Shown one piece after another: positions 1-64,000 of a stretch of 64,000 nt of DNA. How positions within the stretch are numbered: position 1 is the stretch's first letter; every line of letters begins with the position of its first letter. This DNA is from Ignavibacteriota bacterium (GTDB taxonomy: Bacteria > Bacteroidota > Ignavibacteria > Tepidaquicellales > Tepidaquicellaceae), in the NCBI GenBank assembly GCA_016218085.1, contig JACREY010000022.1, positions 62,001-126,000 of the forward strand, written 5' to 3'. The position numbers and the translations under genes were made by a program. The notes under the pieces are model-generated. The model saw only the letters and a list, made by a program, of their open reading frames with translations. It made no database searches and was not told the origin of the DNA.

Positions 1-358
1 CGTTGAAGATAATCCTTCCAACCAGTACGTTTTTAAGAAATTCATAGAGGATGTAGTAAACGTCGATTTTGCTTCAACAGGGGAAAATGCACTTGAGTTT
101 GTTAAAATAAAACATTATGACCTGATTTTTATGGATATAAATCTCGGTCCGGGAATGGACGGAATAGAAACTCTTAAAAAAATTCGTGAAACGGAAGGCA
201 AAGAAAATTTAATCGTTGCTGCACTTACCGGATATGCAATGGAAAACGACAGGGAACATTTCCTTTCCTGCGGTTTTGACTACTTCATCGTAAAACCGTT
301 CGGAAAAAATGACCTCTTAAATGTGATAAACGATATTAAAAACAAGAAAACGAATTGA
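1..358 (+). CDS. Response regulator receiver domain, 5'-truncated
   Basis: CheY-like receiver domain that accepts a phosphoryl group from a histidine kinase. The frame is open from base 2 (VEDNPSNQYVF...), so the true start lies before the window and the ATG at 131 is internal. Visible landmarks are an acidic residue near the N-terminus (VEDN), the phospho-acceptor Asp in FMDINLG, a Thr in AALTGYA and the conserved Lys in IVKPFGK. The protein ends about 20 residues after that Lys, so no output domain follows; it is either a stand-alone receiver or the C-terminal receiver of a hybrid kinase. The histidine kinase gene starts 5 bases downstream and is a plausible partner. The missing N-terminus leaves the full architecture unknown. 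Confidence 0.9.
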   Translation, partial: VEDNPSNQYVFKKFIEDVVNVDFASTGENALEFVKIKHYDLIFMDINLGPGMDGIETLKKIRETEGKENLIVAALTGYAMENDREHFLSCGFDYFIVKPFGKNDLLNVINDIKNKKTN

Positions 359-363
359 ATTAA

Positions 364-1881
364 ATGATGAAAACAACCGTTAAAAAAACTAAATCACCTG
401 AATCAGATTTTGAAAAAAGATACAGGGATATTTATAATACAGTAAGCGAGGCTATTTATATTCTGAATGAAGAAGGCGTTTTCATAGATGTGAACAGAGG
501 CGCTGAAATTATGTACGGATATTCACGCGAAGAGCTTATCGGAATGTCCCCTGCCGATGTGTCTGCCCCGGGGAAAAATGACCTGGAACAAACTGCAAAA
601 TTCCTGGCAGAAGCTTTTAATGGAAAACCGAGTATTTTTGAATTCTGGGGGCGTCGGAAAAATAATGAAATTTTTCCAAAAGAAGTTATTCTTAATCCGG
701 GAAATTATCTCGGGAAAAAAGCCATCATCGCAACTGCAAGGGATATTTCCGAAAGGAAAAAATATGAAATTGAATTATCGAAAATCCAGTCACGCCTTGC
801 TCTGATATTCAATAACTTTCCCAATATGGTGCTTTATGAATCAAACGGACCGAATGATTTTATTTCCGAAAATGTAGTCGATATGCTGGGATACCCCCCG
901 TACCTGTTTACTCAGAATGTTAAATTTATAAATTCGCTCGTGCATCCGGAATACAGAAAAGACCTTGAACCAAAAATCTTGAAATGGATGGAAGACTGCA
1001 AATCAGGAAATCTCAAAATTGAATATCCTTGCAGAAGGGCGGACGGAGAGTATATATGGATTGAAGATTTCCTTCAGAAAGAAATTTCAGAAGACGGTAA
1101 ACCATACATAATCGGAATGATGACGGATATATCCGAAAGAAAAAACCAGATGGAAAAACTGAAGGAATATGCAGAAGAATTAAAAAACCTTAACTCAAGT
1201 AAAGACAAATTTTTCTCTATAATTGCCCATGACCTTCGCAGCCCTTTCAACGGACTGCTTGGCTTCTCAACCGTTCTGCTCGAAGAGCTTTCCGAGCTTA
1301 CTTCGGAAGAAATCAAAGAGTATGCAGGTTATATTCATACATCCGCAAAAACGGTTTATAACCTCGTTGATAACCTGCTCCAGTGGTCGAGAATCCAGAC
1401 AGGACGAATTGAATACCAGCCGATAAAAATTGACCTGTATGAAGAGGTTTTCAAAGCCATTGAACTCTTCAGCAGCAATGCTATTACCAAGAGAATAAAA
1501 CTGATAAATGATATTCAACCGGATGTTTTTGTTCACGCCGACCAGAATATGCTTAGAAGCATTATGCAAAACCTGATTTCTAACGGAATTAAATTTACGG
1601 GACACGGCGGCACAATTAAAATTTCTTCAAAAGAAAAAAACGAAAGAATTGAAATTGAAATAGCCGACAGCGGTGTCGGAATTGAAACAAAGGATATCGC
1701 TAAACTTTTCAGAATTGATTCTCAGTATTCAAGCCTTGGCACTGCAAATGAAGAAGGCACCGGTCTGGGTCTTATTCTTACAAAAGAACTCGTCGAAAAA
1801 AACAGAGGGCAAATCTGGGTGAAAAGCACTATGAAAAAAGGTACATCCTTCTTCTTCACCCTCCCGAAATGGAATAAATAA
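364..1881 (+). CDS. PAS-domain sensor histidine kinase
   Basis: Two-component sensor kinase of 505 residues with no signal peptide or membrane segment, so probably cytoplasmic. Order: PAS about 18-130 ending in a PAC-like ARDISERKK, a second PAS/PAC about 140-258 ending in MTDISERKN, HisKA about 275-345 with phospho-acceptor His289 in IIAHDLRSPFNG, then HATPase_c about 385-500. The ATPase shows the N box (NLISNGIKFT), G1 (DSGVGIETKD) and G2 (GTGLGLILTKEL). Two ATGs are adjacent (364 and 367) and either could be the start. It follows the receiver gene by 5 bases and precedes selD by 1 base, so the three are probably co-transcribed. The input signal cannot be read from the sequence. Confidence 0.93.
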   Translation: MMKTTVKKTKSPESDFEKRYRDIYNTVSEAIYILNEEGVFIDVNRGAEIMYGYSREELIGMSPADVSAPGKNDLEQTAKFLAEAFNGKPSIFEFWGRRKNNEIFPKEVILNPGNYLGKKAIIATARDISERKKYEIELSKIQSRLALIFNNFPNMVLYESNGPNDFISENVVDMLGYPPYLFTQNVKFINSLVHPEYRKDLEPKILKWMEDCKSGNLKIEYPCRRADGEYIWIEDFLQKEISEDGKPYIIGMMTDISERKNQMEKLKEYAEELKNLNSSKDKFFSIIAHDLRSPFNGLLGFSTVLLEELSELTSEEIKEYAGYIHTSAKTVYNLVDNLLQWSRIQTGRIEYQPIKIDLYEEVFKAIELFSSNAITKRIKLINDIQPDVFVHADQNMLRSIMQNLISNGIKFTGHGGTIKISSKEKNERIEIEIADSGVGIETKDIAKLFRIDSQYSSLGTANEEGTGLGLILTKELVEKNRGQIWVKSTMKKGTSFFFTLPKWNK

Positions 1882-1882
1882 C

Positions 1883-2941
1883 ATGGAAAATGTAAGACTT
1901 ACCCAAATGGTAAAATCGGCAGGATGCGCTGCCAAACTGTTCCCTTTTATACTTTCCGATGCACTGAAAGATATTGACTGGGGAAAAAATGAAAATGTCC
2001 TGATCGGCTTCGATGGTAAAGATGATGCAGGAGTATATAAGATTTCTGATGAACTTGCATTAATCCATACAACGGATTTTTTTACACCTGTAGTGGATGA
2101 TCCGTTTACTTTCGGTCAGATTGCCGCAGCTAATTCTCTCAGCGATGTCTATGCAATGGGAGGAATTCCGATTAACGCTCTTAACATAACTGCATTCCCT
2201 CAAACCGAGAATATAAAAATTCTTAAAGAAATTCTTGCAGGCGGAAATGAAAAAGCAAAGGAAGCAGACTGCGTTATTATCGGGGGACATTCGGTGGATA
2301 TTCCATCAATACTTTATGGACTCGCAGTAACCGGAAAAATCCATCCGGAAAATATCAAAGGAAATGATTCCGCTAAACCCGGCGATGTGCTGATTTTAAC
2401 TAAAGCACTCGGCACAGGTCTTCTGAATAATGCAATAAAATATAATTCCCCTGATGACAAGATTTGCAGAAAACTGATTGCTTCTATGAGCAGGCTTAAT
2501 AAAAATGCCGCTGAACTTATGGTGAAATATAATGCAAACGGATGCACGGATGTTACGGGTTTCGGACTCGCAGGGCATTCTATGCAGATGGCTCAGGCAT
2601 CATCAGCTGTCCTTCACTTTATTATAAATGATTTACCTGTTCTCCCCGGTGCAATGTGGGCTGTCGAAGAAAAACTCCTTACACGCGGAGATAAATCAAA
2701 TCGCACTTATACGGAAAAATCTGTAATGAATCTTGGCAGTATTAATCAGGATAAAGAACATATCCTTTATGACCCGCAAACATCCGGCGGACTGCTCATA
2801 TCCGTTCCCGAAAAAAATGCGGATAAACTTCTCTCGGATTTGCAAAATTCAGGCGACGAGGATTCTAAAATTGTCGGATTCGTTAAATCCCCTTCTGTTG
2901 AATTTAAATCCGGCACAATTATTTTCGATTTTAATGATTAA
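1883..2941 (+). CDS. selD: Selenide, water dikinase (selenophosphate synthetase)
   Basis: Makes selenophosphate from selenide and ATP, the selenium donor for selenocysteine and for 2-selenouridine in tRNA. At 352 residues it is full length. The N-terminus carries LTQMVKSAGCAAK, in which Cys15 (codon TGC) takes the position that is Cys or Sec in the family, so this is the Cys form. Further PurM/AIRS-fold signatures are the Asp-rich HTTDFFTPVVDDPF segment, the Gly/Asn-rich ANSLSDVYAMGG segment, GHSVD, and the C-terminal DPQTSGGLL. It begins 1 base after the kinase gene and ends 3 bases before selU. That pairing points to tRNA selenation as at least one use of the product. Confidence 0.97.
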   Translation: MENVRLTQMVKSAGCAAKLFPFILSDALKDIDWGKNENVLIGFDGKDDAGVYKISDELALIHTTDFFTPVVDDPFTFGQIAAANSLSDVYAMGGIPINALNITAFPQTENIKILKEILAGGNEKAKEADCVIIGGHSVDIPSILYGLAVTGKIHPENIKGNDSAKPGDVLILTKALGTGLLNNAIKYNSPDDKICRKLIASMSRLNKNAAELMVKYNANGCTDVTGFGLAGHSMQMAQASSAVLHFIINDLPVLPGAMWAVEEKLLTRGDKSNRTYTEKSVMNLGSINQDKEHILYDPQTSGGLLISVPEKNADKLLSDLQNSGDEDSKIVGFVKSPSVEFKSGTIIFDFND

Positions 2942-2944
2942 ATT

Positions 2945-4132
2945 ATGGATGATTCCGTTATAAAAGAAACAAAAGCCCTCTTCGAATACATCCGTTCGTT
3001 CGACCTGAACAGCATTCCTGATTTGAATACAATGCTGTCTGATTATAATTTTTCTTATATCCCGATTGAAGATCTGCTCTGTAAAATCTCTTTTGGAAAA
3101 AACATCCTGATTCTCGATGCCCGCTCTGAAAATGAATACCTGGAAACACATCTTCCGGAAGCGGTTAACTTTCCCGTTTTGAATGATAAAGAAAGGCATA
3201 ATACAGGACTGATATATTCAAAGTATTCTCCGCTTGCCGCCGTGAAACTCGCAGCCGAATATGCCGACCCTAAAATGCCTGGACTGAAAAAAAAACTGGC
3301 AGAACTTAAAGCCGGACTTAAGGAAATTTTTGTCTACTGCTGGCGCGGAGGCGGCAGAAGCAAATACCTCGCTAAAATGATTTTTGACTGCGGATTTAAA
3401 CCCGTAATACTGACGGGCGGAATTAAATCCTATCGTAAAAAAGTAATGGAGTTTTTCGCTAAAGATTTCGATTATAACCTGATTGAGCTAAACGGTCTGA
3501 CCGGAACAGGAAAAACAGAAATTCTGCGTGAAGTTTCTTCAAAAATCCCTGTACTTGACCTTGAAAAATCCGCTCGGCACTTTTCTTCCCTGTTCGGATT
3601 TATACCTTATAAAATCCGCGGTTACGAGACCGTTAAAAACCAGTCTGCTTTCGAAAATGATATCTTCGCTCAGATTGTCCTGCAAATGCCAATGTTGAAA
3701 GAGTATAATTTTTTTCTCGTCGAAAGCGAAAGTAAAAAAGTCGGAGACTTCTTTATCCCCCAAAATATATACTTAAAAATGCTTGAAGCTAAAAGCATTA
3801 ACATATATAGAAATATAGAAGTTAGAATTGAACATATAATAAATGACTACTTTGGTACAGAAAATCAGGGACTCGTTGAAATGGAAAAAATTTTCACCGA
3901 AAAAGAAAGATTATTCAGAAAGGAATTAAGCAATAAATCATATGAAACCCTCCTGAATTTTCTCCAAAATGGAGATAAATACCGCTTTACAAAAGGTATG
4001 ATTGAGGAATATTATGATAAGAAATACAGGGATAAAGGTAAAACTCCCCTGACTTCAATCTGCTCCGATGATGTCCGCAAAGCCGGCAAGGAATTGATAT
4101 CCTTCCTCAGCTATATCAATAAACAGGATTAA
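2945..4132 (+). CDS. selU: tRNA 2-selenouridine synthase
   Basis: Also called mnmH or ybbB. The family replaces sulfur with selenium in 2-thiouridine at the wobble position of certain tRNAs, through an S-geranyl intermediate, using selenophosphate. The 395-residue protein has the expected order. First comes a rhodanese domain, about 35-160, with the catalytic-Cys loop YCWRGGGRSKY. Then comes a P-loop domain beginning near residue 185 with Walker A GLTGTGKTEIL, and an all-helical C-terminus. It lies 3 bases after selD, a classic pairing. Its last 17 bases overlap the 3' end of the convergent peptidase gene. No selA or selB is visible in the window. Confidence 0.95.
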   Translation: MDDSVIKETKALFEYIRSFDLNSIPDLNTMLSDYNFSYIPIEDLLCKISFGKNILILDARSENEYLETHLPEAVNFPVLNDKERHNTGLIYSKYSPLAAVKLAAEYADPKMPGLKKKLAELKAGLKEIFVYCWRGGGRSKYLAKMIFDCGFKPVILTGGIKSYRKKVMEFFAKDFDYNLIELNGLTGTGKTEILREVSSKIPVLDLEKSARHFSSLFGFIPYKIRGYETVKNQSAFENDIFAQIVLQMPMLKEYNFFLVESESKKVGDFFIPQNIYLKMLEAKSINIYRNIEVRIEHIINDYFGTENQGLVEMEKIFTEKERLFRKELSNKSYETLLNFLQNGDKYRFTKGMIEEYYDKKYRDKGKTPLTSICSDDVRKAGKELISFLSYINKQD

Positions 4133-6212
4133 TTCCCATATTATAAAACATAAATGACCACTTGTCCGCCTGCTCATTTATGATTTTCTTTATGGACCTT
4201 CCAAATCCGTGTCCTGCATCGGTTTCTATCCTGATAATGACAGGATTATCACCTTTATATAACTCCTGAAGCCTTGCAATGTATTTGAATGAATGCGCAG
4301 GAACTACCCTGTCATCATGGTCTGATGTGAATACAAGCGTTGCAGGATATTTAATATCCGGCTTTAAATTATGATATGGAGAATATTTTATCAGGTTATT
4401 AAATCCGACAGAATCATCGCTCGAACCGTATTCTGTTACCCAGCTCCAGCCGATTGTAAATTTATGAAATCTAAGCATATCCATAACACCTACTGCGGGC
4501 AATGCAACCCTGAATAATTCAGGTCTCTGGTTGATAACCGCACCAATCAGCAAACCTCCATTTGACCCGCCTTCTATTGCAAGCTTTGCTGAAGAAGTAT
4601 AATTGTTTCCTATTAAATACTCTGCCGCCGCCATAAAATCATCGAAAACGTTCTGCTTTTTCAGAAGCATTCCTGCCTGGTGCCACTCTTCTCCGTATTC
4701 CCCGCCGCCGCGAAGATTTGCTATTGCAAGTACTCCCCCGTTTTCAAGCAGGATTATTCTCGATGGACTGAATACGGGACTCATAGTCGCATTGAATCCG
4801 CCGTATGCATAGAGCAGTGCCGGATTATTCCCGTTCATCTCTATTCCCTTTTTATGAACAATGAACATCGGAATCATTGTTCCGTCTTTGCTCCGGTAAA
4901 ATACCTGCTTGGTTTCGAAATCAGATGAATTGAATTTCACTTCAGTTGTCTTGAACAGTACCGATTTCTCGCTGTCCATATCGAATTTGTATATCTCATA
5001 CGGATATGTAAAAGAAGTGAAAGTATAAAATACTTCAGGGTCGTCCTTGTCGCTTACACTTATTCCTGTAGCCCCGAGCGAAGGTAGTTTAATTTCGCTT
5101 CTCTGCTTTCCGTCAAACCCATAAATGAATAGCCTGTCCGTAACATCTACCCTGTATTCTACAATAAATTTTCCCCGGCACATTATCACACTTGAAAGCA
5201 CATCCTTTGTTTCGGGAATCACTTCTTCAAATTCGATGCTTCCTTTATTCAAATTGAATTTCACGAGCTTGTTTTTCGGTGCATTTAAGTTTGTCATTAA
5301 AAACATTTCATCTGCTGTATTGTTTATAGGCCACATATCAAAATCAAAGTCATCCTTAATCAGTCTGAAATCCGTCTCTCCCACTTTTTTAAAATATAGC
5401 TGGTTGCCGTTCGAGCCTACTTTAGATATACTCTTGAATAAATATTTCTCATCTTCCGAAGGATAAATCGAGACCCACTGGTTCAGATTGTCTTCATAAA
5501 TCAGCTTATCTTCACTCTGGCTCGTGCCTGCCTTGTGGAAATATATTTTTGGATTTTCATTCTTGGAAGAAAGCACTTTCCCCTCTTCGGGTTTTTCGTA
5601 TTTATTATAAAAGAATCCGTCTCCGAGCCACGATGCGCCTGAAAACTTCACCCATTCCAGATGGTCTGCCAGCTTTGTCTTTGACTTCACGTCCATAACA
5701 AAAATTTCATTCCAGTCCGAACCTGCTCTCGAAATGCCGTAAGCGCAGAATTTATTATCTTTGGAAAAAGTCAGAAACTGAAGCGAAACCGTTCCGTCTT
5801 TCGAAAATTCGTTCGGGTCAATGAATACTTCAGGTTCCGAAGTCAAATCCTTCTGCCTGTATATCACGCTCTGGTTCTGCAATCCGTCGTTTTTATAGAA
5901 ATAATAAAACTCACCCTGCTTGAATGGAGTCGAGTATTTCGGATAGTTAATAATTTCAGTCAGTCTGTTTCTTATTTTTTCCAGATATGGAATTTTATCA
6001 AGATACTCCCTCGTAACCTTGTTTTGCTCACTTATAAAATCCTTTAAATCCGGATTCGCCTGGTCTTCCATCCACTGGTAATCATCCTTCACTTCCACAC
6101 CGAAATAATTATCCGAATGCCTGATTTTCTTTGTCTCGGGATATTTTATCTGCCCAATCCCCGCTTCGCAAATTAACATAAATATTATAAATAAAAATAT
6201 TGTGTTTTTCAT
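4116..6212 (-). CDS. Secreted prolyl oligopeptidase (S9A family)
   Basis: Serine peptidase that cleaves after proline in short peptides; 698 residues, the usual size for S9A enzymes. A signal peptide (MKNTIFLFIIFMLICEAG...) predicts export to the periplasm or beyond. An N-terminal cap (KKIRHSDNYFGVEVKDDYQWMED) is followed by the seven-bladed propeller and then the alpha/beta hydrolase domain. The catalytic triad is visible: Ser about 550 in GGSNGGLL, Asp about 634 in DDRVVPAHS, and His about 668 in DAGHGFGRS. The gene is convergent with selU (17-base overlap) and stands alone. Its upstream region leads into the REP-like repeats. Confidence 0.95.
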   Translation of the reverse strand: MKNTIFLFIIFMLICEAGIGQIKYPETKKIRHSDNYFGVEVKDDYQWMEDQANPDLKDFISEQNKVTREYLDKIPYLEKIRNRLTEIINYPKYSTPFKQGEFYYFYKNDGLQNQSVIYRQKDLTSEPEVFIDPNEFSKDGTVSLQFLTFSKDNKFCAYGISRAGSDWNEIFVMDVKSKTKLADHLEWVKFSGASWLGDGFFYNKYEKPEEGKVLSSKNENPKIYFHKAGTSQSEDKLIYEDNLNQWVSIYPSEDEKYLFKSISKVGSNGNQLYFKKVGETDFRLIKDDFDFDMWPINNTADEMFLMTNLNAPKNKLVKFNLNKGSIEFEEVIPETKDVLSSVIMCRGKFIVEYRVDVTDRLFIYGFDGKQRSEIKLPSLGATGISVSDKDDPEVFYTFTSFTYPYEIYKFDMDSEKSVLFKTTEVKFNSSDFETKQVFYRSKDGTMIPMFIVHKKGIEMNGNNPALLYAYGGFNATMSPVFSPSRIILLENGGVLAIANLRGGGEYGEEWHQAGMLLKKQNVFDDFMAAAEYLIGNNYTSSAKLAIEGGSNGGLLIGAVINQRPELFRVALPAVGVMDMLRFHKFTIGWSWVTEYGSSDDSVGFNNLIKYSPYHNLKPDIKYPATLVFTSDHDDRVVPAHSFKYIARLQELYKGDNPVIIRIETDAGHGFGRSIKKIINEQADKWSFMFYNMGINPVY

Positions 6213-6509
6213 AATCGTGATTTTAATATTCCCTAAAATGAGAAATATTTAAATAAAATTAAACGGAAAAAAAGAATATTCAGTTTTCAAAATGTGGATA
6301 TTAACAGGCAACCCCTACGGGGTTGAAACTCTTTAAGATATTCGATTCTATTAACAGGCAATCCCTACGGGATTGGATTTCGTATCAGGCAAACTGATTA
6401 TTAACGGGCATTCCCGAGGCAATTGTATTAATTTAATAAAATTTTTAAAACATTTAATTTCTTTAATAATATTTGATTAAATATTTTAAATAATAATATT
6501 ATTTGCTCT

Positions 6510-6633
6510 AAACCCCGTAGGGGTTTCCTGTTAATAGCTTTAGATTTTAAAAGCTCTAAACCCCGTAGGGGTTTCCTGTTAATAGCTTTAGATTTTAAAA
6601 GTTTTAAACCCCGTAGGGGTTTCCTGTTAATAG
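6510..6633 (-). repeat. Three tandem 48-bp units carrying REP hairpins
   Basis: The 28-base element AAACCCCGTAGGGG followed by TTTCCTGTTAATAG starts at 6510, 6558 and 6606, exactly 48 bases apart. The intervening CTTTAGATTTTAAAAG is also repeated between copies 1-2 and 2-3, so this is a true tandem duplication of a REP plus spacer. The constant spacer excludes a CRISPR reading. Confidence 0.9.
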
Positions 6634-6654
6634 AATCCTTACATAAAAAGATTC

Positions 6655-6702
6655 AAACCCTGTAGGTCTCGGACTCGCCGTGGCGAGGGTATCCTGTTAA
6701 TA
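6655..6702 (-). repeat. Composite REP-like copy with a nested hairpin
   Basis: This copy begins like the others (AAACCCTGTAGG) and ends with the usual ATCCTGTTAATA, but about 20 extra bases lie in the middle. They include a second perfect palindrome, CTCGCCGTGGCGAG, at 6674-6687. It is either an insertion of one small repeat into another or a diverged variant. It is the copy closest to the transposase start. Confidence 0.75.
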
Positions 6703-6760
6703 ATTTTTTGCTTTTCATTTCATTTATATATTGCTATTTTAAATAAACATATTAACGATT

Positions 6761-7216
6761 ATGGCTAATACATTTACACAACTATATGTCCATATTGTAT
6801 TTTCTGTTAAAGGACGTAAAAATGCTCTACAAACTGAGAACAAGGAATCACTCCACAAATATATAACTGCAATCGTACAAAAACGAAACGTCAAAATGAT
6901 GGCTATCAACTCAATGCCTGACCATATTCATATTTTTCTCGGATTATGCCCTGATATTTCTGTCTCGGATATCGTCCGTGATATCAAACATTCATCTACA
7001 AATTTTATTAATAATAAAAGATGGGCAAATGGGATATTTTATTGGCAGGAAGGATATGGGGCTTTTACATATTCGCAAAGCCAGATAAATAATGTAGTTA
7101 AATATATCATAAATCAGGAAATACATCATCATAAAAAAACTTTTAGGGAAGAATATATCGAATTATTAAAATTATTCAATATTCAATATGATGAAAAATA
7201 TCTTTTTGATATTTGA
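6761..7216 (+). CDS. REP-associated tyrosine transposase (RAYT, IS200/IS605-like Y1 HUH)
   Basis: Single-strand-specific transposase of 151 residues, the normal size for TnpA_REP/IS200-type proteins. The HUH motif is His55-Ile-His57 in MPDHIHIFLG, and the nucleophilic tyrosine is Tyr104 in AFTYSQSQINNVVKYI. No tnpB/IscB-type accessory gene is present. The gene is flanked on both sides by palindromic repeats, in inverted orientation relative to each other (minus-strand copies upstream, plus-strand copies at 7235-7251 and 7274-7301 downstream). This is the arrangement of RAYTs, which are usually single-copy, domesticated and linked to dispersal of REP elements rather than to their own transposition. 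The frame is intact, so it may be active. Confidence 0.92.
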   Translation: MANTFTQLYVHIVFSVKGRKNALQTENKESLHKYITAIVQKRNVKMMAINSMPDHIHIFLGLCPDISVSDIVRDIKHSSTNFINNKRWANGIFYWQEGYGAFTYSQSQINNVVKYIINQEIHHHKKTFREEYIELLKLFNIQYDEKYLFDI

Positions 7217-7234
7217 TATAAATACTCTAAAGGG

Positions 7235-7301
7235 TAACCCCTACGGGGTTATAATATTTCGCTAACATTTTTTCTATTAACAGGCAATCCCTACGGGATT
7301 G
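7235..7301 (+). repeat. Two REP-like copies downstream of the transposase
   Basis: TAACCCCTACGGGGTTA at 7235-7251 lacks the TTAACAGG leader. The copy at 7274-7301 is complete (CTATTAACAGG, then CAATCCCTACGGGATTG) and matches the 6348-6375 copy base for base over 28 positions. Both read on the plus strand, opposite to the array just upstream of the gene. Confidence 0.9.
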
Positions 7302-7348
7302 TGTTTTCAACAGATAGAAATATTCTTAATTCTCTTAAACTAAATATT

Positions 7349-7410
7349 TTAGTGTCCTTATTGAACTCTTGAAAAATAAATTCGTGCCCTTAGTGTCTTA
7401 GTGGTTAATG
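7349..7410. repeat. Short period-8 repeat remnants
   Basis: TTAGTGTC and TTAGTGGT stand in tandem at 7390-7405, and a third related TTAGTGTCC is at 7349-7357. On the minus strand this reads CACTAAGA-CACTAAGG just after the stop of the oxoglutarate dehydrogenase gene. It is low-complexity and its role is unknown. Confidence 0.5.
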
Positions 7411-7422
7411 CTCTTCCTATAA

Positions 7423-10400
7423 TCACTCAAACGCCCCCGACAAAATCTTCTTCTGTGTTTCGTTCCATACCTTATACGAGCCCGGCGCGGGTGACGCACT
7501 GCTCTTGCGGGATATAAATTCTATCTTCTTTCCGGGTATATTTTTTTCCGTCAGCCGCAGCTGCATAAAAGCCATCGCGCCCATATTTGCAGGCTCTTCC
7601 TGAACCCATTTAAGAGTGGTCGCGTTTTTATATCCCATCAACGCCGTGACTAATTCTTCCTTCGGATGTGGATAGTACTGCTCGATTCTGATAATAGCTG
7701 TATCTTCTATTTTATTATCAGTACGGTATTTATTTAATTCATAATAAATCTTTCCGCTTGTCAGAATAATTTTTTTCACTTTGTCTTTTTTCGCTGTATC
7801 ATCATCGAGCACTGTTTTAAAACTTCCGCTTTTAAATTCCTGCTTCGGAGATTTTACATCGGGATGCCTTAAAAGACTTTTAGGTGTCATAATCACAAGT
7901 GGTCTGCGGTCCTTGCTTTTTGCCTGACGTCTTAACAAATGAAAATATTGCGCAGGTGTTGTTGGATTTGCTACGAAAATATTTCCGTCCGAGCACAATG
8001 TTAAAAATCTCTCGAGCCGCGCGCTTGAATGCTCCGAGCCCTGCCCTTCCTGTCCGTGCGGCAGAAGCATCACAAGATTATTCGGCAGTTTCCATTTTGA
8101 ATATGAACTTACAATAAAATTATCTATGATTACCTGCGCCGCATTAGCAAAATCACCGAACTGCGCTTCCCAAAGTACAAGCGTTACAGGGTCTGCCGTG
8201 CTGTAACCGAATTCAAATCCGAGTACTGCCGCTTCCGATAATAAACTATCGAGCGGTTCGATTATTGCCTGATTATCAGAAATGAAATTAAGAGGAATAT
8301 ATTCCTGACCGTTATTCATATCGGTTACGACTACGTGTCTCTGAGAAAATGTCCCGCGCGCGCTGTCCTGTCCGCTAAGCCTTACAGGATTTCCTTCGAG
8401 CAGAAGACTGCCGAATGCAAGAGATTCTGCAAAAGACCAGTCAACCTTTACATCTTTTGAAGAAAATTCTTTTCTTGTTTCAAAGAATTTTGATAATTTC
8501 GGATGAAGTTTGAATCCCTGCGGCAGAGTAGAAATTTTATCGGCTATATCATTCAGCTTCTCCGTAGATATACCCGTAGGTTCATCGGTTTTATATGATG
8601 AAATCATTTCATCTGTAACAGCAAGTGGAATATCACCGCCGAAATCTTTTGTTCCGTTGTGCGCCTTCGAGTAATCTATATCCATTGCACTGTGAACTTT
8701 CTTTTCCATCTCTTCCGCTTCAGCATCGGTTATTACTCTTTCTTTTTTCAATTCTTCTTTATAAAGATTCATTACAGAAGGATGTTCTTTAATCAGTTTG
8801 TACATTATCGGCTGTGTGAATCCGGGCTCGTCCGTTTCATTATGTCCGAGCCTTCTGTAAGAAAGAATATCCACAACAACATCTTTCTTGAATTTCATCC
8901 GGTATTCATAAGCAAGCTTTGTAACCCAGAGAGCTGACTCGGGATAATCTCCGTTCACGTGGAATATCGGTGCCTGTACCATCTTTGCAACATCGGAAGC
9001 ATAAACGGAAGAACGTGAATCTTCAGGAGGAGTGGTGAATCCAATCTGATTATTTATGATTAAATGAATAGTGCCGCCTGTGCTATAGCCCGAAAGCTGT
9101 GACAGGTTTAGCGTTTCGGCTACCACACCTTCTCCTGCAAAAGCCGCATCACCGTGAATCAGAACCGGAATAATTTTGTTTTTTTCCGTATCACCCATAT
9201 TTTTCTGCTTGGCACGGACTATGCCTTCCACAACAGGATTTACAAATTCAAGATGCGAGGGATTTGATGCTACCGATACTTTTATTCTGTCAGCATAAAA
9301 GGTTGTATATGTGCCGGATGCTCCGAGATGATATTTTACATCCCCGGAACCCTGCACTGAATTTGAATCAACTATATCCTCAAACTCCGAGAAAATCGAA
9401 TACAGCGGCTTGCCTATTATGTTTGCAAGTACGTTTAGCCTGCCCCTGTGCGCCATGCCGAGCATAATTTCTTCAACCTTATCATTCGCAGCTTCATTAA
9501 GAAGAAAATCGATTACGGGTATAATCGTTTCCGAGCCTTCGAGTGAAAATCTTTTATGACCGAGATATTTTTTATCGATGTATTTTTCAAATGATTCTGC
9601 CTGTATCAGCTTGTATAAAATATTTCTCTTAATATGTGAATTGTACGCAGGTGTATTTCGGATTGATTCCATATTATTTTGCAGCCATAGCTTTTCTTCG
9701 GGGTCCTGTATGTGGCGGTATTCAACCCCGATATTTTCACAATATGTCTGATGAAGCATATCGAGTATATCGCGAAGCTTTGCTGTCCTGTATCCGCCAA
9801 GTCCGTCCGTTATAAATTCCCTGTCGTAATCCCATACCGTGAATCCGTAATAGCTCGGATCAAGCTCTTTGTGATATTGCGCCTTCGGATTTAGCGGGTC
9901 GAGATTAGAAAGAAGATGTCCACGCACTCGGTACATATTAATCATCTGAATTGCCTTTGCCTGCTTTTCTATTTCGCTCAGGTTTTTTATTCCGCCGAAG
10001 TCATCAGGGTTGTTGTCTGCTTTCCATTGAACAGGTTTTGTCGGAACCTGTAAATCACTAAAAAGATTATCATAAAAATTATCTTCGCCTGTTAAAAGTT
10101 CATTCAGTTTTTTCAGAAAAAGTCCGGACTCAGCACCCTGAATAATCCTATGGTCATATGTGCTTGTTACATTCATAATCTTGCTGATACCAAGTTTGGA
10201 AATTGTATCTTTTGTTGCACCCTGAAATCCTGCCGGAAAGTCAATACTTCCGGTAGCTATTATTGCTCCCTGCCCTACCATCAATCTCGGATTCGAAGAT
10301 ACCGTGCCAATTGTTCCCGGATTTGTCAGAGAAATCGTTGTATCCTGAAAATCCGAAACTTCGATTTTATTCACACGAGAACGTTTTATAATATCATTAT

Positions 10401-11043
10401 ATGCATCATAGAATTGCCTGAAGTTCATTGAATTTGCGTTCTTGATGTTTGGAACTATCAGCGAACGGCTTCCGTCTTTCTTTATCAAATCAATTGCCAG
10501 CCCGATGTTCACTTCTTTTCTTCTGATTACCTGCGGCTCGCTGTTGATTAATCCGAATGCGTAATTCATAACAGGCACAGTTTCAAGCCCCTTCACAATC
10601 GCCCATCCGACAATGTGAGTAAAAGAAACTTTCCCCTGTCCGATTTTTGCAAAATAATTATTCAGTATTCTTCTGTTTTCCTCTAAAACTTTTACCGGAA
10701 TTGCCCTGAGTGATGTAGCCACAGGTATGGATAGACTGCTGTCCATATTCTCGATTATCTTCATTCCCGCACCGCGTATCGGAACTGCTTTCTCAATATC
10801 TTTTTCTGCTACTGTGCTTTTCGGCTCTGCTTTAGAAAGTATTCTCTCTTCTCCGTTTACTTTTTTTTCTTTCTTGCTGTATGCAGATTTTATTTCTAAT
10901 GATTCAAAAAAATTCTTCCAATACTCGCTCACCAACTCGGGTGATTTTTCGTATTCATTAAGAAGCTCGAGCACATACCAGGTGTTTACACCAAATTCCG
11001 ATATTTTTTCTTTCTGAGTTTTTGTTAAATCTTCTATATTCAT
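7423..11043 (-). CDS. kgd: Multifunctional 2-oxoglutarate dehydrogenase E1/E2 fusion (KGD-type)
   Basis: TCA-cycle enzyme of 1206 residues. Residues 1-50 resemble the E1o N-terminal segment, followed by a linker of about 45 residues. About 100-325 form an E2 succinyltransferase catalytic domain with the active-site signature STYDHRIIQGAESG near 295-307. From about 360 onward is the thiamine-diphosphate E1 dehydrogenase: MYRVRGHLLSNLDPL, GMAHRGRLNVLANI, SNPSHLEFVNPVVEG, HGDAAFAGEGVVAETLN and INNQIGFTT. The layout and size match actinobacterial KGD/SucA rather than the roughly 930-residue stand-alone SucA. No lipoyl domain is visible, so a lipoylated E2 from elsewhere would be needed for full dehydrogenase activity. 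It is monocistronic here and divergent from the P-loop gene. Confidence 0.92.
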   Translation of the reverse strand: MNIEDLTKTQKEKISEFGVNTWYVLELLNEYEKSPELVSEYWKNFFESLEIKSAYSKKEKKVNGEERILSKAEPKSTVAEKDIEKAVPIRGAGMKIIENMDSSLSIPVATSLRAIPVKVLEENRRILNNYFAKIGQGKVSFTHIVGWAIVKGLETVPVMNYAFGLINSEPQVIRRKEVNIGLAIDLIKKDGSRSLIVPNIKNANSMNFRQFYDAYNDIIKRSRVNKIEVSDFQDTTISLTNPGTIGTVSSNPRLMVGQGAIIATGSIDFPAGFQGATKDTISKLGISKIMNVTSTYDHRIIQGAESGLFLKKLNELLTGEDNFYDNLFSDLQVPTKPVQWKADNNPDDFGGIKNLSEIEKQAKAIQMINMYRVRGHLLSNLDPLNPKAQYHKELDPSYYGFTVWDYDREFITDGLGGYRTAKLRDILDMLHQTYCENIGVEYRHIQDPEEKLWLQNNMESIRNTPAYNSHIKRNILYKLIQAESFEKYIDKKYLGHKRFSLEGSETIIPVIDFLLNEAANDKVEEIMLGMAHRGRLNVLANIIGKPLYSIFSEFEDIVDSNSVQGSGDVKYHLGASGTYTTFYADRIKVSVASNPSHLEFVNPVVEGIVRAKQKNMGDTEKNKIIPVLIHGDAAFAGEGVVAETLNLSQLSGYSTGGTIHLIINNQIGFTTPPEDSRSSVYASDVAKMVQAPIFHVNGDYPESALWVTKLAYEYRMKFKKDVVVDILSYRRLGHNETDEPGFTQPIMYKLIKEHPSVMNLYKEELKKERVITDAEAEEMEKKVHSAMDIDYSKAHNGTKDFGGDIPLAVTDEMISSYKTDEPTGISTEKLNDIADKISTLPQGFKLHPKLSKFFETRKEFSSKDVKVDWSFAESLAFGSLLLEGNPVRLSGQDSARGTFSQRHVVVTDMNNGQEYIPLNFISDNQAIIEPLDSLLSEAAVLGFEFGYSTADPVTLVLWEAQFGDFANAAQVIIDNFIVSSYSKWKLPNNLVMLLPHGQEGQGSEHSSARLERFLTLCSDGNIFVANPTTPAQYFHLLRRQAKSKDRRPLVIMTPKSLLRHPDVKSPKQEFKSGSFKTVLDDDTAKKDKVKKIILTSGKIYYELNKYRTDNKIEDTAIIRIEQYYPHPKEELVTALMGYKNATTLKWVQEEPANMGAMAFMQLRLTEKNIPGKKIEFISRKSSASPAPGSYKVWNETQKKILSGAFE

Positions 11044-11215
11044 TTTAATTGTTATATTTATCAGTATTTAAAACTATTTTTTTGAATAAAAAATTCAAAA
11101 ATTCCGGAAATTTATAATTTTACGTAAAATATCGGCATTTACATCCAAAACCGTTGAATGAGTCTGCAAAAATTAGTATTTTATGAATATTTACTAACAA
11201 AAAACGCGAATTTTT

Positions 11216-11935
11216 ATGAAAACACTATTTGATAAAATTATTCTGCTCGGCAGACCTGCTTCGGGCAAGTCCGAAGTCATTCATTATGTTAAAAACCTGA
11301 ACCTCGATGATAGAAAAAAAAGATTTCATCTCGGTAAAATTACAGACATTGATGATTTCCCGATGCTCTGGACCTGGTTCGAAGAAGATGACATACTCGA
11401 AAAAAAATTCGGAAAACCCAGACTGCATTCAACTTCAGACGGCTATTTCAAGGAAGAATATCTTTGGCATCTTTTAATTGAAAGAATTTCCCTCGACTAT
11501 ACAAAACACGTCAGGGATAACAAAGACAAAAGCGATGATATCACCTACCTTATTGAATTTTCACGCGGCACCGAGCACGGCGGATATAAAGAAGCCTTCA
11601 AACATCTTTCACCTGAACTTCTTAAAGGCGCCGCAATAGTATATGTAAATGTTCCTTTCGAGGAATCCCTAAGGAAAAACAGGAAGCGTTTCAATCCCGA
11701 AAAACCCGACAGCATACTCGAACACGGCCTGCCGGATTCAAAACTTGAAAAAATGTATAAGGAAGTTGATTTCCACGAAGTGATTGCAGGGAATGATAAA
11801 TTCGTGAACATCAACGGCATCGATGTTCCGTATGTGATTTTCGAAAATATGCCCTCAAAAACAGACGACCCCGCACTCCTCGGACCCGCTCTGGATGAGG
11901 TTTTTACAAAACTCTGGGATTTGTATAATAAATAA
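11216..11935 (+). CDS. P-loop NTPase/kinase-like protein of unknown function
   Basis: A 239-residue cytoplasmic protein. It opens with a clear Walker A motif, ILLGRPASGKSEV (residues about 10-22), as in small-molecule kinases and AAA-type ATPases. A hydrophobic strand AAIVYVNVPFEESLRKNRKRF near 145-165 resembles the region after Walker B in nucleotide kinases, with Arg-rich residues that could form a lid. Further on are several conserved-looking acidic and aromatic stretches (FPMLWTWFEEDD, YLIEFSRGTEHGG). I do not recognise a specific family and do not assign a substrate. It stands alone, divergent from the oxoglutarate dehydrogenase gene, and is followed by a terminator 20 bases downstream. 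Confidence 0.75.
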   Translation: MKTLFDKIILLGRPASGKSEVIHYVKNLNLDDRKKRFHLGKITDIDDFPMLWTWFEEDDILEKKFGKPRLHSTSDGYFKEEYLWHLLIERISLDYTKHVRDNKDKSDDITYLIEFSRGTEHGGYKEAFKHLSPELLKGAAIVYVNVPFEESLRKNRKRFNPEKPDSILEHGLPDSKLEKMYKEVDFHEVIAGNDKFVNINGIDVPYVIFENMPSKTDDPALLGPALDEVFTKLWDLYNK

Positions 11936-11953
11936 ATTTCAATTTACCATTAT

Positions 11954-11986
11954 AAAAAAGAGGGAGCTTTATGCCCCCTCTTTTTA
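11954..11986 (+). terminator. Rho-independent terminator
   Basis: AAAAAGAGGGAGC, the loop TTTAT, then GCCCCCTCTTTTT: a GC-rich stem followed by a U tract, 20 bases after the P-loop gene. Its A/T flanks make it bidirectional, so it could also end the convergent cytochrome transcript at 12013. Confidence 0.85.
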
Positions 11987-12012
11987 TTTCATCTTTAATA
12001 TTTTCTTCCAAA

Positions 12013-13413
12013 TTATTTTATTAACATCATTTTCACGGTTTGTCTGAAATCGGCTGCTTCCATCCGGCAGAAATAGACTCCGCTGGAAAGCTCACTGCCG
12101 TTAAATTCAACTTCATATTCACCCGGTTTCATATTTTCATTTACAATTAATTCCTTAACCAATACTCCAAGTGAATTATATACTCTCAGGAAAACATTTG
12201 TATTTTTCTGAATACTGAACCTGATTTTTGTATATGGATTGAACGGGTTCGGATAATTCTGTTGTAAATTAAATTTTTCCGGTGTATTACTGTTGATTGG
12301 CTGTATGCCGATTGTCGAACCGAGTTTTGTCATTTGTGAAGCTGTAAGAGGCAGTACATATCTTGATAGCATTTGATTACCATTCAATCCCCTCTTTGCA
12401 AATACCCACATCGCCGGATTTGTGTATGTTGTATCCAGACGACCTGTGTAATTTGCGAAATCAAAAACTAAAGATGTGAGATAATCAGGCGGAATCGGAA
12501 TAACTCCCTGTGTATGAACAATTTTTTTAGGAACCGAAACAGAATCCCATTTTGCAACGACAATCTGGTGAGTGCTGTTATACTCACTTATTACTGCGTT
12601 GTTATGGCACTCTCCGCATGTCCTCGTGGAATCCTTTGGCATTATCGTGTGAGGATAATAAGGACCCCAGGCATTGAACGTTTTATTCCCCTGATAAATT
12701 ATTGATTGATAGTTTACAATGCCGACTTTGCCGGTCTGTACATGTCTTGCTAGCATTATAAATCCTTTGAGCTGGCCGATAGGACGTTTAAAGCCTCTCA
12801 TACCCTGCCATACTTCAGTATCGAAATGGCAGTTATAGCAATTCACTATCGACCTGGTATGACAGGTTGCGCATTCAAGCTTGCTCATGTGTGTTGAGTG
12901 AGCAAGCGAATCGTCTGGTGTGACGGGAATTGTACTGTGACATCCTGCTGTTTGGCAGTTTTTACCCTGTACTGTGTCAAAAGGTGAGAAGTAAGGTGTT
13001 GCATCTGCATGCAATTCATCTTTTACGTGACAAGTAACACAGGTAAATCCCGCCGATCTGTGCTTATCGGTATAGTTGGCAATTTCGACTTTCTGCCTGC
13101 TATGGCATCTTTTACATATAGAATCAGGTACTGAATTTCCTAATGTAAAATTATGGCAGTCGTTACATGACGGTTGATAAGTAGCCGTATCAATCGGTGT
13201 ATTGTTTGCCAGCTTACCGGGATGACATTTAGTACAACGTAAAGCATTAATCGGAATATTTGAGATATTTTCAAATCCTCCATTTGTAGAAGCATAAAAA
13301 TTCGAATGCCCTTTTCTTAGCATATGAAAACTGGTTGCCTGTGGATATGCAATGTAGCTGTAAAACAATCCAAAAACCAAAGCTAAGATAATTGGCAAAT
13401 AAAGCCTTTTCAT
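12013..13413 (-). CDS. Secreted octaheme c-type cytochrome with T9SS sorting domain
   Basis: A 466-residue exported protein. It has an N-terminal signal peptide (MKRLYLPIILALVFGLFYS) and eight heme-attachment motifs: CTKCH, CNDCH, CKRCH, CVTCH, CQTAGCH (a CX4CH variant), CATCH, CYNCH and CGECH, plus extra His residues for distal ligation. After about residue 375 comes a Por/T9SS type A sorting domain, starting NYPNPFNPYTKIRFSI and ending VKMMLIK. The family is involved in electron transfer; the tail predicts transport across the outer membrane, so surface electron exchange is a reasonable inference. I cannot assign it to a characterised enzyme family. A strong ribosome-binding site (GGAGGTT) precedes the ATG. 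The gene is monocistronic. Confidence 0.9.
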   Translation of the reverse strand: MKRLYLPIILALVFGLFYSYIAYPQATSFHMLRKGHSNFYASTNGGFENISNIPINALRCTKCHPGKLANNTPIDTATYQPSCNDCHNFTLGNSVPDSICKRCHSRQKVEIANYTDKHRSAGFTCVTCHVKDELHADATPYFSPFDTVQGKNCQTAGCHSTIPVTPDDSLAHSTHMSKLECATCHTRSIVNCYNCHFDTEVWQGMRGFKRPIGQLKGFIMLARHVQTGKVGIVNYQSIIYQGNKTFNAWGPYYPHTIMPKDSTRTCGECHNNAVISEYNSTHQIVVAKWDSVSVPKKIVHTQGVIPIPPDYLTSLVFDFANYTGRLDTTYTNPAMWVFAKRGLNGNQMLSRYVLPLTASQMTKLGSTIGIQPINSNTPEKFNLQQNYPNPFNPYTKIRFSIQKNTNVFLRVYNSLGVLVKELIVNENMKPGEYEVEFNGSELSSGVYFCRMEAADFRQTVKMMLIK

Positions 13414-13614
13414 ATAACCTCCGTTTAAAAATTAGAAAATATTAAAGATATTAAAATTATTACAAATTTTATACCAAACTTCCTGTTTTTAAACTAATTT
13501 ATGCAGTTCTGCTGAAATAAGATGTGTATTTTATGTACTTTGAGGTTTAATCTGCGTGTATATTCTCCACATAAATTTTTCTAATATAATAAAAAATTTA
13601 TTAAAGAAACAAAC

Positions 13615-13643
13615 AAAAAAAAGGGAGCATTCGCTCCCTTTTT
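13615..13643 (-). terminator. Rho-independent terminator
   Basis: AAAAAAAAGGGAGC, the loop ATTC, then GCTCCCTTTTT. It lies 27 bases past the stop codon of the T9SS repeat protein read on the minus strand. A heptamer array (13641-13675) fills the space between the stop codon and this hairpin. Confidence 0.88.
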
Positions 13644-13675
13644 ACTTTACACTTTATACCTTCTACTTTCTACTT
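13641..13675. repeat. Degenerate heptamer array, consensus TNTACTT
   Basis: Five consecutive seven-base units: TTTACTT, TACACTT, TATACCT, TCTACTT, TCTACTT. The fourth/fifth units include the TAG stop codon (13670-13672, minus strand) of the T9SS repeat protein, and the first unit touches the terminator. Confidence 0.8.
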
Positions 13676-15703
13676 AATTAGTACCATCTTCTTCACTTCC
13701 GTAAAATCACCTGCAGTCAATTTATAAAAATACACTCCGCTCGGATATTCGGAAGCATTCCAGTTAACCTCATATTCACCCGGATTCATTTTCTCATTCA
13801 CAAGCATTTCAATTTCTTTTCCAAGATTATCATATACTTTCAGAATAACAAATCTTGAATCTTTAATCTTAAATCTTACTATCGTAACAGGATTAAAAGG
13901 ATTCGGATAGTTTTGGTTTAAAGTATATAATGAAGGTATTTCGTTTGAAATCGTTTTTATTCCAATAATTTCAGATAATGAGCGTCTTAAAACTGAATGG
14001 AATGCTGTTCCGGCATAAATGATATTATTTGCTATTAGTATTTTTTCTGTCCTCGGTGCGATATTAATTCCTTGATTCTTTTGAATCCAATTGATACCGC
14101 TATTAGTAGAAAGATATAAACCATCACTTGTCCCTGCAAAAAGATTATTTCCGTCTGCAACAAGTGAATAAATACTCATATTATTAAAAAATAGTTGTGT
14201 CCAATTTACACCATTATTTGTTGTTATGTATAAACCATTATTATAAGTACCTGCAAATATTATATTATCTTTTAAAGCAAGGGAATATATACTTACATTA
14301 TTCAATGATGTTTGAATCCAGTTAGTTCCGTTATTTGTGGATAAATAAACACCGTAATCAAATGTCCCTGCAAAAATATTATTCCCGCTAATAAGAAGTG
14401 AAGAAACATTCTGATATAAAGTACATCCTGTCCAATTATTACCGTTATTTGTAGTATAATAGAGACCGTTTTCTGTTCCTGCAAATACTTTATTACCGCT
14501 TACTGCAAAAGAATATACACTTCTGTTATTCAATGCCGTTTGATTAAAAGAAGTTCCGTTATTTGTTGAAAGAAATACACCATTATTATATGTCCCGGCA
14601 AAAATATTATTACCACTGATAAAAAGATCATTTACATCTATATTATTTAAAACATTGATTCTTGAAAACGTAATGCCATTGTTCGTGGAAATATGTACAC
14701 CGTTAATCGAACTGGCAAATATATTATTACCGTTTGCTACTATTGAACGAATGTATTGATTATTCATAGCTGTTTGAGTCCAATTAGTACCGTTATTTGT
14801 AGAAAGATAAACTCCGTAATTGGCAGAACTTGCAAATATTTTGTTATCTGCAATTGCAATTTTGTGTATGTATTGATTGCTTGAGGCTATTTGATTCCAG
14901 CTAGCCCCGTTATTTGTCGAAAGATATACACCATAAAATTCCGTTACCGCAAAAATATTATTTCCATTTAGTGCTATGTACTTGACAACTTTATTATTCA
15001 AAGAAGTTTGACTCCAGCTCGTACCGTTATTCGAAGAATAAAATACCCCATTTTCTGTACCGGCATAAATATTATTCCCGTTTATGGAAACCGCTCTGAT
15101 AATTTGATTGTTCAATGAAGTTTGAGTCCAGGTTGAACCATTATTCGTCGATAGATATAAACCATAATTAGAATTACCAATTCCTGCAAATATATAATTC
15201 CCATTTATAGCAATAGAAGGAACTGGTTTATTAACTAAAGTCGTTTGACTCCAGTTTACACCGTTATTAGTTGAAAGAAAAACTCCATTATTTGTTCCGA
15301 CAAAAAGATTATTATTACTTAATGCAATTGTATTAATTGTTTCAGTACTTAATACAGGTTGATTAAATGTAATGCCATTATTTGTAGAAATACAAATCCC
15401 GTTCGATATTAACCCGGATAATCCTGCGTAAATATTATTTCCACTTACAAGAAGAGAACTTACAGGCTTATTATTCAATGAAGTTTGAGTCCAGTTATTA
15501 CCATTATTTGTAGAAATAAAAACACCCAGACTATATGTTCCTGCATAAATACTATTTTCATTTAATGCAACAGAATATACTGCTCCTCCGTAAATACCAT
15601 CACATTGTACCCACTGCGACATAGAATCTCTAACAAAAAAAGAGGAATTTATAAAAGTAAAAATCAGGATTAAAAATAATACCTTGTTAAATAACTTTTT
15701 CAT
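13670..15703 (-). CDS. Secreted beta-propeller-like repeat protein with T9SS sorting domain
   Basis: A 677-residue exported protein. After a signal peptide (KVLFLILIFTFINSSFF) it is made of roughly fourteen repeats of about 40-42 residues. Each has the pattern ...NNIYAGT-x-GVYLSTNNGxxWTQTSLNN, resembling the Asp-box/BNR or sortilin/YCF48-type blades in which STNNGxxW forms the turn. The C-terminal 85 residues are a Por/T9SS sorting domain (LNQNYPNPFNPVTIVRFKI ... GVYFYKLTAGDF ... MVLIK), so it is probably released or anchored on the cell surface. The ligand is unknown. The strongly repeated DNA may allow copy-number change by recombination. A terminator and heptamer array follow its stop codon. 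Confidence 0.9.
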   Translation of the reverse strand: MKKLFNKVLFLILIFTFINSSFFVRDSMSQWVQCDGIYGGAVYSVALNENSIYAGTYSLGVFISTNNGNNWTQTSLNNKPVSSLLVSGNNIYAGLSGLISNGICISTNNGITFNQPVLSTETINTIALSNNNLFVGTNNGVFLSTNNGVNWSQTTLVNKPVPSIAINGNYIFAGIGNSNYGLYLSTNNGSTWTQTSLNNQIIRAVSINGNNIYAGTENGVFYSSNNGTSWSQTSLNNKVVKYIALNGNNIFAVTEFYGVYLSTNNGASWNQIASSNQYIHKIAIADNKIFASSANYGVYLSTNNGTNWTQTAMNNQYIRSIVANGNNIFASSINGVHISTNNGITFSRINVLNNIDVNDLFISGNNIFAGTYNNGVFLSTNNGTSFNQTALNNRSVYSFAVSGNKVFAGTENGLYYTTNNGNNWTGCTLYQNVSSLLISGNNIFAGTFDYGVYLSTNNGTNWIQTSLNNVSIYSLALKDNIIFAGTYNNGLYITTNNGVNWTQLFFNNMSIYSLVADGNNLFAGTSDGLYLSTNSGINWIQKNQGINIAPRTEKILIANNIIYAGTAFHSVLRRSLSEIIGIKTISNEIPSLYTLNQNYPNPFNPVTIVRFKIKDSRFVILKVYDNLGKEIEMLVNEKMNPGEYEVNWNASEYPSGVYFYKLTAGDFTEVKKMVLIK

Positions 15704-15800
15704 ATGAATTATTTTATATTATTTTTATTATAATATATATTACAATAAATGAATATTCAATGTTTATTTTTACCATTATATAGCATAAAAACAATATATA

Positions 15801-15827
15801 AAAAAAAGGGAGCATCGCTCCCTTTAT
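15801..15827 (-). terminator. Rho-independent terminator after the EF-G-like gene
   Basis: AAAAAAAGGGAGC, the loop AT, then CGCTCCCTTTATT. It is nearly the same hairpin as the one at 13615-13643, and again separated from the upstream stop codon by a heptamer array. Confidence 0.85.
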
Positions 15828-15886
15828 TTGCTATTTGTTATTTGATATTTGTTATCTGCTATTTGTTTTCTGCTATTTGTTCTCTT
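15824..15886. repeat. Degenerate heptamer array, consensus YTATTTG
   Basis: Eight in-register seven-base units plus a decayed ninth: TTATTTG, CTATTTG, TTATTTG, ATATTTG, TTATCTG, CTATTTG, TTTTCTG, CTATTTG, TTCTCTT. The array runs over the end of the EF-G-like coding sequence; the TAG stop (15873-15875, minus strand) is the CTA of the eighth unit. Confidence 0.85.
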
Positions 15887-17984
15887 CTGCTCTCTTCTTT
15901 TCGTAGTCTGATATAACTTTATTCTCTACTTCTTTCGGTACTTCTTCATAATGAGAGAATTTTCTTGCATAATTTCCGCGTCCCTGTGTAAGTGAGCGAA
16001 GCTTTGATGAATATCCGCCCATTTCTGAAAGAGGAATCGTGCACTTGATCACCTGCAACCTGCCTTCTGCTTCCATTCCGAGAATTTTTCCTCTTCTGGA
16101 TGATACGTCACCGGATACGGCTCCCATAAACTCTTCAGGGAAATATATTTCTACCGTGTATATCGGCTCGAGTATCACAGGACTTGCTTCTTTGAATCCC
16201 TTCTTGAATGCCATCGATGCGGCAATCTTGAATGACATTTCGTCCGAGTCAACTGTATGGAAACTTCCGAAATGCAGAGTCGCCTTTACATCAATAACTT
16301 TACAGCCAATAAGCACGCCGCTTTCCATTGTTTCGATTATACCCTTCTCTACCGCAGGTATAAATCTTCCCGGTACGACACCACCGACAATAGCATTGAC
16401 AAATTCAAATCCCTGTCCGCGCGGCTGCGGCTCGAGCTTTATAACTACGTGACCAAACTGTCCCCTGCCGCCTGACTGCTTCTTGTGCTTGTATTCTATT
16501 TCAGGTACCATTCTCTTTATGGCTTCCCTGTACGGAATCTTCGGTTCGGATACGTCCACGTCAAGATTGAATTTCGTCTTCATTCTGGCGATGTGAGTAT
16601 TAATATGGATTTCGCCCTGTCCGTGTATTAGTGTCTGCTTGATATCTGTATCATATGATACTATGAATGTCGGGTCTTCTTCGTGAATTGAATGCAGCGC
16701 CTGCCCTAATTTATCTTCATCGCCTTTTCTTGTCGGCGAAATTGCAAGCGTCATATTCGGCTCGGGTAAAACAATCTTATCAAGTACTATCTGAGTTGAT
16801 TTTATGCAAAGAGTATTATTTGTATGAGTGTCTTTTAATTTCACAACCCCTGCTATATCTCCGCAGATTACTTCCGGCATCTCTTTTCTGTCTTTTCCGT
16901 TCATCGAATAAACCTGCGATAGTCTTTCCGACTTGCTGTTATTCGTATTTATCATATCCAGTCCCGGAGCAACTTTTCCCGAATATACCCTGAAAAACGA
17001 AAGTTCGCCTACGTTCTTCTCGGATACTGTCTTGAATACAAACATCACCGGGTCGCCGTTTGGGTTTGCCTTTAGTTCAACTTTTTCTTCGCTTCCTGCT
17101 CTGCTCACCATTTCCGGCTCTTTGTCAACCGGCGATTCGCAGTAATCCGAAATGTAATCAAGTATCGGTCTCACGCCAACATTGTTAGATGCAGATGTGC
17201 AGAATACGGGGAAAAGTTTTCTTTCCTTCATTCCCTTTTTCAGTCCTTCCACTATTTCACCTTCGCTCAGAGTCCCGTTTTCAAAAAACTTCTCCATCAA
17301 CGCTTCGTCTTCTTCTGCAATTGCTTCTACGAATTTCTGGTGGTATTCATCCGCAAGGTCCTTCTGGTCGGCGGGAATGTCTTCAATCTTGTATTCACCT
17401 TTGCCGTCTGTGTTGAACCTGTACATCTTCATCTTGATAACATCAATTACTTCATTAAATCCTATTCCGTGATTTACGGGATATGTGATTACGACTACCT
17501 CAGGTCCGAAACTCTCTCTCATCTGCGACAGCGTCTCGTCGAAGTTTGCATTTTCATGGTCAAGCTTGTTAACTATCAAAATAATGTTGTTCCTGTTTTC
17601 CTTTGTAAACTTGAAACAGGCTTCCGTCCCTACTTCTATACCCTTAAATGAATCCACAAGCAGTAAGGATGTATCCGTTACCCTTAATGCCGACTTCACT
17701 TCGCCTAAAAAGTCCATGTATCCGGGTGTGTCTATAATATTGAACTTCGAAACTTCGCCTTTTCCGTTTTTCCACATACAGTTCATCAGCGATGAATTTA
17801 TCGAAAGCTGCTTTTCGATTTCGTCTTTCCTGTAATCGCTAACCGTGTTTCCTTCTTCAATCTTTCCGAACCTCGTGGTTACTCCTGCTGCGTATAAAAT
17901 ACCCTCGGAAAGGATAGTTTTACCGCAGCCGCCGTGTCCTATGATGGAAAAATTTCTGATTTGTTCTGATTTATAATCAGCCAT
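15873..17984 (-). CDS. Elongation factor G-like GTPase (EF-G paralogue)
   Basis: A 703-residue translational GTPase with the five-domain EF-G layout. The P-loop is GHGGCGKT instead of the AHIDAGKTT of canonical EF-G, and switch II is DTPGYMDF instead of DTPGHVDF, so the catalytic His is replaced by Tyr. NKLD supplies the guanine specificity. Both changes are shared by the EF-G-2/FusA2-like subgroup, so this is a paralogue and another fusA is expected elsewhere. Domain IV/V motifs are present (KKQSGGRGQFGHVVIKLEPQ; FPEEFMGAVSGDVSSRRGKI). A strong AAGGAG ribosome-binding site sits upstream of the ATG. The precise role of this subgroup (ribosome recycling, stress or a ribosome-associated GTPase) is not established. 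Confidence 0.93.
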   Translation of the reverse strand: MADYKSEQIRNFSIIGHGGCGKTILSEGILYAAGVTTRFGKIEEGNTVSDYRKDEIEKQLSINSSLMNCMWKNGKGEVSKFNIIDTPGYMDFLGEVKSALRVTDTSLLLVDSFKGIEVGTEACFKFTKENRNNIILIVNKLDHENANFDETLSQMRESFGPEVVVITYPVNHGIGFNEVIDVIKMKMYRFNTDGKGEYKIEDIPADQKDLADEYHQKFVEAIAEEDEALMEKFFENGTLSEGEIVEGLKKGMKERKLFPVFCTSASNNVGVRPILDYISDYCESPVDKEPEMVSRAGSEEKVELKANPNGDPVMFVFKTVSEKNVGELSFFRVYSGKVAPGLDMINTNNSKSERLSQVYSMNGKDRKEMPEVICGDIAGVVKLKDTHTNNTLCIKSTQIVLDKIVLPEPNMTLAISPTRKGDEDKLGQALHSIHEEDPTFIVSYDTDIKQTLIHGQGEIHINTHIARMKTKFNLDVDVSEPKIPYREAIKRMVPEIEYKHKKQSGGRGQFGHVVIKLEPQPRGQGFEFVNAIVGGVVPGRFIPAVEKGIIETMESGVLIGCKVIDVKATLHFGSFHTVDSDEMSFKIAASMAFKKGFKEASPVILEPIYTVEIYFPEEFMGAVSGDVSSRRGKILGMEAEGRLQVIKCTIPLSEMGGYSSKLRSLTQGRGNYARKFSHYEEVPKEVENKVISDYEKKRAEENK

Positions 17985-18331
17985 AAAATATTCTCCTTAG
18001 AATTAGAATTTATTTATATATTATTTTAAATATTTAATTTTCTCAGCTAAAAAAGAGCACGAATAGTTAAAATAACAATACTTTTTACAAAATTAAAGCT
18101 AAATTCTCAGTGCAGAATCTATCATTTTTACCGCTTATTATTTACTTATCATTATTTTATAATTATATTGATATTTAAATAATATATAAATAAATTAATA
18201 TTATTTTGAATATTGAATGTTATTAAATTTGTCTTTCATCATTTAGAATAATTAAATTGGTAAAAGGTAAACTATTAATGTGATAAATATTATCGATTTT
18301 ACAATTCTCCTAACAATATAAAAAAAATAAA
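17985..18331. other. AT-rich divergent intergenic region
   Basis: These 347 bases separate the minus-strand EF-G-like gene from the plus-strand lipoprotein gene. They contain the EF-G ribosome-binding site (CTCCTT at 17991-17996 on the plus strand) and must hold both promoters. I see no further gene, hairpin or repeat that I can support. Confidence 0.6.
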
Positions 18332-18793
18332 ATGAAAAAATTGTTTGTTATTCTATTGTTATTGACGGTATTCTTTATTTCCGGATGTTCAAAGGATGAT
18401 TCTGTTAGTAATAATATCCTCCCCGGTGTTACACCTCAGGTCACTTTATTTTCAAAATCCGGTCTGTTAGACAGTATTTACTGCTCTGGTGTGAATTCTT
18501 ATAAAATCGATAATTTAGCTTCATTTAAAATTGACACCTCTAAAAAGTATGTTATTAATTATAAAGTAGATACAGACGCTAATGCACTTTTCGCCATAGC
18601 AAAAAATATTTATGGTGTTAGTTTTGATACGGTATTATATTGGAGGGATTTTCACGGTGCATCTTATATCGTAAACGACACTGTGAAACCCCTTATTTAT
18701 ATGAACAGTAATATGTTGAAATATATAATTGCAGTAAATGTTTTATACAAATACATCAGTATCAGGGATTTGAAAGTTATTATGCTTTACTGA
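18332..18793 (+). CDS. Small hypothetical lipoprotein
   Basis: A 153-residue protein. It has a textbook lipoprotein signal, MKKLFVILLLLTVFFISGC, in which Cys19 would be lipidated, followed by an acidic SKDDSVSNN linker that favours delivery to the outer membrane. The mature part is short, rich in beta-forming residues, with two to three Cys and no motif I recognise. It is monocistronic, in an AT-rich setting. The function is unknown. Confidence 0.75.
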   Translation: MKKLFVILLLLTVFFISGCSKDDSVSNNILPGVTPQVTLFSKSGLLDSIYCSGVNSYKIDNLASFKIDTSKKYVINYKVDTDANALFAIAKNIYGVSFDTVLYWRDFHGASYIVNDTVKPLIYMNSNMLKYIIAVNVLYKYISIRDLKVIMLY

Positions 18794-19056
18794 TAATTCT
18801 ATATCGCGAATTTTTCATGTTTTTAGAATTGAAATTTATATTGAAGAAAAAGATCACGTAACTGTTTTTTCAGTAAAATCTTCCCTCCTCGTCTCGGAGA
18901 GTCTCCTCGCTCTTTGAGGGACTCTCGTGAATTTCGCTCTCATTTAACATCTGAAATTTATCATTGACAATTTGAAAAAAATACCTTATATTATTATGGG
19001 TATTGTTCTTTAAAATATTCAATGCCGATTTTAGCCCAAAATCACTGAACGACAAC

Positions 19057-19090
19057 AAAACTGCAATCCGCCGCGGCGGACAACAGTTTT
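19057..19090. repeat. GC-rich two-part stem-loop
   Basis: The outer arms AAAACTG and CAGTTTT are perfect complements. Between them are symmetric CAA triplets and the self-complementary 14-mer TCCGCCGCGGCGGA. The GC-rich core is conspicuous in AT-rich surroundings. The flanks AACA and TTGTT extend the pairing, with a small bulge. Confidence 0.7.
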
Positions 19091-19122
19091 TATTGTTTCG
19101 ATTTTCCGGAATTGCACTATTT

Positions 19123-19150
19123 TTGCGCTTTTGAAACAGTAAAAGCGCAA
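19123..19150. repeat. Perfect 10-bp stem-loop
   Basis: TTGCGCTTTT, the loop GAAACAGT, then AAAAGCGCAA. The stem is perfect. No U run follows on either strand, so a rho-independent terminator is unlikely, although the stem contains its own T/A tract. Confidence 0.7.
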
Positions 19151-19287
19151 TTATTATGTAAAGTTAAACGGTTATCTATCTTTTTTCACAATTTTAATAT
19201 AATTATATTGCAATTTATGGATGGATTTTTTGAAATTTCTTGAAAATTTTATTTGTTTCAGAAAATATAGTAAATTAAATATCTTTT

Positions 19288-19836
19288 ATGCCGGTACAAT
19301 TGCCGATTACTACATATGGAATGGAAGTTCTGCGGAAAGAAACAAAAAAAGTGGAACAGATTGACACAAAATTTATCGAACTCGTAGATAATATGTTCTA
19401 TACTATGATTAATGCAAATGGTGTCGGACTGGCAGCTCCGCAAGTGAACAGCGACCTGTCACTGTGCCTGGTGGATATTTCCTGCATCGATGAATATAAG
19501 GATGTAAAACCGCTTATTTTGATTAATCCTGAGATTATTGAAATATACGGTGAAGAAACAATTGAGGAAGGTTGCCTGAGCATTCCTGATGTCAGAGCGG
19601 CTCTTACCAGACCCGATAAAATTTTCCTGAAATATAATGATTTTAATATGAATGAGATTAAAATCGAAATCGATGGCTTTCTTTCCCGCGTGGCACAGCA
19701 CGAAATTGACCACCTGCACGGGAAACTTTTTGTCGACTACCTGAATGATGATGAACTGAAAAAAGTCAAAAGCCAACTTAGAAGAATACAAAAAGGAAAA
19801 GCCGAAGCGGATTATCCGCTCTATGAGAACATTTAA
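19288..19836 (+). CDS. def: Peptide deformylase
   Basis: Removes the formyl group from the N-terminal Met of new proteins; metalloenzyme, cytoplasmic. At 182 residues it is of normal length. All three family motifs are present: GVGLAAPQV (motif I), EEGCLSIPD with the metal-binding Cys (motif II), and QHEIDHLHG with the HExxH metal-binding and catalytic residues (motif III). The fmt gene follows after 136 bases, so the formylation and deformylation enzymes are neighbours, as in many bacteria. The gap between them contains heptamer repeats and no terminator, so co-transcription is possible. Confidence 0.97.
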   Translation: MPVQLPITTYGMEVLRKETKKVEQIDTKFIELVDNMFYTMINANGVGLAAPQVNSDLSLCLVDISCIDEYKDVKPLILINPEIIEIYGEETIEEGCLSIPDVRAALTRPDKIFLKYNDFNMNEIKIEIDGFLSRVAQHEIDHLHGKLFVDYLNDDELKKVKSQLRRIQKGKAEADYPLYENI

Positions 19837-19839
19837 CAG

Positions 19840-19918
19840 AAAATGGAAAAAGGAAAATAGTAATAGCAGTAAACTGATTTATAAATGACCATTTTCCATT
19901 CTCCATTTTTCCATTTTC
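19840..19918. repeat. Facing heptamer arrays forming an inverted repeat
   Basis: Left arm: AAAATGG, AAAAAGG, AAAATAG (19840-19860). Right arm: CCATTTT, CCATTCT, CCATTTT, one extra T, then CCATTTT (19889-19917). The two arms can pair (GAAAATGGAAAAA with TTTTTCCATTTTC). They begin 3 bases after the def stop codon. Confidence 0.75.
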
Positions 19919-19972
19919 AATATTCATAGATTTGTTTTATTTAAAAATAAGGAAATAATAATTGATAAAAAA

Positions 19973-20896
19973 ATGAAGATTGTCTTTATGGGTACGCCGA
20001 AATTCGCAGTCCCCTCCCTCAAAATCCTTGTTGATAATAATTACATAATCCCTTTCGTGGTTACCGTTCCGGATAAGGAAAAAGGACGCGGACTTAAAAA
20101 GCAGTTTTCTGATGTTAAATTATTTGCGCTCGAAAATAATCTCCCTGTTCTCCAGCCCGAGAAGCTGAAAAATCCTGAATTTCTGAAAACCTTGCATGAT
20201 GCTAATCCTGATTTAATTGTGATAATCGCTTTTAGAATGCTCCCGAAAGAAGTGTATGCGTTCCCTCGACTCGGCTCTGTCAACGTTCACGCTTCCTATC
20301 TGCCGGAATACCGCGGCGCCGCTCCGATTAACCGCGCAATTATTAACGGTGAAAAGGAAACAGGTCTCACAACCTTCTTCCTCGAGGATAAGGCAGATAC
20401 GGGTAATATTATCCTTCAGCAGAAAGTTGAAATACTTGAAAAGGATAATGCAGGCACTCTGCACGATAAACTCTCCGTTCTGGGAGCAGAACTTCTTCTT
20501 AAATCACTTAAACTGATTGAAACAGGTAAATATGAATTGAAGGTTCAGGATGATTCTCTTGCAACAAAAGCACCTAAGATTTTCAAAGAGGACTGCCTGA
20601 TTGACTGGAAGAAACCATCTGAAGTAATACATAATCAGATACGCGGTCTCTCTCCCTATCCCGCGGCTTTCACACATATGAATGGCAAGGTCCTTAAAAT
20701 TTTTAAAAGCTGCAACACCGTTTTAAAATCTTCCTTAGAGCCGGGCAAAATCCTGATTGACGGAAAAAAATTATTTGTAAATACTGGGGATAACCTTCTC
20801 GAACTTCTGGAAATCCAGCTCGAAGGGAAAAAAAGAATCCCGTCCGGGGAATTCCTGAACGGGATTGATAAAAATTTATTGACTATGTTCGAATAG
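19973..20896 (+). CDS. fmt: Methionyl-tRNA formyltransferase
   Basis: Formylates initiator Met-tRNA using 10-formyl-tetrahydrofolate. The 307-residue protein starts MKIVFMGTPKFAVPSL, the usual N-terminus. It carries the formyl-transferase core HASYLPEYRGAAPINRAI, with the catalytic Asn/His/Asp set represented by NVHASYLP and EDKADTG, and the C-terminal tRNA-binding domain (IRGLSPYPAAFTHMNGKVLKI). It lies downstream of def on the same strand. Its stop is 25 bases from the end of a convergent gene, with no clear terminator between. Confidence 0.97.
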   Translation: MKIVFMGTPKFAVPSLKILVDNNYIIPFVVTVPDKEKGRGLKKQFSDVKLFALENNLPVLQPEKLKNPEFLKTLHDANPDLIVIIAFRMLPKEVYAFPRLGSVNVHASYLPEYRGAAPINRAIINGEKETGLTTFFLEDKADTGNIILQQKVEILEKDNAGTLHDKLSVLGAELLLKSLKLIETGKYELKVQDDSLATKAPKIFKEDCLIDWKKPSEVIHNQIRGLSPYPAAFTHMNGKVLKIFKSCNTVLKSSLEPGKILIDGKKLFVNTGDNLLELLEIQLEGKKRIPSGEFLNGIDKNLLTMFE

Positions 20897-20921
20897 TTTT
20901 CTTCAGCTTCTGTTTCTTGCC

Positions 20922-22559
20922 TTAAAACTTCACTTCGACCCTAACAAGCTCGTTTCCTTTTGTTACTGCAAATGTTGCCGTCAACGTTTTTTCATCGAAC
21001 TTGTAAAAGTTCAATGCACTGTATTCACCTGTCAGCGGCTTGTTTCCGTAGTATAATCTTTGTGTATTTATATAACTGTCTTTGCTTATGCTTTTTGCAC
21101 AGATGTAAAGAGGTTTTCCTTTTACAAGGTTAATTTCCTGAATGTAATCGAATTCATCGCTCTTGCCTCCATTCCAGTAAACAATTGAATAGTATTCCTC
21201 GAAATTCCTGTTTCCGTTGACGATGTATGCAAAGTTTCCTTTTGAATCTGAAAGCAGGTATTCCGGTGACATGTAACTTATTGCCTGTAGTCCGTCGTAT
21301 GGTCCATAGTTTTTTCCGTCAATGTTTATGAAATATTTGTCCTTGACCTTTGTTTCATAATTACCGTACTGCGCGGTTATGTAAGCGAGTCTGCCGTCTT
21401 GTAAAAGCTCGGCAGAGACAAGATTATTTTTGCTGATATTAATTTCTTCATCCCCTTTTACTATTACGGATTTGTTTTCATTTATTAATCCTGTATATAA
21501 AAGATTTCCGTCGGACATCTCTTTAACGCTAAATATCGACTGATAACGCTTGCCTTCGTTTCCGTCAAATACTATAAATGATTCGTACTCTTCGGATTTC
21601 TTTTTCTTTTCGCTTGCAATGAAATACATTTTGTTGTCTTTTGTAAACCCGAGATTATAAACTCCGCCCGAATATGTTTTGCTCAAAACCTTGTCACCGC
21701 GCATTATTCTCTGCGGTGAGGCATCCGCGAATTCATCGGTTGCAATGTAATACACTTCCCCTTTATTATCCAGAATAAGATTATAGACATAAGAAAAAGG
21801 TTTGAAATGCCTGTCATTATATACAACAAATGCTCCGCCTGAATTCATAAAGCTCCCTGTATCCTTTGCCGTGTATGCAAAATTACCTTTCGAATCTGAT
21901 ATGAAATTATATGCTTCTATATCCGCATAATGCTTCTGCTCGCTTTCGCCGATTACCAGGCAGGCAAAACCATCGGACTTTGCAATATAATATGGCTTCC
22001 CTGCTTTTGTGAATCCGATTTTTCCGATTGGCTCTCCTTCGTACGGTATTTTTCCGAATTCGCAAAGAACTATTTCATTATATTCCTTTCCTTTTGAAAA
22101 GCTTCCGCCTTTAAAATCATAACTTGTGATAAAAGCTTTACCCTTATCGTTGCAAAGGAAATATATTTTTCCGGCATTAAAAGCAAGCTCAGAACTTATG
22201 TATTCGTATTGCAGTTCCTGCTTTCCGTTTCTTAAAAAATAGTAGTTGTAGGTTGTATCGTTTATTTTCTTGTTTGCAGTCGTATAGTAATTTCCGTTCT
22301 CATCAAAAACAGCGGAGAAATAATCGATGTAGTCATACCAGTCCGTATTTCCTTTGTTGCTCATAACCATGTTTCCCGGATTTCTTGTAGAATCATAAAC
22401 CATATAAAGATATGTTCCGGTTTTTTCGTCATAGGTGAAAGAATAGGGATCAGCTTCATTAATGTTTTCAAATTTTACCAGCGTCTTTTCAGATATAACC
22501 TGTGAATTTACTGCAAAAGGAAGAATAATCATCAAAAATAAAAAGAATGCGTTTTTCAT
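20922..22559 (-). CDS. Secreted hypothetical protein with propeller-like repeats
   Basis: A 545-residue protein with a signal peptide (MKNAFFLFLMIILPFAVNSQ), so exported. The body shows recurring strand-rich segments of about 40-50 residues with patterns such as DNKGEVYYIATD, DSKGNFAYTAKD, DSKGNFAYIVNG and KDNKMYFIASEKK. These suggest a beta-propeller or WG-like repeat fold. There is no T9SS tail (it ends VTKGNELVRVEVKF) and no catalytic motif I recognise. Periplasmic location is the simplest inference. The gene is monocistronic, convergent with fmt, and divergent from the next lipoprotein gene. The function is unknown. Confidence 0.75.
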   Translation of the reverse strand: MKNAFFLFLMIILPFAVNSQVISEKTLVKFENINEADPYSFTYDEKTGTYLYMVYDSTRNPGNMVMSNKGNTDWYDYIDYFSAVFDENGNYYTTANKKINDTTYNYYFLRNGKQELQYEYISSELAFNAGKIYFLCNDKGKAFITSYDFKGGSFSKGKEYNEIVLCEFGKIPYEGEPIGKIGFTKAGKPYYIAKSDGFACLVIGESEQKHYADIEAYNFISDSKGNFAYTAKDTGSFMNSGGAFVVYNDRHFKPFSYVYNLILDNKGEVYYIATDEFADASPQRIMRGDKVLSKTYSGGVYNLGFTKDNKMYFIASEKKKKSEEYESFIVFDGNEGKRYQSIFSVKEMSDGNLLYTGLINENKSVIVKGDEEINISKNNLVSAELLQDGRLAYITAQYGNYETKVKDKYFINIDGKNYGPYDGLQAISYMSPEYLLSDSKGNFAYIVNGNRNFEEYYSIVYWNGGKSDEFDYIQEINLVKGKPLYICAKSISKDSYINTQRLYYGNKPLTGEYSALNFYKFDEKTLTATFAVTKGNELVRVEVKF

Positions 22560-22726
22560 ATTAAGTTATAGTTAAATTAATTATTAAGCAATTAAGTGAA
22601 ATTAGATTCTTGTTTCAATACATAATGGTAATACTAATTTTGCATATAATAGTTCCTGAGGATTAAACCTTTTGAAATTTTATTTTGTCTATAAATAAAA
22701 CTTTACAAACTAAAAATATTTCAGTC

Positions 22727-23692
22727 ATGAAAAAAATAGTAAATTATTCTGCAGTAGCACTCGTTTTTCTCTTATCAATTTTCTTATCGAGCTGCAACAA
22801 AGACAACTCAGTCGAGCCCACAGAACTTACAGACGAACAGTTTATGCAACTGGTGATAAACAGCGGATACAGCGGGACAGTAACTGATGAAGACAATTTA
22901 ATGTCTCAGGAAATTTCTGACCTTGACACAGGGGCAGTTTCCGATGACGGTGGTTCATTATCCCCTATCGATACACTGAAGAAATGGGGAAGAAAAATCA
23001 CCGGGGTAAATGTTAATTATCAGATTACGGGAAATGATTCTCTGAAATATATTGCAGTAACAAGAACTATTTCAGGTAATTATATAATTATCGGTTATGT
23101 TGGCGGTGTCTTGCAAACAATTACCAAGCCTTATAAAGAAGTACTGAACAGAAATATAGTTTTTAAAAGAATTGACAGAAGCCCGAAGCCGAGATATAAC
23201 TGGAGAGTTTATCAGGTGTCAAATTTGAGTGGAGGAACTACCGAACCTCAGGTAGGCAGCCAGCACGAGCAGATTAACAAGGTTGAAGTTTATAAAAACG
23301 GTGCTTCAACGCCGGCTTACACTATCATAGGACCCGAATTCCAGAATTCATACTGGACGACTATGAGATTCGGCGGCGCAGGAATCCCGGTATTCAGCAG
23401 AGGCGACCAGGTACACGTTAAAATTTATGTTAATTCAACATCACCAACTCCGAACGATATAGTAGCCTTCCACTGGGCAAGAAATTCATTCGGATTCCAC
23501 AGAGTGCCCTTTGCGTATGAAGGAATGAGCGGAACTGACAGAGTATACTCAAAGACATATACAATTTATAATCAGCACAAGTATGGAAATCATAATGCCT
23601 ACTTCAGTGCATCGACTCACGAATCGCTCTATGATGATGATGTGACTAAATTTGCATCTACTGAAGTCGGGATACCATACAGAATCCAATAA
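22727..23692 (+). CDS. Hypothetical lipoprotein
   Basis: The protein is 321 residues from the ATG at 22727. I prefer this start over an in-frame ATG at 22685 because it places a proper lipoprotein signal at the N-terminus (MKKIVNYSAVALVFLLSIFLSSC, lipid on Cys23), followed by NKDNSVEPTELTDEQ. The mature protein has an acidic N-terminal segment and a beta-rich C-terminal part (from about residue 190, with several Trp, Tyr and His residues: WTTMRFGGAGIPVFSRGDQVHVKIY). I recognise no family. A strong terminator follows 16 bases after the stop. It is probably periplasm- or outer-membrane-anchored; the role is unknown. Confidence 0.75.
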   Translation: MKKIVNYSAVALVFLLSIFLSSCNKDNSVEPTELTDEQFMQLVINSGYSGTVTDEDNLMSQEISDLDTGAVSDDGGSLSPIDTLKKWGRKITGVNVNYQITGNDSLKYIAVTRTISGNYIIIGYVGGVLQTITKPYKEVLNRNIVFKRIDRSPKPRYNWRVYQVSNLSGGTTEPQVGSQHEQINKVEVYKNGASTPAYTIIGPEFQNSYWTTMRFGGAGIPVFSRGDQVHVKIYVNSTSPTPNDIVAFHWARNSFGFHRVPFAYEGMSGTDRVYSKTYTIYNQHKYGNHNAYFSASTHESLYDDDVTKFASTEVGIPYRIQ

Positions 23693-23708
23693 CTAATCCC
23701 GTAACCCC

Positions 23709-23742
23709 AAAAAAGCCCGCATAAAAGCGGGCTTTTTTTTTA
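23709..23742 (+). terminator. Rho-independent terminator
   Basis: AAAAAAGCCCGC, the loop ATAAAA, then GCGGGCTTTTTTTTT: a perfect GC-rich stem and a long U tract, just downstream of the lipoprotein gene. Confidence 0.95.
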
Positions 23743-23874
23743 TTTTATTTTTCTTCTGTATAGATTTGTGCAATTTAAAAACCATAGAATAAACAAATAA
23801 TATTCAGTAAATTTAATAATATTCGGAATATTAAAATGTACTAAATAATATTTGAAAAGAAAGAATTCGATTAA

Positions 23875-24711
23875 ATGATAAATTACACTGTAAACTTTTT
23901 TGAGCTTGAAATTCTTAAAATCAAAGATATTAAACTTCACGAAACTACGGAATATAACAGGCTGAGAAATGTATATGACAGGATTGCCGGCAGTAAGCAC
24001 CTTTTGAATCCTGTGATTGTAGGAAGATACAATAAAGACCTGATATTGATTGACGGAGCAAACAGACTAAGTACACTGAAGGAAATCGGCTGTAAACTTG
24101 CTATTGCTCAGGTAATAGATTACAGAAATAGCAAGATTAAACTCAAGAGATGGCATCATCTTGTTTATGGTTTGGATCTGAATCAATTAACTGCAATTTG
24201 CGATAATCTTGGATTAAATTATAATTCTGTTGCACATAAAGTCGGCTCAAAAACACTTAAAGAGAATTTCAATTATATTCTTGCCTCGGATATAAATAAA
24301 AATAAATCCCTATTAATCGGACTTCCGAAAAATTTCAGGAAGATGATTGAGACTTTAAATTTGTTTACAAAATCGTATTTTAACGTTTACAGTTTTGACA
24401 GGTCTGAAGAGGAAATCACAATCAGCGACCTCAGGAAATATACGAGAAAAGAAGGAACTCTCATTGAGTTTCCTTGTTTTACAAAAAAGCAGATTGTTCA
24501 GATTGCTGACAATCACGACAGGGTACCGGCTGGCATAACCAGGCACATACTCGACAACAGGGTTTTACACGTGCGATATGAACTTGAAAAGCTGAAAGAC
24601 GACAGGAATATTGAAAAACTTCAGACAGAACTTGAAAAATATTTAATAAGCAAAATAGATAAAAACAAAGTAAGGCAGTACCGCGAATCCGTTATAGTCT
24701 TCGACGAATAA
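23875..24711 (+). CDS. ParB-fold protein resembling SbnI/SerK free-serine kinases
   Basis: A 278-residue cytoplasmic protein. The N-terminal 85 residues have the ParB/sulfiredoxin fold signature: IKDIKLHETTEYNRL, then LNPVIVGRYNKDLILIDGANR (split here by the variable loop), then LSTLKEIGCKLAIAQVIDY. The C-terminal part contains VPAGITRHILDNRVLHV and ends with a conserved-looking RQYRESVIVFDE. From memory, the HETxE motif, the DGxxR loop and the VPAGxTR block match SbnI of staphylococci and SerK of Thermococcus. Those two are ParB-superfamily enzymes that phosphorylate free L-serine to O-phosphoserine. A helix-turn-helix typical of chromosomal ParB is not evident. The next gene begins on the base after its stop codon, so it is translated with lolC/E. 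Function is inferred; a regulator is the alternative. Confidence 0.65.
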   Translation: MINYTVNFFELEILKIKDIKLHETTEYNRLRNVYDRIAGSKHLLNPVIVGRYNKDLILIDGANRLSTLKEIGCKLAIAQVIDYRNSKIKLKRWHHLVYGLDLNQLTAICDNLGLNYNSVAHKVGSKTLKENFNYILASDINKNKSLLIGLPKNFRKMIETLNLFTKSYFNVYSFDRSEEEITISDLRKYTRKEGTLIEFPCFTKKQIVQIADNHDRVPAGITRHILDNRVLHVRYELEKLKDDRNIEKLQTELEKYLISKIDKNKVRQYRESVIVFDE

Positions 24712-25938
24712 ATGAATACAGAATTTTTCATAGCAAAGAGATATTTGTTTTCAAAAAGAAAGGTAAGCTTTATTACTGTGATTTCAGCTATCTCAGTAAT
24801 TGGGGTCACTATCGGAGTTGCAGCCATGATAATTGTACTTTCTGTTTTCAACGGATTCCACCAAAAGGTTTCCTCGATTCTCATTGGCTTTGACCCTCAC
24901 ATTCGCATAGAATCAAAAGCCGGACCAAAGATGGATAAATATGAAAATGTTCTTGGAAGTATAAAAAGTATGGGGATTTCGAATTCATCCCCTTTCACTA
25001 TGAATAAAGGAATGCTGACGAAGAAGAATTCCAATAAAGTCATATTTATAAAAGGTGTAGACGAAGAAAGCGTGGATAAAGTTTCCGGTGTAAAGGAAAT
25101 TACAGAACTGGGTGAATTTGATCTGAAAAACGACGGGGACTTCGGCGGAATAGTCCTGGGACTGGCTCTTGCTGACCAGCTCAGCTCATATATCGGTGAT
25201 ACAATCACCATACTAAGTCCTGTAGGACTTGAATATTCACTCACACAGTTCGTCGAACCGATTACAATGGAATTTATTGTCAGGGGTATTTTTGATTCTG
25301 ATAACCGGGAGTATGATTCAAAGTATGCATACATTTCAATTTTAAATGCGCAAAATCTTTTTAAATTGGGTGATGCAGTAAGCGGAATTGAAATCAGGCT
25401 GAATGATATCAACAAATCAGACGAAACTAAAATCAGTATTCAAAATACACTCGGTGATAAATTTAATATCCTGACCTGGTATGATCTCCATCTTGATTTT
25501 TATTCAATTCTGAAAATTGAAAGATGGGTGGCCTTTATTATTTTAAGCCTGATAATCGCAGTTGCTTCATTTAATATTCTCGGCTCACTAACAATGACCG
25601 TTATTGAGAAAAAACGTGATATTGGAATACTGAAAGCAATGGGTGCATCGGACAATACCATAACAAGAATTTTCCTTTTCGAGGGGTTTGTCGTGGGACT
25701 GATAGGAATGCTCGCAGGTTCATTTATCGGTGCAGGAGTAATTCTTGCACAAAAGTATTTTGAGTTTTATACTCTAGATTCAGCAGTATTCAAAATAAAT
25801 GCTCTTCCGGTGGTGATTAATATAACAGATTTCATTTTTGTTTCTCTTGCTGCACTTCTGCTGTGTTTCCTTGCCTCATTATATCCTGCAAGGCGTGCTG
25901 CAAAGCTGAATCCCGTAGAATCAATAAGATGGGAATAA
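24712..25938 (+). CDS. LolC/LolE-type ABC permease (lipoprotein release)
   Basis: Inner-membrane permease of 408 residues. It begins with the family N-terminus (FFIAKRYLFSKRKVSFITV) and TM1 (ISVIGVTIGVAAMIIVLSVF). A large periplasmic domain of about 220 residues follows, then three C-terminal membrane segments with the FtsX-type signature (VIEKKRDIGILKAMGASDNTI). It is the only permease in the cluster, so it may function as a homodimer (LolF-like), as in species with a single permease gene. The ATPase gene follows 20 bases downstream. Family role: extraction of lipoproteins from the inner membrane for transfer to the outer membrane. The MacB-like macrolide-exporter family is the main alternative, but the size fits LolC/E. 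Confidence 0.9.
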   Translation: MNTEFFIAKRYLFSKRKVSFITVISAISVIGVTIGVAAMIIVLSVFNGFHQKVSSILIGFDPHIRIESKAGPKMDKYENVLGSIKSMGISNSSPFTMNKGMLTKKNSNKVIFIKGVDEESVDKVSGVKEITELGEFDLKNDGDFGGIVLGLALADQLSSYIGDTITILSPVGLEYSLTQFVEPITMEFIVRGIFDSDNREYDSKYAYISILNAQNLFKLGDAVSGIEIRLNDINKSDETKISIQNTLGDKFNILTWYDLHLDFYSILKIERWVAFIILSLIIAVASFNILGSLTMTVIEKKRDIGILKAMGASDNTITRIFLFEGFVVGLIGMLAGSFIGAGVILAQKYFEFYTLDSAVFKINALPVVINITDFIFVSLAALLLCFLASLYPARRAAKLNPVESIRWE

Positions 25939-25958
25939 ATTATAATTAAATTATTTTA

Positions 25959-26636
25959 ATGGAAAAAGATATATTATTTGAGATTTCGGATATTAAAAAA
26001 TCGTACAAGATTACGAAGCAAAATACTCTTAATGTTCTGAAAGGAATTAACCTGAAAGTATATAAGGGTGAAATTGCTGCAATTGTAGGGAAATCAGGTG
26101 CAGGAAAAAGTACCCTGCTTCATATCCTCGGCACGCTCGACAGACCTGATTCAGGACAGTTTATATTCGAGGGAAACGATGTATTTTCTTTTTCCGATAA
26201 GCAGCTTGCTGAATTCCGTGCTAAAGAAATAGGTTTCATTTTCCAGTTCCATCACCTACTTCCTGAATTCAGCGCTATTGAAAATGTTCAGATTGCCTCA
26301 ATGATTTCCGGAAATAAAGATAAAAAGAATGCACACAGGATTCTGAAGGAAGTTGGTCTTGAAGAAAGAGAAAACCATAAACCTTCGGAACTTTCAGGCG
26401 GAGAGGCGCAGAGGGTTGCAATTGCCAGAGCACTTATAAACTCCCCTAGAATTATCCTCGCGGATGAACCGACGGGAAATCTCGATACGGAGAATGCAGA
26501 ATCAGTGATAGACCTGATTTTTGAACTCAGAAAAAAATTCAACCAAACGTATCTGATTGTCACCCATAACGAGGAATTCGCACAAAGATGTGACAGAATA
26601 ATAAAAATATCTGACGGTAAAATAACAGACAGCTGA
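25959..26636 (+). CDS. lolD: LolD-type ABC ATPase
   Basis: ATPase subunit of 225 residues that energises lipoprotein release with the preceding permease. Visible motifs: Walker A GKSGAGKST, Q-loop IFQFHHLLPEFSAIEN (typical of the LolD/MacB group), signature LSGGEAQRVAIARAL, Walker B IILADEPTGNLD, and switch His in LIVTHNEEF. It is 20 bases after the permease gene. The gene after it (pstB) starts 91 bases later, so the pair probably ends here. Confidence 0.93.
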   Translation: MEKDILFEISDIKKSYKITKQNTLNVLKGINLKVYKGEIAAIVGKSGAGKSTLLHILGTLDRPDSGQFIFEGNDVFSFSDKQLAEFRAKEIGFIFQFHHLLPEFSAIENVQIASMISGNKDKKNAHRILKEVGLEERENHKPSELSGGEAQRVAIARALINSPRIILADEPTGNLDTENAESVIDLIFELRKKFNQTYLIVTHNEEFAQRCDRIIKISDGKITDS

Positions 26637-26727
26637 TTTTTAACAGTTTATTAATATAAGAATAAGGAATAATTTCTTAATTTTTTGTATATTTAAAGGT
26701 TTACTTAAGAAAATATATTTATACATT

Positions 26728-27486
26728 TTGCAAAATATTAAAATCGAGACCGAAAAATTAAGCCTTTTTTACGGAAAAGTTCAGGCACTGAATAACATTT
26801 CTTTAAATATTGAAGAAAAGAAAATTACAGCACTGATAGGTCCTTCAGGTTGCGGAAAATCTACTTACCTCAGGACTTTAAACAGAATGAATGACCTCAT
26901 ACCTGATGTTAATATTACCGGAACGGTAAAAATTGATGGAATAGATATTTACGGAAAAAAAATTGATGTAGTAAAACTTAGAAGAAGAGTCGGAATGGTT
27001 TTTCAAAAATCAAATGCATTTCCGAAAACCGTTTATGATAACGTTGCTTATGGTCCTAAGATAAACGGAGTAAAAAGCAAAAAAATGCTAGATGAAATAG
27101 TGGAGACAAGCTTAAAACGCGCTGCAATCTGGGATGAAGTCAAGGACAGATTGAATGAATTTGCTTACAGCCTTTCCGGAGGACAGCAGCAGAGAATCTG
27201 TATAGCCAGAGCCCTTGCCGTAAATCCTGAAATAATATTAATGGATGAACCTGCAAGTGCACTTGACCCAATTTCTACTTCAAAGATTGAGGAATTGATC
27301 TTTGAACTTAAGAAATCAATAACTATAGTAATTGTTACCCATAACCTTCAGCAAGCGGCAAGAGTCAGCGACTTCTGTGCATTTTTTCTATCAGGTGAAA
27401 TTATCGAATTCGACCCGACCAGAAAAATGTTTATGTCTCCGAAAGATGAAAGAACGCAAAATTATATTACAGGAAAGTTCGGATAA
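26728..27486 (+). CDS. pstB: Phosphate ABC transporter ATPase
   Basis: ATP-binding subunit of the PstSCAB phosphate importer; 252 residues. Motifs: Walker [21 protein letters not shown] (the RTLNRMND stretch is diagnostic for PstB), Q-loop [20 protein letters not shown], signature [16 protein letters not shown], Walker [14 protein letters not shown], and switch [12 protein letters not shown]. The start is a TTG; no ATG or GTG near it would give a full N-terminal strand. phoU follows after 24 bases, but pstS, pstC and pstA are absent from the neighbourhood, so the permease must be encoded elsewhere. Confidence 0.95.
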
Positions 27487-27510
27487 TTTTTAAAAATAAA
27501 ATTAAATGAA

Positions 27511-28203
27511 ATGTATCAATATCTTGAAGAAGAATTAGACCTTTTGAAAACAAAGGTAATAAAAATGGGAAGCCTCGTCGAAGAACAGCTCGAATTTGCT
27601 GTCAAAAGCCTGTTTGAAGGAAATCTTGAAATGGGTAAAATCGTAATTGAGCGTGACAGTAAAGTGGATAAATATGATGTGAAAATTGACAAGCTTTGCC
27701 AGAAAATCTTCGCACTCACACAACCGGTAGCCGTGGATTTGAGACTGATTATGTCTGCACTAAAAATTAACAATGACCTCGAAAGAATGGGCGATATTGC
27801 AGTTAACATTGCCGAAAGAGCAGAACCGCTCGCAAACAATATTGACTTGTTAAAAAGAGTTCAACTTGATATTATGGCTGAGAAAGTAATGACTGTTGTT
27901 CAGAAAGCTATCGATTCTTTCGTTAATAATGACCACGAAATCGCATTAAGTGTTATAAAATCAGACGATATTATAGATGAAATGGACAGGACTATTTTCT
28001 ACAAACTGATAGACGAAATGACAAAAGACAGTTCGCTTGTCAATGCTGGTGCTCACTCGATTTCACTTTTAAGACACCTGGAGCGGCTTGCAGACCACTC
28101 TACAAATATAGCCGAAGAAGTCATATTTCTTGTAGATGCTAAAATAATAAAGCATAAAAACAATCTTGATAATCTCGATATCAAGTCAGAAGAAATAATT
28201 TGA
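27511..28203 (+). CDS. phoU: Phosphate transport/signalling regulator PhoU
   Basis: A 230-residue cytoplasmic protein with two three-helix PhoU repeats. Each carries the metal-binding E/D-xxx-D pattern (ERDSKVDKYDVKIDKLC and KSDDIIDEMDRTIF) and the conserved LKINNDLERMGDIAVNIAE and RHLERLADHSTNIAE segments. It acts with Pst and a histidine kinase to restrain the Pho response when phosphate is plentiful. It lies 24 bases after pstB, and its stop codon overlaps the TTG start of the next gene (TTGA), so the receptor gene is translationally coupled. Confidence 0.95.
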   Translation: MYQYLEEELDLLKTKVIKMGSLVEEQLEFAVKSLFEGNLEMGKIVIERDSKVDKYDVKIDKLCQKIFALTQPVAVDLRLIMSALKINNDLERMGDIAVNIAERAEPLANNIDLLKRVQLDIMAEKVMTVVQKAIDSFVNNDHEIALSVIKSDDIIDEMDRTIFYKLIDEMTKDSSLVNAGAHSISLLRHLERLADHSTNIAEEVIFLVDAKIIKHKNNLDNLDIKSEEII

Positions 28204-30110
28204 TTCTTAATGCGAATAATATTAACCGCTGGATATTTTTTTCTGCATTATCATTATTTTTATTGTGCAGCGGCTATTCAGTTTCCCAGCCTGTAAAGAG
28301 AGACTCGGTTTACCGAACTCCATTCGATACTAACAAGATTCGTAATGCTTATATGCTCGATATTAAGTCAGATACTATAGGAGTGAAGGATTTTATCTGG
28401 AGCGATAGAAGAAATCTTTCCGAAATAATGAATGAGAAAGCAGGATATTTTATTCACTACCTCGGAATAGGTGGAAGAAATCCGATTAATTTCAATAACT
28501 TTGACTCCAGGCAGATTGGAATTTTCAAAGACGGAGTGCAAATTAACGATAATTATTTCGGCGGATTTGATGAAGAGAATATATCCGTCAGCGAGATTCA
28601 GAAAGTGGAAGAGGTTTCAAATATTTCATCATTTCTTTACGGTTTTAATTCGACAGGAAAAAGCTTGAACATTATTACCAAAGATGCATTGCAGCCGACT
28701 ATTTTTTCTCAGTTAAGATACTCTCAGGACAGGTATGGAGCCTTGTTTGCAGATTTTTCACTTAACATCCCCTTTTCAAAGAAATTTAATTTTATCTTCG
28801 GAATAAACAGCCACTTTACGGATGGGTATTATCAGAATTCTTCTTATAACGTATGGAGAGGCAGGTTCAAATTTAATTATTATGTTTCGCAAAAGCTTAA
28901 TATTAAAGCAGCTTTTTGTCATAACGTAACGAACAGAGGATTGAATGACGGCCTCAAGTATAATACAGATGATACGCTAAAGAGCTCTAATTTTGCAGAT
29001 GTATATAGTCTCGGACAATATGAAAGAATTTCCAATTATAATGCAGATATTACTTTTACAGGAAATTTTCTGAATGATAATAATTCTCTGACTAAAATGA
29101 TATTTTATTCTAATAACACATTAAGAATTCTCAGGAACGGCGAAAACGGTGTGGATACTGGCGTTTACCTGCATAATGATTATCACTATATTCAATATGG
29201 AATTGATTTAAGCCAAAATTTAAGAAAAATATTCACAAATGATATCGAAACAAGATTAATGGTTGGAGGTAATGCATATTTTAATTATACCAATAATTCT
29301 CTCGCACCATTTTTCAGTATTCCCGGATTTAGCGATAACATTATTTACGCATACACAAATAATTTTTATTCTTTAAAATCAAAACTTGATTTTATTTTAA
29401 GCAAATTGATTTTATCGGGTTCTTACAGAACAGATTATATGTATGATGTTTTTCATAATAGCTTTGGTCTGGAAGGTAAATATAAAATAGAAAATAATGC
29501 GGACTATTCACTGATGATTAAAGGAGGTTTTAATTCGACAAACGGAAAAAGTTATTATACAGACAGAGATTATTATGAATTCGGTTTTGAATCACGGTAT
29601 AAGTCTCTTTACCTTGATGCCTATCAGTATGCTTTTAAATACGTAAATGCAGGTAATTCGTCATTTTCCCCCGAAAACGGGAATTACACTATTAAACTTC
29701 TGACAAAATATTTCGACTTCGGTATAAATGCGAATTATACATCTGATACTTTATTCCCGAAGATATTTTTAAAATCAGATATTGTTTATCACGATTTTCT
29801 TTTTAAAAACAGGCTCGACTTAAGAATTGGAATAAGTGCAAAATATTTTTCTGAAGCGCCAATTGTTTCGACCGAACAGCAATTTTACGGGGAAAGTTAC
29901 ACTTATCAGAACGGTAGTTTTATCAGGAAAGATTTCTTCAATGTTGATTTTTATATAGGTGCAAGAATAGGGACAGCAAACGTGAACCTAACTATAGCAA
30001 ATCTATTCGATAAAGTAAACTATACTACCGCTATTTATCCTTATGATGCACGAGGAGGGTTCCTGAATTCCATTTCAAGATTTACTATCGTCTGGGATTT
30101 TAACAGATGA
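28200..30110 (+). CDS. TonB-dependent receptor-like outer-membrane beta-barrel
   Basis: A 636-residue protein with a signal peptide (WIFFSALSLFLLCSGYSVSQ). Residues about 65-160 resemble a small plug domain (GRNPINFNNFDSRQIGIFKDGVQINDNYFGG, read in two parts; then VEEVSNISSFLYGFN and KSLNIITKD). The rest is a strand-rich barrel with alternating aromatic/polar residues, ending in RFTIVWDFNR. No obvious TonB box is visible. The gene starts with TTG inside a TTGA overlap with phoU, so it belongs to the pstB-phoU unit. That suggests, without proving, a role in uptake of phosphate or a phosphorus compound. Heptamer repeats follow its stop codon. Confidence 0.8.
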   Translation: MILNANNINRWIFFSALSLFLLCSGYSVSQPVKRDSVYRTPFDTNKIRNAYMLDIKSDTIGVKDFIWSDRRNLSEIMNEKAGYFIHYLGIGGRNPINFNNFDSRQIGIFKDGVQINDNYFGGFDEENISVSEIQKVEEVSNISSFLYGFNSTGKSLNIITKDALQPTIFSQLRYSQDRYGALFADFSLNIPFSKKFNFIFGINSHFTDGYYQNSSYNVWRGRFKFNYYVSQKLNIKAAFCHNVTNRGLNDGLKYNTDDTLKSSNFADVYSLGQYERISNYNADITFTGNFLNDNNSLTKMIFYSNNTLRILRNGENGVDTGVYLHNDYHYIQYGIDLSQNLRKIFTNDIETRLMVGGNAYFNYTNNSLAPFFSIPGFSDNIIYAYTNNFYSLKSKLDFILSKLILSGSYRTDYMYDVFHNSFGLEGKYKIENNADYSLMIKGGFNSTNGKSYYTDRDYYEFGFESRYKSLYLDAYQYAFKYVNAGNSSFSPENGNYTIKLLTKYFDFGINANYTSDTLFPKIFLKSDIVYHDFLFKNRLDLRIGISAKYFSEAPIVSTEQQFYGESYTYQNGSFIRKDFFNVDFYIGARIGTANVNLTIANLFDKVNYTTAIYPYDARGGFLNSISRFTIVWDFNR

Positions 30111-30116
30111 TTTCTA

Positions 30117-30151
30117 AATTATGAATTATGAATGCTGAATTATGAATTAAA
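30117..30151. repeat. Degenerate heptamer array, consensus AATTATG
   Basis: Five in-register units: AATTATG, AATTATG, AATGCTG, AATTATG, AATTAAA. They begin 6 bases after the TGA of the outer-membrane receptor gene and lie between two convergent genes. Confidence 0.85.
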
Positions 30152-30180
30152 AGCAATAGCAGGAAGGGTAAACTCAATAA

Positions 30181-31242
30181 TTATTTTTCAGTGAGTAATT
30201 TTTCGCAGGCAGCAAAAACTTCTTCCACTCCGATAGTCTTCATACATTTGAATTCATCTTCACCGGAATATATGCAGGTGGCGGGTTTTGGCGAATTGAA
30301 AAAACACGGACTGCATTCAAGTTCTTTTCTTACAATAATATGAGAACAGTTCCACGGATATAGTTCTTTGTGATTCGTATATCCGAATATTCCGACGGTA
30401 GGTATCCCGAAAGCCGCGGCAGAGTGGAGAAATGCCGTGTCATTCGAAACAAATAAATCACAGAATTTCTGCCGCGCCATAGAATCCATGAAATTCTTTG
30501 TAGAGGCAATCACTCCCCTGCCTCCCATCATTTCATTAATTTCATTGTTAAGTTCGAATTCATTCCCGAATAAAAGTATAAGAGCATTTTTTTCTTCCAT
30601 CAGCTTTTTCCCGAGCTCTGAATATTTATTTTTATCCCAGCGCTTGTTAATGTGGTTTTTCAGTAATGCAGAACCTGCGTGAAAACCGACTACTAACTTT
30701 TTATCAGGATTAATTTCTTCTATCCATTCCTTAGCTGCTTTTTCATCTTCGTGGTTCAGAGCGATTTCCATATTTCCGATTTTTTCGTCTTCGGCAATTT
30801 TGATAATTTTTTTTACACCCTCGATATTCTGAAGTACATTGTGCTTATTCTTCACTTCTTCGGCTAAATCAGTATTCAGGAATTCAAGCCTGAAATAATT
30901 CGTATGGATATAATGATGTGCCATTCTTTTCTTTGCGCCAAGCAGGAAATTCAGAATGTTGTATTCATTCCTGTTAGCGGGATATGTGTTTATGGATACA
31001 TCATATTTCATTTTTCTTATAGCCCTGATTTCTTTGAGTGATTTAATTTTTGACTGGCGAAGGAAATCGATAAAAAATATTTCATCGAGATAAGGTGACC
31101 GGGAATACATTTCTTTCACGGATTTGTACATTGCAAGCATATCAATCTGCACACCGGGTAGCTTCTCCCTGAGCAGTTTCAACGCCGGAGAAAACATCAG
31201 TGCATCGCCGTTTCCCGATAGTGCATTTATCAGTATTTTCAT
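30181..31242 (-). CDS. Glycosyltransferase family 9 (heptosyltransferase-like)
   Basis: A 353-residue GT-B enzyme. The N-terminus (MKILINALSGNGDALMFSPALKL) is the GT9 nucleotide-sugar-domain start. The C-terminal half has LVVGFHAGSALLKNHINKRW and the acceptor/donor signature FVSNDTAFLHSAAAFGIPTVGIFG. GT9 enzymes usually add heptose to the LPS inner core. The gene overlaps the YfhO-like gene by 4 bases and is the last of a four-gene minus-strand surface-glycan cluster. The sugar specificity cannot be read from the sequence. Confidence 0.9.
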   Translation of the reverse strand: MKILINALSGNGDALMFSPALKLLREKLPGVQIDMLAMYKSVKEMYSRSPYLDEIFFIDFLRQSKIKSLKEIRAIRKMKYDVSINTYPANRNEYNILNFLLGAKKRMAHHYIHTNYFRLEFLNTDLAEEVKNKHNVLQNIEGVKKIIKIAEDEKIGNMEIALNHEDEKAAKEWIEEINPDKKLVVGFHAGSALLKNHINKRWDKNKYSELGKKLMEEKNALILLFGNEFELNNEINEMMGGRGVIASTKNFMDSMARQKFCDLFVSNDTAFLHSAAAFGIPTVGIFGYTNHKELYPWNCSHIIVRKELECSPCFFNSPKPATCIYSGEDEFKCMKTIGVEEVFAACEKLLTEK

Positions 31243-33635
31243 TTATCCTTAGTTTGAATATCCATTCTTTTTTTTCTTCCGTATGTATATGTAAAAAATA
31301 TAGTTCCAAGCATCCAGATAAACAACAGCGGTAGTGAAATGCTCATGCCTGTTTTAAACGTATCTGATTCGTAATTAAATAAAACCGTATGCTTTCCTTT
31401 TTCAAGATAAACTGCTCTTTCGCAATAATCCGCCCTGAATAAGTCCGTGCTTTTCCCGTCCACGTAGGCTTTCCATGCGGGATAATAAACTTCGCTTAAA
31501 AATAAAAATCCATTCTCTGTGGTTTCCACTTCCACCGTGATATTATTCAAATCGTAATTTACAATTTTCACATCCGACTTTGGCAACAATGAATCTTTTA
31601 AAACTGGCAATTGAAAATCTTTTTTATCAGTTTCGATAACAATAGTTTTATGAAGATCAAAATCCTTTCCTGCCATATAATTCTTCAATGCAACAGAATC
31701 TTTTTCCTCGAAATATTTTGCATCATAAAACATCCTTGCTTTCGGCAGGTAACTTGCATTAACAAAGAATTTATAGTTGTTCGGATTTCCTGATTTAAGT
31801 GAAGCAGGTTCAAGTTTATATTTCACATTCATTATATCGTGTGTCTGCGTGCTTCCGGGTTCCGTTTTGTTTATTGGAATATATTTATCAAGAATCAATG
31901 CACCGTATCCCTCTAAAAACGGTATCCTGCTTATCATTCCGCCGTTCCTTTGATAATATGCAGGGTAAGGATGTTCTCTCATGTTTACCCTGAATATTTC
32001 GCTTTTCAATTCGTTTTTAAATTCTTCTTCCTTTTGTTTTCGTTGGTTGAATAATATTTCGGGATTAGTCGAGCCGTTATTCTGTTCATACCAATTAAAA
32101 TAAATATCTGATGCAGTAATTAGAAGAAGCAAAACTATAAACGCCTTAAGCTTAATTTTATCCGTTAAGTAAAAATAAATCACAGAAGATGATGCCACCA
32201 TGAAAATGAAAAAAGAAAGATACTGCCCTTTAATCCATGCATTTATTTTATCGGCACCCTGTTGAACGCTCACTGTAAACGTACCCGAATAAACCAGAAT
32301 CAGTACTAAAGTAAAGACAGACAGCAAAGTAATATAAAATTTCTTATTAAATACTTCTGCGAATGCACGCTTGTTTTTAAGCATTTCATTTATTCCTAAT
32401 GCAGTCAGAAGTGAAACACTGAAAGAGTATAAAAACAAAATATGCCCCGGGTTTCTGAATCTACCGAAGAAAGGAAGAACAGAGCAGATGAGCTTGTGGA
32501 AAAAGAAAAAACCCCCTGTCGCAAACAGAAGCGAAAATGATGCCATACCGATTAAAAACCATGTCATTGATTTATCCGTTTTGCTCTTAAGTCTTACCGC
32601 AATAGCGGGTATTATCAGAACAACAGATAAAATCGAAATGTATATATTTGCAATTGAGAACATAAATGTTTCCTTTGTCGCCCACCAGCTGATATCAGAA
32701 GATGCTTCGTTAAACTTCCAAACCCCAAAAAGCTTTGGAAGGAAGAAGCTAAAGTAAAATCTCGGTTCTACCGAACCTTCGATTGCAAAATTATATGTTA
32801 TCTTTGCTCTGTTAGAAAGGTTTACGAATTCACTTGAAGGAAGAAGCTGAAATGCTGCCATTCCAAATGAAAAAATAAAGAAAACAAGATAACCGATAAC
32901 AAGACTCCTGACAGACGAAAAATCCTTTTCCCTGATTTTATTTATGAAAACAATTAAAACATAAACAGATATATAGAGATAAATATAAAATGCTGCTTGC
33001 GGGTAACCTGCCAAAATTGCAAAAGTCATTAGAATAGTTGCCGAAAAAACAAAAATATATTTTTTTGTCTCAATAAATTTAAGCCACAGCAAAAATATTA
33101 TGGGGAGCCAAATAACCGCTTCTATCAAAGGCATGTGAATCATATGAATAATCATATAACTCGAATAAGTGAACATCAGCGAGAAAATCACGGAAGCAGT
33201 ATTGGTAAACTTAAAATGCTTTCCGATATAAAAACAGAATATCGAACAAATTAAATAATGCAGAACAATCGTAAATTGCAAAACAACAGGAGATAAATGC
33301 TCACCCGACACAAAGAATTTCAGGATGTAATTAAACGGATAGAATATTGCAATCTGAAGGTCGGCAAAAAAAGGCATGCCGCTGAATGTAAATGGGTTCC
33401 AGAATGGAATTATCCCTTTGCTTAGCGATACCGCCGACAGTGTTTTTCCCGGATAATATTGCTCTAAAAAGTCATCTCCTATAAATGCTCCGCCAGATAT
33501 CAATTGCCTGAAAAAAATCACCCAGAATAATAAAAGAATACCAAGACTCAGCCAGTTATTTTCCAGCAAATCCCTGAATACTTCCGGTTTTGTCTTTATT
33601 TCCGGCTTAACCGGCTTTTTCACAGTTTTTGCCAT
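31239..33635 (-). CDS. YfhO-like polytopic membrane protein
   Basis: A 798-residue inner-membrane protein. A first TM (WLSLGILLLFWVIFFRQLI) is followed by a periplasmic loop with GDDFLEQYYPGKTLSAVSL and IIPFWNPFTFSGMPFFADLQ, which is the GT-C-type signature of the YfhO family. About 11-12 TMs follow up to residue 510, then a soluble C-terminal domain (VYYPAWKAYVDGKSTDLFRADY) and a final TM. YfhO proteins are linked to glycosylation of wall polymers or glycolipids, probably as polyprenyl-phosphate-sugar-dependent transferases. The first bases overlap GT9, and the GT2 gene ends 23 bases upstream, so they are one transcription unit. Confidence 0.85.
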   Translation of the reverse strand: MAKTVKKPVKPEIKTKPEVFRDLLENNWLSLGILLLFWVIFFRQLISGGAFIGDDFLEQYYPGKTLSAVSLSKGIIPFWNPFTFSGMPFFADLQIAIFYPFNYILKFFVSGEHLSPVVLQFTIVLHYLICSIFCFYIGKHFKFTNTASVIFSLMFTYSSYMIIHMIHMPLIEAVIWLPIIFLLWLKFIETKKYIFVFSATILMTFAILAGYPQAAFYIYLYISVYVLIVFINKIREKDFSSVRSLVIGYLVFFIFSFGMAAFQLLPSSEFVNLSNRAKITYNFAIEGSVEPRFYFSFFLPKLFGVWKFNEASSDISWWATKETFMFSIANIYISILSVVLIIPAIAVRLKSKTDKSMTWFLIGMASFSLLFATGGFFFFHKLICSVLPFFGRFRNPGHILFLYSFSVSLLTALGINEMLKNKRAFAEVFNKKFYITLLSVFTLVLILVYSGTFTVSVQQGADKINAWIKGQYLSFFIFMVASSSVIYFYLTDKIKLKAFIVLLLLITASDIYFNWYEQNNGSTNPEILFNQRKQKEEEFKNELKSEIFRVNMREHPYPAYYQRNGGMISRIPFLEGYGALILDKYIPINKTEPGSTQTHDIMNVKYKLEPASLKSGNPNNYKFFVNASYLPKARMFYDAKYFEEKDSVALKNYMAGKDFDLHKTIVIETDKKDFQLPVLKDSLLPKSDVKIVNYDLNNITVEVETTENGFLFLSEVYYPAWKAYVDGKSTDLFRADYCERAVYLEKGKHTVLFNYESDTFKTGMSISLPLLFIWMLGTIFFTYTYGRKKRMDIQTKDK

Positions 33636-33658
33636 TTAAAACTCCTGTATTTTTTATA

Positions 33659-35104
33659 TTAGACTTTGTTCCTGATTATAAATATGAACTGGTAACCGAA
33701 TAACCGCTTAAAGGGTACAGTTATTAAGTATAATAAAAAGTTGAATACTTTTCCGATATTATTTTTCATAAAATTCGGTAGCACCTCGATAATTGGTATC
33801 GGGGTAACTTTCTGCTTTAATATTTCCAGATTGTGTTCTTTCAAAATCTTTTTTATAGAACTTAATGTAAAGAATTTAAGATGTGTCCTGTCCAGAATTC
33901 CCTTGTCACCGTAATTGAACCTTCCAAAAAGTAAACTGAGCCTTACATAAATATTTGCTATATTAGGCAGTGAAATTACAATCCTGCCGTCCGGCTTTAA
34001 AAGCTCTTTCGACTGATCGAGGATATTCTCATAATTATACAAATGCTCGAGTATGTCAAGCATAAGTATGTAATCGAATTTATCTTTTTCCTTAATTCCT
34101 TCAGGAAGTCCGTTATTAAGGTCATTCTGGTAGTATTCATGAAGGTTTTTCTTTATGCTCTCGGACTCAGGAATAAAATCCACACCGACTTTTGTATTTC
34201 CGTTCTTAATGTACTCTGAAAAGAGTCCGTCACCGCATCCGATATCCAAAATCCTCTGGTTTTCCTTGCTGTTAAGAAGTTTTATAACAGTCTGGTGGCT
34301 CGAAAAAGGATACAGTTTCAAAGGATAATAGACATACAACTCCGAATATATCGGAGATTTCTTTTTACCTGACATAGCCTTTCTGTATTCCTGCGTAGTA
34401 TGATAAACATCCTTTGCATAACGCATTCCGTTCACATAACATATTTCATCTCCGTAATAAGTGGGTATCGGTATTTCCAGTATTCTTAAATTATTGTGAT
34501 GTGCTTTTATTATAATCTGCGTATCAAAGTGAAAATCGTTTGTGCAGTTCGAAAGACTCAATTTCCTAAGACCTTTTACCGAATAAGCCCTGTAGCCTGA
34601 ATGAAACTCTGTCAGGTTCATTTTTAGTGCACGGTTCTGATATGTAGTAAGTACCTTGTTGCCGAGAAATTTATAAAAAGGCATTCCGCCTTTCAGCGCA
34701 CCGCCGTATTTCTTCATCATCCTTGAACCAAGAACCACATCCGCATCTCCATTAATTATCGGAGAGTACATATCACTTAGGATTTCAGGCGCATATTGCC
34801 CGTCACCGTGAAGAAGAACTACCGCATCGAAACCTTTTTCAATGAAATAGTTAAATCCCTTTTTCTGGTTGCCTCCGTATCCAAGGTTTTTTTCGTTCAG
34901 ATAAATGCTGAGCTTTTCAAGCTTTTTTGTTTCCTTGTACCCGACGGACAGCATGTAAGTCTCATCCTTGCTTGCGTCATCGAATACAGCAATCTCATCT
35001 ATCTCTTCGTAAACTTCTTTGGGTATTCTGTCAAGTACTTTTCCAAGCGTCGTAACCGCATTATAAGCAACAATAAGTATTCCGATTTTCTGGTTATTCT
35101 TCAT
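33659..35104 (-). CDS. Fused GT2 glycosyltransferase / SAM-dependent methyltransferase
   Basis: A 481-residue protein of two enzymes. Residues 1-230 form a GT2 DPM1/DGT-like domain: KIGILIVAYNAVTTLGKVLD, the DDASKD motif, LHGDGQYAPE, and GSRMMKKYGG. These domains usually make polyprenyl-phosphate sugars. From about residue 270 a class I methyltransferase follows, with motif I RILDIGCGDGLFSEYI, acidic Asp in KVGVDF, YILMLDILEHLYNYEN and GRIVISLPNIANIYVRL. It ends in a basic hydrophobic tail with no clear membrane hairpin. Neighbours YfhO-like and DUF2723 are potential acceptor-side GT-C transferases, so this enzyme may supply or modify their lipid-linked sugar. Confidence 0.9.
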   Translation of the reverse strand: MKNNQKIGILIVAYNAVTTLGKVLDRIPKEVYEEIDEIAVFDDASKDETYMLSVGYKETKKLEKLSIYLNEKNLGYGGNQKKGFNYFIEKGFDAVVLLHGDGQYAPEILSDMYSPIINGDADVVLGSRMMKKYGGALKGGMPFYKFLGNKVLTTYQNRALKMNLTEFHSGYRAYSVKGLRKLSLSNCTNDFHFDTQIIIKAHHNNLRILEIPIPTYYGDEICYVNGMRYAKDVYHTTQEYRKAMSGKKKSPIYSELYVYYPLKLYPFSSHQTVIKLLNSKENQRILDIGCGDGLFSEYIKNGNTKVGVDFIPESESIKKNLHEYYQNDLNNGLPEGIKEKDKFDYILMLDILEHLYNYENILDQSKELLKPDGRIVISLPNIANIYVRLSLLFGRFNYGDKGILDRTHLKFFTLSSIKKILKEHNLEILKQKVTPIPIIEVLPNFMKNNIGKVFNFLLYLITVPFKRLFGYQFIFIIRNKV

Positions 35105-35116
35105 TCCTTGAAATTA

Positions 35117-37816
35117 TCACGGGTTTTTATCCTGGTTTTTATCATCCTGTGTCTTTTCCTGTATCTTTACCGGATTCAGTCTGCTGTTAATTGCATCCAT
35201 CTTCTGCTTTACCGCAGGGTCATTCGGATTTAATTCCCTTAAAAGATCCATAGATGTTTTCATATCACCCCTTGCTTCCAGAATATCCAGCATTATCCTG
35301 TATGGATTATAATAAGATGATAGATTATTCTTATTCGAAAGTCTTATAGAATATGCTTCATTGTATGCTTCAGTTCCGTATTCATTGAATTTGACTTTAT
35401 CGCCAACCCTGTCAAAGAACATTGCTATCATGTATTTCTGCCTGTAATCTAATCGGGTTACTTCTTTCGGAATGTTCTGCTCCATTTTATATAAAACATT
35501 CTTTGCTATTTCCATTTTAGATGAATCTTCCATCATCGTTCCTGCAAGCCACAGATATAACGTCCTGTACATTTCTATTGACCTTTCGTGAACCTGGTCG
35601 AAGAAAAGGTCCTTGTTATCAAGGCTCCTGAACATAAATCCGTGTTGAGGTGTTTTTGAAGGAACAACGCTCCTGTCGATTAAAAGATTCTTTGACATTT
35701 TATCAAAATCAACTGCAAGTCCGAAAATATTCGAATTGTTGACCTTCATTGGTGTTAGTCTTTGCGCCATACCTTCTACGATTATATAATCATTTAATCC
35801 AATATAATTATCAGGTGTAACTGTTACCGAGAAGTAAATAGGTCTTTCCCATTTATTTCCCTTAATAATATCAAGAATAATCAAATCGCTTGATTTCAGT
35901 GCTGTTATTGTCTGGTTTCCGTCCTTTTGTCTTATAGTAGCTGGAATTTTGAAAACAAGTTTATCCGGCTTTGATTTGGCAGTGTCCGGATAAGCGCTCG
36001 GAGGTACGTCAATTGATACAAGTTTGTTTTCATCCCATAATGCATAACCCTGCTTTGTAACTTTCCTTATCTGGTCATCGGTATATGTAAATGGCACCGG
36101 AAGCGAGCCGTATGGTTTTTCGTTTTTAAGCTGAATGTCATACCAGTCAGCCTGCGCAAGCGACAGGTTTACAAGTGTAACGTCCTGCCTGATTCCATAT
36201 ACTGCCTGCAGGCACCAGAGCGGGAATGTATCGTTGTCACCGTTTGTGAACAACACCGCATCTTTTGCACAGCTCTGGAGTAAATTATATGCATAATCAA
36301 ACGGGAAAAAATTTCCGGCCCTGTTCTGATGTTTGTAATTTACTCTTATCATGTTTGCAGGAACAAAGACGAATGCAAGCAGAAGCACAACTGAAGCGGC
36401 AGGAATCAGCGAACTTGCTTTTAATTTTTCCTTTAGCAGCTCAATAATACCGAAAACACCAAGCCCTATCCACAGAGAATAGACATAAAATGCCCCTTCA
36501 TAAAAATAATCCCTTTCCCTCGGCTGCGGATCCTGCTGATTCTGGTAAAGCGCAGTCACCACACCTAACAGTATAAACATCGAGAGGAATACGAATGCCA
36601 TTTTCCAATCCCGCCTGAAATGATAGAAAAGTCCGAAAAGTCCAAGTATAAACGGTATCGCATAAAACTTTGAAAAATCAACTCCTTCATCCTGGTCATA
36701 TCCTGCCCTGCCTATATACTGCCAAAAAAGATATCTGTTGAACATGTGATTTATCTGGTATTTCCACATAAACTCCATATCACTTGAATAGTTCTTCCAT
36801 GTCCTGTCGTGCATGCCGTCTTTCAGATACCTCCTGGGAAATAACAACGGTTGTTCACCGTACTGTTCGCGGTTCAGGTATGAAAGAAGTCTTTCCATAT
36901 TATCCGGATTGCTGTTATCCAGCGGTATATTGCTGACACTTGACCTCTGCAAAACTGAAATATAAGTTGAATAACCTATGATAACAAAAAATATCGATAC
37001 GAATATTAAATTTAAAGTTGATGATTTTGTCTTGATTGAATAAACAATTCCGGTTACAAGTAAGCCAATTATAATCACAAAACCGACAACAGGAAACGAC
37101 GAGATTGCTTCAGGCATCTTTTTAACTATGATCGGATAAACCACAAAAAATGCTGCCATCGAAACACCGATTGCAATCAGGAAACTTTTCCTGTTATATT
37201 CATATCTTCTGAAATAAAACATAAGTCCCGCTATGAATACACATTGTACTACCAGCAAGTGTATACCCAAAGATAAACCTACAACAAATGCAAAAAATAC
37301 AATTAACCTGTCGCTTCCCGGCTCATCTGCTCTTTCCCACCAAACCATCATTGTATAAATGCAAAGAGTAATAAGAAAAGTACCGAATCCGTATACTTCA
37401 GCTTCCATCGCATTAAACCAGAAACTGTCGCAAAATGCATATGATAAGGCACCTATTGCTGATGCTGCAGCAAGTGAAATATAATCGAACGTACTGTCTA
37501 ATTTACTCTTCCAGTTCAGTATTACTTTAACTGATACCAAATATAGAAGAAGAACGCTGAATGCGCTTGAAAACACCGAAAGATAATTCATCCTGAGCCC
37601 TATATCTCCAGCTGTTGGAAGCAGAGTGAAAATCCTGCCCACCAGAACATGCAGAGGTGCTCCCGGAGGATGCGGTACTCCCATCGTATAGGCACAGGCT
37701 AAAAACTCACCGCAATCCCAAAAAGACATTGTAGGCTGTACAGTAAGAATATATATTATACTTGCGAAAACAAAAACTATTGCACCGGTAATTCGGTTAA
37801 TTAATTTAAAATTCAT
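35117..37816 (-). CDS. DUF2723/TMEM260-like polytopic membrane protein
   Basis: An 899-residue protein. The N-terminal region is diagnostic for DUF2723: TMSFWDCGEFLACAYTMGVP, then HPPGAPLHVLVGRIFTLLP. The acidic residues after TM1 are like those of GT-C mannosyltransferases. About 12-13 TMs follow up to residue 490. Then comes a soluble region with ALFTNGDNDTFPLWCLQAVY and a helical C-terminal tail with a Lys/Asp-rich end (KTQDDKNQDKNP). The human relative TMEM260 is a protein O-mannosyltransferase, so a protein or glycan glycosylation role is a family-based inference. It is the first gene of the four-gene minus-strand cluster, 12 bases upstream of the GT2 fusion. Confidence 0.88.
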   Translation of the reverse strand: MNFKLINRITGAIVFVFASIIYILTVQPTMSFWDCGEFLACAYTMGVPHPPGAPLHVLVGRIFTLLPTAGDIGLRMNYLSVFSSAFSVLLLYLVSVKVILNWKSKLDSTFDYISLAAASAIGALSYAFCDSFWFNAMEAEVYGFGTFLITLCIYTMMVWWERADEPGSDRLIVFFAFVVGLSLGIHLLVVQCVFIAGLMFYFRRYEYNRKSFLIAIGVSMAAFFVVYPIIVKKMPEAISSFPVVGFVIIIGLLVTGIVYSIKTKSSTLNLIFVSIFFVIIGYSTYISVLQRSSVSNIPLDNSNPDNMERLLSYLNREQYGEQPLLFPRRYLKDGMHDRTWKNYSSDMEFMWKYQINHMFNRYLFWQYIGRAGYDQDEGVDFSKFYAIPFILGLFGLFYHFRRDWKMAFVFLSMFILLGVVTALYQNQQDPQPRERDYFYEGAFYVYSLWIGLGVFGIIELLKEKLKASSLIPAASVVLLLAFVFVPANMIRVNYKHQNRAGNFFPFDYAYNLLQSCAKDAVLFTNGDNDTFPLWCLQAVYGIRQDVTLVNLSLAQADWYDIQLKNEKPYGSLPVPFTYTDDQIRKVTKQGYALWDENKLVSIDVPPSAYPDTAKSKPDKLVFKIPATIRQKDGNQTITALKSSDLIILDIIKGNKWERPIYFSVTVTPDNYIGLNDYIIVEGMAQRLTPMKVNNSNIFGLAVDFDKMSKNLLIDRSVVPSKTPQHGFMFRSLDNKDLFFDQVHERSIEMYRTLYLWLAGTMMEDSSKMEIAKNVLYKMEQNIPKEVTRLDYRQKYMIAMFFDRVGDKVKFNEYGTEAYNEAYSIRLSNKNNLSSYYNPYRIMLDILEARGDMKTSMDLLRELNPNDPAVKQKMDAINSRLNPVKIQEKTQDDKNQDKNP

Positions 37817-37892
37817 AAGTTATATTATTATAAAATGTTTAAGTTAATTTAAAAATGAAAGATTTTCAAGATATAAATGTCATAATTTTAGT

Positions 37893-38807
37893 TTACCATT
37901 TCATTTTTTTCCATATTAAAACTACAGTAAAAACCGATATTAAAGCCAGCCCCATAATGATGTAAAAAGCATGCGGATGGTCAGCTAACGGAATTTTTAC
38001 GTTCATTGAAAAAGCACTTACAACGAGTGTCGGCACCATAATAAGAATCGTAATGATGTTAAGCGTTTTCATTAGCAAGTTTATATTGTTGCTTACAATC
38101 GATACCCTTGCATCCATAAGGCTTGCTAGAATATTCGAATAAATTTCTGACTGTCTGTAACACTGTGTATTCTCGATTATCAGATCTTCCAGCATTTCAT
38201 TCTCTTCGAAATTAAATCCAATTTTCTGCGAATAATATTTCAGTTTCTCAAAAACCAGCGAATTGGAATTAATAGCATTCAAATAATAAACTAGGCTTTT
38301 TTCAAGAGTGAACAAATTAATCAGATACTTATTCCCCATCGATGTATTTACTTTTTTCTCCAGTTCATCGGAAATCGTGTTGAATATCTTCAAATGCTCC
38401 AGAAAATGATAAACCGCTCCAAGCACTATCCGTAACATTAAGTCCTTTACGGATTTAATTTTCAGGAAATGCTTTCCCTCGAATATGTTCAGGTCATCAG
38501 AAAGGATTATTACAAGCTTATCACTGAAAAGAAACATTCCCTGGGAAGTGGTCTTAAACAACAGAAAATCCTTTCCCGAATAATTCCTCGGTCGCTTCAG
38601 GATGATTGCTATGTGTTCCGGCTCGAATTCCAGCCTTGAAAGCTCATCAGGATCAAGAGAAGAATTTAATGTGTGCTCATCTATTTTCAGATCATCAATC
38701 AGGTATCTTTTTTCATTTTCATCTGGATTTATATACAATAAGACGGGAGCTACCAGTTTTTCGGATTCTACAAATTTATTTTCCGTTATTTCAAATTTTC
38801 TCAGCAT
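37893..38807 (-). CDS. corA: CorA-family divalent metal transporter with SMN in place of GMN
   Basis: A 304-residue protein from the ATG at 38807 (MLRKFEITENK); an upstream in-frame ATG at 38870 would add 21 residues with no family similarity. A cytoplasmic alpha/beta domain and long helix come first. Two C-terminal TMs follow: LNIITILIMVPTLVVSAFSMN and AFYIIMGLALISVFTVVLIW. The loop motif reads FSMNVKIP where the family has YGMN; the Gly of the selectivity-filter GMN is Ser. The C-terminal KKMKW basic cluster is typical. Expected role: Mg2+ (or Co2+/Ni2+/Zn2+) transport as a pentamer. The altered filter makes the specificity uncertain. Confidence 0.88.
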   Translation of the reverse strand: MLRKFEITENKFVESEKLVAPVLLYINPDENEKRYLIDDLKIDEHTLNSSLDPDELSRLEFEPEHIAIILKRPRNYSGKDFLLFKTTSQGMFLFSDKLVIILSDDLNIFEGKHFLKIKSVKDLMLRIVLGAVYHFLEHLKIFNTISDELEKKVNTSMGNKYLINLFTLEKSLVYYLNAINSNSLVFEKLKYYSQKIGFNFEENEMLEDLIIENTQCYRQSEIYSNILASLMDARVSIVSNNINLLMKTLNIITILIMVPTLVVSAFSMNVKIPLADHPHAFYIIMGLALISVFTVVLIWKKMKW

Positions 38808-38854
38808 AAATTTTAATCTAAGGTTTATTAAACTGTAGAATTTAATGGGATACA

Positions 38855-38879
38855 CGGGATGCAGGGGCATTGCATCCCG
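38855..38879. other. Hairpin between clpP and corA
   Basis: CGGGATGC, the loop AGGGGCATT, then GCATCCCG: a perfect 8-bp GC-rich stem 35 bases past the clpP stop on the minus strand. No U tract follows in that direction, so it may be a weak terminator, an attenuator or a 3'-end stabiliser. Confidence 0.55.
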
Positions 38880-38913
38880 GCAAAAATATTTATTTATTTT
38901 ACTTCGGGCAAAA

Positions 38914-39594
38914 TTACTTTTCTTTCTTTCCCGATACTTCTCTTTTTCTTAAAATTAAATCAATTAGTCCGTATGTCTTTGCTTCTTCGGCATTCATCCA
39001 GTTGTCCCTCTCAGCATCTTTTGCAATCTGTTCAACTGACTTTCCAGTATGGTGAGAAATTATCCTGTAAATGTTGTCTCTTGTTTTTAACATCTCCTTT
39101 GTGTATATCTCAATATCCGTCGCCTGTCCTTGCGTGCCTCCCAACGGTTGATGCATCATGACCTTTGAATTCGGAAGCGCTATCCTTTTCCCTGCCGCAC
39201 CTCCTGTAAGAAGAATCTGACCCATCGATGCCGCCATACCTACGCATGTTGTCGAGACATCGCACCTTATATACGACATTGTATCATAAATAGCCAGGCC
39301 GGCTGAAATGCTGCCGCCGGGAGAATTTATATAAAGCATTATGTCCTTGTCGGGATCTTCATATTCAAGAAATAAAAGCTGTGCAACAATAAGCGATGCT
39401 ATCTCATCGAATATCGGAGTGCCGAGAAAAATCAATCTTTCCTTTAAAAGTCTTGAATAAATATCGTACGCCCTTTCACCTCTTGATGACGATTCGACTA
39501 CGATAGGAACGAGCTGGCTTTTGAACTGTTTTGCCTTGTCTAACCCGGCTGCTATCTCTGCTTCTCGGCTTTTTATAATACTTGTAAAATCCAT
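38914..39594 (-). CDS. clpP: ATP-dependent Clp protease proteolytic subunit
   Basis: Serine peptidase of 226 residues forming the tetradecameric proteolytic chamber of Clp. The catalytic triad is visible: Ser123 in GMAASMGQ, His148 in MMHQPLGG, and the Asp in the [10 protein letters not shown] segment. [14 protein letters not shown] and [17 protein letters not shown] are conserved. An N-terminal extension of about 25 residues before the core suggests a cleaved propeptide. It lies 45 bases after the trigger factor gene on the same strand, the usual tig-clpP order. clpX is not next; a CorA gene is found instead. Confidence 0.97.
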
Positions 39595-39639
39595 TTTTAA
39601 TGTTTTAAATTTATTAAATCAAAAACCGTATCCTGTGAA

Positions 39640-40923
39640 TTAAAGATTTAAATCTTCAGCTTTCTTTACTTCTTCCACTTCTGTAACTTTCGCATTTTTT
39701 ACGATAAAATCAAGAACTTTATCCGTTAATATCTGGGATTTCATATCTTCGTTTCCCTTGTATATTTCAATCAGTTTGTCTTCGGGAATATTAAAGCGCT
39801 TTGCATTGTCACCTACTGCTTTCCTGTAATCATCATCGGCCACTTCAATATTTTCCATCTCAACAATTTTTTCCTTTATCAGGAACCACTTGGTATTGAA
39901 TATCGCATCCGCTCTGTGCTGCTGCTTGAATTCATCTTCGTTGAATTCCTTCATGTGGTCGTGCTTTCCGTGTTTATGCTTGTGCTCTTTAACATAATCA
40001 TTCAGAATCATATCTACATAAAAATCCGGTACCGGAAATTCATTCGCCTTAACCAATTCACCCAAAGCCGCATCCTTTACACGTTGCAAAGATACATTAT
40101 CGTATGCTTTCTGGATTTCTTCCTTAATCACTTTTCTCATCTCTTCTTCGGTTTTCACATCATCCCTGTTGGTGAACTTTTTATATGTTTCCTCGTTCAT
40201 TTCGGGCTTGATGACCTTCTCGATTTTTGTTGCCTTTATTCTGATTTTCTTCTTTTCCTTTGTCTGAGGATTTGCTATCTCGATGTCTTTCTCTTCATTC
40301 TCACGAATTTTCTTTAAGCCTTTCCTGTAATCCTTTTCCAGATGCTTGCTTCCAAGATATATTTTTATGTCTTTCTCAATCTTTCCTTCCACAGGATTTC
40401 CGGAATCATCCAGCTCCTGAGAATCAAATGTAATCATGTATTCGTCATCAGTAGCCTGACCGTCAATTTCGTAAGTGGCATTTTTAAGGTTGAGATATAC
40501 TAATTCTTCATCTACAAGTGAATCATCTACAGAAAATTTTGTGCTGTTAAGCTCAAGACCTTTGTAATTATCCACAACTATTTCGGGCATTACTTCAAAT
40601 TCTACCTTAACCATCAGGGATTCTTTCGGTTTGTAATCAATATCTTTTAAAGATCCTTTGCCAATCATCTTAATTTTGTTCTCCGAAATGTATCTTATAA
40701 AAATTTCTTCCGTAATATCTTCGAGTGACGAATATTCTATGCTGTCTCCGTATAGCCTTTTTACCATATTAAGAGGGGCTTTCCCTTTTCTAAACCCGGG
40801 AATCTGTACTTTCTGCCTGTATTTTGCAATGGCCTTTTCGAAGTGGGGTGTCAGTTCTTCATAAGTAAGCGTGGCTTCGAATTCTTTTTTACAGTTTTCT
40901 AAATCTTTTATAGTTGTTTCCAT
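39640..40923 (-). CDS. tig: Trigger factor (ribosome-bound chaperone and prolyl isomerase)
   Basis: A 427-residue protein with the three-part layout. The N-terminal ribosome-binding domain has the signature PGFRKGKAPLNMVKRLYG (canonical GFRxGKxP). The FKBP-type domain follows, about 150-245 and rather diverged. The helical C-terminal chaperone domain comes last. Within the C-domain, near residue 315, is a His-rich stretch (VKEHKHKHGKHDHMKEF) that is unusual for the family and might bind metal. The C-terminus is Lys/Glu-rich. It sits upstream of clpP. The upstream region is divergent to the pentapeptide gene. Confidence 0.95.
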   Translation of the reverse strand: METTIKDLENCKKEFEATLTYEELTPHFEKAIAKYRQKVQIPGFRKGKAPLNMVKRLYGDSIEYSSLEDITEEIFIRYISENKIKMIGKGSLKDIDYKPKESLMVKVEFEVMPEIVVDNYKGLELNSTKFSVDDSLVDEELVYLNLKNATYEIDGQATDDEYMITFDSQELDDSGNPVEGKIEKDIKIYLGSKHLEKDYRKGLKKIRENEEKDIEIANPQTKEKKKIRIKATKIEKVIKPEMNEETYKKFTNRDDVKTEEEMRKVIKEEIQKAYDNVSLQRVKDAALGELVKANEFPVPDFYVDMILNDYVKEHKHKHGKHDHMKEFNEDEFKQQHRADAIFNTKWFLIKEKIVEMENIEVADDDYRKAVGDNAKRFNIPEDKLIEIYKGNEDMKSQILTDKVLDFIVKNAKVTEVEEVKKAEDLNL

Positions 40924-41087
40924 TAAAATTCAATATATTTATGCTTAAAAACATTAAATTTATCAAAATTTTTTCGCATTAACAATGTAATTTAACCTGT
41001 TCGATGGCTTTTATTTATCATTGAAAGAATAATTTAATTTCGCTTTTTTTATTATATATTTTTAATCTAAAATAATAAGGAGTTTAA

Positions 41088-41945
41088 ATGTCTAATGAGA
41101 GAGTCCTTTCTGATAAAGATTTATGGATTTTAATAGCCCAAAGCTCGGTTGGGATAACCCACAGACCGCTAAATCTTACGGGAGCAAATTTGACGGGTGC
41201 AAACCTTCAGAGTGCAAATCTGACAAATTCTGATTTGCAGAATGCAAATCTGGAAGGTGCTGATTTGAAATTTACCAATCTTACAAACGTAAATCTATCG
41301 GGTGCAAACCTCTCGAATGCAAATTTATCCGAAGCAAAATTAACAGGAGCTAACCTTACTAATGTTAATTTATCCGGAACAATACTTACGGGAACAAATC
41401 TTCAGGGTGCCGACCTTGCGGCACATAATATGCAGGGCGCTGACCTTACCAATGCCAATCTCGCCGGTGCAAAGCTTAATGAAGCCGATTTGACAGGAGC
41501 AAAGCTAACTGAGGCAAAATTATGGCAGGCAAAATTCTCCGAAGCTACACTTAAAAACGCGCAGTTAAGAGGTGCTAACCTTCAAGGAGCTGATTTATCA
41601 GGACACGACCTGAAAGATGTCGACCTGACTGAAGCTAAACTTTCAGGTGCAAACCTGACAGGTACGGATCTTTCAAATACCAACTTGTCAGAAGCCATAT
41701 TGTGGAAAGCAAACCTGACTGACGCAAACCTGACAGATGCCAATCTCTCAGCTGCAAACCTGCAAAGCGCTGACCTTTCAGGAGCAATCCTTCTTAGGGC
41801 TAACCTTCAGGATGCAAATCTTTTTGCTGCAAACTTATCCGGTGCTAACCTATGGTATGCGGAATTATCAGGCGCAAACCTAACTGATGCAAAACTCGAT
41901 TCGGCTATCGGATATAAACCAAAAACAAAAAAGAAAGAAGAATAA
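41088..41945 (+). CDS. Pentapeptide-repeat protein
   Basis: A 285-residue protein made almost wholly of A(D/N)LXX pentapeptides from residue about 28 (LTGANLTGANLQSANL...) to about 275, so roughly 50 repeats in register. This predicts a right-handed quadrilateral beta-helix. There is no signal peptide or membrane segment; a short N-terminal head (VLSDKDLWILIAQSS) and a Lys/Glu tail (KPKTKKKEE) flank it. Two slips in register occur (AAHNMQGADL, SGHDLKDVDL). Qnr/MfpA proteins of this fold mimic DNA and protect gyrase, but most members have no known role and nothing here assigns one. An AAGGAG ribosome-binding site precedes the ATG. A tRNA-Arg gene follows 50 bases downstream. Confidence 0.92.
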   Translation: MSNERVLSDKDLWILIAQSSVGITHRPLNLTGANLTGANLQSANLTNSDLQNANLEGADLKFTNLTNVNLSGANLSNANLSEAKLTGANLTNVNLSGTILTGTNLQGADLAAHNMQGADLTNANLAGAKLNEADLTGAKLTEAKLWQAKFSEATLKNAQLRGANLQGADLSGHDLKDVDLTEAKLSGANLTGTDLSNTNLSEAILWKANLTDANLTDANLSAANLQSADLSGAILLRANLQDANLFAANLSGANLWYAELSGANLTDAKLDSAIGYKPKTKKKEE

Positions 41946-41995
41946 TGGAATTGAAAATAAAATGATTTTTAGATAAATTACAGATTATTAATGAT

Positions 41996-42069
41996 GTGCC
42001 CGTAGCTCAGCCGGATAGAGCGTCAGCCTTCTAAGCTGAATGTCGGTGGTTCGAATCCACCCGGGCATG
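41996..42069 (+). tRNA. tRNA-Arg (anticodon TCT)
   Basis: A 74-base cloverleaf. Acceptor GTGCCCG pairs with CGGGCAT (with a terminal G-U), the D arm is GCTC/GAGC, the anticodon stem is TCAGC/GCTGA with loop CTTCTAA (anticodon TCT, reads AGA), and the T arm is GGTGG-TTCGAAT-CCACC. CCA is not encoded; the discriminator is G. A terminator follows at once. Confidence 0.95.
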
Positions 42070-42075
42070 CAAAAG

Positions 42076-42111
42076 AAAACCCGAAGCATAACATGATTCG
42101 GGTTTTTTTTT
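42076..42111 (+). terminator. Rho-independent terminator after tRNA-Arg
   Basis: AAAACCCGAA, an 11-base loop, then TTCGGGTTTTTTTTT: a 10-bp stem running into a U9 tract, 6 bases after the tRNA. Confidence 0.95.
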
Positions 42112-42279
42112 GTTGTTTATTATTGACTACGTTACAGAAAATCTGCACTTATCCGGAAGATGTCATTTAAGCGAATGTGAGTAGCTTGAATTCACCGGAC
42201 ATAAAATTAAGAAACCCTATGACCTTCTATATTTACTTTGTTTTCTTTCAATAAATATTTTTTTTTATACATAGTATAA

Positions 42280-42591
42280 TTCAAATTCGAAATTAGTATT
42301 TTATTCCTGTTTTACTCACTTTTTCATTTAAATTTCACTGATAATTCCTTATCTTTATGTTTTTATAATTATTATCACCAGAAAAAGGATATCAGGATAT
42401 TTCTTGGAAATATTGTTCTGCTTTTCGCATTCCTGGCAAGCAGTTTAAGCTTTGAGGATGTTTATTCACAAATAAAAATTTACGAGAGAAATACGCCCGA
42501 TTCAAACGCAATAGGCCTCTTCCTTACCGGCGATAAGAGAATAAAAATAGACCTCAACGGAAAATGGAACCTCTCACTGGATGAAGGCAAT
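42280..42591 (+). other. Open in-frame 5' extension encoding a signal peptide, without ATG/GTG/TTG
   Basis: The frame of the next gene is open back to a stop at 42277-42279. From about 42382 it encodes KKDIRIFLGNIVLLFAFLAS then SLSFEDVYSQ, a credible signal peptide. The beta-sandwich start LNGKWNLSLDEGN follows. No ATG, GTG or TTG occurs in frame in these 312 bases; the only nearby ATG (42357) is in another frame and stops after three codons. Weak candidates are ATC 42391, ATA 42397 and ATT 42412, just after the AAAAAGG at 42382-42388. The stretch from the terminator (42112) to 42280 holds nothing else I can support. Confidence 0.7.
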
Positions 42592-44970
42592 GTGTTTTCC
42601 GATATTATTGTACCCGGCTGTTATACTTTCGAAGGCACAGTTTTTTATAAAAGAAATTTTACCGTACCGGATTCAGTTTTAAATAAATACTGCTTCCTGC
42701 TTGTTGCAGAAGGTATTAACTACGAATCCGAAATAAAAATCAACAATCTTTTCGTCTCAAAAACTTTCGGTGGTGCAAAATCATTCGTTATACCTCTGGA
42801 AGATAATGTCATTAAAAACCAGAATGAAATTTATATAAAAGTAAATAACTTACTTAATAATCTATACAGTATTCCTCTGGCAAACCAGATTAATTTCACC
42901 AGGAATTACGGTGGAATAAATAAAGATATTTACATTCTTGCTGTTCCGAAAGTATACATATTCGAAAGTTTTCATAACTGGAAATTCGAAAACGATAATA
43001 CTGTCCGGATTACTTCTTCTGTTGAGATTAATTCAAATAATATTGCCGATATTAAAGCCGAAAGTAAGGAATTTTTTGTCAGGACAAAACTCTACAAAAG
43101 AAACGGAACTGACGAAGTCGGAGAAAGCACTCCGGTCAAGCTTAATATTGAAGATTACCAGTCTGCTAACCTTTCAGCCGAATTCGTAATCAGGAATATC
43201 AATCCCTGGTCACCGGATAATCCTGAGTTGTATTTACTGAAAACAGTCATATTTAATTCATCGAATAAAATAATTGACGAGCAGTCAACCGAATTAGGAT
43301 TTGCAAACCTGAAATTCAATCCGGAATTTGTAACATTAAACGGAAAAAATATTACACTTAACGGCATTAATTATTATGAGGATTCTCCCCGCTTCGGCAG
43401 TGCACTCGATTACGGCGAAGTCGAATCCGATTTAAGAAAAATTAAGGAATATGGTTTTAACTGCATCCGGGTACCAGGTAAATCATCTCATCCTTATATT
43501 GTAAATGCCTGCAGCCGCATCGGGCTTTTCTTAATGCAGGAAATTCCATTTAACGAAGTACCTGAAAGAGTTCTGAGTGATAATAATTACGCTAACTATG
43601 CAATCGATTATCTCGAAACGATTATTAAACGGGATAAACACTCCCCTGCTGTTATTTGCTGGGGCATCGGAAATGATTTCGATGTTACAACTTCTGCATC
43701 GGTTAATTATGTCAGAAGTATTAAGGAAGCCGCGGGGAAGCTTGACCAGAGACCAGTTTACTATACTACGAGAAATATCTCAAAAGATAAATGCTCAGAA
43801 TCAGTTGATCTGAAGGGAATAAATATTTCAATTCATAATTTCGAAAAGATACAGGACCTTACAACCGAACTGAAAGCAAGCGGAAGGCAGAATGCAATCA
43901 CATTTATTTCTTCCTATGGTTTATGTATAGATAACGAGAACAGAAATGGATTCGGGGACAGGCACTCTGTCGAGTCACAGGCCAAGTTTCTTTCCGAATC
44001 TTTTAAAATTGTCAGCAAATCTTTTTTCGCAAATTTTGTTTCTTCTTATGCCGACTGGAATGCTGAATCCCCTTTAAATATGCAGCTGAATCCCAACCCA
44101 TACCTGAAAACTGACGGAATATTCGACTTTTACCGCGAACCTAAAATGTCTGCCTCTATACTTAAACGATTAATAAACGGACAGGGATACCAGAAGATAC
44201 CCGAGGGCTCCGGTGAAATTATGAAAAAGGATAATTTTTTTGTTTTCATAATTACCGGTCTTGTAGCTGTATTTTTCTTTATATTCCTTCTGGGAAAATT
44301 AAGATACTTCAAGCAGAATATTGCTAAGAGCCTCATATCCCCCAAGAATTTTCTCTATTTTGTAAAAGAGCAAATGCTTATTGCCGCATATAGAAATATA
44401 ATTCTGAATTTCTTAATTGCTCTTTCGCTCGGCTTATTCTTTGCATCGCTAATTTATCTTTACAGGGAAAATCCTAACCTCGATATGCTAATAGCTAGCA
44501 TATTTACTGACCCCGGTACAAAAATGAATATAGCAATTGTTATAAATTCCCCCGTTAATCTGCTGCTGCTGATTTCTGTAGCTGTATACCTTGTTATTGT
44601 TCTGATTACCGGAATATCATTCCTTGTTAATGCATTTTTTATAAAGAAATGTCACCTGAATACAATTTATACCGTAACTGTGTGGTCTTTAATTCCTTTT
44701 ATGATATTCCTGATTATCGGGACGGTTATTTATAAATTATCAGGCAGCAATTCTGTTTTTCTTGATGTTTCACTCGTATTATTTGTACTGATTTATTTCT
44801 ACAGCTATATTAAATTGATGCACGGTTATAAAGTAATTTTTGAACTGTCAACACTTAAAAGTTTTTTATACGGAATTTTTATATTTATATTTGTCCATGT
44901 AGTTTCTTTTGCGTATTTTTACTACGTGAAATCTACTTTAAGCGTTTTTAATTTAATTTTAAGTTATTAA
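42592..44970 (+). CDS. GH2-like pseudoenzyme fused to a polytopic membrane domain
   Basis: At least 792 residues from the GTG at 42592; the true N-terminus probably lies further upstream. Order: GH2 sugar-binding jelly roll (VPGCYTFEGTVFYKRNFTVP), an Ig-like domain (NPWSPDNPELYLLKTVIF), then a TIM barrel (LNGINYYEDSPRFGSALDYG; IREYGFNCIRVP-like KEYGFNCIRVPG). Where GH2 enzymes have the acid/base WxxGNE, it reads CWGIGNDFD (Glu to Asp, about residue 360). Where the nucleophile motif TEYG should be, it reads SSYG (about 440). After residue 549 come about six TMs (VFIITGLVAVFFFIFLLG to the C-terminus), a Yip1-like membrane region. This is probably a non-catalytic carbohydrate-binding or sensing protein in the inner membrane. 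smc follows 10 bases later. Confidence 0.75.
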   Translation: MFSDIIVPGCYTFEGTVFYKRNFTVPDSVLNKYCFLLVAEGINYESEIKINNLFVSKTFGGAKSFVIPLEDNVIKNQNEIYIKVNNLLNNLYSIPLANQINFTRNYGGINKDIYILAVPKVYIFESFHNWKFENDNTVRITSSVEINSNNIADIKAESKEFFVRTKLYKRNGTDEVGESTPVKLNIEDYQSANLSAEFVIRNINPWSPDNPELYLLKTVIFNSSNKIIDEQSTELGFANLKFNPEFVTLNGKNITLNGINYYEDSPRFGSALDYGEVESDLRKIKEYGFNCIRVPGKSSHPYIVNACSRIGLFLMQEIPFNEVPERVLSDNNYANYAIDYLETIIKRDKHSPAVICWGIGNDFDVTTSASVNYVRSIKEAAGKLDQRPVYYTTRNISKDKCSESVDLKGINISIHNFEKIQDLTTELKASGRQNAITFISSYGLCIDNENRNGFGDRHSVESQAKFLSESFKIVSKSFFANFVSSYADWNAESPLNMQLNPNPYLKTDGIFDFYREPKMSASILKRLINGQGYQKIPEGSGEIMKKDNFFVFIITGLVAVFFFIFLLGKLRYFKQNIAKSLISPKNFLYFVKEQMLIAAYRNIILNFLIALSLGLFFASLIYLYRENPNLDMLIASIFTDPGTKMNIAIVINSPVNLLLLISVAVYLVIVLITGISFLVNAFFIKKCHLNTIYTVTVWSLIPFMIFLIIGTVIYKLSGSNSVFLDVSLVLFVLIYFYSYIKLMHGYKVIFELSTLKSFLYGIFIFIFVHVVSFAYFYYVKSTLSVFNLILSY

Positions 44971-44980
44971 ATAACGGAAT

Positions 44981-47900
44981 TTGTATTTATCCAAACTGGA
45001 AATATTCGGCTTTAAATCTTTTCCCGAAAAGACCACTATAGAATTTGACAGCGGAGTAGCGGCAATCGTAGGACCTAACGGTTCGGGCAAATCCAATATT
45101 GTGGATGCCATTCGCTGGGTACTGGGAGAGCAAGGTGATAAAGCACTCCGTAGCGAAAAGCGCGAAGACGTGGTTTTCAACGGAACAAGCAAAAGAAAAC
45201 CGCTGAGCATTGCTGAAGTGTCACTTACAATTCAGAACAACAAAAATATACTTCCAACCGAATATTCCGAAGTCCAGATAGCCAGAAGGTTTTTCAGAAG
45301 CGGCGAAACAGAATATTACCTTAACGGAACTAAAGTAAGACTGAAGGATATTAAGAATCTCTTTGTCGATACTGGAATCGGTCCTGATGCTTATTCAGTC
45401 ATTGAACTTAAAATGGTAGATGCAATTCTCTCATCCGTGAAAAATGAAAGACGTAAACTCTTCGAAGAAGCTGCAGGTATAGTCTCGTATAAATACAACC
45501 GCGACCTTACAATCAAGCGTCTTGAATCCGTCAAGGAAAGCCTCAACCGCGTTAACGACATAATACGCGAAAAGCAGAGAAACGTAAACGCAATGGAAAG
45601 ACAGGTAAAGAGAGTAGAAGAGGCAAAAATTGTTTTCGAAGAGCTTAAAAACCTTGAAATCGTAGTTGCCAACTTTGAGTTCAAGATGATGGCAGATGAA
45701 ATTCAGGAAATCAAGGATCACGAAAGCGAAAATATTAACCTGAAAGAATCCCTCCTCAAGGAAATTAGCGAATACGACGAAAAATATGATACGATGAGGG
45801 AGGAAAACCAGAAGTATGAAGATACGCTTAATGGAATTAATGAGGAAATTTCCGAAAAGAAAGAGGAAATAAATGAACTGGAAAGATTTAACCTTGTGAC
45901 TTCGGAAAAAGTAAAGAATTATGAACAGAATATTCAGAGATTAAACTCCGAAAACGACAGCTTTGAAGAAAGCATTTCAAGGAATACTGATAAATCGGGA
46001 GAGATAAAGCAAAAGATAGCGGTCCTTAATAATACACTCGATTTATCTGAAACCTCCCTTTACGAGAAGAAGACGAATGTCGATTCTACGATAAAAATTA
46101 TTAATGAAAAGAAAGATGAAATTATATCTATCGGACAGAAAGTAAAAGAACTTACAAAAACACTTAATACAAAAAAATCCGAATACGAAAAAAATAAAAT
46201 CAAGCTTGATAATAATCTTGAAAGACTGAATACAATCGGCAATAATATTGAAGCAGACCTTAAAACCATTGAGAGCTACGAGAAAGAAAAGAATGAGCTT
46301 GATTTGAACCTGAATTCTCTGTTGAACGAATTCAGAAAAATTGAGAATGAATATAACACCAGTCTTGAAACAAAAGCAAAACTGGAAGAAAATATTTCTG
46401 ATTCAGAAAAGATTCTCACACAAAAGAACCTGGAACTTCAGAACAAGACAAACAGAATTGTACACCTTCAGAATCTTCTGGATTCTTTCGAGGATTATGC
46501 CGAAGGTGTAAAGTTTTTAATGAAAGATAAAAAGCACGAAGGTATAAAAACAGTCCTCGATGCGGTTGATGTAAATGACAAGTTTAAAACTGCAATCGAA
46601 ACAGCACTCGGTGAAGTGTCAAATTACCTTATACTGGATGACTCAAGGAATCTTAACAAACTCATCGGCGAACTGAATGCAAACGAAAAAGGTAAAGTAA
46701 CATTCATTCTGAACGACAAGCTCGCATACTCCAACCCGTTTGTCGAATTCGATTATTACAGACCTGATTTTCTCGATATGGAGGGGGTTTTCGGTTTTGC
46801 AACAGACCTGATTAAATGCAAAAGCCCGGAATACAGGCTCCTTCTTAACTACCTGCTGGATGAATATGTAATTGTAAGCGACGTGGATATTGCTTTCAGG
46901 TTATCCAAAGATAATTATTATAAATTCATTACCACTGAAGGCGATATAATCACCGAAAGCGTAATCAGGGCAGGCAGCAGGGTAAAGGAAGAAAGCATAA
47001 AACTTGGAAGAGAAAAACAGATTGAACGGCTGATTAAGGAAAAAAACAGCTTCGAACAGGAAATCGAAGAGCATGAAAAAAAACTTACGGAACAAAAACT
47101 CAGTCTCGAGAACCTTGATGTCGATGAGCAGAAAGAAAAGCTGGACACCCTGGAAAGAAACATTACTTCATGTAAAAACGATGTTTCGATTCTTGTGTTC
47201 AAGATTGAAGAGCTGAACAAAACTTACATTCTTAACCAGGAAATTTACAAAAGAATACAGGAAGAAAACAAGACTCTAAATGAAATTATAAATTACCTTA
47301 TAGAAGAACTTAGCAAACTTGAAAACCAGGAATCAAATCTTGAAAAAGAACTCGCCTTCCTCACTGAAGAGTTCAATGTGATTGATCAGAATTACAAGCA
47401 ATTTCTAAATGAATATAACAGCTTCAACCTCGAAGTGATAAAGCTTAAAAACGAACTGAAGAACGAAGAGGCCAGCCTGCAGCGGGCAACGAATACAATC
47501 GAATACCAGAAAAAGCAAATAGAAACAAATAAAAGACAGATACTCGATGAATCCGGATTGCTTGAAGAATTCAGGATTAATATAGAAAATAATAACGGAA
47601 AACTTTCTTCCCTGAGAAGCCAGGAACAGAGAATGACAGATGACTATAACCTTCAGAAAAAGCTTTTCGATGAGAGAAAAGACATTCAGAACAGGGTTGA
47701 CGATGAAAGACGAGGAAAAAGGCTCCTATTCGATAAAGTATCCCAGAAACTGATTGACTCCCAGATAAAAATTAAAGAGAACGATATTAAATCCGAAAAT
47801 ATCCGCACTTTCCTTAAGAAAAAATACGAACTTGACATATTTGAAAATTTCGGAGAAGTTAATGAGAATGAGAACCTATCGAAATCTTTAAATGATTTTA

Positions 47901-48604
47901 CCAACGTTACCGGTGAATTCGACCTGGAAAAAGCCAAAAGCGAAATCGATGAACTTACCGTCAGACTTAATAAACTCGGCGGCGGTTATCAGCAGCTCGT
48001 ATGGGATGACTTTCAGAGCGAAAAGGAAGAACTCGAAAGAATGATTTCACAGAAAAACGACCTTCTCGAATCTGAAAAAGATATTAGAAAAACAATTGAG
48101 AAAATTAACAATGAAGCCAGGGAAAGATTCCTGAAAACATTCGAAGAAATTAGAAATAACTTTATCAGAATATTCACGGAACTCTTCCAGGAAGGCGACG
48201 AGGCTAACCTGAAACTGATTTATGAAGCAGATGAGGAAGGCGTGATTATTGAAGACCCGCTTGAAGCTAAAATCGAAATTACCGCAAAACCCAGGGGAAA
48301 AAGACCTACTTCAATCGAACTGCTTTCCGGAGGGGAAAAAACTCTCACTGCAATTGCCCTGCTGTTTGCTATTTATCTTGTTAAGCCCTCTCCGTTCTGC
48401 ATACTGGATGAGGTCGATGCCCCTCTTGATGTCGCTAACCTGGGCAGGTTCAATAAAATGATAAGAAAATTTTCCGAAAACACACAGTTCATATTAATCA
48501 CTCATAATGAAAGGACCATGGAGCGCGTTGACAGGCTTTACGGAGTTACCATGCAGGAACCCGGTGTTACTACCATAGTCGAAACAAAATTCAGAAACAA
48601 CTAG
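44981..48604 (+). CDS. smc: Chromosome partition protein SMC
   Basis: DNA-organising ATPase of 1207 residues, normal length. Walker A GPNGSGKSNIVDAIRW lies in the first 45 residues. Then come coiled coil 1, about 170-500, the hinge, about 510-660 (GIKTVLDAVDVNDKFKTAIE), and coiled coil 2, about 670-1030. The C-terminal head has signature LSGGEKTLTAIALLFAIY and Walker B FCILDEVDAPLD. The start is TTG (44981), which gives the conserved N-terminus MYLSKLEIFGFKSF. It works with ScpA and ScpB, not found in the window. The gene follows the GH2-like gene by 10 bases and precedes the HAD gene by 1 base. Confidence 0.97.
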   Translation: MYLSKLEIFGFKSFPEKTTIEFDSGVAAIVGPNGSGKSNIVDAIRWVLGEQGDKALRSEKREDVVFNGTSKRKPLSIAEVSLTIQNNKNILPTEYSEVQIARRFFRSGETEYYLNGTKVRLKDIKNLFVDTGIGPDAYSVIELKMVDAILSSVKNERRKLFEEAAGIVSYKYNRDLTIKRLESVKESLNRVNDIIREKQRNVNAMERQVKRVEEAKIVFEELKNLEIVVANFEFKMMADEIQEIKDHESENINLKESLLKEISEYDEKYDTMREENQKYEDTLNGINEEISEKKEEINELERFNLVTSEKVKNYEQNIQRLNSENDSFEESISRNTDKSGEIKQKIAVLNNTLDLSETSLYEKKTNVDSTIKIINEKKDEIISIGQKVKELTKTLNTKKSEYEKNKIKLDNNLERLNTIGNNIEADLKTIESYEKEKNELDLNLNSLLNEFRKIENEYNTSLETKAKLEENISDSEKILTQKNLELQNKTNRIVHLQNLLDSFEDYAEGVKFLMKDKKHEGIKTVLDAVDVNDKFKTAIETALGEVSNYLILDDSRNLNKLIGELNANEKGKVTFILNDKLAYSNPFVEFDYYRPDFLDMEGVFGFATDLIKCKSPEYRLLLNYLLDEYVIVSDVDIAFRLSKDNYYKFITTEGDIITESVIRAGSRVKEESIKLGREKQIERLIKEKNSFEQEIEEHEKKLTEQKLSLENLDVDEQKEKLDTLERNITSCKNDVSILVFKIEELNKTYILNQEIYKRIQEENKTLNEIINYLIEELSKLENQESNLEKELAFLTEEFNVIDQNYKQFLNEYNSFNLEVIKLKNELKNEEASLQRATNTIEYQKKQIETNKRQILDESGLLEEFRINIENNNGKLSSLRSQEQRMTDDYNLQKKLFDERKDIQNRVDDERRGKRLLFDKVSQKLIDSQIKIKENDIKSENIRTFLKKKYELDIFENFGEVNENENLSKSLNDFTNVTGEFDLEKAKSEIDELTVRLNKLGGGYQQLVWDDFQSEKEELERMISQKNDLLESEKDIRKTIEKINNEARERFLKTFEEIRNNFIRIFTELFQEGDEANLKLIYEADEEGVIIEDPLEAKIEITAKPRGKRPTSIELLSGGEKTLTAIALLFAIYLVKPSPFCILDEVDAPLDVANLGRFNKMIRKFSENTQFILITHNERTMERVDRLYGVTMQEPGVTTIVETKFRNN

Positions 48605-48605
48605 T

Positions 48606-49358
48606 GTGAAAAATTACAAGCTTAAAATCTTCTGCGACTTCGACGGTACTGTTACTAAAAATGATGTATGGGTATCCGCTTTCGGAAAGTTTATTAAGAA
48701 CAGGGAAAAATTCGAAATTATTTGCGAGGAGTTTACCTCTAATGTGATTACTTCAAGAGAGTGCAGCCTCAGGGAATTGGACCTCATTGAAGATTTCGAT
48801 TTTAAAACACTTAATATATATCTAGATGAAGAAGAAATTGACGACCACTTCAGGGATTTCCTCGATTACTGCACCTTAAACGGATATGAAATCACACTCC
48901 TGAGCGAAGGACTCGATTACTATATCAAATATATCCTGAACCGTGAAAATCTGAATCTTAAATTTTTCAGCAATAAATTAGTTCTGAATGAAACAGATGA
49001 TAAAAACGGGAATAAGAATATCAGACTCTCTTGCGAATTCCCCTATCCCGATGAACACTGCACATACTGCGGAATGAGCAAAAGAAATATCATTATCAAT
49101 AATACGAATGATTTCGAAAATGAAGTTTCGGTTTTCATTGGAGACGGGACTTCCGATTTCTGTGCCAGCAACTATGCCGATATTGTTTTTGCAAAGAAAA
49201 AACTGGCTTCCTACTGCTGGAAGAACAATATTACCTATCACGATTATAAAAATTTTAAGGACGTGATTGAAAAGCTTGAAATAATGAAATTAAAAAATAA
49301 GATTAAACACAAATTAACCGCTAAACATTTAAGGAATGATGTTTTACTCGGAGGATAA
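48606..49358 (+). CDS. HAD-superfamily phosphatase (MtnX/phosphoserine-phosphatase-like)
   Basis: A 250-residue cytoplasmic HAD-IB protein. Motif I is FCDFDGTVTKND with the nucleophilic Asp, motif II is TLLSEGLDYYI, and motif III/IV is VFIGDGTSDFCASNYADIVFAK. A Cys pair (HCTYCGMSK) in the last third resembles the Cys-containing segment of MtnX-type phosphatases of the methionine salvage pathway. No mtn gene is near, so a general phosphatase role is equally possible. The start is GTG, 1 base after the smc stop, so it is translationally linked to smc. Confidence 0.82.
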   Translation: MKNYKLKIFCDFDGTVTKNDVWVSAFGKFIKNREKFEIICEEFTSNVITSRECSLRELDLIEDFDFKTLNIYLDEEEIDDHFRDFLDYCTLNGYEITLLSEGLDYYIKYILNRENLNLKFFSNKLVLNETDDKNGNKNIRLSCEFPYPDEHCTYCGMSKRNIIINNTNDFENEVSVFIGDGTSDFCASNYADIVFAKKKLASYCWKNNITYHDYKNFKDVIEKLEIMKLKNKIKHKLTAKHLRNDVLLGG

Positions 49359-49362
49359 ATAA

Positions 49363-49962
49363 ATGAAATCATTAGGAAAATTCTTTTTTAAATTCAGAAG
49401 CTATACACCTCTGCCTTTTTTCTTTACTATGATTCTTTTAATGAAACCGGACCTGTATTCAATTTTATCAGGCTTGCCATTAATTATTGCGGGTGAAATT
49501 ATAAGAATCTGGGCTGTAAGCTATGCCGGAAGCGAGACAAGAACTACTGACGGTGTAGGCGGTTCAAATCTGGTCACTCAAGGACCTTTTTCTATAGTCA
49601 GAAACCCTCTTTATCTCGGTAATGTACTTATATATACAGGAATTGGAATAATGAGCTTTGCGCTTTTTCCGTATCTTCAGGTTTTCGGTTTAATTTATTT
49701 TACATTTCAATATTACTGCATTATTCTTAATGAAGAAGAATATCTGACTAAATCATTCAGCGGGAAATTCGTGGTTTATCTTAAATCCGTTAACAGGTTT
49801 ATTCCCTGGAAAAGGAACATTCCGGAAGAAATAATTTCAAAACTAAAATTTGATATTAAAAGCGGGATGAAGTCGGAACGCAGGTCCTTGCAGTCAATCA
49901 TAATTTCTTCATTGATTATTATTGTATATTATATATATTCTATTTGGTACAAACCTATGTAA
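49363..49962 (+). CDS. Isoprenylcysteine carboxyl methyltransferase / PEMT-family membrane methyltransferase
   Basis: A 199-residue integral membrane protein with about four to five TMs. The SAM-binding core has GPFSIVRNPLYLGNVLIYTGIG (split across a membrane turn) followed by NEEEYLTKSFSGKFVVYLKSVNRFIPW, the RNPxYxG ... E-E ... Y pattern of ICMT/PEMT-like enzymes. Likely substrates are lipids, isoprenoids or small molecules; the family does not give specificity. It starts 4 bases after the HAD gene and ends the smc-HAD unit. A basic juxtamembrane segment (KSERR) and a C-terminal TM close the protein. Confidence 0.85.
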   Translation: MKSLGKFFFKFRSYTPLPFFFTMILLMKPDLYSILSGLPLIIAGEIIRIWAVSYAGSETRTTDGVGGSNLVTQGPFSIVRNPLYLGNVLIYTGIGIMSFALFPYLQVFGLIYFTFQYYCIILNEEEYLTKSFSGKFVVYLKSVNRFIPWKRNIPEEIISKLKFDIKSGMKSERRSLQSIIISSLIIIVYYIYSIWYKPM

Positions 49963-50091
49963 GTATGCCAGTTACGCATTAATCCAAAAGTAACACTTTA
50001 AAAAATATGCACTTGACTATATTTTTACGCTTAGTTATCTTATAAAGGAAATATTGCGTAAAAAACTAAATTTAAAAATCTTTTAAAAAAA

Positions 50092-50697
50092 ATGAAAAAA
50101 ATCAGTTTTTTTCTTTTACTAGTTATTCTAAGTAGTTTTTCTTTTTCGTTTGCACAGGAAATCCCTACAACCATAATTAGAGATGAGGATATGAAGGGAT
50201 ATAAAAAGAAGAATTTCTTCCAGTTTGCTGTTTTAGGCGGTTTTATAAATCCCCTTTTTATTTTAAATGACACTTATAATGCCAGCCCGAGTCTGGGATT
50301 CGATTTTGCATACCGGCTAAATAAAGAAACAGCATTATTTCTCGAAGGAAATTATATTTTTATGGATGCTAAGGATTCAACTGCACCTTCCAGCAATTAT
50401 CTTAACCTGGGTCTGGGCACAAGATTTTATTTTCGAGCTAAGGGTGTTCGTTCAGCATTCTTTTTTGAAGCCGCCGCAGGACCATATGTGTTTATGCAAA
50501 AATCAGGAGTATACTATGGCGTGACGCACGACTCTAAAACAATAGGAAAATTCGGAATGAATGCTGGAATGGGATGCGAAATGGTTCTCTCCAACCACGT
50601 ATTTGTAATGCTAAAAGCAAAATATAACTATATAATTGAAAATAAAGTTACAAAAAGCTTTATAATCGGAAATATGGGCCTTAATTTTAGATTTTAA
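50092..50697 (+). CDS. Small outer-membrane beta-barrel protein
   Basis: A 201-residue protein. It has a signal peptide, MKKISFFLLLVILSSFSFSF, cut after AQ, and a short conserved-looking linker (TTIIRDEDMKGYKKKNFFQ). An eight-stranded barrel follows, with alternating residues and Gly/aromatic turns (ALFLEGNYIFMDA, LNLGLGTRFYF, KFGMNAGMGCEMVLSNH), ending in NMGLNFRF. The terminal Phe is the usual barrel-assembly signal. It resembles OmpW/OmpA-type porin-like outer-membrane proteins. It is monocistronic with a terminator-like palindrome after it. The function is unknown. Confidence 0.78.
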   Translation: MKKISFFLLLVILSSFSFSFAQEIPTTIIRDEDMKGYKKKNFFQFAVLGGFINPLFILNDTYNASPSLGFDFAYRLNKETALFLEGNYIFMDAKDSTAPSSNYLNLGLGTRFYFRAKGVRSAFFFEAAAGPYVFMQKSGVYYGVTHDSKTIGKFGMNAGMGCEMVLSNHVFVMLKAKYNYIIENKVTKSFIIGNMGLNFRF

Positions 50698-50726
50698 ATT
50701 TTTATTGATTTTTTATTTTTTATATT

Positions 50727-50763
50727 AAACTTTTTAAGTATATACTTAAAAAGTTTTTTTTTG
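50727..50763 (+). terminator. AT-rich perfect palindrome with U tract
   Basis: AAACTTTTTAAGTA then TATACTTAAAAAGTTT is a perfect palindrome of 30 bases followed by TTTTT. It is 30 bases after the barrel gene. The stem is AU-rich but long, so it can act as a terminator. Confidence 0.7.
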
Positions 50764-50823
50764 CCCGTTTTCATAGGCAATCTATACTGAATATTAAAAT
50801 TATTCGGGATTTACTATTTTTAT

Positions 50824-51966
50824 ATGATGCACACAAATCCAAAAATATTTATTATTGCTGGTGAAGCTTCTGGGGATGCAAATGCTGCCGGTCTTGTCAC
50901 TGATATTGCAGCATTTAATAGAAATGTTACATTTTCCGGTATTGGAGGAAGAAGGCTTCAGGAAGCAAATGTTAAAATAATTCACGAATATTCAACAATT
51001 AACTATATAGGATTTTCAAACGTTCTGAAAAATATCGTGAAAATTAAAAGTGTGTTGAAAAATTCGGTTGAATATGTGAAGAAAGAATATCCTGACGCTA
51101 TTATATTAGTCGATTTTCCGGGCTTTAACCTTAAATTTGCCGAGACAGTAAGGAAATTCTATAAAGGAAAAATCTTTTACTATATTTCCCCGCAAATCTG
51201 GGCCTGGCATAAAAGCAGAATTAAAAAAATCAGGAAATATATTGACAGGATGCTGGTAATTTTTCCTTTCGAAGTGGAATTTTATAAAAATCTAGGCTAT
51301 GATGCGGATTATGTCGGGCACCCGTTGATTAAACGAATTGATGAATTCCTGTGTGATAATAAAAAAATGGGAACAGACAATCTAAAAGTTACTTTATTGC
51401 CCGGAAGCAGAATCGAAGAAATTAAAAGAATATTTCCTGTCCTAGCTGATGTTTCTGAAAAAATCCGACATGAATTCAAAGCTGAAATAAGCCTGATTTA
51501 TCCGGATTATATCGGACCGGTTGTTTATAAAGATATTCTTAAAGGAAAAACCTGTAGCCTGATTGCAAATTCAGGAATCAGCCACTATAATACTTTGATA
51601 AACTCCGACCTCGTGATTACTAAATTCGGTACTACTACTCTTGAACTCGGTCTGCTAGGAGTTCCGTTCCTTTCGGTTTATAAAGCAGGCCTGTCAAATT
51701 ATTTAATAGCAAAATCGTTATCGGACATAAAATATGTATCAATGCCGAATATTCTGATGAAGAAGGAAATTGTAAAGGAACTTATTCAGTATGACTTTAC
51801 TTGCAGTAAAATATTAGAAGAATCCGAGAAAATTTTAACGAACTCGAATTACAGAAATAACATGCTTGAAAATTTCAGTCAGATGAAAAAAATATTTTAT
51901 GAAACACCTATACCAAAAACAGGAGCTGAAATTATAATTGAGGAACTGAATAATAGTAAATTATGA
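50824..51966 (+). CDS. lpxB: Lipid-A-disaccharide synthase
   Basis: GT19 glycosyltransferase of 380 residues that joins UDP-diacylglucosamine and lipid X to make the lipid A disaccharide on the inner face of the inner membrane. Diagnostic segments: the N-terminus IFIIAGEASGDANAAGLV, VDFPGFNLKFAETVRK, YYISPQIWAWHKSRIKKIRK, YVGHPLIKRID, LLPGSRIEEIKRIFPV and the C-terminal VITKFGTTTLELGLLGVPF. It is the first gene of a long co-directional run; its stop overlaps the ATG of lpxK (ATGA). Confidence 0.97.
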   Translation: MMHTNPKIFIIAGEASGDANAAGLVTDIAAFNRNVTFSGIGGRRLQEANVKIIHEYSTINYIGFSNVLKNIVKIKSVLKNSVEYVKKEYPDAIILVDFPGFNLKFAETVRKFYKGKIFYYISPQIWAWHKSRIKKIRKYIDRMLVIFPFEVEFYKNLGYDADYVGHPLIKRIDEFLCDNKKMGTDNLKVTLLPGSRIEEIKRIFPVLADVSEKIRHEFKAEISLIYPDYIGPVVYKDILKGKTCSLIANSGISHYNTLINSDLVITKFGTTTLELGLLGVPFLSVYKAGLSNYLIAKSLSDIKYVSMPNILMKKEIVKELIQYDFTCSKILEESEKILTNSNYRNNMLENFSQMKKIFYETPIPKTGAEIIIEELNNSKL

Positions 51967-53009
51967 TTTATCTTCTTAGAATATTGCTGCTTCCCCTTTC
52001 TTTTGTATTTTTCATTATTGTATCGCTGAGAAATTATTTTTACAGAATTAATCTTCTAAAATCGCATTCCGTAGGAAGACCTGTAATTTCAATTGGAAAT
52101 ATTTCGACAGGCGGAACCGGGAAAAGCCCTTTTACTGTCTATCTTGCTGAAATTCTAATTAATAAAGGCCTTAAACCGGCAATAATTTCAAGGGGTTATA
52201 AACGGGAATCCGGAAATATTGAAACTGCATTCGATGGTGAGAAAATTACAGGAACTATTGAAAAATGCGGAGATGAACCTATGATGATGGCTTGTATTCT
52301 TGCATCTGATTATAAGAATTTTTTTATTATAACAGGAAACAACAGAATCAAAGCAGCAGAATTCGCAATAAAATATTACAACCCGGATATTTTAATACTG
52401 GATGACGCATTCCAGCACAGAAAAATAAAAAGGAATTCTGACATTGTCTTAATTGACAACGAACATTTTAATAATAATAGATATTTAAACTTCCTGACTA
52501 TTCCTTCGGGTAACCTCCGTGAATGCCTTTATAATCTTAAACGAGCGGATGTTCTAATATTGAACAATAAATTCAACAATTCAGTAAATTCAGATTATTT
52601 TTCGAAATTCGAAAAAGATATTTTCGAACTGAATTACTCTGTAAAAGGATTTTTCGACAAAAATAATAATGAATTCAATATTGATAATTCTGACGTAATA
52701 CTGTTTGCAGGTATTGCTCATCCCGAATCTTTTTTCAGGAAAGTTAAAACATACCGCTGCAATATAAAAAATGCTTACTCATTCAGGGACCATCATAAAT
52801 ACCGTCAGAGTGATATTGATTTTATTGCAAAAAAAGTTGCCAAAGATACCGTATTCATTACTACCGAAAAAGATTTTGTGAAAATAAGGGAATTCAAGGA
52901 ATTTCATGAATATTTCCGTGTTTTATTTATGAAAATTGAATTAAATTTGAAAGATGAGAAAAAATTTATCGGTTTAATCGGGAAAATTTCAACGGAAGAG
53001 GATTTATGA
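51963..53009 (+). CDS. lpxK: Tetraacyldisaccharide 4'-kinase
   Basis: Phosphorylates the 4' position of the lipid A disaccharide; 348 residues with one N-terminal membrane anchor (ILLLPLSFVFFIIVSL). The P-loop is GNISTGGTGKSPFTVYLAEI, followed by ISRGYKRESG, and the catalytic-region motif LDDAFQHRKIKR is present. Pathway order follows lpxB directly. The gene overlaps lpxB by 4 bases and the next gene by 4 bases, so expression is tightly coupled. Confidence 0.96.
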   Translation: MIYLLRILLLPLSFVFFIIVSLRNYFYRINLLKSHSVGRPVISIGNISTGGTGKSPFTVYLAEILINKGLKPAIISRGYKRESGNIETAFDGEKITGTIEKCGDEPMMMACILASDYKNFFIITGNNRIKAAEFAIKYYNPDILILDDAFQHRKIKRNSDIVLIDNEHFNNNRYLNFLTIPSGNLRECLYNLKRADVLILNNKFNNSVNSDYFSKFEKDIFELNYSVKGFFDKNNNEFNIDNSDVILFAGIAHPESFFRKVKTYRCNIKNAYSFRDHHKYRQSDIDFIAKKVAKDTVFITTEKDFVKIREFKEFHEYFRVLFMKIELNLKDEKKFIGLIGKISTEEDL

Positions 53010-53686
53010 GAATTGCCCTTGCAAAATCAGATACCGGCTTCCATAGCTATGTAAACTGGCTTGAATATTTCAAGGCGGATTTCATGATTTTTGACTGGGA
53101 AGAAAATACTCCAACGGAATTTTTTGATAATTGCGGGGGGTTGATTCTTACAGGCGGTACGGACGTGTATCCCGGATTTTATGGTGATATGGAAGAAATC
53201 AGCGATAATGATATTTATACTCCCGACAGGGACAGCTATGAAATCGGCCTGATTGAAAAAGCATTGAACAACGGCAAACCTATTCTCGCAATTTGCAGGG
53301 GAATGCAGCTTCTGAATGTTTATTTCAAGGGCACTCTGATAAAAGATATTGAAAATGAAAAAGGAGTTAACCACAGAAAAATATCAAATAACCTGATGCG
53401 GCATCATGATATCGAGGTTAAAACCGATTCTTTGCTCTTTAAAATTGTTAAAGAAAAAGTTTATAAAGTAACAAGCACCCATCACCAGGCAGTTAAGACT
53501 CCGGGTGATGGACTTATGGTTAATGCCGTTTCATCTGACGGTGTTACCGAAGGAATTGAATTTATTGATAAAACCAGGAAGCCGTTTCTCCTGGGCATTC
53601 AGTGGCATCCGGAAAGAATGGATGATTACAATAATCCGTTTTCGAAAAATGTTATATTAAAGTTTCTGGAAGAAATTAAAAAATAA
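53006..53686 (+). CDS. Class I glutamine amidotransferase-like hydrolase (PuuD/peptidase C26 family)
   Basis: A 226-residue cytoplasmic protein. The nucleophile elbow is ILAICRGMQLLNV with the active Cys, an oxyanion region is LILTGGTDVYPGFYG, and the catalytic His/Glu are in GIQWHPER. This is the signature of gamma-glutamyl-gamma-aminobutyrate hydrolases and related C26 peptidases. The true substrate is unknown; no polyamine genes are nearby. It sits inside the lpx-envelope run with an ATGA overlap to lpxK, hinting at a cell-envelope peptide substrate, but this is inference. Confidence 0.88.
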   Translation: MRIALAKSDTGFHSYVNWLEYFKADFMIFDWEENTPTEFFDNCGGLILTGGTDVYPGFYGDMEEISDNDIYTPDRDSYEIGLIEKALNNGKPILAICRGMQLLNVYFKGTLIKDIENEKGVNHRKISNNLMRHHDIEVKTDSLLFKIVKEKVYKVTSTHHQAVKTPGDGLMVNAVSSDGVTEGIEFIDKTRKPFLLGIQWHPERMDDYNNPFSKNVILKFLEEIKK

Positions 53687-54496
53687 TTGATATTGAAGCA
53701 TAAGTTATACAGAATATTTTTTCTTATTTTTTTAATCGAATCAGCTTTTATCTTTACCTCTTGCTCCGGAAGCGAGGGCAAAGAAACCGAAGATATTCAA
53801 TCGAAAGTATTCCTGCTGTCGCCGGGAGAACTGAAGCAGAAAATAAACGAACAGTCTCTTAAGCTGTCTTCCCTCGATTGTGAAGGCGACATCACTATAG
53901 ACTCTCCCGAAATGAACAGCGCAGGAAGCCTTACTATGAGCGCTTTCAAACCTGACAGCCTGTTTTGCAGGCTCGACGGGCCTTTCGGCATCAGTATAGC
54001 AAGATTTCTCATTACAAGAAACGATTTTATTTATTATAACGTCAGGGATAATCTTGTGATAAAAGGAGAATCAACCCCGCTGAATCTTGGAGCTATTCTG
54101 AGGATTAAACTAAGCTTCGATGACCTGCTTAGCGGATATACAAACTCCTATTTTTTTAACGATACTTCCTCCGCAGGCTCGGAAGTGTCGAAAGAAAAGG
54201 AAAACTATACACTAAAGGTTAAAGGCGCATCCCAAACAGCCGGATATTGGGTGAATTCAAAATTCTTCTATGTAGAAAAGTATGAGATTTATGACTCTGA
54301 CGGAAAAACAAAACTTCAGATACTTTTTTCCGACTTTGAAAAATATGATAACGTTTATTTCCCTTCCAATGTTTATATAACGAATCCCTCGGAAAAACAG
54401 AACTTATGGATAAGCTACGGTAAAAAAGCCTTCAATAAAGGCAGACTGAAGTTTAAACTTGGAATTCCGAAAAGCGCAAAAATACTTCAATGGTAA
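53687..54496 (+). CDS. DUF4292-like outer-membrane lipoprotein
   Basis: A 269-residue lipoprotein. The signal FLIFLIESAFIFTSC ends in a lipobox with the Cys at residue 26, followed by SGSEGKETED. The mature part is beta-rich with a LolA/LolB-like pattern (LDCEGDITIDSPEMNSAGSL, SLFCRLDGPFGISIARFLIT, NPSEKQNLWISYGK). In Bacteroidota this family is typically encoded next to an EnvC-type gene, as here. The start is a TTG directly after the preceding stop; a second TTG lies two codons on. It overlaps the envC-like gene by 7 bases. It may help lipoprotein or envelope assembly; the biochemical role is not established. Confidence 0.82.
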   Translation: MILKHKLYRIFFLIFLIESAFIFTSCSGSEGKETEDIQSKVFLLSPGELKQKINEQSLKLSSLDCEGDITIDSPEMNSAGSLTMSAFKPDSLFCRLDGPFGISIARFLITRNDFIYYNVRDNLVIKGESTPLNLGAILRIKLSFDDLLSGYTNSYFFNDTSSAGSEVSKEKENYTLKVKGASQTAGYWVNSKFFYVEKYEIYDSDGKTKLQILFSDFEKYDNVYFPSNVYITNPSEKQNLWISYGKKAFNKGRLKFKLGIPKSAKILQW

Positions 54497-55668
54497 TGAA
54501 AATATTTTTTCCAATATTGAGCTTTCTTCTTTTCTTATATGCGTCACTGCATGCGGATTATAATTACAGGGATGACCTCACGCGTCAGCTGAACATTTAT
54601 AAAGCTGATATCGAATTTCTTAATAAAAAAATCGAAGATGCAAAAAAGCTCATCAAACAATATGAAATGCAGCTCAGTAAAATAAATGACAGCATTGTGC
54701 TTTATACTGCTTTTACAGATAACAATGTAAACCCTGGAAGCGATAATAAATTCTTTACCGATGAAGTAAGGTTGATTAAAACTCGGGAGAGCATAGAGAA
54801 AATGAAAGCTGATTTTCACAAGAGAATACTATGGCTGTATAAACACGGCAGCGATTATAATACACAAGTTCTTTTCTCGTCAAAATCCTTAAATGATTTC
54901 TATGTGCGGCTCGAATACCTGAACAAAATTTCAGAAATGCGTAAAAAGGATTTCGACAGGCTGAAAAGAGAACTTTCTGTTCTGGAAGAGAAAAAAAGAT
55001 TGTCTAAGATGAACCGGGATGAATACTCCCGCTTTATGCAGGAAAAAAAAGACAGCAGAAAAATCCTTCTTGAAAGAAAATCAGCAGCGGAAAAAGTGAT
55101 TTCAGAACTGAAAGACGAAATCGAAATGAACGGAAGGCAGATAGAAAGAAAACTCAACTTTACCGATAAAATCGAAAGAGAACTTTTTAATTACAACGTG
55201 TCTGCAATTTATAAAATTGACCAGTCCATAACATATAAAAACCTCCAGTTCGGCGAAACAAAGGGCAGGCTTATCTTTCCGGTGCAGAGCGTCAATATAA
55301 TTTCGGACTTCGGCAAATCCACAAACCCCGAAACAAAATCCGTCTCGTATAACAACGGAATGGATGTATCCGTTGCTAAAGGCTCAGAAGTAAGATGTAT
55401 TGCGGACGGGAAGGTAGAGCTTATCTATTATATTCCCTATTTCGGAAATGTAATAATTATAAATCACGACGGCAACTACAGAAGCGTTTATGCAATCGTG
55501 AAGGATATAAACGTAAGCACTTATCAGATAGTCCGCGCAGGCAGCCTGATAGCAAGAACAGGCGAAAACAACAACGGACAGTGTTTTCATTTCGAACTAT
55601 GGAAGGATAATTCCCCGCTCGATCCAAAACTGTGGATTAAAAGAGGCGCAAACATTAATGAAAATTGA
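54490..55668 (+). CDS. EnvC-like murein hydrolase activator (degenerate M23/LytM)
   Basis: A 392-residue protein. A signal peptide (IFFPILSFLLFLYASLHA) is followed by a long coiled coil, about 22-235, and a LytM/M23 domain from about 255. The zinc ligands of active M23 peptidases are missing: NNGMDVSV has Asn where HxGxD is expected, YAIV replaces YAHL, and CFHFEL replaces HLHFE. So, like EnvC, it probably activates amidases instead of cutting peptidoglycan itself. It follows the DUF4292 gene with a 7-base overlap and is coupled to the next GT2 gene by TTGA. Confidence 0.9.
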   Translation: MVMKIFFPILSFLLFLYASLHADYNYRDDLTRQLNIYKADIEFLNKKIEDAKKLIKQYEMQLSKINDSIVLYTAFTDNNVNPGSDNKFFTDEVRLIKTRESIEKMKADFHKRILWLYKHGSDYNTQVLFSSKSLNDFYVRLEYLNKISEMRKKDFDRLKRELSVLEEKKRLSKMNRDEYSRFMQEKKDSRKILLERKSAAEKVISELKDEIEMNGRQIERKLNFTDKIERELFNYNVSAIYKIDQSITYKNLQFGETKGRLIFPVQSVNIISDFGKSTNPETKSVSYNNGMDVSVAKGSEVRCIADGKVELIYYIPYFGNVIIINHDGNYRSVYAIVKDINVSTYQIVRAGSLIARTGENNNGQCFHFELWKDNSPLDPKLWIKRGANINEN

Positions 55669-56324
55669 AAACCAAGACGGAAATATCAATTATACTGCCC
55701 GTTTTTAACCGAAAAAATAAAATTAGACGTGCCGTAAATTCTGTCTTAAAGCAGACATACAAAAACTGGGAATTGATTATAGTGGACGACGGCAGCAGCG
55801 ACGGAACTGAAAAAGCTGTCTTTACTTATCTGAAAAAATACAATAATATCAGATATACCAGACACAGTAACAGAGGTACTGCAATCTCACTGAATGAAGG
55901 AATAAAACTTGCCTGTGGAAAATTTATTACTTTCATAGATTCTGATGATGAATACTGCAGGAATCACCTTTCAGACAGAATTTATTATTTCAGGAAATAT
56001 AAAGATACAGAATTAATACACAGTACCTGCAAATTTATTGGAAGTGATGCTGATTTATTGGTCCCTGACGCTGCAGACACAAAAAAACTGATTCACCTTA
56101 AAGACTGTGTTATCGGCGCTACATTTTTCGGGAAAGCAGATGTATTCAGGAAGCTTAATGGATTCAGAAATGTTTATTCTTACGATTCTGAATTCTGCAG
56201 AAGGGCAAAAAGAAAATTCAAAATTGAAAAGATTGATTCCCCTACTTATATTTATTACAGAAATTCAAAAGACAGCGTTCTTACCAAAATGAAAAATAAA
56301 ATAAAAAAGTCAGATGGAAAATAA
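55665..56324 (+). CDS. Family 2 glycosyltransferase
   Basis: A 219-residue GT-A enzyme. It has KTEISIILPVFNRKNKIRRA, the nucleotide-binding IIVDDGSSDGTEKA, and the metal-binding DxD-type ITFIDSDDEYC. The C-terminus is short and basic. There is no membrane segment. The start is TTG within a TTGA overlap with the envC-like gene. The 3' end overlaps ribD by 11 bases. It probably builds a surface polysaccharide; donor and acceptor are unknown. Confidence 0.88.
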   Translation: MKTKTEISIILPVFNRKNKIRRAVNSVLKQTYKNWELIIVDDGSSDGTEKAVFTYLKKYNNIRYTRHSNRGTAISLNEGIKLACGKFITFIDSDDEYCRNHLSDRIYYFRKYKDTELIHSTCKFIGSDADLLVPDAADTKKLIHLKDCVIGATFFGKADVFRKLNGFRNVYSYDSEFCRRAKRKFKIEKIDSPTYIYYRNSKDSVLTKMKNKIKKSDGK

Positions 56325-57339
56325 AGAGTTTTTTATCGGCGAATGCATTAAACTTGCTGCAAAAGGAGCAGGAAATGTTTCACCGAATCCGCTCGTCGGA
56401 TGCGTTATCGTTAAGAACAACAGAATTATCGGAAAGGGCTGGCATAGGAAATTCGGCGGGCCCCACGCGGAAGTGAATGCAATCAGTGATGCTAAGAAAA
56501 AAGGACACAGTCTGAAAAACTCAGAGCTTTATGTTAACCTTGAACCCTGTCCGCATCACGGCAAAACTCCTCCCTGTACGGATTTGATTATTCATGAAAA
56601 AATATCTAAAGTGTTTATCGGCATCAAAGACCCTAATAAATCCGTAAACGGAAAAGGTATTGCAAAACTCAAAAGGGCAGGAATAAAAGTTGAATACGGA
56701 ATTCTCGCAAATGCATGCCGGGAACTGAATAAGTTCTTCATAAAAAGTGTAACCAAAAGACTGCCTTACGTAACTCTGAAAATCGCACAAAGCATTGACG
56801 GAAAAATCGCTCTGGATAATAATAAGTCCAAATACATTACGGGAAATGAATCGCTTGAATTCGTCCACACCCTCAGAAGTGAATATGATGCAGTCCTTAT
56901 CGGAAAAAACACTGCAAAGCTGGATAATCCCTCGCTGACAGTCAGACTCGTAAAAGGGAGAAACCCGTTCAGAATAGTCATCGACAGGAATTCAAAACTT
57001 CCCGCAAATCTAAAGCTTTTCACCGATAATAATGCGGATAAAACTATCGTCATTAATTCAACCGACGGTAAATTCATCCCTTATAAGAATATAATCAAAG
57101 CTCTGCACGAACTTGGAATAAATTCCATACTTGTCGAAGGCGGGGCAGGTGTATTTTCTGGATTTATTAAGGAAAATCTGTTTGATGATATTTATTTTAT
57201 CTCTGCCCCTGTAATTATCGGAAGCGGTATATCCCCGTTCAGGGATTTTAAAATTACTACTTTATCTGAAGCAAAAAATATATTTTTGAATAATATTTTC
57301 CGGACTGGCAATGACCTTGTCCTTCATTATAAAAAATAA
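56314..57339 (+). CDS. ribD: Bifunctional riboflavin biosynthesis deaminase/reductase
   Basis: A 341-residue protein catalysing two steps from the GTP-derived pyrimidine. The N-terminal deaminase, about 1-145, has zinc ligands in GPHAEVNAI and LEPCPHHGKTPPCTDLI. The C-terminal NADPH reductase, about 150-341, has TLKIAQSIDGKIAL, SEYDAVLIGKNTAKLDNPSL and ILVEGGAGVFSGFI. It is followed after 12 bases by ribE. No FMN riboswitch is possible upstream, because it overlaps the glycosyltransferase gene by 11 bases, so it is controlled as part of the operon. Confidence 0.96.
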   Translation: MENKEFFIGECIKLAAKGAGNVSPNPLVGCVIVKNNRIIGKGWHRKFGGPHAEVNAISDAKKKGHSLKNSELYVNLEPCPHHGKTPPCTDLIIHEKISKVFIGIKDPNKSVNGKGIAKLKRAGIKVEYGILANACRELNKFFIKSVTKRLPYVTLKIAQSIDGKIALDNNKSKYITGNESLEFVHTLRSEYDAVLIGKNTAKLDNPSLTVRLVKGRNPFRIVIDRNSKLPANLKLFTDNNADKTIVINSTDGKFIPYKNIIKALHELGINSILVEGGAGVFSGFIKENLFDDIYFISAPVIIGSGISPFRDFKITTLSEAKNIFLNNIFRTGNDLVLHYKK

Positions 57340-57351
57340 AAACAAAAGCAA

Positions 57352-57984
57352 ATGTTTACAGGAATAGTAACCGATATGGGAAAAATAGTCGCCAATAAAC
57401 TAAAAGGTGACAGCATAAAATTTCTGGTTGAGCCGACAATCAGGCAGTACCTCAACGATATTAAAACTGGCGACAGCATAGCAATTAACGGCGCCTGCAT
57501 GACTGTCGAATCAAAGAAAGGAAATAAATTCGAATTTACAACCATCAGGGAATCACTCAGCAAAACCAATCTCGGTGATTTGAAAACAGGCAGCTATGTA
57601 AACCTCGAAAAACCGATGAGAATTAATTCAAAGCTTGATGGACATATTGTTCAGGGTCACGTGGATGCAACGGGAATTGTAAAAAAAATTAACAGACTGA
57701 AAGACAGCTGGGAATTTTTTATTGAGTTTTCATCGAAGTTCAGGAATAACATTATCTATGTCGGTTCGATTTCGATTAACGGTGTCAGCCTCACAATAGC
57801 ACAGCTTGTTAAGGAAACAAAAAAATCAGTTACAGTGAAAGTCGCCATTATACCGCATACATTCGAAGTGACTAATTTCAGATATTTCAAACCCGGGACA
57901 AAAGTGAATATAGAATTTGACATGATGGGCAAATACGTGATGCGAAAACTTGAAGGAACGAAACCGAAAAAAATCAGGAAATAA
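57352..57984 (+). CDS. ribE: Riboflavin synthase, alpha chain
   Basis: Dismutates two 6,7-dimethyl-8-ribityllumazines to riboflavin; 210 residues. It has two tandem lumazine-binding repeats: MFTGIVTDMGKI with NGACMTVES, then HIVQGHVDATGIV with ISINGVSLTIAQ. The C-terminal helix and basic tail (MRKLEGTKPKKIRK) are present. It lies 12 bases after ribD. Its last 11 bases overlap the convergent GT9 gene. ribBA and ribH are not in the window. Confidence 0.96.
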   Translation: MFTGIVTDMGKIVANKLKGDSIKFLVEPTIRQYLNDIKTGDSIAINGACMTVESKKGNKFEFTTIRESLSKTNLGDLKTGSYVNLEKPMRINSKLDGHIVQGHVDATGIVKKINRLKDSWEFFIEFSSKFRNNIIYVGSISINGVSLTIAQLVKETKKSVTVKVAIIPHTFEVTNFRYFKPGTKVNIEFDMMGKYVMRKLEGTKPKKIRK

Positions 57985-59026
57985 CCGAGCTTACAAGTTC
58001 AAGTGCAACCTCGCTTTCATTTATCTTTTCCATGCAGTCAAAAGTTTTTATGGGACAGCGGTTTCCGCCGTGTATCGCGCAGGGCCTGCATTTCAGACCT
58101 TCTGTCTGAAATATTTTATCCGCCTTTCCTATCGGGTAAAAACCAAACTCCGGTACAGTTGCCCCGAATATTGCATTCACCTTAGTACCGACTGCATTAG
58201 CCAGATGCATCGGAGAAGAATCATTCGTGAGAAGAACTGCAGAGCGCCTGATTAATTCTGCAGACTGCAGATAGGTCAGCTTACCCGCTGCATTATAAAC
58301 ATTCCGGCTTTTTGAAAGAACCTTAATCTTCGAACATAATCCCGCATCTTCACTTCCCCCCGTCATCACAATCTTGTAATGAAAATCATTCAGAATTCCG
58401 ATTACCTTTGCAAACTTGTAATCGGGAAATGCCTTCGTAAACCATACCGAACCCGGTGCTAATGCTATAAACTTTTCATCCTGTCCGATCTTGAATACAG
58501 TAAGAAGATTATCCACTTTTAATTTATCATCTTCGGAAGGATAAATTTTAGGAACGATAATTTCATTCCTGATTATCCCAAGAGGCGCAAGCAGGCTCAG
58601 GTTCCTGATTATCTCGTGCACATTCTTTTTGTAAACAACCCTGCTTGAATACTTAGCTGACAGGACAGAAGTATCGAATGATATTGTCTGCTTTGCACCC
58701 GAATATCTCGATATCAGTGTGCTTCGCAAAGACCTGTGCGGTGATATTACCAACCCGAAATTCCTGCTCTGAATATCCTTTACAAGCCTGAGAAAATTCA
58801 GCAGGCCCTTCTTCTTTTTCTTTTTATCATATAATATTATTTCCGAAATATCGGGATTGTTCTCCAATATATTTGAAACATTCGGAATGCAAAGGAATGA
58901 TATTTCGGAATCGGGAAAGTCTTCTTTTAGCACCTGTACCATAGGAAGAGTTAATATTACATCTCCCGCAAATGCAGTCTGGATTATTAAAATTTTTTTA
59001 TAATCTGCTGCAGTATTATTTTTCAT
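57974..59026 (-). CDS. Glycosyltransferase family 9 (LPS heptosyltransferase-like)
   Basis: A 350-residue GT-B protein. The N-terminus KILIIQTAFAGDVILTLPMV is the family start. FIALAPGSVWFTKAFPDYKF binds the donor, and LLTNDSSPMHLANAVGTKVNAIFGATVPEFGF (split by the active-site turn) is the GT9 C-terminal signature. A Cys-rich end (CRPCAIHGGNRCPIKTFDCM) is common in this group. It overlaps the lipid A acyltransferase gene by 11 bases, and together they form a lipid A/inner-core unit opposite the lpxB-lpxK run. Confidence 0.92.
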   Translation of the reverse strand: MKNNTAADYKKILIIQTAFAGDVILTLPMVQVLKEDFPDSEISFLCIPNVSNILENNPDISEIILYDKKKKKKGLLNFLRLVKDIQSRNFGLVISPHRSLRSTLISRYSGAKQTISFDTSVLSAKYSSRVVYKKNVHEIIRNLSLLAPLGIIRNEIIVPKIYPSEDDKLKVDNLLTVFKIGQDEKFIALAPGSVWFTKAFPDYKFAKVIGILNDFHYKIVMTGGSEDAGLCSKIKVLSKSRNVYNAAGKLTYLQSAELIRRSAVLLTNDSSPMHLANAVGTKVNAIFGATVPEFGFYPIGKADKIFQTEGLKCRPCAIHGGNRCPIKTFDCMEKINESEVALELVSSVIS

Positions 59027-59747
59027 CCTTTATATGTTTAAAGCGCCTGTGGAACCATAGCCACTGGTCGGGATTTTCTCGTATTACTTTTTCAAGTTTC
59101 TTATTTATTCTTTCGGTCAGTATTTTAATATTCCCGTCATTGTATTCCTGAATATCATCATAATTTATTTTTTCTACAGAAATAAAATATTTATAATTTT
59201 GGTTTCTGACGCTGTATGCAAAAATCAATTCTGTTTTATATTTAAGTGCCATTTTTGCAGGTCCCGAAAATGTTGCAACCTTATGCCCGAAAAAATCCGC
59301 ATAAACAGAATAAACCGGATGTGCGGACTGGTCAACAAGGAAACATACGATTTCATTCCTTAAAATCTTCTCGAATACATTCCTTATCGTAGCTCCCGTC
59401 GGAATTATCTCGTTTCCGCTTAGCTCTCTGTAATGATTCAGTTTTTCGTCAACGAATTTATTTGACTGCGGTTTTGCCAGCACGTTTAGTTTTCCCCTGA
59501 ATATCTTTGCATAGGAAAATGCAGTGATTTCCCAGTTTGAAAGATGCCCGCTTATAAAAAATACACCGTTTCCCTTCTTAAGAGACTCAACTATGAGATG
59601 ATGCTGTTCGAAAGAAATAAATGTATCCAGCAGCTCTTTCCTCATCCGCGGCAAATAAAGTATTTCAAAAAGATTAATGCCTAAATTAATATAACATTTC
59701 TTTAAAATATCCTGCTTCCATTTTTCGTCTTTTTCGGGGAAACACAT
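59016..59747 (-). CDS. Lipid A biosynthesis acyltransferase (LpxL/HtrB family), C-terminal part after a frameshift
   Basis: These 243 codons hold the catalytic domain of an LpxL-type secondary acyltransferase: FFISGHLSNWEITAFSYAK carries the HX4E active site, LVDQSAHPVYSVYADFFGH follows, and the terminal NPDQWLWFHRRFK is typical. The ATG at 59747 lies inside the protein (LSNLAMCFPEKDEKW). The true N-terminus, including the membrane anchor, is encoded in another frame at 59786-59902. A run of nine A (59792-59800, plus strand) is one base short of what joins the two. The gene overlaps GT9 by 11 bases. Confidence 0.9.
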   Translation of the reverse strand: MCFPEKDEKWKQDILKKCYINLGINLFEILYLPRMRKELLDTFISFEQHHLIVESLKKGNGVFFISGHLSNWEITAFSYAKIFRGKLNVLAKPQSNKFVDEKLNHYRELSGNEIIPTGATIRNVFEKILRNEIVCFLVDQSAHPVYSVYADFFGHKVATFSGPAKMALKYKTELIFAYSVRNQNYKYFISVEKINYDDIQEYNDGNIKILTERINKKLEKVIRENPDQWLWFHRRFKHIKDEK

Positions 59748-59785
59748 CGCAAGGTTACTGAGCGCAACCTCTTTTCTGATAGGAA

Positions 59786-59902
59786 TTAGATAAAAAAAAA
59801 CAGCCCTAAAAGCTTGCCTGACTTCTGAATAAACCTCAGAGGAAAAAGCCTTACAATAAAACCCGTAAATAAGAATGCGAATAATATTAATCTGTTCTTC
59901 AT
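59786..59902 (-). pseudogene. Frameshifted N-terminal part of the LpxL-type acyltransferase
   Basis: The ATG at 59902 opens a 38-codon frame: MKNRLILFAFLFTGFIV, then RLFPLRFIQKSGKLLGLFFFI, then a TAA at 59786-59788. Adding one T in the T9 run (minus strand) would read ...GLFFFYLIPIRKEVALSNLAM and continue in the acyltransferase frame. That gives the standard LpxL start, with a membrane anchor, of about 295 residues in total. The break may be a phase-variable tract, a slippage site, real decay or a sequencing error. Confidence 0.85.
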
Positions 59903-60004
59903 CGTGTACAAGAATACAAAATCTGAAGGGATAATTAAAGGCTAAATTTTGGATTATAGATTCGTAAAATTCCTAAGATTTATAAAATCCTCGATAAATA
60001 ACTA

Positions 60005-60025
60005 GTTATTGTTATTTGCTATTTG
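60005..60025. repeat. Short heptamer array (GTTATTG, TTATTTG, CTATTTG)
   Basis: Three seven-base units with the same consensus as the array at 15824-15886. The TAG stop (60019-60021, minus strand) of the T9SS gene is the CTA of the CTATTTG unit, exactly as at the EF-G-like gene. A perfect palindrome AATAACTAGTTATT (59997-60010) overlaps the beginning. Confidence 0.75.
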
Positions 60026-62160
60026 ATTAAAATCATTTTCCGTGTTTGCGAATAATCCCCCGCCTCCAGCCTGTAAAAATATATGCCGCTCGGCAGCATT
60101 GTTCCGTTAAAACTCACCTCATATGTCCCGGGCTTCTGATTTTCATTTACCAAAACGGCCACCTCTTTCCCAAGTAAATCATATACTTTCAAAGTCACAA
60201 ATTTGTTATTTGTAATCTGGTATCTGATATTTGTGGAAGGATTAAAGGGATTGGGGTAGTTCTGTTTTAGTATATAAGAATCAGCAATTGTATTATTTTT
60301 ATTCTCAACTCCTGTCAGTCCTCCGCAATTTGTTGTTCTTAGAAGTAATCCATTATATCCCATAATCCAGCCGTTGTTTGCATCCTTAAAATAAATATAT
60401 CTTAATTCCTGGCTTGTCATTTTTGGATACCTGAGCCAGTTATTTCCGCAATTCGTTGTATAAAATATCGTTCCCTTGGCACCCACTACCCATCCCGTGT
60501 TGTAACTTGAAAATCTGACACATTTCAAATATGTATTCACCTGTAAATCAGAAATCCAGTTGACTCCGCCATTTGTAGTTTTTAAAATTTGTCCTGAATT
60601 TCCGTAATCAATACTGCCCACTGCCCAGCCTCTTAAAGAATCCACAAAAAATAAAGAATAATTTGATTGTACAGAAGGAGTTGATTGTCTGAACCATGTA
60701 AAACCGAAATCCGTGCTTTTATAAATCCTGCCGCTGTCACCTCCAACATAGCCATGATGTTTATGAGGAAATTGAATATCATATAAATAAATACCTGGAA
60801 CTTCAAGAACACTAGTCCAGCTTCCGTTTAATTCTTTTCTTTTTAAATAACCGTACGAATACATTCCGGTCAGAAAAGCGACAGAATCTTTACTTGTAAT
60901 GACAGTATACCCAACACCGAATCCGAATGTTTCTGTCCAGTTTAACCCGCCGTTTAAAGTATAGTGAAAAGGAGAGGAATAACCATTACCGCCAACTGCA
61001 TATCCTAAACTACCCGTAACAAAATGAATCGAATTAAGCGTTTGACTTTCTATCACAGAAGGTAATACCCAGTTTATTCCTCCGTCAGTTGATGTTATAA
61101 TTCTCCTGTCAGAAATCATAAAATATTTGTTTCCCTCACTTCCGCACATCCAGTTCAATCCCTCATTTACTCCACCCAGTTTTTCAACCCAGCTTAATCC
61201 CCCATCAATGGTTTTTATTACTTTATTATACATTGCAGAAGTACTTAATGTGGCAAATCCAATCTGAGAATTACAAAATCCTATGTCATTCATTAACATA
61301 TATCCAGGCAGTGCTATCCAGTTATTTCCTGAATTTGTTGTCTTCATCATTAAATTGCTTCCGCAGAGAAATCCATTAGTAGAATCTGTAAAAATTAATT
61401 TAGCAATAAATGCGTTGCAACTGTCAAAATATATCCAGTTATTTCCCTGATCTGTAGTCTTATATATTTTGTTGCTTACCGTTGAATAACCTGTACTATT
61501 ATTTATAAATACAATATTTTTTGATGGATTGCTGTAAGTTCCATTTAAAACTTTCACCCACGAATTTCCACCGTCTGTTGTTTTCAAAATTTTATTTTTT
61601 GAACTTCCAAATATTCCTCCAAGGAAACCTGTATTGCTGTTTAAAAATTTTACACAATAGTAATCTGCTTGTAATCCGGTATTTATCAGAAGCCAGTTGC
61701 TTCCCCCATTTGTTGTTTTATAAATGTATCCTCCAACTGATGCTGCATATCCATTTTCCCCGTCCGTAAAATCAACTGCCTTTATTTTTCTGGGAAAACT
61801 GTAATATTGCCAATTTAATCCTGAATTTGTTGTCTTTATTACATACCCAAGTGTCGAATAATTATATCCTGATGCAAATCCTGTATTTACATCGATAAAA
61901 TCCATATTATAAAAATTTATCTGGTAATCACTCGTGTCGGTGCTTAAAAACCAATTGTCACCTGAATTGGTAGTTTTGAAAATCGTTCCGTATAATCCGC
62001 AGCAAAATCCGGTATTTAAATTGGGAAATATTATTGAATTAAATCTGTATCCGTAATTCTGAATTTTCCAGTCAAAAGGATTGAATGAAAAGACATTTGA
62101 GGAATAAAAAATAAAAATTATTACCAAAGCCAATAATTTTTTAAAAATATTGGAATTCAT
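60019..62160 (-). CDS. Secreted YCF48/BNR-like propeller protein with T9SS sorting domain
   Basis: A 713-residue protein with a signal peptide (LLALVIIFIFYSSNVFSF). About 14 repeats carry KTTNSGxNW or KTTDGGxSW turns (Asp-box type) with FxNxNTGFxxG strands, as in YCF48/photosystem-II assembly-factor-like propellers. The C-terminus is a Por/T9SS sorting domain (LKQNYPNPFNPSTNIRYQI ... GIYFYRLEAGDYSQ ... MILIK). It is probably secreted or surface-bound; such proteins are common in this lineage and their ligands are unknown. It is monocistronic. Confidence 0.9.
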   Translation of the reverse strand: MNSNIFKKLLALVIIFIFYSSNVFSFNPFDWKIQNYGYRFNSIIFPNLNTGFCCGLYGTIFKTTNSGDNWFLSTDTSDYQINFYNMDFIDVNTGFASGYNYSTLGYVIKTTNSGLNWQYYSFPRKIKAVDFTDGENGYAASVGGYIYKTTNGGSNWLLINTGLQADYYCVKFLNSNTGFLGGIFGSSKNKILKTTDGGNSWVKVLNGTYSNPSKNIVFINNSTGYSTVSNKIYKTTDQGNNWIYFDSCNAFIAKLIFTDSTNGFLCGSNLMMKTTNSGNNWIALPGYMLMNDIGFCNSQIGFATLSTSAMYNKVIKTIDGGLSWVEKLGGVNEGLNWMCGSEGNKYFMISDRRIITSTDGGINWVLPSVIESQTLNSIHFVTGSLGYAVGGNGYSSPFHYTLNGGLNWTETFGFGVGYTVITSKDSVAFLTGMYSYGYLKRKELNGSWTSVLEVPGIYLYDIQFPHKHHGYVGGDSGRIYKSTDFGFTWFRQSTPSVQSNYSLFFVDSLRGWAVGSIDYGNSGQILKTTNGGVNWISDLQVNTYLKCVRFSSYNTGWVVGAKGTIFYTTNCGNNWLRYPKMTSQELRYIYFKDANNGWIMGYNGLLLRTTNCGGLTGVENKNNTIADSYILKQNYPNPFNPSTNIRYQITNNKFVTLKVYDLLGKEVAVLVNENQKPGTYEVSFNGTMLPSGIYFYRLEAGDYSQTRKMILIK

Positions 62161-62245
62161 AATATTATATTTAATTACTATAATTAAATATTTATAAATT
62201 TAATATGCAATGACATAACAATTATAGAATGAAAGTAATTTCCGC

Positions 62246-63613
62246 TTACCCCGCCGCTTCGGCGAAGATTGTTGCGGAGTTTGCCTTTGTGATTTTTACT
62301 TTTACAAAGTCACCTGTTTTGTATGATTCTTTAGGGATGATTGTTGACTTGTTACAGTCCGTCCTGCCCATCAGGTAATCGGGCGACTTCTTGCTGGGAG
62401 TTTCTATTAAAATTTCTTTTTCTTTTCCTACAAGCCGGTTGTTTATTTTATAAGAAATCTGCCTCTGCTGTTCGATTATCTCGTCCAGCCTTCTCTGTTT
62501 TATTTCCCACGGTATGTCGTCGAGATACTTATATGCTTTTGTGTTTTCCCTTGGTGAATATGCAAACATAAAAGCTCCATCGTATTCAACTTCAGCCATC
62601 AGCTCCATAGTCATCCTGTGCTCTTCTTCCGTTTCAGTAGGGAATCCTGCGATTATGTCTGTCGATAAACCTATTCCCGGCATCATCACTTTTGCCTTCC
62701 TTATTATTCCCTTGTAATGCTCAACCGAATATTCCCTGTTCATTAATTTTAAAACCCTGTCCGAACCTGACTGTACGGGCAGATGAATATACTTGCAGAT
62801 ATTTTTAAACTCTGCCATTGTTTCGAGCAGTTTATCCGATAAATCATACGGATGAGAAGTTGTATATCTTATCCTCATTTCAGGAACTGCATTAGCAGTG
62901 GCTTTCAATAAATCCGAAAAATCTTTTCCTTCATCCCTGTATGAATTTACATTCTGACCCAGCAAGGTTACTTCCTTTAATCCTTCATCAAAAAGTCTTT
63001 TGGCTTCATCAACAATGCTGTCCATCTTTCTGCTTCGCTCCCTGCCGCGTGTGAAAGGTACAACGCAGAACGAACAGAACTTGTCACATCCGCGCATTAC
63101 GGAAATAAAAGCCGTTACACCGTCTTTCCTGACGGGAGTGATGTCATCATACGTTTCCACTTTGGAAAGTTTTACGGCAATTCCTTTTTCACCTGTTTCA
63201 AAAATATTCTCTATTAAATGGGGAAGTTTCCTGTATTCATCCGGACCGACAATTAAATCAACTACCTTTTCTTTTTCAAGCAGGTCGCCCCTTAATCGCT
63301 CAGCCATACAGCCGAGTATTCCGATTATTCTGTCAGGATGATTTTTTTTATATCTGGCAAGATGCTGAAGCCTGTTTTTTATTTTCTGCTCCGCATTATC
63401 CCTTACACTGCAGGTGTTCAGCAGGATTATATCTGCCTGCTCCATTTCCGAACTTTCATTATATCCGAATTCGCTCAATACGCTCAGCACAATCTCTGAA
63501 TCGGAAATGTTCATCTGGCATCCGTAAGTCTCTATATAAACCCTTTTGTGGTTATCGGTTTTATTAAACTTGCTTTCTTTTTTCTTTACCCGGTTATCTA
63601 ATATATCGAACAT
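62246..63613 (-). CDS. miaB: tRNA-2-methylthio-N6-isopentenyladenosine(37) synthase
   Basis: Radical-SAM methylthiotransferase of 455 residues. The N-terminal UPF0004 domain has YIETYGCQMNISDSE with its cluster Cys residues (also NTCSVRDNAEQK and ILGCMAERLR). The radical-SAM triad is in RGCDKFCSFCVVPFTRGRE. A C-terminal TRAM domain about 385-455 is present (ILIETPSKKSPDYLMGRTD). It adds the methylthio group to i6A37 of tRNAs reading UNN codons. It follows dxs by 14 bases on the minus strand and is probably co-transcribed with it. Confidence 0.97.
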   Translation of the reverse strand: MFDILDNRVKKKESKFNKTDNHKRVYIETYGCQMNISDSEIVLSVLSEFGYNESSEMEQADIILLNTCSVRDNAEQKIKNRLQHLARYKKNHPDRIIGILGCMAERLRGDLLEKEKVVDLIVGPDEYRKLPHLIENIFETGEKGIAVKLSKVETYDDITPVRKDGVTAFISVMRGCDKFCSFCVVPFTRGRERSRKMDSIVDEAKRLFDEGLKEVTLLGQNVNSYRDEGKDFSDLLKATANAVPEMRIRYTTSHPYDLSDKLLETMAEFKNICKYIHLPVQSGSDRVLKLMNREYSVEHYKGIIRKAKVMMPGIGLSTDIIAGFPTETEEEHRMTMELMAEVEYDGAFMFAYSPRENTKAYKYLDDIPWEIKQRRLDEIIEQQRQISYKINNRLVGKEKEILIETPSKKSPDYLMGRTDCNKSTIIPKESYKTGDFVKVKITKANSATIFAEAAG

Positions 63614-63627
63614 TAATATTTCTTCCT

Positions 63628-64000
63628 TTATACTTTCACTTCCTTCTTTAAAAACTCCTCTGCAACTTCGGCTATTCCACTTCCGTCCAGCTTCAGCATT
63701 TCATATAATTCATTCGGCTTGCCGTGCTCCACGAATTTATCAGGCAGTCCGTGTATCAGAATATCGTTCTTGTAATTGTACTGCTCTGCAAATTCTGTTA
63801 TACCGCTTCCGAATCCTCCGATTATAGTATTGTCTTCTACCGTAAGCACTTTCTTAAACCTTGCAAAAATATCAAACAGCAGTTCCCTGTCGAGCGGTTT
63901 TGCAAATCTCATATTTACCACTTCAGCGCTAATACCTTTCTTTTCAAGTATATCAGCCGCCTGCTGCGAATGAATTACCATATTTCCTATAGCAAGAATT
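63628..64000 (-). CDS. dxs: 1-deoxy-D-xylulose-5-phosphate synthase, C-terminal part (runs off the window)
   Basis: Only the last about 124 codons are present; the frame is open to the window end (ILAIGNMVIHSQQAADIL). It is the transketolase C-terminal domain of DXS: NMRFAKPLDRELLFDIFARF, the VLTVEDNTIIGGFGSGITEF block, then LIHGLPDKFVEHGKPNELYE, which matches the DXS end (LGLPDxFVEHG). It makes the first isoprenoid intermediate of the MEP pathway from pyruvate and glyceraldehyde-3-phosphate. The ATG at 63979-63981 is internal. It is upstream of miaB in the same direction. Confidence 0.93.
   Translation of the reverse strand, partial: ILAIGNMVIHSQQAADILEKKGISAEVVNMRFAKPLDRELLFDIFARFKKVLTVEDNTIIGGFGSGITEFAEQYNYKNDILIHGLPDKFVEHGKPNELYEMLKLDGSGIAEVAEEFLKKEVKV

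Follow-up and report, generated by a model that had tools for sequence, protein, structure and literature searches.

What kind of transposase stands in a gap between two genes of an Ignavibacteriota bacterium, surrounded by short palindromes, and what do these palindromes have to do with it? The window, i.e., the whole stretch of DNA that was analyzed, is 64,000 nucleotides long, and the original prediction saw in one part of it a RAYT (REP-associated transposase) within nine REP-like elements. Two questions are raised by such a locus. Are the palindromes a dispersed family of repeats? And is the protein really a RAYT?

The features of the locus, together with three related genes from elsewhere in the genome, are collected in Table 1. 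All nine hairpin elements predicted around the gene, tnpA, can be read at 6299-7301, and the frame of the transposase is intact, with DHIH as the HUH motif, WQEG, and YIINQEIHH, in which Y115 is the predicted catalytic tyrosine. The exact tag TATTAACAGG is found in seven of the elements; these are its only exact occurrences in the window, every one within 6299-7284, and a copy with one mismatch lies at 6399. When one mismatch is allowed, the window holds 12 matches, compared with a mean of 5.38 and a maximum of 11 in 100 shuffles. The inversion of upstream and downstream copies that had been described is true of the four nearest upstream elements (-) and the two downstream ones (+), but the three farthest upstream are also +. 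A nested palindrome, CTCGCCACGGCGAG, breaks up some of the REPs, so that one repeat lies within another; this is the case at 6654-6702 of the window and at L008, L010, and L030.

Table 1. Genes and hairpin elements of the locus (window positions), and the tnpA paralogues of the same genome (contig positions)
Feature	Position	Strand	Remarks
Prolyl oligopeptidase gene	4116-6212	-	tnpA neighbor
REP	6299..6325	+	tag TATTAACAGG, 7-bp stem, 3-nt loop
REP	6349..6375	+	stem variant AATCCC/GGGATT; 50 nt from preceding REP
Degenerate REP	6399..6425	+	TATTAACGGG, imperfect stem
REP	6510..6536	-	first of three with 48-nt pitch
REP	6558..6584	-	second of three with 48-nt pitch
REP	6606..6632	-	third of three with 48-nt pitch; top model match genome-wide
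REP	6654..6702	-	nested palindrome breaks stem; inner upstream partner by tnpA; weak model match, E 0.457
tnpA, Y1/HUH transposase	6761..7216	+	151 aa (stop included); Y1_Tnp 8.4e-27
Hairpin without outer tag	7233..7251	+	inner downstream hairpin; AAAGGG head; model E 0.008
REP	7275..7301	+	outer downstream partner of tagless hairpin
2-Oxoglutarate dehydrogenase fusion gene	7423-11043	-	tnpA neighbor; oxoglutarate dehydrogenase E1 + E2 acyltransferase domain, 1206 aa, PRK12270 1659 bits
tnpA paralogue	C21:395425		53% identical to window TnpA
tnpA paralogue, broken (one stop)	C12:194668		61% identical over open part
tnpA paralogue (L037)	C12:119702-120046		34% identical to window TnpA

Is it the structure of the hairpins that is kept, rather than their sequence? 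Folded as single-stranded DNA, the tagged strand of four copies, two of them identical, adopts a common hairpin with a 7-bp stem and a 3-nt loop at -5.6 to -6.6 kcal/mol; the two complements that were folded adopt this hairpin too (-5.1 and -5.6 kcal/mol). Covariation was measured on 14 copies with 3-nt loops, 10 of them distinct, taken from the window and the rest of the genome. Standard pairing occurs in 70 of 70 pair cells, a perfection that leans on selection because the copies were hand-picked for a recognizable 7-bp/3-nt hairpin. Five of the seven stem pairs change on both sides, a result matched by 6 of 500 shuffles, and the covariation score is 0.590 versus a shuffled mean of 0.212, with 0 of 500 shuffles reaching the observed value. 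Six further pair types were counted, not above the shuffles (359/500), so that four of the five measures beat nearly all shuffles. The stem changes are paired and the structure is kept, just as the original prediction had it.

The next question is whether the elements are confined to this locus. In the genome of the window (3.31 Mb, 22 contigs), there are 47 exact copies of TATTAACAGG and 10 of the reversed pattern, and 22 of the 47 lie directly 5' of a perfect hairpin of at least 6 bp, one of which (L031) looks unrelated. A search with a covariance model had been proposed, with the expectation of many dispersed intergenic copies, and these were found; the refuting outcome, a purely local array, did not occur. 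Built from 14 copies and applied to 150 of 2534 genome candidates, so that all its counts are lower bounds, the model gives at least 70 matches at E ≤ 1 and at least 43 at E ≤ 0.01, the latter in at least 17 clusters on 10 contigs. Thirty-seven of the 43, i.e., those in fetched stretches or in the window, were examined and all are extragenic (none has half or more of its length in an ORF of at least 100 aa), while such ORFs occupy 71% of the fetched stretches outside the window. At least four of the 17 clusters bear the tag of a second family, CTACAAACAGG (C8:219604, C12:195245, C14:41929, and C21:381-382 kb).

A symmetric unit, R2(-) R1(-) - 7-10 nt - R1(+) R2(+), is readable at C2, C3, C8, C15, and the C20/C8 junction, and in the window tnpA fills the center of such a unit. 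The end of C20 and the start of C8 (L032 and L019) have 61 identical bases in common, inside a REP unit; this is probably one site at which the assembly is broken, and two clusters may thus be one. Units of the TATTAACAGG family adjoin hairpins of another family, TAGCCC, at C2:182.8-183.2 kb, C3:13.8-14.1 kb, C8:80.1-80.3 kb, and C15:185.9-186.2 kb, as if one family inserts beside the other, or as if the two were co-amplified. A mixed array at C8:9875-10158 (L020) holds both CTACAAACAGG and TATTAACAGG elements, with neighbors ~49-50 nt apart. Neither an empty site nor a fresh insertion was encountered.

A single transposase gene had been expected along with these copies, and here the genome turned out to be richer. 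It has six Y1_Tnp matches, five above the Pfam cut-off: four are one kind of tnpA, one of them broken, and two are remote, one of these below the cut-off. None of the four is nearly identical to another copy, the three paralogues being 34-61% identical to the window protein where aligned. Their flanks carry different hairpin families, namely TATTAACAGG, TATAATARTG, CTACAAACAGG, and TAGCCCACGG..CCGTGGG. Besides that of the window, two families are dispersed: CTACAAACAGG occurs 15 times versus 0 for the reversed pattern, with four copies adjoining the broken tnpA (L039), and TAGCCC also 15 times versus 0, with three adjoining the tnpA of the family. The TATAATARTG pattern of the third tnpA (L038) occurs 2 times genome-wide, both beside the gene, and is a local array only. 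The 15 sites of the TAGCCC family (TAGCCCAYGRYTTYARYCRTGG), which is that of the divergent tnpA L037, have a TTAG/GTAG-like foot, and a similar hairpin stands beside a tnpA (L166) of G009, a genome of the same genus. Within the protein subclass, L037 may represent a GTAG-like branch.

Do related genes elsewhere have hairpins of this kind? One genome per species was scanned, which gave 383 relatives, and the best 80 were taken; their record titles place most of them in Bacteroidetes and allied groups, and the rest include some Poribacteria and Marinimicrobia and one SAR324. A frame of at least 140 aa is present in 79 of the 80, and both Y...Q..HH and DHxH in 76 of these 79. A motif could not be read at 10 of 29 loci, and these were left out of later counts. 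Hairpins of at least 6 bp, counted without reference to any tag, amount to 3.99/kb within 250 bp of tnpA versus 0.46/kb at 2-4 kb, and 61 of 80 loci have at least one within 250 bp. Is this simply a property of non-coding DNA? In matched non-coding flanks, the density is 5.06/kb beside tnpA versus 1.22/kb elsewhere, and a hairpin occurs in 34/70 flanks at tnpA versus 52/291 at other genes (Fisher 5e-7).

The hairpins beside these genes are also enriched for a particular head. A first tag pattern, present at 24 of 80 loci, was widened to [CT]TA[CT].[ACG]A[CT]A, which lies 8-12 nt 5' of the hairpin in 65/500 near versus 4/516 far hairpin orientations; in reversed flanks, the number is 4/500 near orientations. 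GTRG no farther than 2 nt from the stem shows no such enrichment, with 4 near versus 10 far hairpin orientations. Fixing the geometry (11-nt head, 7-bp stem, 3-4 nt loop) leaves 100 elements near tnpA, spread over 40 of 102 loci, and 20 far from it. In these later counts, a tagged element must have a [CT]TA anchor and a perfect 7-bp stem, and the same hairpin may enter the count once per strand; the pairing in the alignment of the general model is, for this reason, there by construction. Of the 40 tagged REPs that are nearest on their side, 30 point toward the gene (p=0.002); when every tagged element within 600 bp is taken, 48 do so and 33 point the other way. Tagged REPs stand on both sides at 6 of 34 loci, 3 of which have them inverted towards the gene. 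Taken by tag or by the hairpin pair described below, REPs are present at 38 of 80 loci, and neither is found at the other 42. No hairpin lies within 500 bp of a subclass-1.2-like gene on a Bernardetia plasmid (L219).

Another regularity concerns spacing, again computed without the tag. In 110 of 263 adjacent pairs near tnpA (99 loci, the window genome left out), the hairpins are 47-55 nt apart, and these pairs come from 36 of the 68 loci with any adjacent pairs. Each of the other separate 9-nt bins between 20 and 120 nt holds at most 14 pairs, and the far hairpins give 12 of 161. Such a 50-nt pair occurs near tnpA at 30 of 80 loci versus 2 of 77 points 2.5 kb away, the control area per locus being smaller (~2000 versus ~2450 bases). 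In the window genome, the pairs have a near-constant start-to-start distance of 48-50 nt. The spacer 5' of the second tag is AT-rich and ends in TTC in 14 and in TTTC in 11 of the 19 rows used (the twentieth, L035, was dropped for a misplaced anchor), and 3' of the second hairpin no column exceeds 56% of one base (18 copies). Both this pitch of ~50 nt and the non-GTAG, 11-nt head had been missed by the original prediction.

Is the protein, then, a RAYT? Reportedly, Bertels and colleagues classified the RAYT groups in 2017. The NCBI model for RAYTs, NF047646, gives 40.8 bits, under its cut-off of 80, and the NCBIfam model for IS200/IS605 gives 79.3 bits, over its cut-off of 55; among aligned relatives at E ≤ 1e-3, 81 of 81 match the IS200/IS605 model and 80 of 81 the RAYT model, as counts in which cut-offs are not compared. 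The closest solved structures by sequence are those of ISDra2 TnpA and its kin, followed by IS608 TnpA, and ISDra2/IS608 TnpA also head the fold list for the AlphaFold model (pLDDT 92.3). In this list, the E. coli RAYT 4er8 is 29th by E-value (4e-6), and the fold alone is not discriminating because its TM-score on the query (0.62) is no lower than that of ISDra2 at the top (0.57). As for class 2 RAYTs, their Y1_Tnp domain (PF01797) is present and their Y---NP is absent; the protein has Y---Q--HH. This motif, together with DHIH, WQ, and the length, fits subclass 1.2, and so do the short protein, the low copy number, and the divergent paralogues within the genome. By its signature, the protein would be a TnpA-Y1 of subclass 1.2, close to IS200/IS605 and not a classical RAYT. 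The RAYT label has been given up on these grounds; what stands of the proposed RAYT/BIME kind is a Y1 transposase whose REP-like elements lie outside genes, are dispersed, and conserve their structure, the nearest of them facing the gene from either side; strictly speaking, it is no RAYT.

Given this kinship, could the locus be an ordinary IS200/IS605 element, whose two ends, left and right, are the hairpins and whose gutted, non-autonomous derivatives are the dispersed copies? The model scores and the heads of the sequence and fold lists agree with such a reading; moreover, the same-orientation hairpin pairs, with conservation that stops at the foot of the second hairpin, approximate minimal IS ends, and the R2-R1-(7-10 nt)-R1-R2 units look like the window locus minus its central tnpA. 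Yet the several near-identical copies per genome that mark IS200/IS605 (subclass 1.1) are missing here, and so are same-orientation hairpins bounding tnpA: in IS608, subterminal hairpins on the same strand bound the gene, whereas those nearest to tnpA in the window are inverted. Nor is there a tnpB among the three neighboring genes checked (prolyl oligopeptidase, the oxoglutarate dehydrogenase fusion, and MnmH). A comparison is offered by 16 plasmid IS200-type loci, hand-chosen for variety from 39 other listed rows (73 records matched); two of these controls have no readable motif (L229 and L235), one has Y...Q..HH (L222), and in two the gene ends were assumed, the records being unannotated (L230 and L235). 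Hairpins are enriched at these 16 loci as well (2.00/kb near versus 0.68/kb far), as IS ends would make them, but the 50-nt pair occurs at 1 of 16, against the 30 of 80 given above (p=0.017). An ordinary insertion sequence is, all in all, an unlikely explanation.

How far do hairpins and gene travel together? This was approached in a phylum set of 198 genomes, with a tnpA relative defined at E ≤ 1e-30 and REPs taken at E ≤ 1e-3 from a general model. Tagged REPs occur in 22 of 62 genomes with the transposase versus 8 of 136 without (p=3e-7). Minus the window genome, the numbers are 21 of 61 versus 8 of 136 (p=7e-7), and with at least three matches required they become 12 of 61 versus 4 of 136 (p=2e-4). 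At most 36 candidates were scored per genome, which makes these counts lower bounds; furthermore, the model was built from 40 REPs beside tnpA, so that the presence of REPs near tnpA is partly circular, and the 198 may include other genomes used for training. Within the window's own family (29 genomes; close tnpA at E ≤ 1e-39; at most 150 candidates scored per genome, hence again lower bounds), the association is not significant, with 7/13 versus 7/16 (p=0.43). Eight of the 30 REP-bearing genomes of the phylum have no close tnpA (G022, G059, G072, G084, G108, G115, G146, and G232), and in the family this is the case for G013, G019, and G022. These could be orphan REPs, a gene may have been missed, or a distant transposase may be used.

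Do tags and proteins match each other? Across 34 loci, tag distance correlates with protein distance (r=0.40, a value reached in 0 of 2000 permutations; among pairs less than 70% identical, r=0.34), a correlation that shared descent alone could produce. Five other genomes were compared for dispersed tags. In G149, 13 of 15 strict-geometry copies away from tnpA (13 fetched stretches) have the exact tag of the tnpA flank, tagged REPs being present at 1 of its 4 tnpA genes, and in G174, 1 of 2 dispersed tags match. The remaining three show a mismatch: 0 of 3 in G060, where the tnpA flanks have no tagged REP; 0 of 5 in G011, 2 of them within one mismatch; and 0 of 5 in G159, where one of two tnpA genes was compared. 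Exact searches of ten genomes gave no dispersal for CTACCGACAT, with 7 occurrences in its own genome versus 1-9 in each of the other nine; for CTACAAATATG, the corresponding numbers are 14 and 0-7.

Such mismatches, like the REP-bearing genomes lacking a close tnpA, leave room for a different view: the hairpins might not be TnpA substrates but mRNA stabilizers or terminators spread by slippage and recombination, with tnpA merely sitting in a repeat-rich gap. Two nearly identical loci from two Bacteroidales genomes (L115 and L116) differ only in the length of a downstream REP array with a ~135-bp unit, a difference that slippage can explain, and one REP of the window is terminator-like. This view nevertheless meets the enrichment of hairpins at tnpA over the non-coding flanks of other genes, the orientation of the nearest elements toward the gene, the correlation of tag and protein (with the reservation on descent made above), and two tnpA genes in one genome that have different flanking tags. 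The terminator-like REP is the single such site in the locus, versus 0.4 expected, and terminators were rejected as a general reading; an RNA family was rejected too, since the sole Rfam match is far under its gathering score (22.2 versus 115). Hairpins foreign to the transposase are improbable. A CRISPR-like array with a ~28-nt repeat and ~22-nt spacers, for which the regular 48-50 nt period might speak, was rejected as scarcely conceivable in view of dispersed singles and pairs in both orientations, paired stem changes, an enclosed gene that is a transposase, and no cas gene among the same three neighbors.

The anatomy, the dispersal, the covariation, the association with tnpA, and the pitch are observed facts, and they are probably those of a REP-mobilizing system that is based on a subclass 1.2 TnpA and has its own REP type; its mobility, with the binding and cutting by TnpA, the position of cleavage, and the movement of REPs, we infer. 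How might such a system work? The cognate element, of which copies often follow one another at a pitch of ~50 nt, would be a single-stranded DNA hairpin with a 7-bp stem, a 3-4 nt loop, and, 5' of it, the 11-nt head CTAYNNACAKN (CTATTAACAGG in the present case). Where a strand is exposed, e.g., as the lagging-strand template, a TnpA dimer could bind two neighboring hairpins, and the 50-nt pitch would be the reflection of this arrangement. The head would be the recognition and guide sequence read by TnpA; the tyrosine would cut near the TTTC|TA boundary, and the hairpin unit would be joined elsewhere. In this way, units would build up between genes, while tnpA would remain a low-copy, diverging resident gene, i.e., an IS200/IS605-like Y1 transposase without the behavior of an insertion sequence.

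A broader idea can be put forward only tentatively, and we would not bet on it: subclass 1.2 might be a second REP-mobilizing lineage from the IS200 branch, separate from the class 2 RAYTs, with a substrate made of two hairpins ~50 nt apart that are paired via the 11-nt head. If so, the REP lifestyle would have two origins among IS200-type transposases, and a ~70-nt hairpin pair, working like a geneless miniature IS200, would be the smallest unit that moves. The practical consequences are closer at hand. In its published description, subclass 1.2 lacked both the behavior of an insertion sequence and REPs, which left it without a known substrate; oligonucleotides for cleavage assays can now be designed from tag, hairpin, and 50-nt pitch, and the presence in one genome of several transposase/REP pairs that differ in their heads makes a clean specificity-swap test possible. 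The results also suggest that searches tuned to GTAG miss the REP type beside these genes in many Bacteroidetes-type genomes.

How does all of this compare with what is known? With IS200/IS605 (ISDra2 and IS608), the system has the HUH/Y1 fold in common, and it departs from them in its lack of a multi-copy IS, its inverted flanking hairpins, and its 50-nt arrays. For IS200/IS605, cleavage sites are described as being chosen via a guide 5' of the palindrome (PMC8266576). Non-GTAG palindromes are described elsewhere: the CGTC repeats (PMC3733652) are reported there without a flanked transposase and have other tags, and the atypical REPs of subclasses 2.6 and 3 are likewise non-GTAG palindromic repeats, some in Bacteroidetes, although the 2.6 proteins are given as having Y---NP and the tags differ (PMC6006769). 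Flavobacterium genomes are named in a table of the RepRanger article (PMC12306157), whose main text does not contain the words “transposase” and “RAYT”. Searches of an open-access library yielded no report of subclass 1.2 REPs, of the present head, or of the pitch, subscription papers and preprints being outside the scope of the search.

The closest description of the protein is that of subclass 1.2 (PMC6006769), with DH[IV]H, WQ, Y---Q--HH, ~150 aa, low copy number, divergent paralogues, and Cyanobacteria/Bacteroidetes as host groups, of which the Bacteroidetes are shared. Table 1 of that work (Quentin et al. 2018) has “REP: no” for this subclass. Contrary to this entry, many members do have REPs beside them, and in the genome of the window the REPs are dispersed. 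As described there, the automatic search for REPs accepted a hairpin only with GTAG or GTGG 0-2 nt away from its stem, a feature missing in the present elements, and some subclasses were inspected manually.

The functional parallel is with RAYT/TnpAREP and the GTAG REP/BIME, the REPtrons (PMC2817692, PMC8266576). As described for these, a low-copy Y1 transposase is flanked by nearest REPs in inverted orientation, cognate palindromes with compensatory stems are dispersed outside genes, and several transposases, each with its own REP family, live in one genome. The E. coli TnpAREP is described as cutting single-stranded REP at CT, 5' or 3' of the hairpin (PMC8266576). The copy number differs, being in the tens rather than the hundreds, with more than 100 REPs per genome given as usual (PMC2817692). 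The protein has Y---Q--HH where RAYTs have Y---NP, the head is CTAYNNACAKN (11 nt) instead of GT(A/G)G, and, unlike RAYT REPs, the hairpins follow one another at a ~50-nt pitch, often in one orientation.

What the first reader, a model, noticed from the sequence alone, without database searches (positions are those of the whole stretch)
12013..13413. Octaheme cytochrome carrying a T9SS sorting domain
Seven CXXCH and one CX4CH motif precede a full Por/T9SS tail. Hemes are attached in the periplasm, so a folded multiheme protein would have to cross the outer membrane by T9SS. That would give a route to surface cytochromes different from porin-cytochrome conduits and relevant to extracellular electron transfer.
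Basis: partly seen in the sequence, partly recalled or inferred. Interest (0 to 1): 0.52.

Follow-up and report, generated by a model that had tools for sequence, protein, structure and literature searches.

The report
Type IX-exported octaheme surface cytochrome family
This gene encodes an eight-heme electron-carrying protein with a tag for export to the cell surface, and it belongs to a conserved bacterial family, in some relatives fused into 16- and 24-heme versions beside electron-conduit genes, which suggests a little-noticed way to place electron-transfer proteins on the outside of a cell.

Summary
The ORF at 12013-13413 (-) is a 466-aa protein with seven CXXCH and one CX4CH and a C-terminal T9SS type A domain above both curated cut-offs. 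It is not a one-off fusion. Of 33 family proteins examined, 28 carry the tail (TIGR04183) and 5 do not (4 end after the heme domain, 1 is cut by an assembly gap). On the heme-domain tree the tail is a single change. Tandem 16-heme (two genomes) and 24-heme (one genome) versions carry one tail each. The genome encodes SprA, PorV and PorU and a second, nine-heme tailed cytochrome of a family present in 38 of 59 relatives. The contrast drawn with porin-cytochrome conduits fails: own genome has a conduit-like cluster, and in three relatives the tailed cytochrome gene lies in such a cluster. Best reading: T9SS supplies the outer-surface cytochrome, a job done elsewhere by lipoprotein cytochromes and T2SS. 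Acceptor unknown; relatives match Geobacter ExtM (29 of 33). No localisation or redox data. New variant of a known kind.

The parts
12013..13413 (-). CDS, 466-aa octaheme c-type cytochrome with C-terminal T9SS type A sorting domain
13339..13413 (-). N-terminal Sec-type signal peptide (about residues 1-25), no lipobox
   Evidence: read by eye from the translation; no signal-peptide program was available
12289..13338 (-). octaheme domain plus heme-free C-terminal segment (residues ~26-375), the part conserved in the family
13222..13236 (-). heme 1 CTKCH
13153..13167 (-). heme 2 CNDCH
13102..13116 (-). heme 3 CKRCH
13027..13041 (-). heme 4 CVTCH
12937..12957 (-). heme 5 CQTAGCH (CX4CH)
12859..12873 (-). 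heme 6 CATCH
12826..12840 (-). heme 7 CYNCH
12604..12618 (-). heme 8 CGECH
12028..12255 (-). T9SS type A sorting domain (PF18962 residues 387-462)
   Evidence: six strands predicted over residues 394-464 at local pLDDT about 50-72 in an otherwise unusable model
11953..11982 (-). inverted repeat followed by T run, terminator-like, just downstream of the CDS
   Evidence: read by eye; no terminator scan was run
13613..13640 (-). terminator-like hairpin of the upstream gene (13670-15703), suggesting that the cytochrome gene is transcribed alone
   Evidence: read by eye; no scan was run

Best explanation
A surface multiheme cytochrome. Sec exports the chain (inferred), Ccm attaches eight hemes in the periplasm (genes present), the folded protein is recognised by its type A C-terminal domain and carried through SprA with PorV, and PorU removes the domain and fixes or releases the protein outside (genes present, steps inferred from known T9SS substrates). 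Outside, it accepts electrons from, or gives them to, the end of a porin-cytochrome conduit and exchanges them with an extracellular partner. The partner is unknown: metal oxide, chalcogen or sulfur compound, or another cell. Shown: the two signals, the conserved tail, T9SS and Ccm genes, a conduit-like cluster in the same genome, and in three relatives the same kind of cytochrome in the conduit gene run. Inferred: localisation, electron flow and acceptor.
For: Eight heme motifs plus tail above cut-offs. Tail in 28 of 33 family proteins by TIGR04183, 25 of 33 by PF18962. One change of tail state on the tree, tailed side 32 rows, support 100/99. 16- and 24-heme tandem forms keep one tail at the C-terminus. 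SprA in 8 of 8, PorV in 11 of 11, PorU over cut-off in 8 of 8 genomes searched; PorV and PorU lie side by side in own genome at C21:137605-141808. PF18962: 150 places scored in own genome, all over cut-off, out of 246 candidates. Ccm genes in own genome. Conduit linkage: G573 gene run 23-heme, cytochrome b561, 16-heme, 4-heme, 4-heme, porin-like, 13-heme, 7-heme lipoprotein, PAS-sigma54 regulator, TPR, 16-heme with tail, all on one strand; the shared part has the same order in G636 and, with a decaheme and rhodanese lipoproteins inserted, in G392. A second tailed family (nine hemes): 18 of 19 by PF18962, the exception ending early.
Against: No localisation, heme or redox measurement. The window gene itself is not next to the conduit; its neighbours are an ORF without Pfam match, a T9SS beta-propeller protein and EF-G. 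A same-genus genome (G001) has a tailless homologue, so the heme domain works without this export signal in some lineages. GldM (TIGR03517) matched 0 of 11 genomes, but it also rang in no control, so this is uninformative. The porin-like protein has no Pfam, NCBIfam or PDB match; 'porin' rests on size, signal peptide, lack of hydrophobic helices, aromatic content and position. Only five distal histidines are conserved for eight hemes, which fits an enzyme as well as a wire.
Confidence: 0.66

Rival explanations
1. Surface-exposed reductase rather than an electron relay: the octaheme module has open-coordinated hemes and reduces a chalcogen or sulfur compound (selenite, tellurite, tetrathionate, polysulfide) outside the cell.
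For: 29 of 33 members match NF040943 ExtM of the Geobacter selenite/tellurite operon, best E 2e-28. Only five distal His conserved for eight hemes, with invariant K229 and Y40 and near-invariant W336. Related decaheme lipoproteins sit beside a rhodanese-domain protein in 14 of 15 loci and both lie in the G392 locus of the 24-heme form. DsrE (L010), Sulf_transp and PF11783 octaheme (L064) genes lie near other members. PDB profile matches include MccA and NrfB.
Against: The window protein itself does not match ExtM at E 1e-3. Matches are far below the ExtM cut-off (65.9 vs 800 bits for the 16-heme form). Tandem 16/24-heme arrays and conduit linkage suggest transport. Sulfur genes are not beside the window gene. 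The published selenite phenotype is that of extI, not extM (PMC5877670, passages).
Confidence: 0.22
2. Periplasmic cytochrome: the tail is present but export fails or is minor, and the protein works in the periplasm like its tailless relatives.
For: Tailless full-length homologues in G001, G050, G466 and G583.
Against: The tail is kept across 28 proteins of many families and one other class. Tail codons between own and G008: pN 0.32 against pS 0.62, which is below neutrality though synonymous sites are near saturation. T9SS genes are present.
Confidence: 0.1
3. Assembly or annotation artefact: chance fusion of a tail to a cytochrome gene.
For: None found.
Against: Same architecture at 79% identity in an independent MAG (JAPLFJ010000051) and in 26 further proteins; no stop codons in the frame in own genome.
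Confidence: 0.01

Closest known systems
Shewanella MtrC/OmcA outer-surface decaheme cytochromes
   Same: Surface multiheme cytochromes that work with a porin-cytochrome conduit and must cross the outer membrane; T2SS is implicated in their export (PMC1974784 and PMC6929479, passages).
   Different: Lipoproteins linked to T2SS; here no lipobox and a T9SS type A tail. No significant OmcA/MtrC-family match for the window protein; 1 of 33 members matches TIGR03507 at E 1.5e-5.
Geobacter sulfurreducens ExtM (NF040943) of the extHIJKLMNOPQS selenite/tellurite operon
   Same: Best named relative of the heme module: 29 of 33 members match. That operon also holds a rhodanese lipoprotein (ExtH), a porin-like protein (ExtI) and other cytochromes (PMC5877670, PMC6148476, passages), as does the G392 locus here.
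   Different: ExtM has 12 hemes and was reported in outer and inner membranes and periplasm (PMC5877670). Scores are far below the ExtM cut-off, the window protein gives no match at E 1e-3, and here there is a T9SS tail and 8, 16 or 24 hemes.
Porin-cytochrome (Pcc/Mtr/Ext) conduits of Ignavibacteria
   Same: Conduits are already reported in Ignavibacterium album, Melioribacter and Ignavibacteria MAGs (PMC4245776, PMC7399161, passages); own genome has a similar gene cluster.
   Different: Those reports do not mention secretion-system sorting domains as far as searched: 'secretion' and 'sorting' do not occur in PMC7399161 and no word beginning 'secret' occurs in PMC4245776.
T9SS type A substrates of Bacteroidota (gingipains, RemA, Hbp35)
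   Same: Sec signal plus PF18962/TIGR04183 C-terminal domain, PorV-dependent class (PMC10202324, passages).
   Different: The cargo carries covalently attached hemes; 'cytochrome' does not occur in the text of that review.

Membership tests
T9SS type A substrate | C-terminal domain PF18962/TIGR04183 over the curated cut-off | tested here: met
   38.6 bits vs 27 and 32.3 vs 23
T9SS type A substrate | N-terminal Sec signal peptide | tested here: inconclusive
   Hydrophobic N-terminus seen by eye and modelled as a helix at residues 5-21; no signal-peptide predictor available
T9SS type A substrate | Translocon, shuttle and sortase encoded in the same genome | tested here: met
   SprA 6.5e-44, PorV 2.3e-37, PorU 870 bits vs 420 in G000
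T9SS type A substrate | Motor PorLM/GldLM encoded | tested here: inconclusive
   TIGR03517 0 of 11 genomes and no control rang
T9SS type A substrate | Export dependent on T9SS | not testable with these tools
   needs a mutant
Multiheme c-type cytochrome | Several CXXCH/CX4CH motifs, with c-type maturation genes in the genome | tested here: met
   8 motifs; CcmC-like, CcmE, CcmF; PF14522 35.7 bits vs 24.8
ExtM (NF040943) | Score over the equivalog cut-off of 800 bits | tested here: not met
   Window protein: no match at E 1e-3; 16-heme relative 65.9 bits
Octaheme tetrathionate reductase family (TIGR04315) | Match to the family model | tested here: not met
   No match for the window protein; 2 of 33 members match at best E 7e-6
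OmcA/MtrC family | Match to TIGR03507 and lipobox | tested here: not met
   No match for the window protein; no lipobox seen
Porin-cytochrome conduit component | Encoded next to porin and periplasmic multiheme cytochrome | tested here: not met
   Not for the window gene; met for tailed relatives in G573, G636, G392

The most novel reading that the evidence does not exclude
Ignavibacteria and kin build the outer face of their extracellular electron-transfer chain from T9SS cargo: modular 8/16/24-heme arrays and a nine-heme family are exported fully hemylated and docked on a porin-cytochrome conduit. That would be a further route for surface cytochromes beside lipoprotein export linked to T2SS, and a first class of T9SS cargo with many covalently bound redox cofactors.
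Probability: 0.5. Interest if true: 0.74.

Novelty: new variant of a known kind. Interest (0 to 1): 0.6.

Why it matters
It joins two well-studied machines, the T9SS and extracellular electron transfer, in a widespread group repeatedly found on anodes and in iron-rich settings (PMC7399161, passages) whose surface cytochromes are poorly known. It predicts that T9SS mutants lose surface heme, and it gives genes and a tailed/tailless natural comparison for testing. It also implies that T9SS moves a covalently hemylated protein of up to 24 hemes across the outer membrane.

Tried and rejected
2) Bis-His ligation for all hemes: rejected as unsupported, five conserved extra His for eight hemes. 3) GldM/PorM by TIGR03517: no answer, no control rang. 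4) Filing under ExtM, OTR or OmcA/MtrC: cut-offs or matches not met. 5) Reading it as an alternative to conduits: rejected because of gene linkage. 6) Porin-like protein against PDB: nothing. 7) Literature: six searches joining T9SS, type IX, Por or sorting-domain terms with cytochrome or heme terms; the first five gave 0 papers, the last five papers, of which PMC3534657, PMC11495043 and PMC8368055 were searched by passage and none describes a T9SS-tailed multiheme cytochrome in the passages seen; PMC4814513 and PMC4737851 were seen in the listing only. A broader search (any two of four terms) gave 18,959 papers, of which 40 were listed and four looked into by passage (PMC5492636, PMC7399161, PMC3534657, PMC4245776). 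PMC11495043 reports predicted extracellular multi-heme cytochromes in Bacteroidota, without the words T9SS or type IX. Subscription papers, preprints and supplements were not searchable, so 'unreported' is a statement about these searches only. 8) A notebook entry says nine genomes with full-length matches; the right count is 8 of 395 (10 matches), the other 12 hit genomes having decaheme proteins.

Full report
1. The observation. The ORF at 12013-13413 (-) encodes 466 residues with a hydrophobic N-terminus, seven CXXCH and one CX4CH between residues 60 and 270, and a T9SS type A domain at residues 387-462 (PF18962 38.6 bits, cut-off 27; TIGR04183 32.3 bits, cut-off 23). Shuffled versions of the protein never gave more than 3 heme motifs in 20,000 trials. 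It is the only heme-motif ORF among 48 non-overlapping ORFs of at least 100 aa in the window. By eye it stands alone between two terminator-like hairpins.

2. The genome. The window lies in a 3.31-Mb, 22-contig assembly, 98% complete. The genome has 150 scored PF18962 places, all over cut-off, out of 246 candidates, SprA, PorV and PorU (870 bits vs 420), PorV and PorU being neighbours. A GldM profile found nothing anywhere, controls included, and says nothing. Heme attachment genes of system I (CcmC-like, CcmE, CcmF) lie on contig C8.

3. The family. With the heme part alone as query, 8 of 59 genomes (own included) match at E 1e-5. A profile of six heme domains found full-length octaheme matches in 8 of 395 genomes of the phylum sample, with decaheme relatives in 12 more, and matches at E 1e-40 in 36 of 391 genomes of the class. 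I read the ORFs of 33 proteins: 32 of the 36 class genomes plus G186 of another class. TIGR04183 matches 28 of 33 and PF18962 25 of 33. Five lack a tail: four end after the heme domain (G001 of the same genus, G050, G466, G583) and G005 is cut by an assembly gap. On a tree of 37 heme modules the tail state changes once, support 100/99, although two long branches (the tailless group and G186) meet there, so the root and the order of gain and loss are open. Two genomes (G573, G636) have a 16-heme protein made of two octaheme modules, and one (G392) a 1,163-aa, 24-heme protein of three modules; each has one tail, at the very end.

4. Ligands. Across 14 modules, and nearly so across 33 proteins, only five histidines outside the motifs are conserved (H30, H118, H135, H175, H255), with K229, Y40 and W336. 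So five hemes can be bis-His by conserved residues; three lack an obvious conserved distal His. This keeps an enzymatic role open. Profile searches of the PDB give only partial matches: NrfB and MccA among the best with the six-sequence profile, and with the 33-sequence profile first 6r2q_A, then MccA and NrfB; 6r2q_A is labelled cystathionine beta-synthase in the listing, but I recall entry 6R2Q as the Shewanella MtrCAB complex.

5. A second tailed cytochrome. Own genome has a nine-heme protein with a T9SS tail at C8:152437-154514. Its heme part matches 38 of 59 genomes (own included) at E 1e-20; PF18962 is found in 18 of 19 proteins examined, the exception (G005) ending early. So tailed multiheme cytochromes are a habit of this group.

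6. Relation to conduits. Beside the nine-heme gene on C8 lies a run of 18-heme, 17-heme, 4-heme, a 434-aa porin-like protein, 14-heme and a 4-heme lipoprotein, then Ccm genes. The porin-like protein has no family or PDB match; it is called porin-like from its signal peptide, lack of hydrophobic helices, 16-18% aromatic content and place. It matches 16 of 17 genomes tested, G186 only weakly. In G573 the porin-like gene, 13-heme gene, 7-heme lipoprotein gene, PAS-sigma54 regulator, TPR gene and tailed 16-heme gene follow each other on one strand; G636 has the same order, and G392 has the tailed 24-heme gene further along with a decaheme and two rhodanese lipoproteins between. A homologue of the TPR gene lies near the tailed cytochrome in 12 of 28 tailed cases (most loci held only 1.5 kb of flank). 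For the window gene no such linkage exists. The nine-heme gene shares a contig with the porin-like gene within about 10 kb in own genome, G001 and G050.

7. Sulfur or chalcogen link. 29 of 33 members match ExtM of the Geobacter selenite/tellurite operon, best E 2e-28, while the one score seen in full is far under the cut-off. Decaheme lipoprotein relatives are next to a rhodanese-domain protein in 14 of 15 loci. DsrE, sulfur transport and PF11783 genes lie near two members. The passages read say that extI deletion impairs selenite/tellurite reduction and that ExtH is a rhodanese-family lipoprotein (PMC5877670, PMC6148476). This makes a chalcogen or sulfur acceptor a serious rival to metal or electrode reduction.

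8. Known background. T9SS moves proteins across the outer membrane folded (PMC9251779, passages). Surface cytochromes of Shewanella are lipoproteins for which T2SS export is implicated (PMC1974784, PMC6929479, passages). Conduits in Ignavibacteria are known (PMC4245776, PMC7399161, passages). A sludge MAG study predicts extracellular multi-heme cytochromes in Bacteroidota without naming T9SS (PMC11495043, passages). The Melioribacter genome paper links Por sorting domains with carbohydrate enzymes (PMC3534657, passages). Six literature searches joining T9SS or sorting terms with cytochrome terms found no report of such proteins; the library lacks most subscription papers and preprints.

9. Verdict. 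The protein is most likely a T9SS-delivered outer-surface cytochrome, one of two tailed families in this genome, that works with rather than instead of a porin-cytochrome conduit. It is a new variant of a known kind, supported by conservation and gene order and not by experiment.

Noticed in passing
L031:2438-4515 (-) (G000:C8:152437-154514): Second tailed multiheme cytochrome of the same genome: nine CXXCH plus T9SS tail, found in 38 of 59 genomes, and next to a porin-cytochrome-like cluster and Ccm genes.
   Followed up: yes
L058 (G392:C52, ORF 448-3936) and L082, L086: 24-heme and 16-heme proteins made of tandem octaheme modules with a single T9SS tail.
   Followed up: yes
L046-L057, L007-L009, L065:2571-6845: Decaheme lipoprotein and rhodanese-domain (lipo)protein form a conserved gene pair (14 of 15 loci), often with a PAS-sigma54 regulator; reminiscent of Geobacter extH/extM.
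   Followed up: partly
L031:12336-13637: Porin-like 434-aa protein without Pfam, NCBIfam or PDB match, found in 16 of 17 genomes; beside 13/14-heme and lipoprotein cytochromes in the loci read.
   Followed up: partly
L030:4206-7629 (G000:C7): Iron-sulfur-like, NrfD-like and 12-heme genes in a row, resembling a Hmc/Qrc-type quinone-linked complex (names by eye, no family search).
   Followed up: no
L064:624-3408 (G369:C4): Sulfur transporter (PF04143), a cytochrome b-like gene (by eye) and a PF11783 octaheme membrane cytochrome in a run near a tailed octaheme gene.
   Followed up: no
window 13670-15703 and 60019-62160: Two other T9SS-tailed ORFs in the window; the first is a beta-propeller (BNR) protein directly upstream of the cytochrome gene.
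   Followed up: no
G000:C3:235831-245557: Two long (open frames of 1,623 and 1,637 aa) PorU-like proteins side by side, below the PorU cut-off.
   Followed up: no
window 41088-41945: Protein almost wholly of pentapeptide repeats (PF00805, E 1.6e-88).
   Followed up: no
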